64,000 nucleotides of DNA from Elmis aenea (taxonomy: Eukaryota; Arthropoda; Insecta; Coleoptera; Elmidae): contig OX393578.1 of assembly GCA_947652605.1 (NCBI GenBank), positions 40,925,470 to 40,989,469 of the forward strand, in the 5' to 3' direction. Below the pieces are notes generated by a model that ran no database searches, was not told the DNA's origin, and was given only the letters and a program-made list of their open reading frames with translations. Numbering within the stretch: the stretch's first letter is position 1; each line of letters starts with the position of its first letter. Below are positions 1 through 64,000 of this stretch, one piece after another. Position numbers and translations under genes: made by a program.

Positions 1-800
1 TTGGCTATGGAATAGTTAAATGTACTTTTTTTTCTCTTTTAAATGAGATTTTACTTGCTATATCTATTTTTATAAATAAGTCACAAAATCAAAAAAACTA
101 ATCAAGCTATCTATGAAAAAATAAACCAAAAACAGCTCATTAAATGCCAAATGACAGTTACCATTTGTCTGCGGTATCATTTATTAGAATTTTCTAGTAT
201 TATTCTGTAATTCGATAGTCTTTGTAGCAAATTTGATATCACATAATTATGGGCACATTAACAACTAATGAAAGATTTGGCATGTTGAGATGCTATATTC
301 TTTGACATAGAAACTGTGTTAAAAGAGATAATTTTAATTTTTCATTGATTTGTTTTGGATTTTAGGTTGGTTTCTCGAAGAAACCTTATTCTTTTAAATT
401 TATTTCCAAATTTCTGTAATTACGCACCCTCCGTTCCCATTGTTCGGGATACAGCTCTAAGTATATTCGCTCAGCTTCTACACAGTTTTTATGGCTAATA
501 ATGTAGCATCTCAACATGTCAAATTTTTCGTTATTTTTAAATGTAGCCATAATTATGACAATTACTACAAACACTATCGAATTACAAAAAAAATCTAATA
601 AATGATACCGCAGACAAATGGTAACTGTCATTTGGCATTTAATGAGCTGTTTTTGGTTTATTTTTTCATAGATAGCTTGATTAGTGATTGGTAAAATACA
701 AGTTTTTTTGATTTTGTGACTTATTTATAAAAATAGATATAGCAAGTAAAATCTCATAAAAAGAGAAAAAAAAAGCGCATTTAACTATTAAGTAGCCAAC
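1..800. mobile_element. fold-back DNA element, left end at window edge
   Basis: Two arms in opposite orientation: bases 1-330 pair with the reverse complement of about 470-800. The outer ends match as TTGGCTA...AGTTAAATG on the left and the complement ending GCCAAC on the right. The first base or bases lie outside the window, so no target duplication can be tested. The right arm keeps a minus-strand reading frame related to DUF4817; the left-arm copy is decayed by a stop codon. Confidence 0.75.
386..631 (-). pseudogene. DUF4817-like helix-turn-helix fragment in a fold-back element
   Basis: A minus-strand frame contains a stretch beginning EKFDMLRCYIISHKN and continuing to a YPEQWERR-type segment. 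This resembles the first half of the DUF4817 helix-turn-helix, which in many insects precedes a DDE transposase. The frame runs through the arm of a fold-back element and has no DDE part. A decayed counterpart, interrupted by a stop, lies near 270-325 on the + strand in the opposite arm. This is transposon-derived sequence rather than a host gene. The family assignment comes from motif memory only. Confidence 0.45.
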
Positions 801-808
801 TTCGCGGG

Positions 809-1136
809 GTAATATCTCAAAATAGGTAAGTGATAAAAAAAAACGAAAATACCTGTTACAAACTACATTGAGAATTACCTTAACAAAGTACTAATAAAAT
901 TGATCTAATGGATAAAACAAAAAAGTTATGAGATAAAAAAGAAATTCAACATTTTATATTTTTTGCTATACCTAACATCTGATGTAGGTACAAAGAATTT
1001 TGTACTTTATAAAAATTAATTGTAGTTCCTCTCATACTTGGGAATAATTCATCCAATTTAAACAGACCTTTATTTCCTATAATAAGCGAAATACCCATGC
1101 TGGAAATGTTATCTGTGACACCCTGTATAGCAACAT
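809..1136. mobile_element. repeat copy D1, one end CCCTGTA
   Basis: This segment matches 39963-40210 base for base over long stretches (GGGGTAATAT..., then the AAAAAGTTATGAGA region, then AATAAGCGA...CCC). Both copies end at a CCCTGTA terminus. The left end abuts the fold-back at 1-800, which may have inserted into it. Any open frame here is a by-product of the repeat. Confidence 0.6.
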
Positions 1137-3992
1137 TAAAGTTTTTTTCTATAGCAGTGATTCCCAACCTTTTGAAATCTGTGTACCCCTTCTATAATTT
1201 TCGTAACACTGAGTACTCCTCGTTAAAAAAAAATTAAAATAATAAACGAAAAATAAAATTTATTCGTAATAAAATACAAATAAAATAAATGAAAGTTATA
1301 TTATGAATAAAATTCATTATAATCGCGTACCCCCACTTAACTCTTCCCGTATCCCCAGTGGTACGCGTACCACACTTTGGGAAACACTGTTCTATAGGAA
1401 CGGATTTTATTGTGGTTCAAAATCTATAATTTGTTATTTAGTGAACTTTAGATTTGGTATAAAAGCTATTAAAGAATGATCATTCCTTGTCCTATTCAAT
1501 AACTAATTTACTGATTGTCCTTTGCTTTTTGCATTGTCCGTTATTTCAATGCCCAGGTATTTCTACTTATTAATTTTGTAATCGTATTAGTGTTGACGTG
1601 CAAAGGTTGACTGGGCCTACCAACAACGATGGAAATTAGAAATTAGGATTAGGAAATTAAAAATTGAATAGGACAAGGAAAAGCCATCGTTAGACAACTG
1701 CATGGTTTATAATGAAACCGAAAAATAACTATAAATACAAAAATTATAATCTACACTACACAACAATAGTGGAAAGTGTCAGGTCATTCGTAGTATAATT
1801 ATAGAAAATACGCCAATCAGAACAATCGAGGATGAAGAAGATGGAGATGGACGACTGGCGACGATGCTGTGGCAACACAACAACAGACAACACAAGAAAT
1901 CAAGAAGTACGAGATGAAATGGATGTAATGTAGATGTAGATACTCTATTGTATCAATTTCGAAGAACTTAGTAAATATTTAATCTAAATTTAAGTCAATT
2001 ATGTTCGTTAACACCAGTTTAATAATATTATTAGCTCTAAGTGCTGTCTAAATATTTCTAATTTGCTATTAATTATATAAATTCACATTAAGCTGTCAGA
2101 CAATACAAGTCTGAGAATGTGATGTTCGCAGTGTGATTTATGTTTGTTATTGTTTGCTTATTAAATAAACACACACATACAAAATTATGTATGTACATTT
2201 CATGAAACTTGCTATAGTAATTGTATCTGATTTGCATATCTCATTAAAGTTATTTATTTATGGATAATTTTTTGCTTGTCTTCTTTGTTTAAAGCTAAAG
2301 TAATTATGAAAAACTTAAAAAGTTTATTCATAACTTTTTTGCTTTCATCATTAACGATTTTAAAGTGATATAAAATAGCTGAGCAGTGAAAAACTTATAA
2401 ATCATTTCACAAATTTAACTGTGAAGAAAAGTAATTTTTTTAATAGGCCTTAATCGCGTTTTGCCAATTAATTTTGCACAGTTTAATATTAATTTGAACT
2501 TTCTTGGGTTGTTTGGAAGTAAATTAACAGCTTTTTTAAGTACATAAATTATAATTATTATTAAGACAAATAAGTTCAATTAAAACTAATTTTTTATGAA
2601 CCATCTCTTGTAAAATTGCTAGGCGAGTTTAATAAAACTAACAACCTTATTTATCTTTGACAAATTTCAAGGATTTGCAGTTGTTTGCCACTATTGTACA
2701 TCTTCAAACATGAGAAATTATAATTTTGATGAAATAGCAATATCACTCTCTAGAATTCCAATTACTGTTACAAAAATTTAAACAACCAATAATAAAATAA
2801 AGCAGTTTAAGCCATATGAACCCTTAAAATTTGCTTAATAATTTTTTTGGTTAGCGATAATCTAAACAAACTAATTGAATAATTTTTGTGGTATTTTATT
2901 TATTTACTTTTTATAACCAAAAAACTGTACCTAATACTTTCTGCTTGACTAATTTTTAGATATATTTCACAATCATACCGACTACTGACTTTTATTACGT
3001 GTCATTCAGTTTAGTATGTCATATTATTAAATGCATCGCTCGTAAAGTCAAATTTTGACCGCAATATGAATAAATTATATATAAAATTTTAGAATTTTGT
3101 GTCAATAGAACGCAATGCTTACGTAAACGTGACAATAAAACTAATAATAATTTTATAGCGGTTGGTTATGGTGCGATATTTATCTTGCATATTACAAAAA
3201 AATGTGCGTGTAGTTTTCCTGGAAATAAATGATATAAAATTCCCATTTAAATAGCAATTTAAGCGATTTTTTTTTATGTATTTTGTTTGCAGTAACAGCC
3301 ATTAGGGTTAGCCAATGAATAAAAAGCCACCCTTGGTTGCTGACGGCACGTTTGTTGTATGACGTCGGGGTGTGTACTGCACGCGACCCTATTTATGAGG
3401 AACTTATTAGCTTGGTGTCATTTTTTACAAATTGTAAAAGTGCATGGCCTTACAGCTTTCTTGTTGCTACTAACTGTGTAAATATAACAAAATGCAATAA
3501 AGTTAAAAAAGTTTTTAAAATAAGTACCTAATCCATTTAAATCATTTATTATACCTAAAGTATTTTTTCAGTGCACAAATTATTTTAAAGTACTAATGTG
3601 TTTTCTTTACTTGTGTTCTATGTGCTGGAGCATTGTCATACGTTTGGAATTAAATGGTGTATATTAGTTTTTCATTATTATAAAATAAAACAAAGATGAA
3701 TTATTGATGATTTTTAAAACTTTTTTTACCATATAACCATTTTCAATAAAATAATAAAAGTTGTTAATTTTGATTTTTTCATAGACAGGGTGTTTTTTAG
3801 GTATTGTAAAAAAAAATCGGAAGGTGATCCGTTATCAAAAATTAAGGGGGGTCTTTCATATAAATTTTTTTCTGTAGACGTCTCCTTTCGGAGTTACACC
3901 CCTCTAAAGAGGAGCGGTAAAACTAGGTTTATATTTTATTTCTCAAATTTAGATAAATATAGGAGAATGATATAACGTAGATGTTTTATACT
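1137..3992. other. AT-rich intergenic sequence, no gene recognised
   Basis: No convincing coding exon was seen. The stretch holds an 18-bp perfect inverted pair at 1483-1500 and 1663-1680, a slightly GC-richer patch at 1800-1960 that could be a terminal exon (see findings), and an AATAAA near 2164. The rest is low-complexity AT sequence. A single TE-like end, CAGGGTG, lies near 3786. Confidence 0.5.
1483..1680. repeat. short inverted-repeat element (MITE-like)
   Basis: TTCCTTGTCCTATTCAAT at 1483-1500 is the exact reverse complement of 1663-1680. The 198-bp unit bounded by the pair has no open frame. No clear target duplication was seen, so it may be a MITE or a chance survivor of a larger palindrome. 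Confidence 0.5.
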
Positions 3993-3994
3993 TA

Positions 3995-4964
3995 GAGGAG
4001 AAGGTGGTAATATGGAACCCTGCTAGTAATATGGAACCCCCAGTTAACTAATTAACTGGTATCGACATTAATTTATTACCAAACACATAGATATCAAGTA
4101 ACACCCATTGCGAAAACCATATACGAAACTTCAGCACAAAAAACGCGATAAAAATCGAATACTTTGAGTTTATGTGAATGAGCACAAAACAAAAGTTTAT
4201 TTTGTCAATTTCTGCCAAAATAAAGATCAATTATATGCAATATTTTTAATGGGTTTTTGGCTTTACCAGGCAGTATACTGCCGTTTCATCAAAACCTAAT
4301 AAGTAAGTTTCCATTTAATTAACTGGAAGAAATTATACTAAGCGATATAAAATAGCATGCGATTTTGATAATATGGAACTCACTCAGTGTTGGTAATATG
4401 GAACCGGGTTCCATTTTATATTCAGGATTCAGGGGTTCCATATTACGAATTCGAATGTGGCTGCGTTGGAGTGAACGTCCTCTAGGCCCTTATTATATTG
4501 CTGAACTTTTTGGCCAAGCCCATGTAAAGTGCCAAACAGCAAGAATAGCAATAAATGGTTTTCTGAAGACCAAAAAGGAGAACTGTGGATTCAATGTATT
4601 ATGTGCAACTTATGGGCACATAGTGAACGTTCTGCATGTGAAAAATACGCTAATGTTTGTGACTTTTGTCGTAAAGCAATTTATTTTTCTAATGATTATT
4701 TTAATATAGGTGTTTTTATTCGAATATACTGACTTTTTTTAGGTGTTCCATATTACCAGCATAGTTTCTTGAGTATACAATTTTGACCTTTTCACGAAAA
4801 CTACGTGTTACATGTAAATTGGCAATATTATTCTAAATATGTCCATATATATAAATATTTAATATATTTAGAGCCTATTAATCAAAAAAGTTCATAGATA
4901 ATCCACGACTCTTCAATTTACCAAAGAAAAACAAACTGGGGTTCCATATTACCACCTTCTCCTC
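3995..4964. mobile_element. Tc1/mariner-pogo type element with TA target site
   Basis: The inverted termini begin GAGGAGAAGGTGGTAATATG on both strands, about 26 bp nearly identical, and are flanked by TA at 3993-3994 and 4965-4966. The motif GGTAATATGGAACC recurs internally near 4020, 4370, 4390 and 4440 (and inverted near 4745). The inside holds a decayed transposase C-terminus at 4529-4732. At 970 bp it is internally deleted and non-autonomous. Confidence 0.8.
4529..4732 (+). pseudogene. transposase C-terminal zinc-finger fragment (pogo/Tigger-like)
   Basis: The frame reads through FSEDQKGELWIQCIMCNLWAHSE-like sequence and ends with CDFCRKA. This Cys-x2-Cys, Trp-x-His, Cys-x2-Cys spacing is the small PHD-like finger found at the C-terminus of many insect pogo-type transposases. 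The upstream DDE core is missing and the frame starts inside the element, so it is a remnant. The overlapping frame from 4365 is a shadow. Family assignment is from motif recognition only. Confidence 0.55.
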
Positions 4965-5234
4965 TACTAAAAGGATTCCCATAGTAATATTTTTATTTCC
5001 TACCTTCACTGAAAAGTCAAAAGTTGGTTTCTTTATCAGAACTTTTTGGTGCGTTAAAATTTTGCAATTAAAATTTCTTTTTGAAAGCTTGATTTATTTA
5101 GAAACCTTTTTTATTCTTTAGTTTTTCTCGTAAAACCTACCGTTTTTGAGTAAAAAATAAAATAGGTAAACAGAACCATCAAATATTCCAATATAAAACG
5201 ATTAATTTCGGAAGTTGCCATGGTTTATTTATGT

Positions 5235-6350
5235 ATTGGGTAGAATTGACGGGTGTAATTCATTTTGACGTTTACGCGGCGACAACGAATCTATAGTGGA
5301 CGGACTTGGTTTAAAGAGTCCAAAGCCATTCTGGTAGCCTCCGAGTATTTTCTCAGCGTGTCTTTAATCCTTTGTTTATCAACTTCGCAACGATTTTGTG
5401 TGCGGTATTTAACAGAGCAACAGAGCTATGGGACTATAATTTTTACAGTTCTCCTTTCCTCTCTCTTTGTGCAGTGGTATGATTTTACTAGTATTTCAGT
5501 TCTTTGATCTTGTTTTGCATCCATATTTGTCTAATTAAGTAGCATATTTGTATATGTAATTGCTGTCCATATTTTAGCAATTCTGCCCCTATTTAGTCCT
5601 CTTCTGGAAATTTACCATTTTTTATTTTATTCTTCAGGCTTTCGAGGCTATCGTCCATGTTACAACGACTAGTCGTTTGATAAAGACCAACATAGGATGG
5701 TCGAAACGTCACACAAATCAAGAAGACGCGGTTCCAAACCCGGGAACGAAGATTGTAACATACCATTTTTTAGTTTTCGTATTTCTTCCTGTATTTCATC
5801 TTCTTTGGGACAGTCTTCTCCTTCTTCTATTCCGATTTCTTTTCTTCATTTCGTATTTCACCCTCTTTCGTTTATAAGCTTTCTCTGTGATGTTGCTTCC
5901 ATATTATGTCTCCCTTTTTTTGTGGGTCATTCTCTATTTTACCTGTTTTGTCTATTATTCCTTTATTTCAGTTATTTTTCTATTGTACGGGAGTCGTTTT
6001 TGTTTGTAGAATTGTTTCAGATTGGAGATTCTGCTTCTACCTTTTTGGTTTTATCTCTTCTAGTTTCGTGTTTATCCAGTAGTTATGTTTCTTCTTATAC
6101 ACTGCATTTGCTATATTTCTTTTTATTTGATAGTCGGTTGGTTCTATCTTGTTCTTCCTTACTCCTAATCTATTTAATTTTTGCTAGATTTTTTTTTGTT
6201 TTCTGGCTTCTTCACATTCCTCATTAAACCATTCTTTATTTTGGCGATTTGTTGCCACTCTTCGTAGTATTTCTTCCGCTGCCTTTGTTGTATTATCCTT
6301 TATTTCTTTCCATATTTCGTCTATATTTAGTTGATTTCCTGCTAATACAA
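5235..6350 (-). mobile_element. degraded non-LTR retrotransposon (RTE-like LINE)
   Basis: On the minus strand, about 6340-6200 reads like the region between endonuclease and reverse transcriptase of insect LINEs: EIWKEIKDNT, then ATNRQNKEWFNEECEEARKQ. Further along the same strand, about 5345-5250 carries frame-shifted remains of an EYQNGF...STIDSL reverse-transcriptase motif. The order is right for one minus-strand element. Stops and frameshifts are frequent. The plus-strand open frames at 5265-6227 are shadows. Confidence 0.55.
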
Positions 6351-7436
6351 TACAAATTATTATACAATACGATTTTCTTATTAATTATTTTGACTATTTC
6401 TCGTCACCGGACTTTGAAGAAAATGTAGGTATGTTTATAAATTTCATATACCTATTTGCCAATTCTTCGAGACAAATGACAAAATTAAATGATATTGCAA
6501 TTCTACGGATTTCTTTATCTCCTTAAAGTACGCCACAAAAGTTCAAATATTAAAGTTTGTTCATTACTGCCCTAAACTTACAGGATCATAGCGTAACACC
6601 CACATCAATTTGTTGGTGTTTATTTTATTTTATCTGTAAGTAGGCAAACTTATGGTGCACATACAGTGAAAACAAATTAAATTATTTACGAACGTGCTTA
6701 TCTAAAAATCTGCTTGCAATCCCTACATAAATACAAGTTAAGTGGGCGCATCATGTGCTCGAGTGGTGCCATGGGAAAGAGAATCATCCCCGGTTTGTTG
6801 AGTTGACACCAGACCTACCCGCTATCACGTGCCAACAGATTACCATATTGATGAGTAGCTACAGTATCAGCTTTTGAATATCGTATTAAGGGTACAGTGG
6901 CTTTTTAGGTGTACGATACACAGACAAAAGAGCTAAAATTAACTACTGTACTTATAAATAAAGACAAAGTAAAATTATAAATAAACCACGTTGTTAAACT
7001 GATCCAAGCAACAATCACTTAAATTTTATTTTTATACCTTTTTGTTCATTTAATTTTGTTTATAGAGTATTTTTGGTTTTTAGTCATGAACAACTTTCTT
7101 CTTTTTTTTTATTGCTATTAATTTGCAAAGGATGTAAGCAAGGAAAAATGTTACCTACACCTACAACTTAAAATTCTTAAAAAGCAAACCTTTTTATACA
7201 TTATATTAAATTTATAATGAAGGTTATTTTTTTTAAAACAATTATTTATGTTAAAGGAACTCACTGTGTGCATATTTAATGCAACTGATTGTGAGCTGCA
7301 TAGTTGTACCGATTTGCAATTGAATCTGCTACATTCATTTTACTAATGTGCATTAATTTACATACACGCAGGTATAAACGAATGAAAAAAAAATTTTTTT
7401 TTTCTAATCAAAAGTTTTCCTGGTTTTGTATATTGG
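6351..7436. other. AT-rich intergenic sequence, nothing recognised
   Basis: No gene, RNA or complete repeat was identified. A mildly GC-richer patch at 6740-6860 has no convincing reading frame. Confidence 0.4.
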
Positions 7437-7656
7437 CAGTGGCGTAACAATCGGGGTACAGCGGGTGCGGTAGACATTGACCCACGAGCCAATGGGGCAC
7501 TTAGGATGCAAACAACAACTTGTTTTTTAACTAGTTGTTTTTTTTTTGGACCACCCAGTATTAATTTATACTTCGCACCTACCTCGACGAAAATTTATCC
7601 GAAGGGGCTATTAACTCTACTTGCACACGATCCACTCATTTCTTGCTACGCCACTG
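7437..7656. mobile_element. hAT-type MITE
   Basis: The ends CAGTGGCGTAACAA and TTGCTACGCCACTG are inverted repeats of the typical hAT form. The flanking octamers TATATTGG (7429-7436) and GATTTTGG (7657-7664) agree at 6 of 8 bases, which suits an old 8-bp target duplication. The 220-bp element has no coding capacity. Confidence 0.8.
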
Positions 7657-7664
7657 GATTTTGG

Positions 7665-10486
7665 TATGTTTTTCTATGGAATTTTTCTGAGAAATAAGAA
7701 ATTAGAACGAATTAAAATTTTGTTTCCGAAGGATTTGCGATTGATTTTTTGTTACTCCGAAAAAGTTGTGTGAAGTACAATAATTTATTCTAATGGTTTT
7801 AAACCATTCTTACCTGTTTTAAGGTCGTTTTTAAACATTCTAATTGGTTTCTACATATTTAATTCTTAGGCCGGATGTGTTGAACCTATGTGTGGCACGT
7901 GGACAAGAGGTGGCAACCAGGAAAATTATATTGGCACGCAGACAATTTGTACATTGAACAGTGTGTATTCAAAATATTTTAAACAAATTAAAAAAACAAC
8001 TAAGGTCAAAAAAACCCTATGAAAACAAACATTCGTTGATCTTATTAAAGTATAAGAAACCAAATTATAAACCAAATTATAGTGATGTAACCAGTTTCCA
8101 AGCATTTGGAGTGTTTTCCCAATTAAAGAAAAGTGATTGTTGATTTAAAATCCATGAAAACCCAAGGTAACTTATCGCACAAAAATTTTAAAATTTTACA
8201 TAAATAATTATTAAAGAATTGTCGAGATTAATGTAGTTGACATAATTTTTAAAATTACAAAATTTATCATAATCCAAGCATTTTTACGCCAGTACGTTGA
8301 TTGTATGGAATAAAAAGATGTAGTATTTAGTTAAGGGAAATTCAGTCCAGTTTAATATAAAAGCAAGTTTGTCGACTTAAGAATAGATTTAGAAACAGTT
8401 ATACAAAATCTATTATTTACAAGATCCCAATAGTTGCCCTTCTATGTGGATCACCATGTATATCAAAATTTGAGTCTTAAATGTATACCTTTCTTAGAGG
8501 AAAGGAGGGCCCGTTGGCTATTGCTTCCCCGGAGCCCCGATTTTCTGTGAACGGCCCTGTGTATATGTAAACGAATAAAAACTAGTTTCCTATAATTTCT
8601 TTTATGTAAGTGTAATATTTGTTACAAGAATTAATTAAAAATTGTTTAATGGGACATTTATTAGCTGACCACAAAAACAGTAACGTTAAATGCTCAACAG
8701 ACTCAGATAGATTTCTCTATATGAGTAGAAATGATTTTAAATCACATTTTTTCATAAAAAAAACTTCAATTTAATATGATATGAGATTGGAGGGTGGAGT
8801 TTGCATGATACCCGCCCCCGCGAAAGGCTGACTGGGCACGGAGGGATGTCTGTGAAGTCCTGATAAGAGCTAGGGGTGTGTGTGTGACTTCTGATACAGC
8901 ATCCCTTGTAAATTCGATTGCTCTCAAATAACCTGCCTCAGTACCATCCAGGGTTTGTAGAGTTAATTCTGTTATTTTATAGTGATTTCGTTACAATGAT
9001 TTAGTTTATATATCTTTTAATATAATTTATCGAATCAAAAACGCATCAAGAATTTAAAAATTTCGCCATACAATTTCAATAAATGGTAAGTGTAATAAAT
9101 TTATTAATGTCAACCACGATACCGATATGGTATACGATTTGTTCGCAGTATTTTATTATAAATGTCAAATCAGAACGCAGATTATCTAAAACTAATAGAT
9201 AAAGTGGTATAACATCTATTAACCATTTACATCTTTTTTTTTTAATGGTTTAAAATAGTTTTAAATATTAAATTACCAATGTTTACATTTTATTTATAAT
9301 CGTGAGTTTATGGGTTTAAATTAAAATTATTTCTCCTCTAATAAAGTACAGCGAAGGTCAATAATAGTCAGTAATTATCATTAAAGATAAAGAATATGAA
9401 TAAGATAAGTAATTTTTAATTAAACACAACTTTAACAAAGAATTTGAATCACTTTAGCTAAACTAAACATGCATAGCACAATATAAACGGTATTTTATAA
9501 ATGACCAACATACGTACCTACCTATATCAAAATGATTCAGAAAAACTAGCTGCAGTTTCCAATTAAAATCCTTAAAAAAAGTACTGGTTCGATCAACTTT
9601 TTTGCTTATAGTATTACGTTGGTGTCATTATAAAACAAAAATATTTAAGTATTATATTGGCAAGTTTCCTTGAAGCCCCATTAAACAGTAATTGAAGATC
9701 AATTTGTATACAAACCTGGTCCTATTATAATAATTAATCATAACAAACTCTTTTCAAAACGATTTGGAATTGAATGTACATCAAAAACTTTTTATTTTTA
9801 TGGAAAATCGCATGTAACATGTAATTTTACAGTTTATAATTTAGTATTGTATTTTAATAAATTTACTGTAATTTTATAATAAAGAAGGTAACATCAACAA
9901 TAACAAGTTATTGTTGCATATTGAAACGTTTAAAACAATATTAAAAGCAGAAATGTCAAAAATTTGATATGGTCTAAAAGGAAAATAATAAAGTAGGATT
10001 ATACTCATAAATTTAAAATAAACTGTAGGTACTTATATAAACGATTTTATTTAAACTGGGACAAAGGGAGATCGTTAAATCAAAATTCACTAAAGTATCG
10101 GTTTGGCTTTAGTGAATTTTGATTCAAAATCATTCATTTTCTAGCACTGTTGAGTTTTATTTTATACATTTACGGCATTCAAAAGAAGTTGTTTTAACTT
10201 TTTTTTTTGTATTATTGAAAAAATTAAACAAGCGTTAAATAAAAATTTTGAATAGAATAACAAATTACTAAATCGATATGTATTCATTTTAAATTTTATA
10301 TTAAGCCATTCATGGCATACTAAATGCAGTTCTTTGACATTCGCATTTGTGAAAAACAATTAATAACAACTTGAATAAAAATGTTGATTTAAATATTGAT
10401 ATACTAAATAAGAATTTATATTAAAACCATATTATAAGTAACACATGATAATACTTTAATAATTGACTTTTAATCACTATTTAGAC
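7665..10486. other. intergenic sequence with one GC-rich island
   Basis: Mostly low-complexity AT sequence with no gene recognised. It contains a GC-rich patch at about 8766-8978 with an open minus-strand frame and a perfect 18-bp hairpin at 10078-10124. Confidence 0.4.
10078..10124. repeat. perfect 18-bp stem hairpin
   Basis: AATCAAAATTCACTAAAG at 10078-10095 is exactly complementary to 10107-10124, with an 11-base loop. It may be the core of a MITE or a transcribed hairpin. No function is evident. Confidence 0.65.
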
Positions 10487-10762
10487 CAGGGGTTCCCAAA
10501 GTACGGCCCGCGGGACAAATGCGACCCGCGGGCCCTAAAAATACGGCCCGCGCGATGTCAGACCATCCGCCATCATGAAATCATACCAGATAGTTTACTT
10601 TTTACAAAAAAAAACTATATATACCTACTACCTAGATATTTTGACATTTCGAGATTTTGTCGATTCTCCACGAACCAAGGTCTCAAAAACACTTATTTTT
10701 TTGGCCCGCCAAATATTCAGTCTATAATTTGTCCCGCCTGGTTAAAACTTTGGGCACCCCTG
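10487..10762. mobile_element. hAT MITE with perfect 8-bp target duplication
   Basis: The termini CAGGGGTTCCCAAAGT and ACTTTGGGCACCCCTG are inverted, and the flanks are identical octamers ATTTAGAC at 10479-10486 and 10763-10770. The GC-rich interior (repeated CGGCCCGCG) is typical of Charlie-like hAT ends. At 276 bp it cannot encode a transposase. Confidence 0.93.
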
Positions 10763-12594
10763 ATTTAGACAAAAAATATTTATCATATTTGAAGTTCATT
10801 TTTTAAGTAAAACAGTGAGACTATTATAAATATAAATCTTGTTATTTTCTTGTAAGTGTGTATAGAAGACACTGTAACATAAAAACTTTTTATTGCATTT
10901 AATTGCTAACGATTTTATTATTAAATAAAGCTGTTAACTTCATTAAACCTTTGAAATAAATGGTTTTAATGGAGATGTTTATTTCAATATAATTTATTGT
11001 GCAGATATAATAACATTATATTCACCCGATAAAAGTATTTAGTACAATGGCAATGCTTTTGATGACTGCATTTTATGTAACTGTAAAATTAATGTAACGT
11101 AAAACTAAGAAAATACTTTTTATTGTTCTTAATAAGGAATTATTGGTACAACTAAAAATTATGCAACTGAATTGCATAAAAAGATAATAGCTTTAACGAC
11201 CGTGTCTACTCCACCTGTTCTAAATGATCGTGGCAATTATAGGAGAAAGTATTGTATGTATATGTACGATATACATGACTATGGCTAGATTAACTGTTAG
11301 TTTCAATACTTGTTAATTTCAAGGTAACTACGATAGCTTTATGTTGTTTATTTTTTGCATTCTGTAACACAAATGTGAAAATAGTTTTGCACATCCTAGC
11401 GAAATATTTGAGAATTGTAATATCGTTTTGGTTTCCACAAGACTATGTTAATTATGTCATTTAAATATTTAACATATAAACATATATTTATTTTTTGTGA
11501 ACATTTGTATTTAAATAATTTATTAAATTGAACCAATATCTAACAAATCTAATTTCTTAACTAGTTCCAAGATGTGAGGTACAAACCCTAATTACCTTAA
11601 AAATTATATTCGTAAGTAATCATTGATGACATTAGGCTAGTTATTATCAATTTTTTCATTAATTAAACAGCAGGAAGGTTACATACCTTAGGAATGCAAA
11701 TTTTAAACTGACAACAGAAAAAAGGCATTTTTAAAAATTAAACTCACGACTCCTTATTTTTTGTTACAATATTATCTACTACGTTGTAAATTTTTTAAAT
11801 CAAATATAAGACTATTAGATGGAGAAAGCTAAAGTTTTTATGTTATTATAACTTGATGTTAATCTTACTAGTTGGTGGGATATTAAAAAATACATATACC
11901 TAATAATAACCAAAATTGCAAAATTTTTGAAAAAATATATGAAATTTTCGATAAGTGGTGTATACTTTTTACTACAGTGCAATATTTAAAGTACCTATAA
12001 GTTTTTCTGCTCTTAGCATAAAATCCTTTATTTATCTGTTACTTGACAAGTTGGTGTTACATAGATTTATTTGATCTCCGAGATAGAAGGGATTTAAGCT
12101 TTTAATTACTGACTATAACTAACTAACCTAACTATGAAGCTGTATTAAAGAATAATTACGACAGTATAAAATATCCAAACCTTAGATTTCAAAGCGATTT
12201 TTGTTGCATACTTAATAGATGTGATCGTAACCTTTGCTTTTTATAGAAATTAATGAACAAATTATTAATTTTTCTACTATTGTTCCAATTTTCACAAAAA
12301 CAAAACAGAGTTCTTTTTAATAAAACCCATATTGGTTTATAATCTAAATTAACATATGTACAGGGTGTATATTTTGACATCTATGTCAAGATCAACATAG
12401 ATCAAATTGGTTTTTCAATTTTTTAAGGGCCATTTATTATTGCTTAAACAAAATGAAATGATTAGCAACGTACTCCAAATAAAACCTAAAAACTATATTT
12501 AAGCAGTATAAAATCGGAAAAGAAAACCATAAAAAGAACGTATTAAAACGTAATTAAACTTATTGGATTTTGCTATAAGTTTCATAATTTAAGG
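10763..12594. other. AT-rich intergenic sequence, nothing recognised
   Basis: No coding exon or complete element was seen. A lone TE-like end, CAGGGTGTATA, lies near 12361. Confidence 0.4.
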
Positions 12595-12602
12595 GTTCAA
12601 AG

Positions 12603-13168
12603 CAGGGACTAAAAACGAAAAAAATTCCGTTCGTTTCTGTTCGGAACGAAAACGAAATATATCGTTTTCGTTCTTTTCGTTCTAACCGAAAATATTTTTT
12701 TTCGTTTTCGTGAACCGAAATAATAACGGTTAAAACCGGTTTTACAATTTTTTTTTGTCGTTTAAAAATCATTTTTTTTTTCTAGTCGCCACAACTCCCT
12801 ATAAATATAGTGTATACCTATTCTATATTGATGATCTAAAAAACAAATTAGAAATAGAGAATATCTGTACCGTTAATTGTGTTACACGAAATTGCAAGTA
12901 TAAACAATTAAGTTGTTAATACATATTCACGTAAATATATAGAGAAAAGTGAAGCTCACTTATTTCAAGTGAGATTTTTTATTGCCTCGTTGAGTCTCCC
13001 CAGCACAGAAGGTAAATTCGAGTTTGTGTTTAACAAATAAAATTGAAAAAGCGACAAAACCGGTTAAAACCCGTTAAAATCGGTTTTGTAAAATATTTAT
13101 TTCGTTTTCGTTCCTAAAAAAATTTCGGTTAATTTCGTTTAAAGTTTTCGTTCCGTTCTCAGTCCCTG
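12603..13168. mobile_element. hAT-type non-autonomous element, perfect target duplication
   Basis: CAGGGACTAAAAACGAA at the left and the inverted AGTCCCTG at the right are flanked by identical GTTCAAAG octamers (12595-12602 and 13169-13176). Both arms are built of CGTTTTCGTT-like runs and copies of AAAACCGGTT. The 566-bp element has no transposase frame; the minus-strand frame at 12560-12772 only reflects the repeat. Confidence 0.92.
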
Positions 13169-13176
13169 GTTCAAAG

Positions 13177-14266
13177 TTGATGATAAGAAATCTTTACTAT
13201 AAAAAATAATTTAACAAAAACACAAAAAAGGTGTTTCATGCTACCGTTGAAATGATATCGCATTTTGTGTGCATCCATCAATTTCTGTTCAACATTAAGC
13301 TGTCAAGAATTAAATATACTATTAATTGTTTTAAAGTAACAAATTTAAACTAACAACAAACAGGAAATAAACTGTAAGGCAACCATAACAGTTATAAAAC
13401 GTTGCAATTGGCTTTCCTGAATACACAAAGCAATAATTATAAAAAGCAAAAACATTGACGGTTCGCTGAATATTAGTCTACCTAACAATTTATATCATAA
13501 ATAACTTAAATCAGTAAAACTAAAATTTTTAGTTTATCCTGAATAGCTTCTAAACTACATGCATTTTTAAAGCATATTAGAATTCACCGTTGATTTGTAA
13601 AACTCTGCCCGAATTAAACTGTCTTCGTCGCTCTTACAATAAAGCTGGGTTAGATGGCTGTATTAAAAGAAACAAATAATATTTTCTCGATTGGTTAAAA
13701 AAAAACTATTCGCTGAATATTGTTTAAATAAGTCTTTTTAAGTTGATAATTGGATTTTAATTTTTAATGTCATAGTACACTCACCCATCTTACCTATAAA
13801 AATATTACATAAAGTAACATTCTGATGAATATAACACAGATTAGCAACGACCGTTCTTGTGTAACGAAAAGTAATTTTAATAGGTTGGTTGTCTGGCAAG
13901 GTTGCTGCAGGTCAAGCATGTTACTGTAAAAAATTATGTCCTAGAAAACGCGATGGAAACTTACTCACTCACACATAGACGTTAATTTAAATAATCTTGA
14001 ATCAGTTGGAAAAACTATTGGTTGCACACGTTATAATCGCAAAAATGACTATTATCATTGATGTTTAAATTTATACAAACAAATTAAAGTCTTTACTTAA
14101 CTTTTTTTTTGTCAAATAATGTATTTATAAATATTAAGGGTATTTGAGTCACAAATAACCTATAACAGTGTTTTGTTAGTCAAAAACCTAAATGCGTTCA
14201 ATATTTTTTTTGTATATTATTATTTTAAAATGTTATGTTTTATTAGTTTATTTGTTAAGGCACAAG
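13177..14266. other. AT-rich intergenic sequence, nothing recognised
   Basis: No gene or bounded repeat was identified. Confidence 0.4.
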
Positions 14267-15672
14267 CAGTGGCGAAGTAATAAATTGAGGGCCCTAGGCG
14301 CAGTCTGATTTCGGGGCCCCTAGCCTCCTTACTTCCCAAAAACAAAAAAATTCAATTTAACTCGGTAAAAAATGTATTAATAAATAGTTACAAATATATA
14401 CAGGGTTGTCCACATAGAGGGGCCACTATTGGGATCTCGTAAACGGCAAGAGCTACAAAGACATTAAATTAGAAAACTTGTTTAAATTTCTGGGACCTAT
14501 TCAGTGGTGCTTTAATGTTTTAAAAAAGTTCCATACCACGCTAGATAATAAAAAATAATCAAAACCGGCATTTAAAAAAAATCGTTTATAACTTGGTTAC
14601 ACTTGATGGTACAAAAATATTTTTGGGGAAAAAGTTGTAGATTTTTTTATGCACTTTAAAGTAAAAACATTAATTTTTTTCAATATTGTTTTAATTCATG
14701 GCATTCTATAGCTTTATAGGGACTTTTTGTTGAATTTTATTTCTTATTTTTATTTAGTCATGAGTCCTACTGTTAGGTGTAGAACTATTTTTATTTTTTT
14801 TGAGCTTAAATATCAAAATTAATACATTAAACCTTACATTATTGAAAAGAGGAAAAAACTTCTTTTTCATGAGGCCATAGCCAACTATGGTTTCTATTAA
14901 AAGAAATGCAAGTTTGTAATTCATCTTTTTTTTTTTAAATTTGGCCATTTTAATTTTTTTTTGTTATCTAGCGTGTCATGAAACATTTTTAAAACATTAA
15001 AAAATCACTGAATAGGTCTGAAAAAAGAAACCAATTTGTCTAAATTAAACTTCTTTGTAGCTTCTACCGTACACGAGATTCGAATAGTGGCACTTCTATG
15101 TAGACCTCCTTTTATACTGTTTACAATATATTTTATTACAAAATAGTTAACAGAATAATAGTAGTCGTATACCAACTAAATCATAATAATTGGAATATGT
15201 ATTTTAAAAAGTACTAAATAGGAAAATTCCTCGCTTTTAAGTTTGCGATTTTACTACTAACGTCTTCATATTTAAATAATTTAACTACATCGTTTTCAAT
15301 ATAAATAACTGATAATGCCTTTAAATGCATGTGACTTATTGTATTACGTAAAAAGTTGTAACACATTTCAATGCCGAAAATGATCCCTAGTCACTTGCTT
15401 TGCAAATCGGTAATGTTAAATAATCTTTAAGATTATCTCCACCTCAGAAAATGTTAATGAAACTCGTTCAATTAATGCCTTATACATTTCAACAGGATCC
15501 GACACTTTTTCTTGTCAAATACAGTTAATTATGTAATGCAATATTTTAAAGATATATTTTATTTCAATATTTTTTTAATATTTTACACTTAAATGTTTTA
15601 CAAATACATTAAATTCATTGCCCCTTATTGATAAAGTGACAAACCCATTACAAATTGGGTAATCCGCCACTG
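14267..15672. mobile_element. hAT-type element carrying a nested fold-back
   Basis: The ends CAGTGGCG...CGCCACTG are flanked by GGCACAAG (14259-14266) and GGTATAAG (15673-15680), 6 of 8 identical. No transposase frame survives. A separate fold-back at about 14399-15121 is nested inside. Confidence 0.72.
14399..15121. mobile_element. fold-back element, TACAGGG-end family, nested in a hAT
   Basis: The left arm runs TATACAGGGTTGTCCAC, then GGCCACTATTGGGATCTCGT and AAACGGCAAGAG. The right arm carries the inverted, more decayed version (CTACCGTACACGAGATTC, AATAGTGGCAC, ending TATACTG). The same terminal sequence recurs in the elements at 27589 and 43680. An internal CCATAGCCAACTATGG module is shared with the fold-backs at 16115 and 43680. 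Confidence 0.8.
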
Positions 15673-16114
15673 GGTATAAGAAATAATTTTAAATTAAACT
15701 ATTCGGATGGATAAAAAGCAAAATCACAATTTTAAAATTATTTATCTACATGACATCTTTTTAAATTAAAAAATCGAAAATAATATGATGTTTGGATATT
15801 TAATCGAAGAGATCATTGCTTGGAAAAATAAAATAGACAAGTAAACATTATAAATCAATAAATTCTAAAAATAAGAATATGTATTGATATTAAACTAAAC
15901 AAAAAGATATAGTAATTAGCATATCGACTTGTTTATATCTTTATGTGCATTCATAAAGCATCAATAAAAAGCTATATGAAAGAGAGTTTCACTATGATTT
16001 TATAATTGTATACAATACAATGGACATACAACTTATCAAACAATTAAATGGATAATCCGTTTAAAGAAAGGTAATCATCAACAATAAAACTTTCATTAGT
16101 TGAATTACTATCAC
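15673..16114. other. AT-rich spacer, nothing recognised
   Basis: No coding or repeat structure beyond the hAT flank was seen. Confidence 0.4.
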
Positions 16115-17667
16115 TATACAGGGTGCCCATTTTTCTAACCTGTTGTATGGGTAACTCCGTTAATATTAGAGATACAGAAACGTTTAAATTCGCAAATTTG
16201 TGCAGAATTTAAAGGGAAATCTGATGCCATTTTCAAATTTGACCTACGTCATCAACTTTTTGAAATATTTTGAAAAAACTGAAAAATGTCGATTTTTTCA
16301 AACTTGAATAATTCCGTAACCATATGAGTTAGAACTAAAATAAAAATTGGCTTTTATAGATGTTTTTACGTAGATTTTAAATATGTTAACAGAATTTTCA
16401 TAGCACTCTCGATTTCCGAGTTATAGCACGAACTTGCATTTTTTTAAATGGAAGTCATAGTTGACTATGGTCTTATTAAAAAGGTTATTTTTTTCTCGTT
16501 TCAATGATATAAGGGTTGTTATGCTTTACTTTTGTAGTTTTTCTTTAAATAAGCAAAAATCATTTTACATGTTCACTGCCTACTAATAGATGGGAGTTAT
16601 CCTGTGTTGATGTTCTTTTTTTTTCGATGTGACATTTAAGAGTTGTCTCTTGTTAGTGTAGCAATTATTAGCCAGTTACTGCCTTTTCAGTTGACACTAC
16701 ATTCAAGGGACAACTCCCGGGTAGGGTAGATGATGTTGGTTTATAATTTACGTATTCTAGGACTCTCTCTTCATCTTCTTGCTTAAATTTAATTTTCAAA
16801 CCTTTGGATTTTGTAAATGACCTGTATTTTTTTAAATTGGTTTCTAATAACGAAAAAAATTTCTTTCTTGGTTGCCTCCTTTCCATAAATCTTTGCAAAT
16901 ACATTTCACTTAAATGTCTACTATTTCTATTACAAGCCTAGTAATAAAAAAGCATGTCGTTTCTTTTTTCATTAGAAAACATTGTTTTTGAAATTTACAA
17001 TAAAGTCAATCAAAAATTTTGATCAACACGAGAGAGAGATGTATACGTATAACAAACAATAAATTTTATTTGACAAACTGAGGTTTTGTTTTTAAAATTT
17101 GTAACTGGCTAATAACTGCTACACTAACGATAAGAGACAACTCTTAAATGTCACCTCGAAAAAAAAGAACATCAACACGGGATAACTCCCATCTATTAGT
17201 AGGCAGTGAACATGTAAAATGATTTTTGCTTATTTAAAGAAAAACTACAAAAGTAAAGCATAACAACCCTTATATCATTGAAACGAAAAAAAAATAACCT
17301 TTTTAATAAGACCATAGCCAACTATGACTTCCATTTAAAAAAATGCAAGTTTGTGCTATAACTCGGAAATCGAGAGTGCTATGAAAATTTCGTTAACATA
17401 TTTAAAATCTACGTAAAAACATCTATAAAAGCCAATTTTTATTTTGGTTCTAACTCATATGGTTACGGAATTATTCAAGTTTGAAAAAATCGACATTTTT
17501 CAGTTTTTTCAAAATATTTCAAAAAGTTGATGACGTAGGTCAAATTTGAAAATGGCATCAGATTTCCCTTTAAATTCTGCACAAATTTGCGAATTTAAAC
17601 GTTTCTGTATCTCTAATATTAACGGAGTTACCCATACAACAGGTTAGAAAAATGGGCACCCTGTATA
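16115..17667. mobile_element. large fold-back element with about 560-bp arms
   Basis: Bases 16115-16675 are repeated in inverted orientation at about 17105-17667 with very few differences. Both outer ends read TATACAGGGTGCCCATTTTT. The short distinct loop (about 16680-17100) holds a minus-strand frame at 16668-16904 related to DUF4817. TA direct flanks suit mariner-type insertion. High arm identity suggests recent activity or gene conversion. It lies about 490 bp upstream of the HLH3B coding start. Confidence 0.9.
16668..16904 (-). pseudogene. DUF4817-like fragment inside fold-back loop
   Basis: The frame contains YLQRFMERRQPRKKFFSLLE followed by a KKYRSF segment, resembling the second half of DUF4817 (a Y-x-x-R-x-P-x-R-R-x-P pattern, then F-x-x-L). 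The complementary first half is what the fold-back at 386-631 carries. No DDE catalytic region is present. It is best read as a residue of a mariner-like transposase gene; assignment is from motif memory. Confidence 0.45.
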
Positions 17668-18156
17668 TTAAGAATGCGCAGTGCTAAATACTATTATTAG
17701 GTATTTATGAACGATGACAAGATAAGTTTCATTTATTCAAATTTGTTTTAACATGATAACCGGTTTATATACGGTATTTTATTATTCATAACGACGTACT
17801 TTTAAAAATAATGTGTTACGTACATTTAATAAATATATGACGCGTGTAGCACGCTTTCATATTTAATGTCTTAGATTCGAAGTAATAATTTATCGCTTAA
17901 TAAATAATAAAACTAGTTTTCATGAGCGATGATTTTTATAACTGTTCATTTATTTACCGACGTCATCCTAACTAGGATCCTATGTGTTGATAAAGTAAGA
18001 AAATCCCCTTTGGTTAAGTTAAAAGTTGAATGACTGGTCATAAAATGTAGGCGTATCTGCATCCAACAGATTAGAGTTTCCTCTTAAACATGTTGGCACA
18101 ATATGATTTTAGCTGTTTACTAAAATGAAAATTATCATTAAACCATTCCATAGCCT
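17668..18156 (+). promoter_or_regulatory. upstream region of HLH3B (unresolved)
   Basis: This interval between the fold-back and the first recognised HLH3B codon should hold the 5' UTR, and possibly the promoter or the acceptor of an upstream intron. No TATA box or initiator could be assigned with confidence. Confidence 0.3.
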
Positions 18157-20751
18157 ATGTTAACTTACTCCGCGTCGAGAGGCGGCGGAGACATGGAATG
18201 GTCGTTGGATGGTGATAATACTGATTATAGCACCACCAGCTCATCCCCACAAAGCATCTCCAGACGTGGACAGCTACATCAAGATGCCGATTCTCTATCT
18301 GATGAAGACGATTTTTCTGATGAATTTTCGCTTTTAGACAGTGATGACGAGAAACGCGGGGACATTCGGCTCACCCAACATGTAGTTCAAGTGTGTATAA
18401 AAGGTTTCGTTTTAAATGTTAATCATGTAACAGGTTTTTCTATAGTCGTCTATGGAATTGGCTCCTCGAGGAATTGTAAGAAAAATGTTTACGAATAGCA
18501 GGGAAAGATGGAGGCAACAAAATGTGAGCGGAGCTTTTGCCGAGCTAAGAAAATTAGTTCCTACGCATCCTCCTGACAAAAAATTATCTAAAAATGAAAT
18601 TTTACGAATGGCCATAAGGTAAGTAAACGATTCGTTAAAATTAAGCTTCCACAGCGTAACGCAATGCATTTCAATAACCCTCATGGTAGCTAAAAAGGCT
18701 CGAAAACGAATACTCTTTAAGCTAAATTCAAATTTAAAATATTTTCTTGACTGTGACAAATTAAATTTTCCGTATTTTTTGAAATTTCTAGGTAGCATGA
18801 AATAACGATATTCCTTAGACACACATTTGAATTATTTTTTTATTTATATATAGGTTGTTTTTTTTTCGAAGGATCTCTTGTAAAAATGCTAGACTAGATT
18901 CAAGAAACCCATTGAAAAGACTTAAGTGATTTGAAATTAGCTTATTTGAGGCGATAATCAATTATTGTTTGAAAATCGCTTAGTTTTGGAATACGTGATT
19001 TTTTTGATACAGATATCGTAGTTGACAATTTCCAATTCTACCATTTAAAAAAAGTGTAAATGAAATGCAAAAAAAGATTAGGTATTATTTAGAGTTTAAT
19101 ACAGTGGTTTCCAACCTGTATTATGGTATTTTGTTTTGTAGCCCATTAACTAATTGTTATTTCAGGTATTTATGAATTGAGATTGTTACGAAAAGTGTTT
19201 TAATTATCTTATTTAATTTTATTTTAATGTAATTTCTTTAATTTATAGTAACAAATGGTAATATGAAATTTAAGCGGTGAATATTTTGGAATACTCCAAC
19301 TATTTCTGACCGCTTACCTAAATAAGAAACTCAAGGAAAAGTATAGCTTTCACACTTAATTACTTTTTGCAATTCGAGTGGTATTTAGGTACAACAACAA
19401 AATTTGCAGTTTGAGTGCGCTCTTTTATTATCAATAAAAATTGTCATATTTGGGGTGGTTATCAACTAACTTTTTTTAATTACTTAATCATATTTATTGT
19501 GTTCTTCATCAAAATAAATGGATGCATAAAAAAATTTGTATGTATCTTAAATAGTAGGCCGTGTTAAAATAATTAAATATGATAAATTATAGTGCGTAAA
19601 GGTATATAATTACTTATCTTAAATAATGTTTTTTGTCGACGACAACAACCAAGATATTTAAGATTTAAAAGTTCTTGATATTTCAGTTTTTTGACCATAA
19701 CTAAAATTCTATGCATTTTTTTGGACTAAACATAATTATTTACTAGCTCTAAAGAATTTTAAATAAAGTTAAATAACCTAACGCCATTTGAAAGATTTTT
19801 CTGGTGTGATTTCAAAAATGAGGTCACCCTGTAAAACAGTCAACAATTACTTTCAGATTAAGGAAGATAAATACATGTGTCTTTATCAAATCATAATTTT
19901 GATTAAGACTCTTAATTATTTTAAATTTTAAATAACACACTAGGTACTTTCGTTTCCGTTGTATTACTTGCAAAACGGAAATACCAAATTAAGAGATGTG
20001 GAAATTGCTAAATTTAATTTAATTGAAATGTATGGATTTCACATATCTATTAAAAACTTTACACAAACAAAAGTTGCCATTGGAAATAAATAAATTTAAT
20101 TGAATATATGTTTTTAAATCTTAAAGTATTTTTTAAATGGGAATTTTAATATAGCATTTGTTCGTCTAACAAAAGAAAGCGAAAGAAAACATTAACGATA
20201 TACAAACATTTGGAATATACTGACGGTCTAACTACCTTTTTAATGTTAAAAATGAAATTTCATAGGGAACTTGCCATAGCTATTAATCATTATAGTAGTA
20301 CTTCGCAGTAACGGCTCTCGATTAACGACGATTCGCTATAACGACGCCGTTATTGCGAGGCTGTACCGTATTTTGAATGATTATTGATAGAGAATTGTTG
20401 TTTTCTAGGTATATTCGTTTGTTAACAAGTGTATTGGAATGGCAACAGAGGCACGAAGGTCCCATCGAAGTGAAGTGCGAAGATGGCATCACAAGACACT
20501 CAAGTTTATCACACCACAATGCCCTACGGATGCGCGCTCGACTTCGCCGCTTTGCACACAATCAAAACTCACTTCCGGTTTGTGATCGTAACGGGAATAA
20601 CCTTTTAATGATAGCTCCTAGTAATCAATTCGGCTTTAGAAACGTTATGCTGTTGGGATTTCCACCCTCGAGAAGGATCAAAACAGAACAAGACGACAAA
20701 GAAAAGGAAGAAGAAAAACCCTCATTTGCCAAAGAATTTCCGGAAAAATAA
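18157..20751 (+). CDS. HLH3B: TAL1/SCL-family bHLH transcription factor (HLH3B)
   Basis: Three exons: 18157-18390, 18446-18618 and 20409-20751, totalling 750 nt or 249 residues plus TAA. All junctions are GT-AG: phase 0 over a 55-bp intron, then a split Arg codon over a 1790-bp intron. Residues 45-70 are Ser/Asp/Glu-rich. The bHLH spans about 88-149: basic region [17 protein letters not shown], helix 1 to [10 protein letters not shown], loop DKKLSKNE, helix 2 [15 protein letters not shown]. This signature, including RERWRQQN, is specific to TAL1/LYL1/HLH3B. These proteins act in the nucleus as E-box-binding heterodimers with class I bHLH partners; vertebrate TAL1 is a blood and endothelial regulator. 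An in-frame TAG two codons upstream supports this Met unless an exon joins at CCATAG. The C-terminus is charged ([12 protein letters not shown]). Confidence 0.95.
18391..18445 (+). other. HLH3B intron 1 (55 bp)
   Basis: The donor CAA|GTGTGT and acceptor TTTTTCTATAG give a phase-0 junction that joins the acidic N-terminus to the residues leading into the basic region. Reading straight through shifts the frame and loses the bHLH, so the intron is required. Confidence 0.85.
18619..20408 (+). other. HLH3B intron 2 (1790 bp) with transposon scraps
   Basis: The donor ATAAG|GTAAGT and acceptor TGTTGTTTTCTAG split the bHLH in helix 2. The intron contains a lone hAT-like end CAGTGGTTTCCAACC at 19102, a lone ACCCTGTA end near 19826, and a small CG-richer stretch at about 20304-20365 whose two ends are weakly inverted, like a pogo-type mini-element. 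The minus-strand open frame at 18412-18822 is a shadow. Confidence 0.7.
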
Positions 20752-20990
20752 ATTGGAACGTGTTGACAAACTTTTTTGCTTGGCACGTGTATTTGTTTGA
20801 AATTTCAACTGTTATCTTTTGTTGACGAAATACACTTGAGAAATGGTGTGAGTGGGGGCAGTGTCGCGAGTTGTAGAATTTCGAGCGATGGAAGTTAAAG
20901 AGGGAAGGTACTTCCTGGGTGTATTTGGTGTATTGTATACCTTCCAGGTGACGTCATTACTTGTCGACCTTGCGGCGTTAAGAGGAATTG
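20752..20990 (+). other. HLH3B 3' UTR / intergenic spacer
   Basis: AATAAA overlaps the HLH3B stop codon (20747-20752), and further AATAAA motifs lie near 21537 and 21699. Which one is used cannot be told. The next candidate transcription unit starts within a few hundred bases. Confidence 0.35.
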
Positions 20991-21270
20991 TACGGCATCG
21001 CTTCGCCGCGTTTACGTTCATTCTCGTTCGCGACCGCGTAAGCACCGAAGCAGACTTGTTGTCCAGCCAGCCAGCCGGTGAGCGTCCTTTCTGTTTACGT
21101 ATTAAAAGTGTTTATAAACTCAAATCTGACAAAAACCAACCAGTTTGTAGTTTGTGGATAGTTTACGCGAGTTAAGTTAAGAGTTAAAAACCCAAGAACT
21201 AGAAGATTGTGGTATTAGCTACCGCTCTCTGAAAGTACCTTTGGAGGAGTTCTTTATAAACAATATACCA
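20990..21270 (+). promoter_or_regulatory. candidate non-coding first exon and promoter region
   Basis: A GC-richer block with many CpGs (CGCGTTTACG, TCGTTCGCGACCGCG) ends at a good donor, CCA|GTGAGT, at 21271. It has no AUG-initiated frame of note. The next + strand exon that lacks its own promoter is the FRRS1-like exon at 48957, so this could be its 5' UTR exon across a 27.7-kb intron. This is inference only. Confidence 0.4.
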
Positions 21271-23578
21271 GTGAGTTTATTATATAGTGCCATGATTTCT
21301 ACATTTCATTGTCTAAATAGAGTGAATGTTTACAATTTGTAAAAGGATTTTTCTTGTACGGCGTTTTACAATGTTTACATACGGCTAGAAGTCTGTTGAG
21401 ATTTAGTGTTACCTCTTGCCTCTGGGTCGGATAGCTTTCTCCTCGCTGTGTTTAGCAATTCAACGTGCTTGGCATACTCCAGTTAGGTGTAGTATGTTTC
21501 ACATCAAGAATGTGGGACTGTTATAGGCCCATATACTAATAAAAATGATATATAGATTTTGAAATTGCGCGTGGCCGAATTTTGAAGAAGATAATCACGT
21601 TTCAAAATGGAACCTAAGTGAAAACCGTAACTGTCTTGTATTTAACTTGTTTTTGGATGACACGCACTTGTTAAAAAGTTTATGTTGTTGTATATGCATA
21701 AATAAAATTGTCACAATTATGAATGTACAGATTCTTACAATTGTTTGTGGTGTATTTGTTGGGAGATTTTAAAAATAACCTGGATGTAAGAGTGCAGGTT
21801 TTATTTTTCATTCAAAAGAGCGAATTAATTATGTACCCCTATTAGTTGGTCGATAGCTAAGTGGGTTAAGAAACTTGACAACCACGATTGTGCAATTGTG
21901 GTAAAGAAATTTTCATTTACCTTAATCGTTATAAAACCTTGCGAGAAAATGTTTAACGCTGAGCTATTTAGTTGATTACTAATAATGGTTTTTAATGAAT
22001 TCTTTTGTCATTATAAATGTAATCATAATTAAAATTAAAGTACACATATTTTATTTTTACTTTTACATTATTGTTGTTTATAAATTTAATAGTTACGTTT
22101 CTAAAACCAATATAAAAGTATCAAAATCAATCTAAAATCTGTAGCTAATATATTCCAGTTTCCATTTGCACGTTAAGGTGCATTTAATTCAAGCAGATGT
22201 TTTTATTGATCTGTAACTTTCTTTGAGTAAATTTTAACTATACGCGTTTGAATCGATTAAAAACTCTACAGACCTATATATGCGATTCTCTTGATCCACT
22301 TGTTGAAATTTGGCAATCCCAATGTGACTCTTGCTTTAACTAAATCAACAGATTTTGTAGTATAACTGTCGAGGAGATATTGCGGAAGAAAAGATAAGCA
22401 AAACAAATAAAGAAAGTGAAATTAAAACCATTGCAGTGCTTGTTATTTTTTAACAATAATTAAATATTTATATCCTGTCAAAGATAAAGAAAATATTTTA
22501 TTAGTAACATTGAGACAGTACTTATTCTTCCTCTAACAGTAATAGTTATATAAGATTTGACGTATATTTAGATACGTTTTCGTTCATTCGTTTATTCGGT
22601 TCCTTTTTTTTTTAGTTTAACACGTTTCTAATTACAATTAATAAATTGTTTCTTTCGAATAATTATGCTTTTTTTAATTAGAGTTTGGCAAAGCAGTCGA
22701 TATTTTTAAAATTATTTAATTCGTTAATTTTGCGTTTTAATTAATACCCAACGTTTTTTAGTTTAACGATTAATATAAGGCTGTTATATAATTGACATCA
22801 TTAGGCACTTGTCATTGATACCCAATGAGATTTTTCAGATAAAGGCTTCATTAACGGACCGAAAATGTTATCAGTAAATATTGACCGCATTTCGTTGAAA
22901 TTTAATGGCGTAAAGAAAAGGTAGTTTTTTTTTAGTTGTGGGTATTATTTCGATATATTCTGTGTTATCGAATCCTTTACATGTTATTTTAAAATATATC
23001 ATAGTTAGTTTATTAGTAAATTTTAATATAAAAGTATAAGAATCCGGAAATATAAAATATTCTTTTAATTAAAGAAAGTTTTGATTATTCCAAAAGTATC
23101 CAAGCATTCATTTTGTTTTTAAATGCAATAAATTCATTAATTTTGTTTAACGTATGTCCTACATCCATACTTGTTTGTTTCATTTTAATATCATAAGAAA
23201 AATTTTAAAAATTAGTAATACGTTCGTTCAAGGTAGCTTGATAATAATATCTGCAGCACGTTTTTTTTATTATTTTGATAAGGTATACGTATAAACAAAA
23301 TATTATTGTAAATAATGCAAATAAATACGACGTTGTTAAATAAATTCATAATAAAATATCTGTGCTAGGATGTCCCATGTATAAGGATGCAGATAATACG
23401 CCATTATCTACATCCTTACATTTATTATTATTGTCATGGTAACAAAAGTTCGTTGGCCTAGATTTGCTGCTAGTTTTTATTAAGCAAAGGCAAATATACA
23501 GGGTGTGTAAATAACAGCTCCCCAGCCCTGTTACTTAGTAATTTTAAGTGATAGAGCATTGGTTTGTATTTCAAAATA
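21271..23578. other. AT-rich non-coding sequence, probable 5' intron
   Basis: No exon was seen. A 16-bp-class imperfect hairpin (TAAGGATG-AGATAAT and complement) lies at about 23381-23419, and a truncated transposon end ATACAGGGTGTGTAA at about 23497. Confidence 0.4.
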
Positions 23579-24503
23579 TACCGGGTGATTCAGTTTGACT
23601 GTCGCACCCTTATTACTTTTTAATTATTGAAAATAACCCCTTATATTTTTGAAAACGGCGACAAATTCTCTATTAATGATGTGCATTTGTTATCTCTACG
23701 ATGACGTATGTCAAATCTGCGATAGGCAACTGTTTTTTTTTTAAAATTACATAGTACCTGTACATGTTTTTGTTGATTCGGTAGAGAGTTTAATTTTGAA
23801 TCCGACCATGTATTAAAAAAGGATGCATACATAAGAAAATTTTCGAGAAAAATCAGTTCAAAGTCTATTTAAAATATAGCAAACAGTCTATTTAACGTAA
23901 CAATAAACGATCAAATCTTAAAAATTATACTCTAACTCTATAACTATCAATGGAAATGTATTAAATTTTTTTAAATAAAAATCAAGCAGTTACAAAAAGG
24001 GGACAACTGTGTTTGGAAGCGTGGGGCGGTCACTTTGAATACATTAAAGTCTAATTTTTTGTGTCGACATTTACTATTTGTTTTTATTTTTATTAAAAAT
24101 TAATTTTTAATACATTTCCATTGATTGTTATAGTATAACTTTTAAGATTTGATCGTTTTTTGTAATGTTAAATGGACTGTTTGCTATAATTTGAATAAAC
24201 TTTGAACTGATTTTTCTCGAAAATTTTCTTATGTATGCATACTTTTTTAATACATCGTCGGATTCAGAATTAAATTCTCTATCCAAATCAACAAAAACAT
24301 GTATACTATGTAATTTAAAAAAAAAAATTTAAAAAAAAAGCAGTTGCCTATCGCGAATTTGACATACGTCATCGTAGAGATAACAAATGAACATCACTAA
24401 ATAGAGAATTTGTCGCCGTTTCCAAAAATATAAGGTTTGTTGGGGTTATTTTCAATTATTAAAAAGTTATAGGGGTGCGACAGTCAAACTAAATCACCTG
24501 GTA
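23579..24503. mobile_element. fold-back element, TACCGGGTGATT family
   Basis: The left arm starts TACCGGGTGATTCAGTTTGA and the right arm ends with its complement (TAGTTTGACTGTCGCACCCC read inverted). The arms match over more than 300 bp and meet near 24030. A second copy is at 46468-47373. The minus-strand frame at 23641-23832 recurs in that copy at 46509-46715 and 47130-47312, so it is repeat-derived. Confidence 0.88.
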
Positions 24504-27500
24504 TAACGGACTACAAGTTTTTATAAATATGTCATTAGATTTAATATGTATTCAATTGTTGTCAGTTTTGTTTTTCATTTAAATGGTTCTATATTTTAAA
24601 TATATCATTTGAAAGCTCTTAAAATTTTATTTTACATGCATAATTAACCTTTTTTTCTGAGATGAAGCGAAAGTTTTTAAAGTAGCCTGTAGCTGCTTAA
24701 GTTGATACAAAAATATTTTTGTAAAAACAAAAAAAATAAAAATGTTATTCATTATTTTACCTAATTCATACTTTTGTTTATTATTTGTACCTACATTATT
24801 TTCATTATTAAATTCTATTAATTCTAATAGCATATTTAAAAAGAACTCTTCAAATGTTTTAATATAAATTCCAGTGCATTGCCTGTTAAAATAAAGAAAC
24901 TATACGACTGGAACGTTGTTACACCCTGTAGGTTAAGTAAAATCGACAGTGCTTTTGTAAAAAGTGTGTCAAACTGCTTGTAATTGTCGTAAAATTTAAG
25001 CAACTGCTTAAAATGTTCGTCTAGCAATGTCTTTTGAAACATTAGTCCTAAATAATTGCTTTCAATTTCTAACTGTTCCTTGATGTATTATGCACGTTAC
25101 GTCGTCGTGGTGGTTTATGTTAATCGAGTAGTTAGTTGAGTTGTGCATTATTTGCATTCCGTACAAAGAGGCTCAAGTGTTAAGTAACAGGTACAGAAAA
25201 ACAACAGTGTTGTTGCCGCTGGTGAGTGATTTAATAGTCGTCGTGTATAAATATTGATGACTGAAATGGACAGTAAGTAACCTAAGGTGGGTTGTGAAGA
25301 GTCAGCTTTAGCGACTTATAGTCACTGTTTCTATTTGATTGTAAATGAAAATGAACCACATTTATTTCATATGTGGCAGTGTGAGTAATTTAAAATGACT
25401 TTTTAATAGTAATTACAAACTAATATTCGTTTTATTTTATTTTTATATAATGCACCGCTAGGGGCGTCATTAGAATTCCTTGCAAGGTGTTGTAATCACT
25501 CCATTTATCTACAAATAAAGAGGTTGTCATTTTCACTGAAAATTGGTGGTCACTTAACTATGCGATCATCAGTATTTGCGAATATTAACATTTTGTTACC
25601 GTTTTGTAATAATAAAGAGTCTATAACACAAGATTTTTGAAAATTCGTTTAGTGATCTAAACAAAAATGCAACAACTCTGATGTTTATAGACACTCATAT
25701 TTTCTTTATTGCCAAGTGTCCATCGAACTATTTAAAACAAAAAAATAATAAAATTTTGTTAGACTAATCTCACAAATTTAGCTGAACCTCAACAAGTAAA
25801 AATCGATCATTCTCATATTTCAGTTTAAACAGAGTTACGAGGTAAAATTACACGAGATTAAAATATTTTAAGAACTGTTTATAGTTTCCACGAAAAGACG
25901 AGCAGTTTTCTAAAAACATTAACTGATAGTGGAATTTAGGAAGACACTATTTTACGATATTAATACTCAATAAAAAGTGGAGGATGGAATTATTCAAACC
26001 AACTGTATTAAATACCATTGCTCACAACTTTCTTGTTATCATCCGTCATCATTATTTCTTTGGTCCAGATAACATAGTGCAAAATAATTAGTCAAATGTA
26101 ACAAAAGTAATTTTCACATGTATTAAAAGATAAAAACATGTATGTAATATCTCTATATTGCGCGTTGCCTCTACACTACACCATAAGTGGTGACTGAAAC
26201 CGACGAAGTGGATAATATATTTCTCTCTTTCAAAGGAGTAGGTACTAAGACATTTTGCAGCAGTTGTAGAAAATCAAATAAAAGTAGGATTATTAACCAA
26301 ACCTGCATAAAAATGGTTGATGTTATGTTAAAAAACGTGACTTTTGCAAATTACGCATAGACACCAATGTTTTATTAATTTCGAGGTGAATTACTACAAA
26401 CCGTAGAACAGAATTTTATGTATTTATTGTAGTTTCTACAAATCGTAGATCATCGACATCAAATTTCATATTTTTAAACTGTCAAAAAAGGACGTGGCCA
26501 TTACGCGCGCTTTTCACGTTGTCCAATTCAATATATTATATTAGTTGTCTATGGTCTAATCATCACATGAAAAGGAGAGAATGTCGAAATCGCAAGTATT
26601 AGAGCAGTAGGCATGTGGTTATTATTACATATATGGAAAAACAGGACTTATTAGTTAAACCGATAAGTTTTTTTTTAGATTATTATATCTTTGAACTGAC
26701 TTGATAAATGAAAATAAATCTGTAAAACTTATTGTTCCTACTCGTCCTAATTTCACATAAAACACATTTTATAATGTTTAGTTAAAATTTTAAAAAATAC
26801 CACAGTTGTGTGATATAAATAAGTAAATAATAAAATAACTTTTACGTTGTAGCTTGGTTTTACAGTATGCTGCACCTTATTTTATAAGCGAAAAAATTGC
26901 GTAGCACTTCATTTCTTCACTGATTATTAGAAAAACTACACCATAAATTAATAAATGGATTAAAAGTTTTACGTTATTGTTTTGATGATAGCATAGAATC
27001 TCTCAATAATAGCACAAATCGGTATTCTTTGGACCCTGGACGATAATAGTATGATGAATTAAGTTTTCTTACTAATAAAAAACACGTTTCGTCATTATCG
27101 GATGTTCTATTATCTACAAAGTCTTTATGGTGCTCATATCCCCATGACTGCCTAACCTCCTAGATCTTTGAATCAAGGTGGTTTAAACTAGAGATGAACG
27201 GATTCACGGTCTGCGGTAACAATTGAAAAATTTCTAACTCTTCGAGATTTTTTGAAAGTTTAATTTAATTGTTTAATCGAGTAATCAACATATTTTTAAG
27301 TTTTTTTTTAATGTTATATAATTTCATTTAAATTTCATCTAAATACAGCAAACTTTGGAAGGTAAATGTAGCTGCTTTTATAACTTTATATTTACGAGTA
27401 TAAGTAATGCTATTTCGTAATGTGAAACTTTAATTTATTATTTTTTTAATTGATTATATTATAGATGATAACTAAGTATATAAAGAGTGCTAGAACCTTC

Positions 27501-27586
27501 AAATTAAAAAAAACTGCACTTTTGAAAAATGCAATTGTTATACGTATAGAGTTTCAATAGAATTTAGACAACTGTATAAATTTATA
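24504..27586. other. non-coding sequence with a second candidate 5' exon
   Basis: No protein-coding exon was recognised. At about 25130-25221 a block with CpGs (ACGTTACGTCGTCGTGG upstream) ends at a strong donor, CGCTG|GTGAGT, and could be an alternative first exon for the downstream gene. The rest is AT-rich. Confidence 0.4.
25130..25221 (+). promoter_or_regulatory. alternative candidate non-coding first exon
   Basis: This GC-richer block ends at donor G|GTGAGTG (GT at 25222). It has no long frame. Like the block ending at 21270, it is a possible leader exon for the gene whose coding starts at 48960; the start of the block is a guess. Confidence 0.3.
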
Positions 27587-27588
27587 TA

Positions 27589-28277
27589 CAGGGTTCTCGT
27601 TTTTCGTGGGCCACTATGGGGATTCGTAAACGGTAAGAGTTACGACTTCGGTTAAATTAGGGCAAAGTTGTATATTCACGTGCTCAATAGTTTGACGCAA
27701 ACAGAATCTATCTAGCTTTTTTAGGTTTTGAGATATAGGGAAAAAAGTAAAAAAGTGGATTTTTGTTTTTTGCCAGTAACTTCTTCATTTGATGTCAAAT
27801 TTCATTTTTGTAAAAACATTTTCATGGCCACTTTTTGCAAGGAATCAAATTCTCCAATTATATTTTCCGTGCGACTTTTCGTTTTTTTAAAACCATCATC
27901 AGGTCAATTTTTTTCTTATGGACGCTATATCTGATTTTAATGCCAATTTGTAGAGCATTTTTTTCTGAATTCGACAATGTGTAACAGTTGGCACTTTTTT
28001 GAAACAATTGTTGTTAAAAATGGCAAAAACAAATATTTTATTTAAAACAAATCCCAATCGGCATGGTAAATAATAAATGAAAAATTTACGGGCAAAAAAC
28101 AAAAATTAATTTTTTTACTTTTTTCCTTATATCTCAAAAACTAAGAGAGCTAGATAAGTTCTGTTTGCATCGAATTAATAAGCACCTAAATATACAACTT
28201 TGCCCTAATTTAACCGATGTCGTAACTCTTACCGTTTACGAGATCCCCATAGTGGCCCTCGAAAAACGAGAACCCTG
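27589..28277. mobile_element. fold-back element, CTCGTAAACGGTAAGAG family
   Basis: The ends CAGGGTTCTCGTTTTTCG and its complement CGAAAAACGAGAACCCTG are flanked by TATA on both sides. The arms (about 300 bp each) include GGCCACTATGGGGAT and GTAAACGGTAAGAGTTACGA. The element is 689 bp and nearly palindromic throughout. Open frames at 27728-28353 are repeat-derived. Confidence 0.92.
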
Positions 28278-28565
28278 TATAGTAGGTACATACTTTAAAA
28301 ACAACACCTTGCATATTTTTCACTTTTTAGATTCTTCATTAAGTTCTATTTAAAAAATGTAAAAGGTTTTTTGTACCAGAATCAATGATTTTGTGGTTAT
28401 TTACATTTTTTTAAATAAATATTAATGGTTTAAAAAAATCTTGATCTTTAACAAAATATAAATATGTATTTGTAGCACATAATGATTATGAAAAAACTAC
28501 ATATCTTGGAAAAGCCACCAGCAAAAAATTTAAAAAGTACACCAAAAATTAGCAAAAAATTGTGA

Positions 28566-28770
28566 CATGAAAACATTTTGACTTTTTAGCAAATGTACCT
28601 CACCGTAAAGTTGGAGTTACAATTATTTTTTTTAATTATCTCCTATTAGAGACCAGCAAACAATTTAAAAAGTACAGCAAAAATAAGCAAAAAATGAGCA
28701 AAAAATTATATCAAAAGTTTTTGTTTTTTGTTATGTTGTACCTCCAACTTGACGGACCTATATTTTTACC
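28566..28770 (+). repeat. direct repeat, copy 1
   Basis: It shares ATGAAAACATTTTGACTTTT through CCTCCAACTT with copy 2 at 29289-29492, offset 723 bp. Each copy starts with CACCGTAAAGTTGGAG and ends with an inverted CTCCAACTT, so each is also a weak palindrome, possibly a small element inserted twice or a local duplication. Confidence 0.65.
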
Positions 28771-29288
28771 ATTACTTCAAAAACAAAGTTTTGAATAAAT
28801 TAAACATTTTCTGGATGCATACGAATGGCACCCCTGGCTAAATACATAGTTTTGTTGCGATTTTAGTAAAAACCATAAAGTTTCTTTACATGACTATCAG
28901 TTAAGGCATTGTTACACTCCAATAAAATTCAACAATAGGTACATAAATTCAGACCTGCAAATAACAATGCTTAAGACCCACCAGAAATACGACTAGGTTC
29001 TTTTTGTAGAAATAAACATTTTTAGTTGACAATGTTACAACAATAAAAAAATGTTAGTACAAAAACCTAATTTTTACTCTTATGTGATGTGGGACATACG
29101 AGTATGTGTCCCTTTAATGGTCTAAAGAGGGTTAAAAAGTCGTAAATAGTTTTTTTCTTTTAGTAAACTGAAACTTGACTTCGAGGTGCAAAAAATTATT
29201 TACATCAAGATTTGTGGCTTATCGTTGCTGTATTTTTTAAATATTTGGTTGGTCTCTTACAGAAATGCAACAAATCGACATAATTATT

Positions 29289-29492
29289 ATGAAAACATTT
29301 TGACTTTTTAGCAAATGTACCTCACCGTAAAGTTGGAGTTACAATTCTTTTTTTTTTAATCATCTCCTAGTAGAGACCAGCAAAAAATTTAAAAAGTACC
29401 TACAGCAAAAATTTGCAAAAAATGAGCAAAAAATTATGACGTTAAAAGTTTTTGTTTTTTGTTATGTTGCACCTCCAACTTACGTGACCTTA
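29289..29492 (+). repeat. direct repeat, copy 2
   Basis: Second copy of the block at 28566-28770, with small indels. Confidence 0.65.
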
Positions 29493-30259
29493 AAAATATA
29501 ACTTTTAGTTATCTGCCCAAGTCCATTACTCATCTCATAAACAGCTTATAATAACTTTATGGTGTTTGATTCACCTGATTCAAATACATACATAGGTATG
29601 TAGATAAACTGCAAATTTTCAGATGTGACATACTTTCAGCATTTAAACATGATAAGTTTCGTCTTTTTATGCAAATTTGTAATAATTTCCATTCATTTGT
29701 CAGTTTCCCCACACCTATGTTAATTAGAACAACGATGTAGAGTTAATTTTTAAACTCACAATAGTGTTTCAAAACAAGTGCATAAATCAGTTCTAGAATA
29801 GTAACCTTGAAAGTAAAATTATATGTCTCTAAATACGGATCAAACTGCTATTGGCTTCCACACCTTTTATTAAGAAGATTTTTCGTTTTTGCCAGACATC
29901 ATTGTCTAATTGCAAAATAACACCTCTTAAATTAATTTAGGGAACGGAATTACGATGTACCACTTAATTTGGATTAATTGGTGTTATAACCTAATTGTTA
30001 TGCTAACAAGTCTCGGTTCGAAATCGCTAAACAAATTCGATGGATCGAATTCTATTAGTAAATTGTATAAAATCATATCATTCGTTTATAAACATCTTTT
30101 AAGTAATCTAAGGATTTTTTTGCTGAAACGCCTTTCAAAATACTTAATAAATTAAGGAATTAATTGAAGTTTTACATTGACCCTATTAACACCAATTCTA
30201 AAGAAGATACTATTCAGTTCCCAATAATTTAAAGTGATAAACTAGATCAGCTTCCTTAA

Positions 30260-30415
30260 GGCCCGATTGCATAAAAGTTGAACTTGAGATTAACCCGGAG
30301 TTAAACCACGTTAACCCTAGAACTAAGCAAAATCGCAGGATAGTTGGCTCTGATGTTGCCTAGTTTTGAGTATTAACTCGTATTTTAACACCAGTGTTAC
30401 TTTGTGCAATCGGCC
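30260..30415. mobile_element. PIF/Harbinger-type MITE
   Basis: Inverted ends GGCCCGATTGCA and TGCAATCGGCC are bounded by TAA on both sides (30257-30259 and 30416-30418), the usual TWA target duplication of PIF/Harbinger. The 156-bp element is non-coding. Confidence 0.85.
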
Positions 30416-30418
30416 TAA

Positions 30419-33400
30419 GTAAGTTGTCTAAAATTGTATCAGTAGCATTGATATTTAACAAAATCGCATCTTATTAATGTATCATTAAGGACTAACACAT
30501 TTAAACAAAATTACCCATTGAAATATTCCGAATATGTTAAAAAAATTTAATTGTATAGTATTTTCGACCCATAATATTGATGAATTAATTTGTAATAGCA
30601 GAAGATGCTGCTCATTAGCTTTAACATATTGAGAACTAGTAAATATTTAGTAAGCAATGGGTCTTCCCCTATTATTAGAATGTGAGAATAAAAACAGATG
30701 TGTAACTGTTTCAATAAAAATAGGTTCTTATAATGAACTTCTGAATACAAAGTTATACGTTCACTATTAGAGTATAATGCAGCAAAATTTTATTTTTTAA
30801 AGCATGTAAAATAATTGGATTTGGTGTATCAAAAGAAAGCAGCTGACTGCTGCATAGAATATTCATAATACCGGCCAAATTAAAATTTTTGCGCTACAAA
30901 TTTCTGTTACATAAATATTAAGGAATTTATACTTATTTCCTTAAACTTCTAAAGTATTTACGATTGGTAGCTATAGCCGTGACGATAAATTTTAATTTTA
31001 TAGAAGTACTTTACATTGTTACAAAGGCTTATCTAACATTGCTTGGCTTAAAACATCAGTGAAAACTACATTTTGATACGAGTACCTATTACAAATTATT
31101 TTCTTAGGCCTTATTTATTTAAAATGAAATTGAAATAAATGTTTGCACTACACTTAAGTAGCAGTATATATTTTGGCATATTTAATTTTAATAATCTTTA
31201 AACCTGTTTCAGTCAAATATTTAACACTACTGTGCAGTTCGAAAATATAAATTTATTTAAACATTTTATTTTAATTTTGCGCATTCTTCCGTATATTTTA
31301 TGGCACAAGCTTATCTTAATATAGCGCAATTAATTAATTTTATAAACATTAAATTATAATTAATAGCATTCGTAAATTCCCCATGTAGGTACATATTTAT
31401 AAAATAGGAATATGCCAGATTTTCGCCTTGTCTCTTACAAAATATTGGTAAGTCGACGCATGAGAGACAATTTCAAAAGTATTATATAAGTAAATTATGC
31501 TAAATATCATTTTAATGTGTCTGCGTCGGACTTAGTTAAGTGTTTTTATGCTTGAGAATGGCTTACAGTCATTTACAAAATTAGCAATTAATTTAATTTT
31601 AATGATAATTATTATTTCGATATTTACTGTCTGAATTTGTTGGTATACATTTGTTAATTTATTTTGTTATTTAAACGTAAAATTTTGTTAGTTGTTATTA
31701 AAAGCATCGAGTGAAAATCCTATTTTTTTTAAAAAATGTTATGTAATTTCTCAAATTTTAATATAATAGTGTTAATATATTAATAAATTTGCAAAAGCAT
31801 AAGTATGTTAGAGTTCGACATGTGTCTAAAATTTATTATTATTTAAATTATACCAATACAACTAAGTAAGTAGGTGTGCTCTGTGTTCAATTCCAATTGT
31901 GTTTAGTGGGCACCCCAACTTCTCGTCTTAAGACTTGACGCTGACTATACACGGTTGCATCTTAACTTATATGTATGTTCTATACATATGACTACGAATT
32001 GCCAATGTAGTACCACTAAAGAAAAAACGTTTTTTCAGTAGTACAATATTTCATTTTGAAAAAACATTTTATACATACTCTGTAAAAAGTAAACGCTTTT
32101 CCCTAACATCAGTTTGATAATTATTTGGCAAATAACATTAATTGTAGTTGTAAAGTCATGGCTAACAGTATTTAGTAGGTTTACTTTGAAATCGTTTTTC
32201 TTTAATTTCTACAAAGGGTTGCAGTAAATGCACAACTAAAGTATGCATTTGATGCAATTTTTAATCTTCAAATTATAATTTACGTGCTGTTTTGCTTCAT
32301 CACTTGTGAAAGATGCTATCTGCATCTCATTAATCTTGCATGAAAATTTCGTTTTTTTAAATATGAATGAAAAGATAGCGCAGCAGAATTTTTGTTGTTA
32401 TTTTTATATAATTTGCGCAGTTTGTGAAATCCAGTGATAAAAGGCTGTAATTAATTAAAAACTAATTATATAAGCAATTTTGGTGATATTTTAAATGTTT
32501 ACAAACATTTGGAAACTAATTTTAATATATTTGCATAAACGTGATTTATTTTTTAATGCGTTTTATTTGCAAAAACAAGTAGTGATACTAATGCAGACCT
32601 CCAAATTCAATGCCGTCAATATTTTCCTAAAAATTTATTACAATTCGTCGAGCAATTCGTTAATAGCTGGTCACTTTAAGACATATTTAATTTAAAAAGT
32701 TAGTAAGTATTTGTTTGAAAGAACGCTTCGCAAAACAATATTATATGTATTACAATAAATAATAGTATATTTTACAACAAGAGATTAAAGTCCAGTTTTT
32801 TTCGTGAGTTAAGATTTATTCACGAGCCGCGAAGCAAATCTCACGAACGAGAAAAACTGATTTCATTTCGTCGTAAATGCTATATTTTCTACGAAATCAA
32901 AATTATATTATAGAACGAACGTTGATGGAAACGAACCAAATGACAATTATTATTATGTATAAAGTTTAAATGAATCCTTTCATTTCCATAGCGACACCTC
33001 CACACTGACATTGACACAAATAAAATTATAACCTGCAAACGAAATATATTTAATATTAATTTAAGTCCCATTCTTGGGCTTTTATATAAAATGCTACATT
33101 AAAATTAAAATATTTGATAAGAATATTAACGCAATTTTATTTTATTATGAGTTTAAGCTAAAAAAACGTAAATTTTACAATTTGATTTTGACATTGACCT
33201 TGAAATTATTTTTTATACTAGTGGCGAAAATTAACTTTTACCACTAGTGTAAAAAAGTTTAACTTTCATGAAAGGTAGGCAGTGAGAAAATGATTTCATA
33301 TAGGTACATGAGTAGAAAAAAGTTTTTTTAATAAATCAATGAAGTTTTTGCTTGACAAAACCGTCTTTACTTTTTTATATTTTACTAATCTTTACACGAT

Positions 33401-33679
33401 ACGTTAAAAATGTGTTTTAATGTGCGGCTTTTATTGTAATATAGCGCCAATGAAAGTCTCATTTTAGGACTCTTTGTGGTATTTTATGGGCATCACCAAA
33501 CTTCCGTCAAATATGTGGTTTGCTTCAACAGGATGGACCAGAGATTTATCAAAAGTATTTGCGGTACGAACCCATCAAAATATATAAATGTAACCGTTGA
33601 CGTCCGAAATTACGTTCATGTTTACAATACTTGATATAATCTGAAACATTACTTAAGCCTTTCATTTAAGGTTAAAAAT
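30419..33679. other. AT-rich non-coding sequence
   Basis: No exon was recognised. Two small palindromes occur: 32793-32859 (CAGTTTTTTTCGTGAG with inverted counterpart) and about 33225-33253 (ACTAGTGG...CCACTAGT). Confidence 0.4.
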
Positions 33680-33822
33680 TAAAAATGCATTTACACTATT
33701 AATTTAAAAAAAAAAACTTTAACCAACCTTTAACCTGACCCTCGTTCATTTGGTCAGTGGTAGAGGGACAGGTTAAACATTGGCTAAAACTTTTTTTAAA
33801 TACACCATGAAAATGCATTAGA
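33680..33822. repeat. palindromic element with TAACCTGACCCTC core
   Basis: The left arm (AAAAATGCATTT, run of A, TTTAACCTGACCCTC) is inverted on the right (GAGGGACAGGTTAAA, run of T, AAAATGCATT). The core TAACCTGACCCTC is the complement of GAGGGTCAGGTTA, the conserved motif of the minisatellite at 59.6-62.7 kb. It may be a small relative of that element. A short hairpin CTTACGCCT...AGGCGTAAG follows at about 33836. Confidence 0.55.
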
Positions 33823-35223
33823 AGAAACAAAAGCCTTACGCCTGTCGATAGAGAGGCGTAAGAATAAGAAGAAAAGAATTTAAAACGTTTAGACTAAGTC
33901 TAAAAAGTTGAATATATCAGAGGTGACGCATTTTGGAAAGCTATTTTTAAAATGAACATCGATCTTTATGCATCTATTCTAAAATTATTTACCGGAAGAG
34001 TGCATAAAGGCATTTTAATTCTTCCTTGTTCATTGAATCGCGGTAACACTGTAATAAATTAAATAAGTTTCACGTAGGTTACTGTGAAGGTAAGATTTCA
34101 AGGCAAAAGCGATTCTTTTACTATCCTTGTTGTGCTAAAATATTCTAACATTGTCTTGCGGTGAATAATCCATAGGTGGGTAATAAACAAATTCTTGCGG
34201 TTTACACAACGTTCAGAAAATAACAAGTGTAGTACTTTATGGTTGATATATGTAGTAAATTTTGATCTCGTTACAGGTGCAAAACCTTGTATTTATTTTA
34301 TATTTGTGTCATGTACGTGGTCAAATATTTTATTTTGCTGTTTTTGTACATTGTACCTTATTAAGCATAGTTAACATAGGTAGTTAAATACACTTTCTGC
34401 AGGTGATTTTGGTTTTGTCATGTAGTGGGCTGTGTTATCTGACAGACCTAAATTTACACTAATACCACTTCAAAAACATTAATAAAAATGATTTAAAGAT
34501 AGTTATATAACCTTGACTTTTACAATACCAATGATCTTGATATTAATCGCAGTTGGCATAAATAACTTTTTTTTGTGTAAAATTTGAATCTTTCGGTTGT
34601 TTTTTTAATACCGTTTTAAAAATTTCCAAATTATTTTTACTGTAGCTACTTATAATTAGCAAAGTGTACATAATTTTCACGACATTCAATTTATTTTGAC
34701 AATAAATCAAGGCCGTATGACAATCAATGCTAGGCGAAAATTGTTGTAATTACATCAGTAATGAAATTAAATTGTTTTCAATATTTTTATTTATCGTGCG
34801 AATATTATTTTTAAACTTTTGGTATATCTGGAGTCATAAAAGATTACATTTCGGTTTTTGTTCGCGTACAATTTTGCTTTAAATAGTAGGTAATTGTTTT
34901 AAGGCGCCATATTTTTAATGTAACCAAAAGTGGCAATAACTTTTAAATTTAAGTTAGTACCAGTAAAAATAGTTATTTACCTATGTATCAAGGCCAAAAA
35001 GTACGTTTTGGCCGAGGTGCATATTACATTTTTTGTGCGATAGAATTAAAAACTATTTAAATTTTTAGTATTTTTCAAAAATATAGGTTACAAACTACGT
35101 GACATTCTGTCACTGACAGATGACGGCGTATGCTGTTAGCTTTAATGCAAATTTACGCTGTAGCGGTCGAAAAAGTTACTTTTTAGGCCGTTGCTAAGGA
35201 TAACGCCGGTAATGCAGTACTTA
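33823..35223. other. non-coding sequence, nothing recognised
   Basis: AT-rich. Near 35020-35430 weak inverted arms (TTTTTGTGCGAT and complement) flank the hairpin element at 35224-35365, suggesting an older host element. Confidence 0.4.
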
Positions 35224-35365
35224 ATGGTGCCTGTCCACGTGAGAGTAAACTACTCTCGATAGCAGCGTCGCCAAGGATCCAGCCCCTGAGAGTAACTCGC
35301 GATTGGCTGTATCCTTGGCGACGCTGCTATCGAGAGTTGTTTACTCTCACGTGGACAGGCACCAT
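35224..35365. mobile_element. near-perfect GC-rich hairpin MITE
   Basis: Arms of about 60 bp starting ATGGTGCCTGTCCACGTGAG are identical in inverted orientation apart from about two bases. They are separated by a loop of about 20 bases and flanked by TA on both sides. The arms include CTCTCGATAGCAGCGTCGCC. Composition is clearly richer in GC than the surroundings, so the element is probably young. Confidence 0.88.
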
Positions 35366-36871
35366 TATGGCTGCTAACGCGTCCGTCAAACAGCTGTTTC
35401 TAGTACGATCGCACAAAAATTATATTTTAAGCGACACATTTTTTCATTATTAATGGTGTTTTGATTTGTGTGAATGCTTTTGCAATAAGAAAGTTTATAA
35501 AAAGATCGAGTTTTCAACTAAAAATAAATAAATAACGTTCGTTTATTTTAAAGCTTTTTTCAAAAAATAAAGTTTTTATTTAAATTGTGCAATGAAAATG
35601 ATATTGGATTATTTTTTAGGTTGATTGATTAAAAAATCTGTAAACAAAATTTTGTGAAAATTAACTTCGCTTATTAATAGTATCGGAATAATAAGGCCTA
35701 CTTATGAACAAGAACTTCCCCCACAATAAGTGTAAAATGAACTTAAGCGATATCTCAGATATAAAAAATTTAGTTCCTTAAAATATCAAAAAACTGAAAC
35801 AGAACAAATTCCGTTTTAAATATTTTACACTAGAGTTCTGTTTCCAGTAATTTTTGTCTTTGGAACAAATTACTATAACAGCCAGGTATGGTAACCAAAT
35901 TTAAATTAAAGTTTTTACGAGTTAAAAATTCTTTGCCAGCAAAATAAAAACAATGACCATTTCTTTCAAGCATAACTCTGCGTGACTTATTAATCTCGTG
36001 TAAAAAGCAATGTAGGAGTTGTTTAGCTACATCTTTTTATAAGTTTATTTACTACACATATTTCCTTTTCAATGTGGTAATTGCCTACTAGAAAAAAAAG
36101 GTCGCTAGAATTATATAATTCCAAGAACAAATTCTTTTCGAGTTTGTAGAATAAAATCTACGAGAAACTCCGCTGACTCACGTTTTAGATCATGACATGA
36201 TTGATTGCTTCATTGTTAAACATTCATGTACAGAATGATGTGAAAATAATGTCAAATGAAATATTTTGTTCCTTTCAAATTTTAAAATATAGTAAAGTTT
36301 AGGTACTGTAATATTTTATTAGGAAAAATTATTTTTGTTGTATACTAGACAGTAATAAGATAGTTTTTAAGAAAAAAATATGTCTTTATAACTAACTAAA
36401 AAAAATCATTTATATGTTAATATAAAGTTTTTTTTAAACATTTCTTTGACTATTTGTTGATCGGTTTTTAATTGAAATTGTAATAAGCCATTATACAGTC
36501 ATAAAAAAAAAACTTGTTGTTAGCTTAAACACACCATGGTACTTATTTAAAAATGTGTTTCAATATCTAAACAAAATGTAAACAATAGATTTTATTTTCC
36601 CCAGATTTTTTCTATACTTATCTTTATTAACAAATGCATTTGACATATTAAAGATTTAAAATGTTATTACTTTAATTTATCATCAATATCTTTCTAGAAG
36701 ACATGAAATATTAAAAAAATTATAATCAGTATCTTGCTTAATAAAATTTGAACTATTACCCCCATTTAAGTAGGTACTTTATTTTTTTAAGAATTCATTA
36801 GTTGGTCGCGATAATGTAGAAACACAACATACATACAAAAATAAAAATTCTTATTCATTTGTATGTGTATA
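35366..36871. other. AT-rich non-coding sequence, nothing recognised
   Basis: No exon or bounded repeat was identified. Confidence 0.4.
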
Positions 36872-37637
36872 CAGTGTGACACGGATCACCCCTATTAAAA
36901 GCTTAGTTATGATCCGATTTTCAAGAATTTTATTTTAAACGATAAAGCATCAAAAACTGTACTTTGGCACCCCATTTTCAAATTTAATTTACACTCACAA
37001 AGCCTACAGTGATTTTTTTGTCGATGTTAAATATGTTTAGCGATTTTTTAATTTAAAATCTGTCCACATCGCTGGATTCAGGATGCCCTCAAATGGATTT
37101 GTACCAAATTTCATGAAAAAGTGTTTATTATTAAGAGATTAATTATTAATTCAATATTTGTGATTAAAATGGCAACGCAGTGTTCTATGCTATGTAACAA
37201 ATAAAAGTTAGAGTTAGCATAAAAAAAATAATCATTTGACGAAAGATCTTTTAAATAAGCAACAATTTATTCGTATCGGTATTAAAATCGCAACTTTGAT
37301 TGAATTTTCGACGGGTGAACAAGTAAATTTACAAGGAAAAAATAGAAAAACACAAAGAAAAAATAATTAATATTTTACATGAAATTTAGTACAAACCCAT
37401 TTAAGGGCATCCTGAATCCAGTGGTGTAGTCAGATTTTAGATAAAAAAATCGCTAAACAAATTTTGCTAATTTTGACATCGAAAAAAAATCATAGTAGGC
37501 TTTGTGAGTGTAAACTGAATTTTAAAATAGGTTGCCAAATACAGTTTTTGATGCTTTATCGTTAAAAAAAAATCATGAAAATCGGATCATAAATAAACTT
37601 TTTATTGGGGTGGTCCGCTTTAAAATGGGTCACACTG
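36872..37637. mobile_element. fold-back element, CAGTGTGAC family
   Basis: The ends CAGTGTGAC and GTCACACTG are flanked by TA. The arms of about 350 bp share ATCCTGAATCCAG, TTTGTGAGTGTAAA and GATGCTTTATCGTT. No coding frame is present. Confidence 0.88.
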
Positions 37638-39962
37638 TATAACGATTTAAAAACAAAATGTAAAACTGATTTTTTTCTCATAATATAATTTGAATTTTTT
37701 GTTTATCTTGCTAATTAAATTATAAATAACTATATACTTTGTACCTCGTTGGTAAATGGTATAAAAGCATAACCTCTTATATTTATTCAACCATATATCT
37801 GACCTTGATGTTAGTAACGATAAACAATAAGTATTTTTTATATTAAAAACCTTATTGTGTTTAGTTACACAATGCGTTTTTCAAACAACCACTTTTTATC
37901 ATTTAAACTGGAGTGTGAAAAATTAATTTAAAAAAGCTACCTATACTTGTCTTAGCTTTTGCAATTTCGAAGTTCAAAGTTTTGCCAGGCTTAGGAGACT
38001 CACTGAATGTATGTTTTAATAAGTACTTACTGCTGGTCTGAGTTAAATGAGCACACTAGCTTTAATAAATGGTGGACATTGATGACAAATAAACTTTTCC
38101 GTGAATAGTGTACTGCTATCAAACACAAATACATATATTATAGGAATTGACAGCCTCCTACGTTTTACATTACTTTACACGTTCAGGCAATTGAACGCGA
38201 TCACTATCCATCATTTTATTGCGTGCGATGTGTTTATTTCATTTTTATGCCAACGTAGATCGATCAACATAGTCTGCTATAGGCTATAGTAGTACACAAA
38301 TGGTCATTAACCCTGCGGCCGTTTCAACCCCCATTATCACGCCACTATATTTATTTATAATGAGAATAAAGCCCCAATTCAAAGGAAATTTACTCGAATT
38401 TTCTCTTTTGTTGACTTTTGTGTTTATCGTAAAAACTTCTGTTTATGCGTGGAGAATTTCATTGTGCTGTTAGGGTAAGATTGTCGATAAACATTGAGCG
38501 TGAACGCGTGATACACACTAAATAGCTCGATTTATTTGGTTTTTAGAGTAATACACGATAATTTCAGTAATAATTCTTTTAGCCTCATGTGAATATCATA
38601 AATTTGTATAACACTTGGATAAATGATTTAAGTTCCTTAAAACATTTCACCGGCTAGCATAGAAAATTAAATTAAAAACTTGTGATAAGTAGGTACTATC
38701 ATTTTCAGGATCTCCAATAAAAAATTTATTCGTTAAAATTCCATCGTTGCTTGCTAATATTGTTGGCACGTGTCCTATACTAAAGAAAAGAATAAATGAA
38801 CGTTACTAACACGAGACCATACTATGACAAATTAAAACCGGATGTATTTCCTGCATACAAAACAAATTTTGACTAACTTGTCAATTATATAAAGGATTTT
38901 TGTTATCTTTCGCATAGCAAGTGGTTTGCGTAATGGCTGAATAATTTTGAGGTTTAAAGACTCTCGAAGTTCTTCGTTATGGTGTGATTAATTATTATTA
39001 ACGAATGCGTACAATTTATTAGTTCGCCGAAATATGACTAATGCCTGCGTAATTGATGGCAATAAATTAAATATGGGTTAACGCATTACGTTTTGAGATT
39101 TCCCATCATATAAGGAAAGAGAATTTCATGGAATTCCAATGTTGCTGTGTCCATTTGCATCATAGTTAAGAAATATCTACAGCAAGTAGAACAAGATTGT
39201 AGAAATTATGTGGTTTTTTGGAACCCAATCCAACATCAATCATTGGTTCATTTTCTAATAAAAATAAAATTTGACTTCTCATTTACACATTTAAACAAAT
39301 AATTAAACCAGTGTAATTTGTTCAAATGCAATTTAAATTTTTAGTAACCATAGTTATTGGTTTAACTGTTGAAAGTAAGTTTTGGCAATTGAGGTAAGTT
39401 TTTGTTTGAAAAACGATATGTTCAAATATTCAAAAAAATGTAATAAAAGGAGGATTTTTTATAAAAAGTTAATATCTATCAATTGTGGTTAAAAAAAATT
39501 ATTTACTTGAATTACACCATAAATGTATACTATATTTAGAAATGTTTATTATTTAACTGTAATGAATTATCAATGTTATTTTGTTGTTAGTTATTGTTTG
39601 TCAGTATATTCCAAGTAAATAATAAAAATACAAGGACGGTAAACAAAATGAGTAATACTGTGAAAAGTCGGTAATTTTTCTTTGCAAATTTAGTTTATCA
39701 TTAATATGCACTATTACTTTAATAGCTTTTTATCTTTTAAAGTAATATTGCAAAACTACTTATCATTAAACGAAACAAAAGCAAAAGTTTTAAATAACAC
39801 GAAGGCTGACCTGTTGTAAATACACTGGAAAAAATTGCCTGTTTGCTGTAGTGTAAAAAAGAAAATGAGTATCGAAATTTTCCAAGTTGTTTATAAAAAC
39901 AGATATGACAAAAGATATCGTTAGAAACAGGATAAAAAAACGCAAACGCAAAAAAATGAAGC
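37638..39962. other. AT-rich non-coding sequence, nothing recognised
   Basis: No exon was recognised. The small open frame at 38101-38289 has no supporting feature. Confidence 0.4.
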
Positions 39963-40210
39963 TAGGGGTAATATTTCAAAAATGAAAAGTGATAAAAAAA
40001 ATCCAACATAATGGTTACATTCTAAATAAAAAAGTACAGATAAAATTGATTTAATGATTAAGACAAAAAAGTTATGAGAGAAAAAAGAAATTCGACATTT
40101 TCATATATTTTGCTATAATATCTGAAGCACGAGCAATTTTGTACGTTTAAAAATGTATCTCTTATAATAAGCGAGATCCCCATGTTGTAAATGTAATCTG
40201 GGATACCCTG
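39963..40210. mobile_element. repeat copy D2, CCCTGTATA end
   Basis: It matches the repeat at 809-1136 in the same orientation (GGGGTAATAT..., AAAAAAGTTATGAGA, AATAAGCGAGATCCCCATG) and ends at CCCTG, followed by TATA. It is a one-ended, probably truncated copy. Confidence 0.6.
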
Positions 40211-43200
40211 TATACAACAGCCCTATTTAAAGAGTAAATGCAAAATTATGTGCCTAAGTTTCAAGAAGTGTATTTAATTTTTAAGTAATTTATGAGGAAC
40301 TGTATTGTTATCACGGTCCATTACACTCGAAATTAATTCCTAGTGACAGAACTGCTTACCGGCTGAAGATATTACTCACTTTCTAACTTAAGTCGTCCAG
40401 TAGAACAAGTAAAGTTTATATAACCTTTATTGATGTTTTTAACGCCAAGCGAAATTCTTCTTTTTTTATTCCAAGTTTGCGATGTAAATATTTATTAATG
40501 ATTTCGCAGCTGATCGGGGACTAAAAAATAACTGTTTGTTGACTTATTTGTCAAAGTTATTTCTGCTTCATCGACAGCGTCGATCTTGAGTTTGGGGTCA
40601 TGCCTTACGAATTATATCCTTAAAACCTTTTAATTTATTAATCCGTGTCAAGAATTTGTTTTTCGCTTACATTTATATAATTTAACTGAGTTTATTTTTG
40701 CATAAAAGTTGTACATGTAAGTACATAAACACAGGCGAACGTGTGATATCGCAATATACGAGTATTAACTTTTTTATCATATAATTAACACGAAACAAGT
40801 TGGAATTTCATGTTTTTGAATAATTAACTTGTTGAAGTGTAGAATTATTATGAAGTGTAAATGAACAAACAAAAAGTACCGTTCTTTGGAAATGTGTATA
40901 TTTTCTCCATCGTTCTTAACATATCTCACACGTGATTACATGCTCTTTTATACTTTTGAATAAAACTGTGAATAATATTGCTGTAGTTGTAGGTTTATCA
41001 TAATAACTATTAAAAACATTTTGCTATCCAAAATTTAATTTAGTTTTTTCGGTATATTTTACCACTTTAAATATACCTACCTTCAGCTCACTAAAACTGT
41101 TTTATGTTGTTTCTTCTTTAATTTATTCTTCTTGTTTTAACAAAAATTTTGGTCGCAAAAAGTACTCAATTGTATATTTATTTAGTAAAAATAATGAGAA
41201 ACGCACTCAGATGGATCAGAAATAATCAGCGTTACTGTTTAATTAAATTTTGTATTAATTCTATTGCTTTGGAGTGAATATTTTTATTGTAAATTAATGT
41301 TAGTTAAAATTGTGCCACGGAATATGATTGCACTCTTTTAGTATTTAGATATTTAAAATTTTACAAAGATTACATTTTCGTTGATATAAAATATACAGGG
41401 TGATCCAAATTCTACGTATTCAACATAATTCAATATATTGACCTCCTTGTATCTAAGCCTTTGAGGCAACGTTGCATAATTTAAATCTGAAAAGAAAATA
41501 TTCATCTTTATTGATAAATTATTGAGTAAAATCTAGAAATTTTAGGTGGGTGTTGTTTTTTGAAAATTGAAAAACCTGTAACATTTCCTGTCGACAGTTT
41601 TTTATTATATAAATGCTCATTTAATAAGATTTTGTATGAGAATTTTTGTTTATGGACAGACCATCATCAATTTTATTATTTCTTATAAATGCAATTTTGT
41701 ATTTTTGGCCAAGATTTGCATAAAATTAGTTCACTTGCTTTAAAACTATTCGCGACAGTGGTAAATAGGCAGTTTTAATTTTTGTTGTATTTTATTTTTC
41801 ATAAATATGGAATTTACATACAACAATTCAAAACGACACCCATTTATAAAAGCAAAGTTAATGATGGTCTAAAATATACGAAACGTCTGATACAAAATCT
41901 ATTGGGATGAAAAGATAGAAAAATACTCCATCAAAATAAGGGTTTTTAATTTTTTTTTATCTATGAATCTAAAGAAAATAAAGCTCAACCAAGAAATATT
42001 TTTTAAATTCCTAATAGAGCCATCTTTGATAGTCATTTCTGATTTGAATTCGGTAACAAATTACGCACTCCAATTAACTGACTTGATAGTTCCTGACATT
42101 AAAAAGTAAAGACTACTCTTTTTCATTCAAATATCCATTGTTTTATCTACAAAACTTAGAAATGATTACATTTTACAACCAAATAACTGTTTATAGCGGC
42201 GGTGTCGCTCAATAACTTTACAAGGTTGATAAGACGTATTAATGAACGTGTATTTGTAAGACTTGTGACGACTTCAATTTATGTTATCTCTTTAATTTCT
42301 CATACATGTATACTTTTAAGGGTTAAAATGTATAAAGTAATTTAGGTAATTAATAATTAGTTAAACTACTACTACTAAAACATTGGGTAACTTTTCTCTT
42401 GTAGGGTAACACTGTTTCACCAATGATAATAACAATAACGTTGCCTAATTTATTATTTAAAATACACACCAATCTTTATAACAGTAACACAAACTATAGG
42501 TACCATTGCCAGTCCGTAAAGATGCAATACAAATGTGTATTACCAAAAAATAAAAGCATTAATAGTTACATAAAACATACTACATACTAGACAGATGATT
42601 AACAAGCCAATTAAGAGATCGATGCACTGGTGACAAATTAATGATATTCGCAAGGCTAAAGTGAAGCCTAGATTTTTGAGGCACTGGTAATAAAAATAAA
42701 GGATAATTAAAGTAAATTCTAAGCAGGACGGGGCAAGTACAGACATACGTTTTTCCAATCTTGCGACAAAATCTGGGCTTAATAAAATACATCTTAATAA
42801 AAGTCTTCAATGTAGTCGCTCTCTAATATTTCTTCGCATAGTAAGCGTCTCTATAAGTTACGTATATAGAAACGGAAAGGAAAATTGAATTGTATCAGAT
42901 CAGAGATGAATTATATTTTATCAGTATGTCGTTGCTTACTTCATGCGTAATTAAAAATGCAATTTGTTTAATTACTCCATCTACTGCAGTTGTTAGAGGT
43001 TATTGCAATTTGCAACAATTGGACTTTATTATATCTTAAACAGCTTGGTATCTTTTACCAAAGTTATTATTTATTTGTACCCAATGTATCTTTATTTTGA
43101 GTATGCCGTCCCTTTATGATTACTTACATAATGATTTGTTTTGTTAAATTGTTTGAAGTAAAGGTAATTAATGGCCTAATACTTTATTCTCGCGGATTCT

Positions 43201-43679
43201 CTTCTCTCGATGATGTAAATATTGGGAGCGCAAATAAAATTAAAATGTTTTTATCATTATTTTAAGGTAAAATTCAATACCTTTTGTTGTTAGTATTTGT
43301 TGCTATCGTGATTGTGTCAGTTTCCGTGCGTTAACGGTCACTTAGGCTTTTGTTAAATATCAAAACCCACCCACTTTATAGGTAAAACCACACGTAAACG
43401 ATAACCCAAACAGTTAATGAATACATAATTGATGTTATTGTAGGTTGGAAGGTAATCAAATATGTTTTTACTAAGAATTCGATAATTTCCAACATACATA
43501 AAGGTTACTTAACAATTTAAAGAGTAATACGTTATACCTTGGCTACCTTCCGATTTTTTTTTTTATGTCTACACTGCATATTTTAAAATACGTTATTTGT
43601 AAATAATATTAGCATGACAATATTCAGCTAACCATTAATAGAAAAAAAGAAAACAACGTATGTAACATATGTATAGGTA
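40211..43679. other. non-coding sequence with a lone TE end and a dispersed repeat
   Basis: A TATACAGGGTGATCC end occurs at about 41392 with no partner. At about 41865-41935 a segment (GATGGTCTAAAATATACGAA, ACAAAATCTA) resembles 57305-57375 in the FRRS1-like intron. No exon was seen; the minus-strand frames at 42540-42810 look like chance. Confidence 0.4.
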
Positions 43680-45122
43680 CAGGTGTCCCAGTTATCGTGA
43701 ACAGCATAAGAATCTCGTAAACGATAAGAGATACAGAGTTGGTTAAATGGGTCAAAACGATCTATAATTTAAGAGGAACTATTCTATGAAAAAAATTTAC
43801 AGATTTTGCGCTATTCATAAAAAACAAAAATATTACGTTTTCGATTTTAGCTAATAACTTGTTTATTTGAAATCATACTAAAAACATTTTTCAACATTAT
43901 CAGAACTATTTTTTGTGCAATTTTAAAGTTTGTTAGTAAATTTCATCTATCTTTAGTTTTTTTTTGTTACTTTAACATCAACTTTCTTATTCTAAATACG
44001 GGTGGTAGTTGGCTGTGATACCATTAAAGTGTTTTTTTTTTTCATTAATGTATGGGTTGTTAGGTTTATCTTTAAAAATAAGTAAGTTATTACAATGTTA
44101 TTGTATTCATTAAGTTTAATCAAAATGCCCTTTGAAAATAAAACAAACATTACATAAAAATTTTACATTTCATAATAATTTTTGATTTTTCACTTACTAA
44201 TACTATTAAATAACATGTGTTCAAAGTGTAGCCCCCTCTCTAGGGGCAATACAAATTTGAGATCTGCACTTTGTATATAAAAATGGTTTTCTTAGATAAC
44301 TTTTTGTTTGATGAAATGTTCTTAAAATAGCCAATCTTAAAAGGACAGTTGAATACTATTGACGAATTAAGATTGGCTATTTTAAAGACAGTACATCAAA
44401 TAAAATAAAATATTCGTAGTAAAACATTATTAAACACAAAGCGCAAATCTCAAATTTGTATTAAATTTGAGTACCTAATAGGTAAAAATTAATAAATTAT
44501 TATAAAATGTAAAAAATATTTTAACTGTTTAAGTTTTAATTGTTTATGTGTTAAATTAAGTACAGTTAGCCTACATTTAATAGTAATAATAAGTAAAATA
44601 TCATAAATTATGATATTACAAAATTCAAAAAATACCTCAAGTCTAAGGATCTTTTTTGTGTGTGTTTAATTAAGTACTGCTAGCCTATTTTTGTAACTTT
44701 TTTTTATGGCCGCCTTGATTAATAATTAACACAATAATATTGTAATAACTAACTTATTTTTAAAGAACAACCTAACAACCCATACATCAATGAAACGAGA
44801 TTTTTTTTTTAATGGTTACACAGCCAACTATACCCTGTATTTAAAGTAAGAAAGTTGTTGTTAAAAAAAGGAAGACAAATGAAGATAGGTCGAAAATTAT
44901 TTTGAGTATGATTTCAAATAAGCAAGTTGTAAACAAAAATTGAAACCGTCAATTTTTTTGTTTTTTATTAGTAGCACCAAAATTATAAAGTTTTTAAATA
45001 ATATAGGTACTATTTTATAGAATAGTTGCTTTTAAATCATAGATCATTTTGACCCATTTAACCAATTTTGTATCTCTTACCGTTTACGAGATCTCCATGC
45101 TGTTCACGATAACCGGGACACA
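43680..45122. mobile_element. large fold-back element, CTCGTAAACG family
   Basis: The left end ACAGGTGTCCCAGTTATCGT and right end ACGATAACCGGGACACAG are inverted. The arms exceed 400 bp and contain CTCGTAAACGATAAGAGATA and ATGGGTTGTTAGGTT. The centre is itself palindromic (AGCCAATCTTAA...TTAAGATTGGCT, about 44330-44385). The internal module resembles that of the 16115-17667 element. Confidence 0.88.
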
Positions 45123-46110
45123 GTTTATTGTGATATCAGGGTAGTATTAATATTTTTTTTAAAGTAAACTTTTTCAATTTATGGTTTTAATTGCGTCTTT
45201 TAGTATTTGCCTAGAATTTTCAGCGAATGAACGAAATCTTATTAACCCATTGCGTCACCGCGTTTTATTATTGTTTACAAATCGGTATTTTTATGCGACT
45301 GTTATAGTGGGCTATGACATAGTTACAAGGTGTTCGTGGTCATCTGTCTGTCTTTTAAAATGGTAATAAATTTTACCTACGCGCTTTTAAATTCGTAATT
45401 TGTTTTGTAAAAATTAGCTTGTTACAAAGTAGACAACACAATTGATAACGATGATCGTATTTTTTTTTTTTTTAAGGTTTATTTATAATAGAGAATTATG
45501 AAGCAAAGATTGCTTATTCATTATTCGAAAACGTCTGTAAATTGACGTCTTGCACATGCCTTTTGTTTAAAGGTCAAGCTAATTAAAGATCGATATGCGT
45601 ATACAGGGTGCGATCATCTAACGCGTTACTTGAGTACTTGTTATTATAATTTGAGTGAATTAAATTAGCATCGTTAAGCGGAATTTGCAAACGAAATTGA
45701 TGGCGCTTTAAAAATTAACCAGTTTTGCTAACTCTATAAAAAAACTGGTAGTATGATTAAATTTAAAACATTTGTGACAAAAACTGCTAGTGCTTTAAAA
45801 ATTAATGCTACTTTGTGTATATGTTTTTCAGCTTTCCATATATTTAAAACAATAGTGTTGTAGCTTGCTTGATAAGTACTGCCTTCAAACGCATAGCAAT
45901 TTGGTAAATAGTACGTAATTTCCTGTTCATAAAATAAGTCAACGTATTAAATGCTTTTTGCATGTAACTACTAAGATTGTCATGAATTTTTTTGATTAAT
46001 GCATACCTACATGTTCATTTAGTCTTCTGTGATTTATTTTAAAGATTTAAGTAGTTATCCGTGTCTGTCAAAACTCAAAAGTTACCAACACCACATTTAA
46101 GACCAATATA
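45123..46110. other. AT-rich non-coding sequence
   Basis: There is a lone end GTATACAGGGTGCGATC at about 45600. No exon was recognised. Confidence 0.4.
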
Positions 46111-46465
46111 CAGCGTCATTCAAAAAGTCTGCAACAAATTAAAAAACATTGATTTCTCAGAAAATTTTATTCCTAATAAAAGTTGTTGCATGGTCTAAAA
46201 CTAATGTTAAGATGAAAAAAGTTCAATAAAAAGTCATAGGACACTTAGATTTTTGAAATATTTGCAAGAGTAAAGTGCCCTCATTTTAAGAGATAAAAAA
46301 AAATTATGACAAAGTGTTATTTAGAATCTAAAAATAAGGCTAAATTTATATTTTGACGGTCAAATTAAAATTTTTATTTTTAAGAAATTTTAACATTCAA
46401 AAAGTCTCTAAATAATCGATAATAGAAAATTTTTCCATTTGTTGCAGACTTTTTGAATGACGCTG
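46111..46465. mobile_element. 355-bp mariner-type MITE (CAGCGTCATTC ends)
   Basis: The ends CAGCGTCATTCAAAAAGTCT and its exact complement (ending GACGCTG) are flanked by TA at 46109-46110 and 46466-46467. Relatives with CCCTG or CGATG ends lie at about 47672 and 48085. Confidence 0.9.
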
Positions 46466-46467
46466 TA

Positions 46468-47373
46468 TACCGGGTGATTCAGTTTGACTTTCGCACCTCT
46501 ATAACTTTTTAATTATTGAAAATAACCCCAACAAACTTTATATTTTTGGAAACGGCGACCAATTCTCTATTAAATGATGCGCATTTGTTATCTCTACGAT
46601 GACGTATGTCAAATCCGCGATAGGCAATTAAATTACATAGTATACATTTTTTGGTTGATTCGGATAGAGAATTTAATTCTGAATCCGACCATGTATTAAA
46701 AAAGTATGCATACAAAAGAAAATTTTCGAGAAAAATCAGTTCAAAGTTTATTCAAATTATAGCAAACAGTCTATTTAGCATTACAAAAAACGATCAAATC
46801 TTAAAAATTTTACTATAACTATCAATGCAAATGTATTAAAAGTTAATTTTTAATAAAAATAAAAACAAATAATAAACGTTGACATAAAAAATTAGACTCT
46901 AAAAAAAAGCAGTTACACATAGAGGACAACTTTACTGTGTTTGGAAGTCTAATTTTTTTTATGTCAACGTTTATTATTTGTTTTATTTTTATTAAAAATT
47001 AATTTTTATTACATTTCCATTGATAGTTATGGCATAATTTTTAAGATTTGATCGTTTTTTGTTATGTTAAATAGACTGTTTGCTATAATTTGAATAAACT
47101 TTGAACTGATTTTTCTCGAAAATTTTCTTATGTATGCATACTTTTTTAATACATTGTCGGATTCAGAATTAAATTCTCTATCCGAATCAAAAAATGTATA
47201 CTATGTAGTTAAAAAAAAACAGTTGCCTATCGCGGATTTGACATACGTCATCGTAGAGATAACAAATGCACATTATTTAATAGAGAATTTGTCGCCGTTT
47301 CCAAAAATATAAGGTTTGTTGGGTCTTTTTTCAATAATTAAAAAGTTATAGGGGTGCGACAGTCAAACTGAAT
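46468..47373. mobile_element. fold-back element, second TACCGGGTGATT copy
   Basis: It starts immediately after the previous MITE, CCGGGTGATTCAGTTTGACT, and its inverted arm ends at AGTCAAACTGAAT without the last CACCCGGTA. The right end is replaced by a small (TGAATG) expansion. The arms match those at 23579-24503. Confidence 0.85.
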
Positions 47374-48086
47374 GTGAATGTGAATGTGATTGCATTTAAA
47401 AAACAGCTTGAATCTCATCACAGTAACCTTTCAACTTAAAAAATATAATTATTGTCTTTATCACGTGTTGGACCTATTTTTTTCTGTCTATTTTTTTTGC
47501 AGTTTTTTGTAAACAGTGGCAATACCGGTTAATTTTTTTAAAGGCTGTTCCAATTTATACGACATAGTTAACCATACCTAAACCGCGTTGATTATTGTCA
47601 CCATGTATATTATTGCAAACAAACAATCCATTTTATGTCTTATGTCCATACAACCTTTTGAATGACGATGTATAATAATGGTTTGTTTTATCCTCAAGCA
47701 AAAACATTGTGACAAATGTGTCTTGCAAATGAATGTTAAAAAGTACATAAATAATTTAAATACCATTTGAGATTTGTTTTACAACATTTATTTTTTTGTT
47801 TTATTAATTGGCTACAAAAAATTCCGATCAATTGTTAATAAATTTTCTCTAAAAATGATTAATTAATCGCGCCACTTTTTTTTAACGTGTTTGTAACTCT
47901 TAAAATAATGGCTCTTTACTCTTGCGAATAATTCTGAAATCGTTAAAATCCAGTGTCATATAATTTTGATTAAACGTTTTTTGAATCTAAAAATTAGTTT
48001 TAGACCATGCACCAACTTTTACTAAATTCTGAGAAATCAGTAATTAATAACTTCTCTATTTCTGCAGACTTTTTGAATGACCCTGT
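47374..48086. mobile_element. decayed relative of the CAGCGTCATTC MITE family
   Basis: The segment ends at GCAGACTTTTTGAATGACCC TGTA (48066-48087), and about 47800-48085, read inverted, aligns with 46111-46280 (TGGTGCATGGTCTAAAACTA, GCAAGAGTAAAG). Another end of the same type lies at about 47655-47672. The left boundary is unclear. Confidence 0.55.
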
Positions 48087-48956
48087 ATCCATACCAATTT
48101 TATGTTTTTTGTTATAAATTGTGCTTTTTATTCTTAGTGCGATTTTAATCTGATTTAAAAAATAACGTTTTTTATATGCAAAATTAGTTTGGTTTGTGCG
48201 GAATTTAAAAATAAGTGTAAATTAATTAATCGAATTTAGTTTCTATCTGTTGGATTAGTCCAAACTTATGCTAAGGGTCAACATCTCTTATATTAATTTT
48301 TTCAAACATTAAAATAGTTTTGTTTAAAAGTTCCTTCTCAGTTCCAATTTTAGTAAATTCTTTATCATAATCAATTTTACAATTTGTCATTCAAATACTT
48401 TCTTCAGTAAAAATATATACCTACCTACCAACGCAAATTTTTAAGTAAAATCCTTGATCGATAATTTGTTTACTATGTTTTGTTGAAATTATACCGTTAT
48501 TTGTTAAAAATATGCGAAATATTTATACCCAATACTTTAATTAATATGAATAATATCTTAAATAAAATGGTAGTTTTGCCAATTTTAAGTTAACGTAGGC
48601 ATTTACAAATAAAACTTTAGTGAAGCATAAATAACAGGAAGGCGTGTCCATTCGGAAATGGCAATTTTTTCCTATGGTCCTTAGCCGCATTCGCATCTAG
48701 CAGCCTTGACGTGATGTGATTCGAGCATGACTCAGTTCCACTAACCAAGGGAATTCCGCGGCCTCAACACATTCTCACAACTAGTGAACTAGTGGAGTTT
48801 AAAATGCAGTCTCATTGCGTGGTTTTGTTGTCTATAGTCGGGGTGGGGGGTGAAACACGTAACTAATGAAATATGTAAACAAACCACTGAATAGTAGCAC
48901 GACAGACGCGTATGAGGAAGTTGTTAATTAAGTGTTTGCTTTTTGTCGTATTGCAG
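48087..48956. other. non-coding sequence upstream of the first FRRS1-like coding exon
   Basis: A GC-richer patch at about 48650-48850 (GCATTCGCATCTAGCAGCC, CCGCGGCCTCAACAC) could be regulatory or a leader exon. A pyrimidine-rich tract runs into the acceptor at 48956. Confidence 0.4.
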
Positions 48957-51900
48957 AAAATGATCCTGGCAGTGTTCCTCCTGTTCTTGGGCACCATATA
49001 CGCGCTGCCTCAAGGTGCTCCCACTAAAGCTTGCCAGTCGATGCTGCCAAACCATGGAGGCATTGGTAGACAACAAGAACCTTCACCCTTTGGAGTTTTC
49101 GCTCAAAACAACGGTGGTGGTTACGTAGTCTCAATAAAATCAACAATAGGTTTGCCGTTCCAAGGATACATGCTGCAAGCCAGAACACTTAATGGATTAC
49201 CACTGGGCAATTTTGATTCGTTGCCATCAGGCACACATACAATTGATTGCGACCAAGTTGGTGACACAGTGACCCATAATCAGCCAGTGCAAAATAGTGA
49301 ATTGAACTTACAGTGGTACCCTCCTAGTGGATACGAAGGTCCTGTAGTATTCAAGTAAGTCGACTAATAGTATGATAAATTAGTTTTACTCGTTTTTATT
49401 TGAAACCAAAATAATCAAATGTTGACTTGAGAATAAGCGTTCTGTGCATATTTTTTTTGGGCAAAAGTTTTAGGCACTTGAATACTTTGGAGTAAAGAAA
49501 ACGATTTTTACAGCTGGTTTAGACCTCTTTCAAGATAAACTGAACTGTGACGCAGAAACCAAAACTCGTCCAAAGTGTTTATTTCTGCGCCGACTAGAAA
49601 CATCCGTCTAAATTTCAACCACCATGCCCTCTTTTTACGCATTTCACGGTTCACCTTATCGTGTAAGACCACTAAGATAATCTGCCGTATATTAAGCATT
49701 ATTGGTTTAAACAAGGTTTGCCAGACTGTACAATTTTTTCACCACACGAAAGAAAAGTGTGCAAAAATCAAAAATGGCTTGATTTTTTCCGTAATATAGA
49801 AATAAATAAATGTAAATTGTAGATTAGTCAATAGGTATTTTAAACCTCAACCTGACCTCTTTTAAATGTCATCGTTTCTAATTATCCTTCATTTTCTTAC
49901 TTTATTGTTTCGGGATTATCTGTTGTAACAACCATTTACCGTAAAGAAGCATAATATTTTTTATTCGAGGTGCTTGTATTTTAAATCGTACTATTTACAA
50001 CACATTTTTTAACTACTTTTTACGACAACCATTACGTTTCCTAATACTAAATATGAAATTTTTCTATTTATGCCTTAAAAACCACACCAGCACCTCAATT
50101 CGTTATAGCGACTCCTGCTAGTCAAGTGCTTACTTTTTATATCTATATTCTATAACAAGCTGTCGAAATTAATATCTTAACGATATACAGGGCGTTTCAG
50201 ACCACCCGTACTAGCACGTTCATTCGAAAATGCGACGTCTGACAAAGATGAAAAAAAATGTATGGCAAAAGTGCATATGTAGAACTTGACTGACGCTATA
50301 GCGGTTTTCGTGATTAAACCGGAAGTGACCAAATCCGGAAGTAACATAAAAACTTAAATAGAACCATCAGGTTTTTATTACATAATTAGAAAGATATTTG
50401 AAAAATAAACACTTTTTACTTAAAACATTTTTCGATTATCAGTATAGTTTGTAATCCTTTGGACCTAAATCATAAAACCTTATTTGCATGTAACGGAGTT
50501 CTGGACACCCCTGTTTTTCTTTAGGTCTGTATATAATTAAATGAAATTTTAGACATGATATGTGTAAAAACTCGTATATTTAAACATATGTACGCCATTG
50601 TTTCACTTCCGGTTTCGCCGGAAATGACCCTAAATTTGTTATTTCAAATGGAACACCCTGTACATATTTACATTTTTGGAAAGAGGAAGCGATTTTGGAT
50701 ACAACTGCACTATTTTGGTTAATTTTTATAACATCAAATAATTTTTGGAAGAAAATAGTTTTTTTAAATGAGTGAGTCATTTTTTTTTAACGAAATGGTA
50801 ATGGTACATTAACGAAAATAGTGCAGTTGTATTCCAAATTGCCTTCTCTTTCCAAAAATCTAAAAGTGGGCAGGGTGTTGAAATAACAAACTTAGGGTCA
50901 TTTCCGGCGACACCGGAAGTGAAACAATGGTGTACATGTGTTCAAATAATCTTTTTTTTTACACAGATCATATGTCTAAAATTTGATTTAATTAAATACA
51001 AAACTAAAGAAAAAAGAGGGTGTCCAGAACTCAGTTACATGCAAATAGGGTTTAAAATTTTGCAATGATTTAGGTCCAATGGATTACAAACTGTAGTACT
51101 AATAATAAAAAAAAAATTTAAGTAAAAAATTTATTTATTTATTTCTTTCTTTCTAACAGGGGCTAGCCCCTACTTACAAGAAAGTACATAATATTACAAG
51201 TAAGTACAATAAATTCCAACACACGGTCTTCTTACGCCCAATACAAAACTGTGACATTTTTACTACAAAAAAAGGTTATCATTAGCATGCAAAGTGGATA
51301 CCAACCTGTTCTTAAGTTTTACTAATGAACGGTTACAAAAAATATCAATAAAACCTGAAAAAATATTCGCTATTTGACAAATTCTATGCAGCGGTGATAG
51401 TTGCAGCATATTTGTACGGGATTTTCTTAAGTAAAAAACATCAACTGAACGACTGCTTAGACGAGGAACCAAAAACGAAATTTTGTTTAGAAAGTCTAAC
51501 GGAACGTATATTTTGTGATTAATAATTTTAAAGATAAATATGTAGTCGTTTATGCACCTTCGTCTTTCGAGGGACAAGACTTCACTTAATAATGCCTTAT
51601 ACGACTCTAAAAAGGGATAAATACCAGTTTTTTTGAACTTTAAATAACGTATGAATCTTTTTTGTACTGCCTCTAACTGACTTTTGTATATTTCATACTT
51701 AGGGTTCCATACAACCGATGCATACTCCATTTTAGTTCGAACTAAATAGTTATATAAAATATAAAAAGATTTTACTCTTTTGAAAGCAATAGTATTTCGT
51801 AATATAAACCCAAGTGACTTATATGCTGACTGTGTAATTGCATGAACGTGCTTAGCAAAGTTAAACTTTCGATCAAATGTTACACCTAAATCTTTAATTC

Positions 51901-54900
51901 ATGTTTTTTTAATTAATGGTACATTGTTAATTGTATAGTTATATACTACTGGTTTCGTCTGTGATAGGATACGGTAGAGCATTTAGTAACATTAAAATAC
52001 AATTTATTCTCAATGCTCCATTTTACGATGCTATCAATGTCATATTGAAGTCGTTCACAATCGGCAATTGTTTTTATTGGGTGCCAAATCTTAAGATAAT
52101 CAGCAAAAAGAGTATTTTTTGAATACTTTATAACTGACGGCAAGTCATTTATAAACAGTTTATAAAATGTTTATATATCAAATATCTTTCTAATTATTTA
52201 ATAAAAACCGCTATAGCGTCAGTTAATTCTGCATATGCACTTTTGTCATAAATTTTTTTCCGCATCTTTGTCAGACGTCGCATTTTTGAATAAAAGTGCT
52301 GCTACGCGTGGTCTGAAACACCCTGTATTCAAAAGTTAAACAAACAAAAATATAAAATGACGGAATACAATTGGCTGAACCGTAATATAAATAAAAGAAG
52401 TTTTTATAGTGTATTTATTTAAAAAACTATTTCTACCCCTTAATGGTGGAAGAGCACGGACCATAACTATAACTAACTCATTTAAAAACTATCGCTATCG
52501 TGAATAAAGTAGCAGATACGGTTGTAATTATCGCTTCTATTATTAATTATTCATCGACTTCCTCAAATTATCGTTCGTTTGTGTTTTCAGACAAATATAA
52601 ACGCGGTCCGTGGTTTTCCTGAGCAGTTTTTAATTAATAATCGAAATTTTAAATTGCAAAATTAAAAAGAGATTTATAATTTTTGTTTCGTTTTTAGTTC
52701 TAAACTTTATTTTTAACGGTTACTGAGTTTAAATAGATTCCCTAGCGAGATACAGATGTTTCTAATAGGTCTAGGTTTCCTGCCCTCCATGTCCAAATAA
52801 ATGTGAAAGGATGGATTATGATTATATAATTAGTTTTAATTTTAACACAACAATAACAAATGGTGTGATAAGTACCTACTTGCAAAATCTGAAATGAAAC
52901 ATTGCTATTTTTTTTAATCGAATCGCTTATCTCTTGTGTTCTAGGGAAAATTGAGTTATCAAAATTGGCCTTGATTTTTGAAATAATACAAACTTGTTAC
53001 GAAACAAAAGCAAACTACTTTCGATGATCGTTAATTTTGTTTTCACTGTATGGTTGGAAATTTCCACAAAAATTACAATGTCTAACATAGTTTGTTCCAG
53101 TTACATGCAATCAATAATAAAGAAACCAATGTCAATCGCCATTAACTTCTGCAATTTAACTTAAATTGTCCAATCAACTCTTTATACAAGAGAAGCCAAT
53201 TTTATTTATTTATTCCTTGTTACAGCGCAACTGTTGCGCAAGATTATTCCACCTTTTGGGTTGGAGTAGAATCGAGCGTTGTGCAAGTATCAAGACGTTC
53301 TGTCGATAATCTTCCACCTACATTTACAAGAAGACCCATTATAGCTACCACAACACCACCATATTACACACCTGAGCAAAAACGCACCGCTTTCAGAGCA
53401 AACGACCCGTTTTATAACGGATGTTATGAAAGCAAACTGTGCTTTGGTAATATCAATAACTGCGTCGAAGATAAAAACTGCGATTTCGCCCTTGCCATTA
53501 CCGTAACTGGGGATCAATATGTTTTCGAAATGAAAGGAGACAGTCAAGCAGCATGGGTTGGTATAGGCTTATCCGGTGATGGATCCATGGGCGACGATTC
53601 CGTTCTCGAGTGTGTAAAAGAAGGTGGAGTCGCCAGAGCATACATGTCTTACAATAATCCCCGACCAAACCTCTACACATCTCGCCTTCCTGATGTAAGT
53701 ATGATTTAGTCGCACCCCGCAGTTTGAAATAAACGCAAAACTTCGTTTTACAGCATCAAGCGGGCATTCAGTTATTAAATGGGAGCGTGATAGACGGTGG
53801 TCTTTATTGCAAAGTTAAACGGGATCCAGTGACTTCTGTAAACGGTGAAAAGTACGATCTCATTAACTCAAGATATTACATATTACTCGGGGCAGGAGAT
53901 TCAGTAAGAGGTAAGTGTATTTTTTAAATATATAGGCTGCCATGACATCAAAATGAAATGTTTTAATTGATCGATTCCAAAGAGCGATTGATTTGTACCT
54001 TTACGTGTACAGTGTATAGAACACCTGATGAAGAATTTAAATTGCCTTGATGTCTAATGCAGTGGTTCTTAAACCTGTGGGGCGCGTCCCATAGGGGTGG
54101 CGCGAAATATATAAAAGGGAGACTCAAAGAAAATTGGCAATCGAAAGCAAAATTATTTACTAAAACAACAATAGCAAAATACTCACTGAAAATGACAATA
54201 GTCACACCTACGATAGCTTTTTAGTGAGCCCAACAATTAGTGTTTCAGATATCAATGGATGTTTAAAATAGTGATTGCAAGACCGGTATACCGTGCAATT
54301 TTACAATACCGAAATACCGTCTCATTTGATGGTCTAATACCGGTATTCGGTATTATTATTTTTTTAAAATTTGATTTTTATTATTTTATAATTGCAGTCT
54401 GCCATAAATAAAAAAATAGCAATAAATGCAAAATACAAAATTGTGCCTCAAAATGATGTATTTAAGTTAATAAAAAGAGAGATGATATTATTAGAGGACG
54501 AAGGAATGTTGCACTATTAGAATATTTGTTGTCATTTCCAAGGCTTACTATTAAAAAATGTTGCAATAATTTCTCTTAACTTTATCAAAAATTCTTAATA
54601 ACTCGAAAATTATTGCAGATAGGTATAGGAAACGCTAATACAGATTGATGCAGAATGCAATTTTGCATTAGAAAATGAAAAAAAAGTTTGGGCATTGTAT
54701 ACGAAAAAAACGAGTTTTATTGGTCTGAAATTGTATTAAAAGAAAATTAAATTTTGGACACCCTGTAAGTAATGCATCGATTGCAAAAATTCTTCTATGC
54801 ATAGTCTAAATTTAAGCGTTTTCTTTTCAAAAATGGCGGCGATAGATAGTATTAGTATAGATAATAGTATAGATAATAGTATAGATAATAGTATAGATAA

Positions 54901-57900
54901 TAGTATAGATAATATAAGTATAGATAATATTAAGCATCACGATAAAAATCAAAAAATTTCAAAAAAGTCCAAAAATCTAAAAAACGACTGCAGGTATAGG
55001 GAATGCTATTAGTTGCTTTAAAATAACGTGTTAAATCCAAAAATGCAATAAAAAATAGACCATTGTATTTGAAATAAGAAAGTAGCCGTCAACTTCCGGT
55101 ATTTCCGGAAAGGTCGCCATCTTGAAAATATTTTCATTAAACAGATCATATGCCATTATAGTCATAACCAAAATTTCAGATCAATACCCTTTTTCATTCT
55201 TCATATATTTTTAATGCCCGGTTCCAATCAATTACCCTGTATATCTTCAGTTTTTTGTGTCCATATTTTTTTACATATGTAATTTTTTAAGTTTCTTTAT
55301 TTTATGTAAATTTGTGTTTTGACATTATACTTACTATATGTAGGTACATATGTGTAAAATGCATATATTGTATTTTCAAAATTAATACTTTAAAAAAAAA
55401 AAAGCAATATTGGTATTAATACCGGTATACCGGTATTACTTGCGAATAAATACCGAATACCGGTATAGTAATTTTGGTCCGGTATTGCAATCACTAGTTT
55501 AAAACACGTTGACTGTCCGATGAGCCAGATTTGGCTTATGACGCTCCACTTGCACATGTTTATGGCATATTTGACTCATTTGACAGATGTCAAACGTCAA
55601 ATGTAAACGTGAATATCAACATAAACGTGCTTTTATAGGTTCTGAAATGGTTATACGACGTAAAAAGACGGTTATCTAAAGTTTATTGAGCCAATATTTT
55701 GTCACATATGACTCTTGAAAGTCCTATGTACGTAATTCAAAAAACAGTTGAATATGTTGTTTAACTATGTGGGCACATTATCATGTGACGTCGGATTTAA
55801 AAAAATGCTTGGACAGTTAACGTTAGCAAAAAAAGAAACTAACAAAAATACCCTTTTTTTATATAACACATTCAGTCAGCGGACGGCTAAGAAATAAAAA
55901 CAAATACAGGTTTTTCTGCAGAACAAGAGGATTGAAAGTGGGGCGCAATAAAAATTTATAGAAAAAGGGGGGTGCAATAACTTTTGGTATAAATAAGGAG
56001 GGCGCAAATACGAAAAGGTTTAAAAATGCTGGTTTAATGTATAATTTGCTTGAGATGCAATAAAATTAGTTATCTCTTATCTATTTTTCTTAAGAAATCA
56101 TTTAAATGTCCATTTGTTCAAAGAAATAACTGTGATGTATGCACACAACACACCTAAAGCCGGATCCACATCAATAAAAATGTGCGTTGTGCGTTGTATT
56201 TGACACAATTTGCTCGTGTTCCTCGAAATTTTTGTTGGTGTGGACTGTGCGCCGCATAGAAATGCACACAAATAAATTCGTGACGAACAACGCACGCTAT
56301 CCATCGTGCTGTCGGTTTTTAGCCAACTTCAAAGAGATTTGCGTCGCACAGCAGTGTCAATGTGGACTTGATTTTGAGTGCATCTGTAGTTTTGTTTCAT
56401 TTTACTACGTAAATACCTATATTTGGGTGATTGATCATGTCTCATTTTTTAATGTACCTGTTCCTGTTCCAATAGTTTTTTTCCCTTTACCCTTCTCTCT
56501 GCTGAAAGACCCCAACAAGCTTGACATTTTTTTTTTTATTTCTTTTACTCCAAGACCACCACATGCTTCAGCTATTTTCTGCCACGCATCAGCTTTTTCG
56601 ATCTTATTATACCTAATGCTTACTGTGTTTGGGATTCCATAATAAGTTATGGTCTGCATACTCTTGAATAAGGTGCAATGAATCTTCATTACTCCACTCC
56701 ATTTTATAACAACAGGATCTCTAGCAGCAAACTGTTGCGCTCTGCATAAACAAACCTGCACAAGCGGATTCGGCCGTACAACACACAAGATAACTATTTA
56801 CGTAGTAAAATACTTAACCAGATTTAAATTTGCGCCGCAAATATTTTTGCTGAATTTCAAAATACAAAATACAACATACATTTTTATTGATGTGGATCCG
56901 GCTTAATGCGCGAACATAAACATATGAAAGAAAATTGACGAACGAACACGAATTAATACGAACGTGCAACCAGAATAAATAGTGATTTTGAACATTCTGG
57001 ACAATAAAATCGTATAATTTTACCGCTAAAACTATACTCAAAATACAGCAATTTCTAAAAGCAAATATAATAACATGGCACACATTCCTAGGAGTTTTAT
57101 TTTACCGGGTCTTCTTCGACGCTCAACATTGGCATCTCGCATATATCTTAAGACACGAAGTCAGTTTAAATTGCGGCAAACTAGTTTTTCATGGTATGTA
57201 ATATAAATTTAAAAAAAAATTAAGTGACATCAATCTATTTAGATTTTTTTGTGCTTTCTGTTAATGCAAAAACCCCATCTGACGCTTCCAAGAAATAACA
57301 AAGTTGATGATGGCTGAAAATAGAAGAAACGTCTAATACAAAATCTAAAAAAATCACCGTATAGGAAAGTTGATCTCTAAAAATAAAAGACATGACGCAG
57401 TAAATCTAAAAAAAAAAGTTTTTTTAATACAACTTTGAATTGAATTGAATACAAAATTTGCGCAGCTCTGCCTGGCTTTCGTAGCTTGTTACTTTTTTTC
57501 CCACTATTTGCCCAAGTTCCTCACTTAAATCGATTATTGCAACATCAATAACGTCATCGAAGTCCGCCATTTTTAGTTGAACACTGACATTATTTAAGTA
57601 CTTGCCGCTTTTAACTATCCCCGTGTAAGTACAAACTTTCCCGCTAAGCCTACATGCAGCGAGTACTAGCGGTCTGTAAACTAGCTCCGGCTTAAGATAA
57701 GCGAGATCCCCATATTGAGCCTCGAATTGATTGCCATAACTAAGTATTTTTATTGCATTAATTAAAATACTTGTCGAGTCGAAACTAAAATGCATAAACG
57801 CGTTTAGAAATGCAAATTATTTATCATATCAGTTAGCCTTGTAAATTAACACAATGCGTAAAGATATTTCTTGCTTGTACAACTTCCTCTACTTGAACTA

Positions 57901-60900
57901 AATGGTACATTATCGTCCACACCTGGCGCGATGGTATAAAAACTACAACTTATTTGATGTGCCTACAAGAAATGAATTGCGTTGGCCGATGGATGTATGT
58001 GATGTTCGTTCATGTTCGTCCATGTTAGTTGGTGTCGATCACACTTATTCATTCTTGTTCTTTCTTTAATGTATGTGTATGCTTGTTTTTTGTTTGTTAA
58101 GTGAAAACGCTATTATAACATAATTTTTACTTCACATATTTCGAACCATTTTCGTTGAATACGCTATTACTTTTTTGAGTAATATGTTTTCGCTGTGGTA
58201 GTAATTATTTATTTTGTAAAATGACATGCATACACTCTATCTTTTCTACAGTAAAATCAAAAAGTTAAGCGTTGCAAAAAAACTTTATAAATATAAAAAC
58301 TTTTCTGCTCACGTTTACGGAGTGTGTAGAAATGGAATGTTCTGTTGTATTAGCAGAAATTAATAATTTTTGAGATCACCTTAACAAACACTTCTCTTCA
58401 AGTTTATCAAAAATTTTAGGTAATGGTATTGGCATCCATACTTTGGGCAAAAGAGCAAGCGCCGAATCAAGATATTTATCAGACGTTTCTTCAATCGGCT
58501 TAAGTTTACTTTAACGGACTTTGTCAGAAATTGATAAAATTAAGTGGACTAATAAAACTGGACGTCCTGAGCTCAAATCTGTTAAAATTATTTGGCGCTC
58601 TCAATTACTTAGCGTAAAAACTCATTATAAAAGTTCCGTTTGACAGTTAGGTTAGGTTTTTTAATTCGAATTTTCTCATGTTAGGATGGCTAAATTGTCT
58701 GTGTAAAGTGTACAAATATGATTATAAGGCATACATGAAACTATATTTGTATTGATTTTGTGTTAAAATAAGCTAAAAATAACGTAAATCTTATAACATA
58801 CCCAAACTCACAACTGTCATTTTTTGCCGTCTTGAACTACTATTTTCACCTTTCTTGACCTTTCTGAGTCGTAAGGTGGACTCATTTAGATCTATAAGGA
58901 TCAGATCAGTTTCAGTTGGAACTAAAATTTTAATTTTAAGCGACCGTAAATTTATTTTTTTAACTTTTAACTTGTAATTTGAAAGTGGTAGTTAACAATG
59001 CTGGTTGATTAACTTTATTCGACTCTCTTGAATTTCTTTGAAAAAACACACTCATGAAACGTCATTTTCACAGACGTCATTTAATAAAATGAGGTTAATT
59101 AGAACATTACGAGGATAATCACAATGTATTTATGGCGAACGAAATTTGGTGGCCACATTAGTTTAAAAATTAAATAGTGTACAGCTGCACATCATCTTAT
59201 TCCAAATTTGTTTTATTGTAGCATTCCCCATTAATCTGCGTTAAAAACAAACTCTAACCAACCTCTAAGCTCACCCTCTGACCTCTGACGAAAGTAAACA
59301 GAATGCCGATGGAATAAAAGGATCTATAAGGATTAGATTAGTTTCAGTAGGAACTAATATTTCAATTTTAAGCGACCATAATTTTTTTCCATTAAATTTT
59401 AATTTTGTAGTGGTAGTTAATAATGCCGGTAGATTAACATTATTTGATTATCACGATAACTAAAGGAAGATCTAACACATCAGTTTTTGCCCAATAACCA
59501 ACTGTGAACTTATATCTTCGCAATAAAATAAAAAAATTTAGTTACAATAAATAATTTTCAGTCAAAATGTGGGCAATGGAAAAGCAGTAACTACAATATG
59601 TTATTTGGTAATGGGCAACACAATTTCATAGGCGGTGTGTTTACTTTCGTCAGAGGCTCAGGTTAGAGGTCGGTAAAAGATTTTTTTAAAGCTGAATAAT
59701 AGGGAACGCTAAAATAAAACCAGTTAGGAATAAAATGACATGCGCAACACTATTCTATTAACGTTCTGTTTATTTTAGTCAGAGGATAAGGTTAGAGGTC
59801 GGTAAAAGTTTTTTTTTTTTTAAAGATGAATATTGGGGAACGCTAAAATGAAACAATTTACGAATAGGATAACGTGCGCAACACTATTCTATCGACATTC
59901 TGTTTATTTTCGTCAGAGGGTCAGGTTAGAGGTCGGTAAACGTTTTTTTTTATAGCTGAATAATGAAGAACGCTAAAATGAAACAAGTTACGAATAAGAC
60001 GACGTGCGCAACACTATTCCTCCGACATTCTGTTTATTTTCGTTAGAGGGTCAGGTTAGAGATCGGTAAACGTTTTTTTTTTCAAAGCTGAATAATGAAG
60101 AACGCTAAAATGAAACAAGTTACGAATAAGATGACGTGCGCAACACTATTCCACCGACATTCCGTTTATTTTCGTAAGAGCATCAGGTTAGAGGTCGGTA
60201 AAAGTTTTTTTTTAAAGATTAATAGGGAACGCTAAAATGAAAATGACGTGCGCAATACTATTTCATTGGCATTCTGTTTATTTTCGTCAGAGGGTCAAGT
60301 TAGAAGTCGGTAAGAGTTTTTTTCTTAAAGCTAAATAATGGGTAACACTAAAATAAGATGACGTACAGCTGTGCGCAACACTATTTCATCGGCATTCTGT
60401 TTACTGTCATCAGGGGGTCAGGTTAGAGGACGGTAAGAGTTTTTTTTTTTAAGCTGAATGATGGGAAACGCTAAAATAAGATGACGTGCAGCTGTGCGCA
60501 ACACCATTCCATCGGCATTCTGTTAACTGTCATCAGAGGTTCAGGTTAGTCGGTAAAAGTTTTTTCTTTTTAAGCTGAATAATGGGGTACGCTAAAATAA
60601 GATGACGTGCAGCTGTGCGCAATACTATTTCATCGGAATTATGTTTACTTTCTTCAGAGGGTCAGGTTAGAGGTCAGTGAGTTTTTTTTTTAAAGCTAAA
60701 TAATAGGAAAAGCTAAAATAAGATGACGTGCAGCTGTGCGCAACACCATTCCATCGGCATTCTGTTTACTTTCATCAGAGGCAGGTTAGAGGTCGGTAAG
60801 AGTTTTTTTTTTAAAGCTGAATAATGGGGAACGCTAAAATAAGATGACGTGCAGCTGCGCAATACCATTCCATCGGCATTGTGTTTTCTTTCATCAGAGG

Positions 60901-63900
60901 GTCAGGTTAGAGGTCGGTAAGTTTTTTTTTAAAGCTGAATAATGGGGAACGCTAAAATAAGATGACGTGCAGCTGTGCGCAACACCATTCCATCGGCATT
61001 CTGTTTACTTTCATCAGGGTCAGGTTAGAGGTCGGTAAGGGTTTTTTTTTTAAGCTGAATAATGGGGAACGCTAAAATAAGATGACGTGCAGCTGTGCGC
61101 AACACCATTCCATCGGCATTCTATTTACTTTCATCAGAGGGTCAGGTTAGAGGTCGGTAAGGTTTTTTTTTTAAAGTTGAATAATGGGGAACGCTAAAAT
61201 AACATGACGTGCAGCTGTGCGCAACACCATTCCATCAGCATTCTGTTTACTTTCATCAGAGGGTCAGGTTAGAGGTCGGTAAGAGTTGTTTTTTAAAGCT
61301 GAATAATGGGGAACGTTAAAATAAGCTGACGTGCAGCTGTGCGCAACACCATTCCATCGGCATTCTGTTTACTTTCATCAGGGTCAGGTTAGAGGTCGGT
61401 AAGGTTTTTTTTTTAAAGTTGAATAATGGGGAACGCTAAAATAAAATGACGTGCAGCTGTGCGCATTACCATTCCATCGGCATTCTGTTTACTTTCATCA
61501 GAGGGTCAGGTTAGAGGTCGGTAAGGTTTTTTTTTTAAAGCTGAATAATGGGGAACGCTAAAATAAGATGACGTGCAGCTGTGCGCAACACCATTCCATC
61601 GGCATTCTGTTAACTTTCATCAGAGGCAGGTTAGAGGTCGGTAAAAGTTTTTTTTAAAGCTGAATAATGGGGAACGCTAAAATAAGATGACGTGCAGCTG
61701 CGCAATACCATTCCATCGGCATTCTGTTTACTTTCATCAGAGGGTCAGGTTAGAGGTCGGTAAGTTTTTTTTTAAAGCTGAATAATGGGGAACGCTAAAA
61801 TAAGATGACGTGCAGCTGTGCGCAACACCATTCCATCGGCATTTCTTTTACTTTCATCAGGGTCAGGTTAGAGGTCGGTAAGGTTTTTTTTTAAAGCTGA
61901 ATAATGGGGAACGCTAAAATAAGATGACGTGCAGCTGTGCGCAACACCATTCCATCGGCATTCTATTTACTTTCATCAGAGGGTCAGGTTAGAGGTCGGT
62001 AAGGTTTTTTTTTTAAAGCTGAATAATGGGGAACGCTAAAATAACATGTGCAGCTGTGCGCAACACCATTCCATCGGCATTCTGTTTACTTTCATCAGAG
62101 GGTCAGGTTAGAGGTCGGTAAGAGTTTTTTTTTTAAAGCTGAATAATGGGGAACGTTAAAATAAGCTGACGTGCAGCTGTGCGCAACACCATTCCATCGG
62201 CATTCTGTTTACTTTCATCAGGGTCAGGTTAGAGGTCGGTAAGGTTTTTTTTTTAAAGCTGAATAATGGGGAACGCTAAAATAAGATGACGTGCAGCTGT
62301 GCGCAACACCATTCCATCGGCATTCTGTTTACTTTCATCAGAGGGTCAGGTTAGAGGTCGGTAAGAGTTTTTTTTTAAAGCTGAATAATGGGGAACGCTA
62401 AAATAAGATGACGTGCAGCTGTGCGCAACACCATTCCATCGGCATTCTGTTTACTTTCATCAGACGGTCAGGTTAGAGGTCGGTAAGAGTTTTTTTTTTA
62501 AAGCTGAATAATGGGGAACGCTAAAATAAGATGATGTGCAGCTGTGCGCAACACCATTCCATCGGCATTCTGTTTACTTTCATCAGAGGCAGGTTAGAGG
62601 TCGATAAGAGTTTTTTTTTTTAAGCTGATTAATGGGGAACGCTAAAATAAGATGACGTGCCGCTGTGCGCAACACTTTTCCATCGGCATTGTGTTTTCTT
62701 TCATCAGAGGGTCAGATTATAGGTCGTGTAAGGTGTCGTAGACACGACAGTAGGTAAAATGTACAGAGTATGTGACAAGCAGAATAAAGTTATGTTAAAT
62801 CACGTTTATGTATTATTTGTTAAAGTAAGATACATAACAATGACGTAAACAGACGGCATTTCATTAAGAAAAATATACTCTAAACATACTTAAATTTATA
62901 AAAATTAGTTAAAGCAGCTTTCGAGAAAAATTTTCAAAACTTTTTAAATAATTTCGTAGTTTTAAATTTTTTCGAAAAGTTATTGAAGGTTTTTTATAGA
63001 CCTTAGTATAGACTACAATCCTACATGAACAAAGTATTTTTATCTATTAAGGTTTGTTTGTAATTTAGGATTACCGTTACAGCTTAAACACCTTGTATAT
63101 TAGTTAATACATATTTAAAAAAATAAATAAACGCACGCACTTTGTAATATAATCTCTCTATCGACAACTTATGTCAAAAATTTTCAATTTTAAAGTCTGA
63201 AACATACACACACGCGCGTACACAGTTGATTATTGGGTAAAAACTGAAGTGATAGAGCTTTAATGAAAGTGATAATCGAATCATACAAGTTAAAAGTTAA
63301 AAAAATAAATTTACGGTAGCTTAAAATTAAAATTTTAGGTCCAACTGAAACTGATCTGATCCTTATAGATCTATATGAGTCCACCTTACGACTCAGAAAG
63401 GTCAAGAAAGGTGAAAATAGTAGTTCAAGACGGCAAAAAATGACAGTTGTGAGTTTGGGTATGTTATAAGATTTACGTTATTTTTAGCTTATTTTAACAC
63501 AAAATCAATACAGATATAGTTTCATGTATGCCTTATAATCATATTTGTACACTTTACACAGACAATTTAGCCATCCTAACATGAGAAAATTCGAATTAAA
63601 AAACCTAACCTAACTGTCAAACGGAACTTTTATAATGAGTTTTTACGCTAAGTAATTGAGAGCGCCAAATAATTTTAACAGATTTGAGCTCAGGACGTCC
63701 AGTTTTATTAGTCCACTTAATTTTATCAATTTCTGACAAAGTCCGTTAAAGTAAACTTGTTCCCTTCAATCAATGAAAGATCCAAGCTTTTATTGCGGCT
63801 CCACGGTGCTTTCATGGTAGCCGCCTGGATCGCCACAGCATCTATAGGTACCCTCCTTGCTCGTTATTACAGGAAAACATGGGTTGGAAAAACGGTGTGC

Positions 63901-64000
63901 GGAAAAGACATGTGGTTTGCTGTACGTTGTTAATTCAAAAGATTTTCACCCCATTAACATGATTAATTTTTAGTGGCATCGTATGTTTATGGTCACCACG
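48957..64000 (+). CDS. FRRS1: ferric-chelate reductase 1-like protein (Reeler-DOMON-cytochrome b561), 3' end off window
   Basis: Coding exons: 48960-49354, 53226-53694, 53754-53910, 58420-58496 continued at 63772-63921 (split by a transposon), and 63974 onward. GT-AG junctions fit in phase 2, 0, 1 and 0. The start is Met at 48960, three bases after a TATTGCAG acceptor, and is followed by a signal peptide (about 1-16). The Reeler domain spans about 17-150, a Pro/Thr linker follows, DOMON spans about 215-335, and cytochrome b561 begins near 372 with histidines in RLHGAFM (about 377) and WHRMF (about 418). The family (vertebrate FRRS1/SDR2, Drosophila CG8399) comprises membrane haem proteins proposed to reduce ferric iron with electrons from the opposite face. 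Domain order is textbook; the remaining b561 helices lie beyond 64000. The transposon may disable this allele or be spliced out. Confidence 0.92.
48960..49354 (+). CDS. FRRS1: FRRS1-like coding exon 1: signal peptide and Reeler
   Basis: The exon begins MILAVFLLFLGTIYA, a hydrophobic signal, followed by a Reeler start (GAPTKACQSMLPNHGG) and the SGTHTIDC region. It ends phase 2 at donor TTCAA|GTAAGT. The upstream in-frame Met at 48912 lies before the acceptor and is not needed. Confidence 0.93.
51133..52165 (-). mobile_element. 5'-truncated non-LTR retrotransposon
   Basis: On the minus strand the reverse transcriptase region starts near 52143 with an FAD-type box (LFADYLKIWHPI; the usual second Asp is Tyr here), continues with KDLGVTFDRKFNFAKHV and MEYASVVWNPKYE, and ends at 51263. 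This is the C-terminal palm/thumb region of a jockey/CR1-like LINE. Only one stop (near 51900) separates the two open segments. The 3' end at about 51135 has AAAT-type repeats, typical of LINE tails. It sits in the right arm of the fold-back. Confidence 0.82.
51263..51730 (-). pseudogene. LINE reverse transcriptase C-terminal fragment
   Basis: A 155-codon frame starts at MEYASVVWNPKYEIYKSQLE, the LEY(C/A)S-x-VW motif after the thumb of jockey/CR1-type reverse transcriptases, followed by VQKRFIRYL. The catalytic palm lies upstream in a different open segment (51946-52143), and the 5' part is missing. It is therefore a dead insertion, though fairly young judging by how few lesions it has. Confidence 0.8.
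53226..53694 (+). CDS. FRRS1: FRRS1-like coding exon 2: Reeler end, linker, DOMON start
   Basis: It begins at acceptor TTACAG|CGCAAC, giving NATVAQDYSTFWVGVES, the last strand of the Reeler. It then has a Pro/Thr linker, a Cys-rich stretch (GCYESKLCFGNINNC) and DOMON strands (FALAITVTGDQYVFEMKGD, AAWVGIGLS). It ends in phase 0 at CTGAT|GTAAGT. Confidence 0.93.
53754..53910 (+). CDS. FRRS1: FRRS1-like coding exon 3: DOMON
   Basis: Acceptor TTTTACAG|CATCAAG; reads HQAGIQLLNGSVIDGGLYCK, then a RYYILLGAGDSV strand. It ends in phase 1 at AGAG|GTAAGT. The preceding intron is 59 bp. Confidence 0.92.
54269..55496. mobile_element. hAT-type element (inner of a nested pair), perfect duplication
   Basis: The ends TAGTGATTGCAAGACCGG and CCGGTATTGCAATCACTA are inverted repeats, flanked by identical octamers GTTTAAAA at 54261-54268 and 55497-55504. 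The arms contain repeated ATACCGGTAT. Two same-direction ACCCTGTA ends inside (near 54757 and 55247) suggest further nested debris. Confidence 0.9.
54840..54930 (+). repeat. 12-bp tandem repeat (ATAGTATAGATA)
   Basis: At least five near-perfect copies of a 12-bp unit, which reads SIDN in one frame. The open frame at 54797-55012 is explained by this repeat and is not a gene. Confidence 0.9.
56158..56903. mobile_element. PIF/Harbinger-type element with MADF-like ORF
   Basis: Inverted ends AGCCGGATCCACATCAATAA are flanked by TAA on both sides (56155-56157 and 56904-56906). The minus strand encodes part of a MADF/Myb-SANT-like protein, the second gene usual in this superfamily. The 746-bp element lacks the DDE transposase gene. 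Confidence 0.88.
56435..56705 (-). pseudogene. MADF/SANT-like Harbinger accessory ORF, frameshifted
   Basis: The first segment starts MEWSNEDSLHLIQEYADHNL and reads to a PKHSKH stretch, then stops. The second, one frame over, continues YNKIEKADAWQKIAEACG, then VKEIKKKMSSLLGSF. Together these resemble a MADF or Myb/SANT-like DNA-binding domain: acidic start, W in AWQKIA, and L-K/R helices. The stop/frameshift between them makes it inactive. The long overlapping plus-strand frame 56187-56642 is a shadow. Confidence 0.65.
57424..57795 (-). CDS. unrecognised 123-codon open frame in intron
   Basis: The frame runs Met to stop on the minus strand inside FRRS1-like intron 4. Its composition is richer in GC than the flanks. 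It contains YGDLAYLKPELVYRPLVLAA and a MADFDDVIDVAIIDLSEELG segment. No signal peptide, membrane helix or known motif was recognised. The sequence AAGCGAGATCCCCATATTGA within it resembles ends of the nearby fold-back families, and the region just downstream (57305-57375) is repeated at 41865-41935. A transposon-derived frame is therefore the likelier reading; a small nested gene is the alternative. Confidence 0.3.
   Translation of the reverse strand: MHFSFDSTSILINAIKILSYGNQFEAQYGDLAYLKPELVYRPLVLAACRLSGKVCTYTGIVKSGKYLNNVSVQLKMADFDDVIDVAIIDLSEELGQIVGKKVTSYESQAELRKFCIQFNSKLY
57796..58419. other. intron sequence, nothing recognised
   Basis: AT-rich sequence up to the acceptor AAAATTTTAG at 58419. 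Confidence 0.4.
58420..58496 (+). CDS. FRRS1: FRRS1-like coding exon 4, left part (before transposon)
   Basis: After acceptor AATTTTAG it reads GNGIGIHTLGKRASAESRYL, then SDVSSI, the link between DOMON and cytochrome b561. It keeps phase with exon 3 (split Gly codon). The coding sequence runs into a transposon after ATC at 58494-58496 and would stop at TAA six codons later (58512-58514 region) if read on. Confidence 0.85.
58489..58496 (+). repeat. target-site duplication, left copy (CTTCAATC)
   Basis: Identical to 63764-63771 on the other side of the element; it lies within codons for S-S-I. Confidence 0.85.
58497..58976 (+). repeat. left terminal inverted repeat (480 bp)
   Basis: Reverse complement of 63284-63763 with only scattered differences. 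It includes AAGTGGACTAATAAAACTGG and GATCTATA-GGATCAGATCAG. GT at 58504-58505 could act as a splice donor (see findings). Confidence 0.92.
59176..59325 (-). repeat. single inverted unit of the minisatellite
   Basis: Read on the minus strand it has the same order of motifs as the array (CATCGGCATTCTGTTTACTT, CAGAGG, then a T-run and AATGGGGAA). It points opposite to the other units and sits at the left edge of the array. Confidence 0.8.
59320..59455 (+). repeat. internal duplicate of TIR inner end
   Basis: It resembles 58896-59028 (GGATCTATAAGGATTAGATT, AGCGACCATAA, GTGGTAGTTAATAATGCCGG), a second, more diverged copy of the sequence at and just inside the left TIR boundary. Confidence 0.7.
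59636..62735 (+). repeat. minisatellite, about 25 units of 118-135 bp
   Basis: Each unit has GAATAATGGGGAACGCTAAA, then ATAAGATGACGTGCAGCTGT, GCGCAACACCATTCCATC, GGCATTCTGTTTACTTTCAT and CAGAGGGTCAGGTTAGAGGT, ending in a T-run. Units at the left (to about 60300) are about 130 bp and contain GAAACAAGTTACGAATAAG; those to the right are about 120 bp with CAGCTG added. A seven-unit block of about 841 bp (about 60770-61610) is repeated at about 61611-62450. Identity is high, so the array is young or kept homogeneous. Confidence 0.95.
62736..63283. other. unique sequence inside the transposon
   Basis: About 550 bp of AT-rich sequence between the array and the right TIR. No frame or motif was recognised; the frame at 63190-63405 overlaps the TIR and looks like chance. 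Confidence 0.5.
63284..63763 (-). repeat. right terminal inverted repeat (480 bp)
   Basis: Mirror of 58497-58976. AG at 63750-63751 (TTAAAG|TAAACTTG) and at 63740-63741 (ACAAAG|TCC) are possible splice acceptors. Confidence 0.92.
63764..63771 (+). repeat. target-site duplication, right copy (CTTCAATC)
   Basis: Identical to 58489-58496; it is followed in frame by the rest of the coding exon. Confidence 0.85.
63772..63921 (+). CDS. FRRS1: FRRS1-like coding exon 4, right part: start of cytochrome b561
   Basis: It reads NERSKLLLRLHGAFMVAAWI, then a TASIGTLLARYY helix end and WVGKTVCGKDMWFA. LLRLHGAFM with its histidine is the first haem-ligand helix motif of FRRS1-type cytochrome b561. It ends in phase 0 at TTTGCT|GTACGT. 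The frame equals that of the left part once the transposon and one duplication copy are taken out. Confidence 0.92.
63922..63973 (+). other. FRRS1-like intron 5 (52 bp)
   Basis: GTACGT to ATTTTTAG, phase 0, typical short insect intron. Confidence 0.85.
63974..64000 (+). CDS. FRRS1: FRRS1-like coding exon 5, cut by window end
   Basis: It reads WHRMFMVTT, matching the W/F-HR motif that carries the next haem-ligand histidine. It continues past the window. Confidence 0.85.

Follow-up and report, generated by a model that had tools for sequence, protein, structure and literature searches.

A Merlin-related transposon with long inverted termini interrupts a coding exon of a Reeler-DOMON-cytochrome b561 gene in the beetle Elmis aenea

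Introduction

Merlin elements have termini that start with GG, are flanked by duplications of 8 or 9 bp, possess inverted termini quoted at 24-462 bp and are on record as carrying tandem repeats inside some copies, as described in PMC8101967. Long inverted termini combined with internal tandem repeats are also typical of the foldback-type elements Tetris and Galileo of Drosophila, which are non-autonomous and of which some copies lack matching duplications (PMC4079207), Galileo being assigned to the P superfamily. Introners are DNA elements with a duplication and inverted termini inside coding sequence, and transposon-derived introns were recorded in 175 of the 3,325 eukaryotic genomes considered in PMC9860276. 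SOS splicing, as presented in PMC13247085, is a metazoan process which removes transposons from messages, is independent of the spliceosome, involves ligation by RTCB and employs a nuclease that is still unknown.

The gene considered in the current work belongs to the group of CG8399, SDR2 and ferric-chelate reductase 1 (FRRS1). In the survey of PMC10691727, no gene group other than the CG8399/SDR2 type is represented in every one of the nine insects studied; the protein of the fly acts as a ferric reductase in vitro while its in vivo roles are unknown, and electrons are proposed to pass from the b561 domain to the DOMON haem. The expression data given in PMC12218971 indicate that CG8399 transcripts are not enriched in the fly gut.

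Results

The window, by which we mean the whole analysed stretch of 64,000 nucleotides, is located on contig 3 of a 516.4-Mb Elmis aenea assembly (302 contigs) and carries the host gene on its + strand. The joined exon translation has its top matches in insects, none of which approaches identity; among the named ones beetles are nearest, with Ignelater luminosus (55%) ahead of Brassicogethes and others. The gene model, from which the insert described below and one octamer were left out and which was extended past the window with contig sequence (locus L029), comprises 8 exons that encode 607 residues, and its alignment with the Ignelater homologue P0002 extends from end to end at 61% identity. 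Exon 1 (48960-49354, counted from the first homologous ATG) encodes a signal peptide-like start and the Reeler domain (Pfam Reeler 1.1e-18, taken on the stop-to-stop frame) and is followed by the donor GTAAGT. The first part of the DOMON domain is encoded by exon 2 (53226-53694; Pfam DOMON 4.5e-9, GT-AG borders) and its second part by exon 3 (53754-53910; homologous to residues 291-341 of P0002), which as a fragment is under the Pfam DOMON cut-off with an E-value of 0.013. Exon 4 is present as two pieces: the left piece (58420-58496) contains the last part of DOMON, including the conserved His, and the linker, NGIGIHTLGKRASAESRYLSDVSSI, and was placed by tblastn to P0002 343-367 and backed by the alignment of 104 homologues, and the right piece (63772-63921) starts with NERSKLLLRLHG, encodes the first cytochrome b561 membrane segment with the first conserved His, is 72% identical to P0002 369-422 and is followed by the donor GTACGT. 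Exon 5 starts at 63974, reaches the end of the window at 64000 and extends to 64217 in continued coordinates, in which exons 6-8, located beyond the window, end at 66988.

Each of the seven introns is bordered by GT and AG and, the insert aside, the modelled exons contain neither a stop nor a frameshift. A protein search of the whole assembly returned seven candidates and seven matches, which all lie within the host gene and do not include the short left piece of exon 4, and found no second copy of the gene. Reeler, DOMON and cytochrome b561 thus occur in one protein, the former two recognised by Pfam and by full-length homologues and the latter by homology, which agrees with the family layout that a first-pass annotation, made from the sequence alone, had expected. 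Pfam does not report cytochrome b561 for the 50-residue right piece of exon 4, and the domain scores under the cut-off even in the Ignelater homologue (16.3 vs 23 bits); the b561 label therefore relies on the homologues and on PMC10691727.

The introns of the gene contain several further open frames on the - strand. Two of these, at 51263-51898 and 51946-52170 in intron 1, match no Pfam family and presumably resemble the reverse-transcriptase end of a non-LTR retrotransposon. In intron 3, the frame at 56435-56797 has a borderline match to the MADF DNA-binding family (E 2.4e-4, 21.8 bits vs a cut-off of 22), and the 130-aa frame at 57424-57816 matches no Pfam family over the cut-off and has no homologue at E 0.001 among 19 candidates.

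Exon 4 is interrupted by an insert of 5,267 bp spanning 58497-63763. The first-pass annotation had proposed a five-kb transposon within a coding exon, with the frame being open to the ATC that ends at 58496 and picking up again at 63772, and both positions were confirmed to the base. The octamer which it had noticed on both sides of the insert, CTTCAATC, is an exact duplication of 8 bp located at 58489-58496 (left copy, + strand) and 63764-63771 (right copy, + strand); when the 64-kb window was scanned, identical 8-mers at this spacing were found at 4 of 58,693 positions. Removal of the insert together with one octamer yields the link SDVSSI|NERSKLLLRLHG, which is gapless and for which 102 of 104 homologues have equal residue spacing, i.e. 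15 residues from the column of the SDV aspartate to the LHG histidine. The two exceptions are a fragment (P0090) and a sequence that is aberrant at the junction (P0091), and the alignment comprises 104 of 111 hits, seven distant ones (P0105-P0111) having been excluded. The anticipated continuity of the link is thereby upheld. An ordinary intron would predict neither a target duplication nor a gapless match to the homologues, which argues against reading the insert as such an intron. In-frame translation from exon 4 reads into the insert as GLSLL before meeting its first stop at 58512-58514, and the insertion point lies 20 residues after the conserved DOMON His and 11 before the first conserved b561 His.

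The insert is bounded by terminal inverted repeats of 480 bp, the length claimed for them originally, with 7 mismatches between the arms, three of which are at tip positions 3-5; the ungapped core comprises 475 bp with 4 mismatches. The left arm (58497-58976, + strand, tip GGCTTAAG) pairs with the right arm (63284-63763, - strand, tip GGAACAAG). Between them lie a left inner region (58977-59614, + strand) with one inverted array unit at approximately 59173-59316, a tandem array of about 25.5 copies of a 122-bp unit as delimited by Tandem Repeats Finder (59615-62734, + strand), which accounts for most of the insert, and a right inner region (62735-63283, + strand). The element in the window has no transposase gene, and all of its open frames are shorter than 100 aa. 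As folded RNA the array is not more stable than its shuffles (z 0.27), Rfam has no match anywhere in the window, and the inverted-repeat pattern gave 0 exact matches against viral contigs. Similarity to the core of the 122-bp unit (up to ~88% over 36-41 bp) recurs in inverted orientation in two short stretches at 33694-33797, some 25 kb from the insert, with no other part of the element nearby.

A search of the genome with the left terminus gave 480 candidate places, and all 40 that were scored are 99-100% identical over 475-484 bp. Fetching of 32 loci gave, with the window, a set of 33 copies, 21 of which have both ends within the fetched stretch and 12 one end. The insert in the window is a full-length copy, in which a left end of 1,118 bp and a right one of 1,029 bp enclose a 122-131-bp tandem array. 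The left end is common to the 21 two-ended copies (the 20 others at 97.4-98.9%), and the right end is contiguous over at least 1,024 bp in 17 others at 96.7-98.6% and broken in three, while the array varies in length from ~8 to 30 units. None of the 21 two-ended copies contains an open frame of more than 173 aa. The left tip reads GGCTT in all 21 and the right tip GGAAC in 19, differing in L009 and L037. Exact target-site duplications flank seven of the two-ended copies (8 bp in six, the window copy included, and 9 bp in one), two have an 8-mer with one mismatch, and the remaining 12 are without a duplication (L009, L012, L017, L018, L020, L023, L025, L027, L028, L034, L037 and L040). By analogy with other foldback-like families, the latter may have arisen by recombination between copies, and rearrangements are possible. 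When the flanks were joined for the 8 other copies whose duplication is exact or has a single mismatch, the frame across the junction was at most 85 aa, as compared to 94 aa for the window copy, so that no other insertion into an exon was found by this test, which is a weak one as several flanks are short (96-300 bp).

The tips of the element begin with 5'-GG and its window copy has an exact duplication of 8 bp, as is characteristic of Merlin (IS1016/IS1595-related) elements, and the one 9-bp duplication and the long inverted termini conform to this superfamily as well. The Pfam model DDE_Tnp_IS1595 matches 66 places in the genome (79 of 79 candidates scored). One of these, locus L051 on contig 4, has an intact frame of 317 aa (PF12762, 3e-18), and approximately 300 bp from this frame a sequence of 752 bp (L051:2650-3401), running to the edge of the fetched piece, is 96.7% identical to positions 62725-63470 of the window, and thus to the right inner region and part of the right arm. 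A search with the transposase gene and the right end together, in which 40 of 2,035 candidates were scored, returned five near-identical matches of full length, and one more that is split into two pieces. The comparison with the transposase-bearing copies covers their right end, inward of its outermost tip. Judged from these sequences, the insert is a non-autonomous Merlin element that shares its right end with transposase-bearing copies, and the latter look recently active. An assignment to hAT or P, which had been considered in view of the 8-bp duplication and the foldback shape, was dropped because the right end is common to a Merlin transposase copy. The original proposal of a transposon is therefore supported by the structure, the many genomic copies and the transposase-bearing partner.

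Other Merlin loci were also compared with the element: L048, L049, L050 and L052 have nothing in common with it at E 1e-4, and L047 shares array-like units alone, two of which (L047:2513-2724), downstream of a different Merlin transposase, are ~75% like the 122-bp unit. This unit may, as its sequence suggests, be an old Merlin feature. In L051, at 693-1336 and 1604-2325, the transposase region is situated beside a diverged, inverted second copy of itself (~71%) in the same element, and the other transposase-bearing copies likewise contain such a diverged inverted copy.

The element differs from described Merlin elements in that the window copy is without a transposase and consists mostly of a minisatellite array, and its termini slightly exceed the quoted length range, a length which is descriptive rather than diagnostic. 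It resembles Tetris and Galileo in its long inverted termini, internal tandem repeats, non-autonomous nature and copies without matching duplications, and differs from the foldback-type elements in having its array between the termini and a single inverted unit on the left side, and in that its transposase partner is Merlin, unlike Galileo with its P affiliation.

Regarding the age of the insertion, 15 substitutions in 2,161 compared columns are private to the window copy (7 in 1,122 among 21 copies and 8 in 1,039 among 18, U2 of L010, L015 and L021 having been left out as broken), and its terminal branch in a tree of 18 copies is 0.94%. Its left inner region has no relative closer than 98% among the 40 scored copies. 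These divergence figures, obtained with 40 of 480 or 558 candidates scored, are upper bounds on the age of the insertion; the private substitutions and the terminal branch place the window copy outside the youngest members of the family. In a gene that had been dead for a divergence of 0.7%, ~13 substitutions, 0.6 nonsense changes and ~1.9 indels (assuming 0.15 indels per substitution) would be expected; neither a nonsense change nor an indel was seen, which leans weakly to a younger or polymorphic insertion or to a gene in use.

Discussion

The insertion, its duplication and its kinship to Merlin are established. As to how it arose and what it does to the gene, the account that we consider probable is that of a Merlin element with long inverted termini and a minisatellite core which was pasted into the exon joining DOMON to cytochrome b561, mobilised in trans by, as we infer, a Merlin transposase encoded elsewhere in the genome. 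This insertion duplicated 8 bp of exon 4, and the outcome would be a truncating allele, probably recent and possibly polymorphic. The assembled haplotype would then carry a loss-of-function or truncating allele from which translation would run five codons into the element and stop, or the RNA of which would be degraded. The predicted product is a Reeler-DOMON protein of 371 residues (366 from the gene plus 5) devoid of the membrane part, and separation of DOMON from b561 is expected to abolish function. Unless the element leaves the RNA, the interrupted gene copy is likely to be broken. Of the two outcomes that the first-pass annotation envisaged, a broken allele and removal from the RNA, the former is the better bet because the sequence argues against an exact GT-AG removal of the insert. 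Since all other modelled exons are intact, the element was probably inserted recently and could be polymorphic.

That the insert would be an assembly artefact, or a somatic event in the sequenced individual, is scarcely credible. The 122-bp array is hard to assemble and its copy number may therefore be wrong, but a misjoin would not place an 8-bp duplication exactly at the tips of inverted termini, and the element shows the structure of its family from end to end and recurs elsewhere in the assembly. Removal by the spliceosome through cryptic sites near the tips, which would leave an altered in-frame linker and amount to an introner-like gain of an intron, is very unlikely. On paper, six combinations of donor and acceptor would keep the frame, donor 58485 with acceptor 63741 being one of them, and transposon-derived introns have precedents in the genomes cited above. 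Exact restoration of the exon, however, requires an intron of 5,275 bp that starts between 58489 and 58497, where the dinucleotides are CT, TT, TC, CA, AA, AT, TC, CG and GG, and exact removal by GT-AG splicing is excluded because none of these nine possible starts is a GT. Upstream of the first stop there are three in-frame GT sites, with scores of -1.7, -7.7 and -10.3 vs 3.7, 8.2 and 0.8 for the three real donors compared, figures which are a rough guide given that the donor and acceptor matrices are approximate; acceptor scores carry little weight, as the real acceptor at 58419 also scores poorly. Furthermore, the tips are those of the family in two-ended copies and hence give no sign of adaptation to splicing, and among animals and land plants PMC9860276 mentions introners in two groups only, both of them animals. 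The element shares with introners its duplication, inverted termini and position inside coding sequence but differs in having no convincing splice sites at its tips, and an introner identity was accordingly rejected, there being no exact GT and only weak in-frame donors by the approximate matrices.

Two further explanations concern the fate of the message and of the gene. The 480-nt termini could form a hairpin stem from which SOS splicing would excise the element, with ligation by RTCB healing the message, so that a more or less complete protein would be produced. We regard this as unlikely, even if several observations are in its favour: folding the two arms together pairs 475 of their 480 positions, 473 arm pairs are present in the minimum-energy structure predicted thermodynamically for the 5.5-kb stretch, the base of the stem is at the insertion site, and no other sign of decay is seen in the host gene. 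RTCB is encoded in the genome, with 5 matches at a single locus, as is a protein with a CAAP1 domain, with one match over the cut-off. CAAP1 and AKAP17A take part in SOS splicing. The presence of RTCB says little, however, since it also serves pre-tRNA and Xbp1 splicing (PMC13247085), no account of SOS splicing acting in insects or on an element of 5 kb came up in the sources consulted, and the absence of decay is equally expected for a recent or polymorphic insertion. Like the described SOS substrates, the element has inverted termini, is located in a coding exon and has a predicted RNA hairpin; for these substrates excision was seen in animal mRNA, whereas the element in the window is known from its DNA sequence and a predicted fold. 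The further proposition that the gene is still working, SOS splicing keeping an interrupted single-copy iron-reductase gene free of decay, is a model which we hold to be slightly less likely still. Permanent loss of the gene in the species or strain, with the insertion fixed, is also improbable, and a little more so than either of these. The sole copy found in the assembly is interrupted and the element copy is not the youngest, as a fixed loss would allow, but the intact GT-AG borders of all seven introns and the exons free of stops and frameshifts stand against it, and loss would be unusual for a group found in all nine insects of one study (PMC10691727).

With a recent truncating insertion as the preferred reading, the locus offers a natural case, clean and dateable, in which a DNA transposon with a long hairpin has entered a conserved coding exon of a single-copy gene whose other exons are intact. 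It also identifies, in a beetle genome, a Merlin family that comprises near-identical transposase-bearing copies and a high-copy, minisatellite-bearing partner. The case bears on whether a gene group with members in all nine surveyed insects (PMC10691727) can be lost, and on whether an insect removes transposons from its messages without the spliceosome; if excision by SOS splicing were true, it would be a natural germ-line example in an insect, acting on a 5-kb element.
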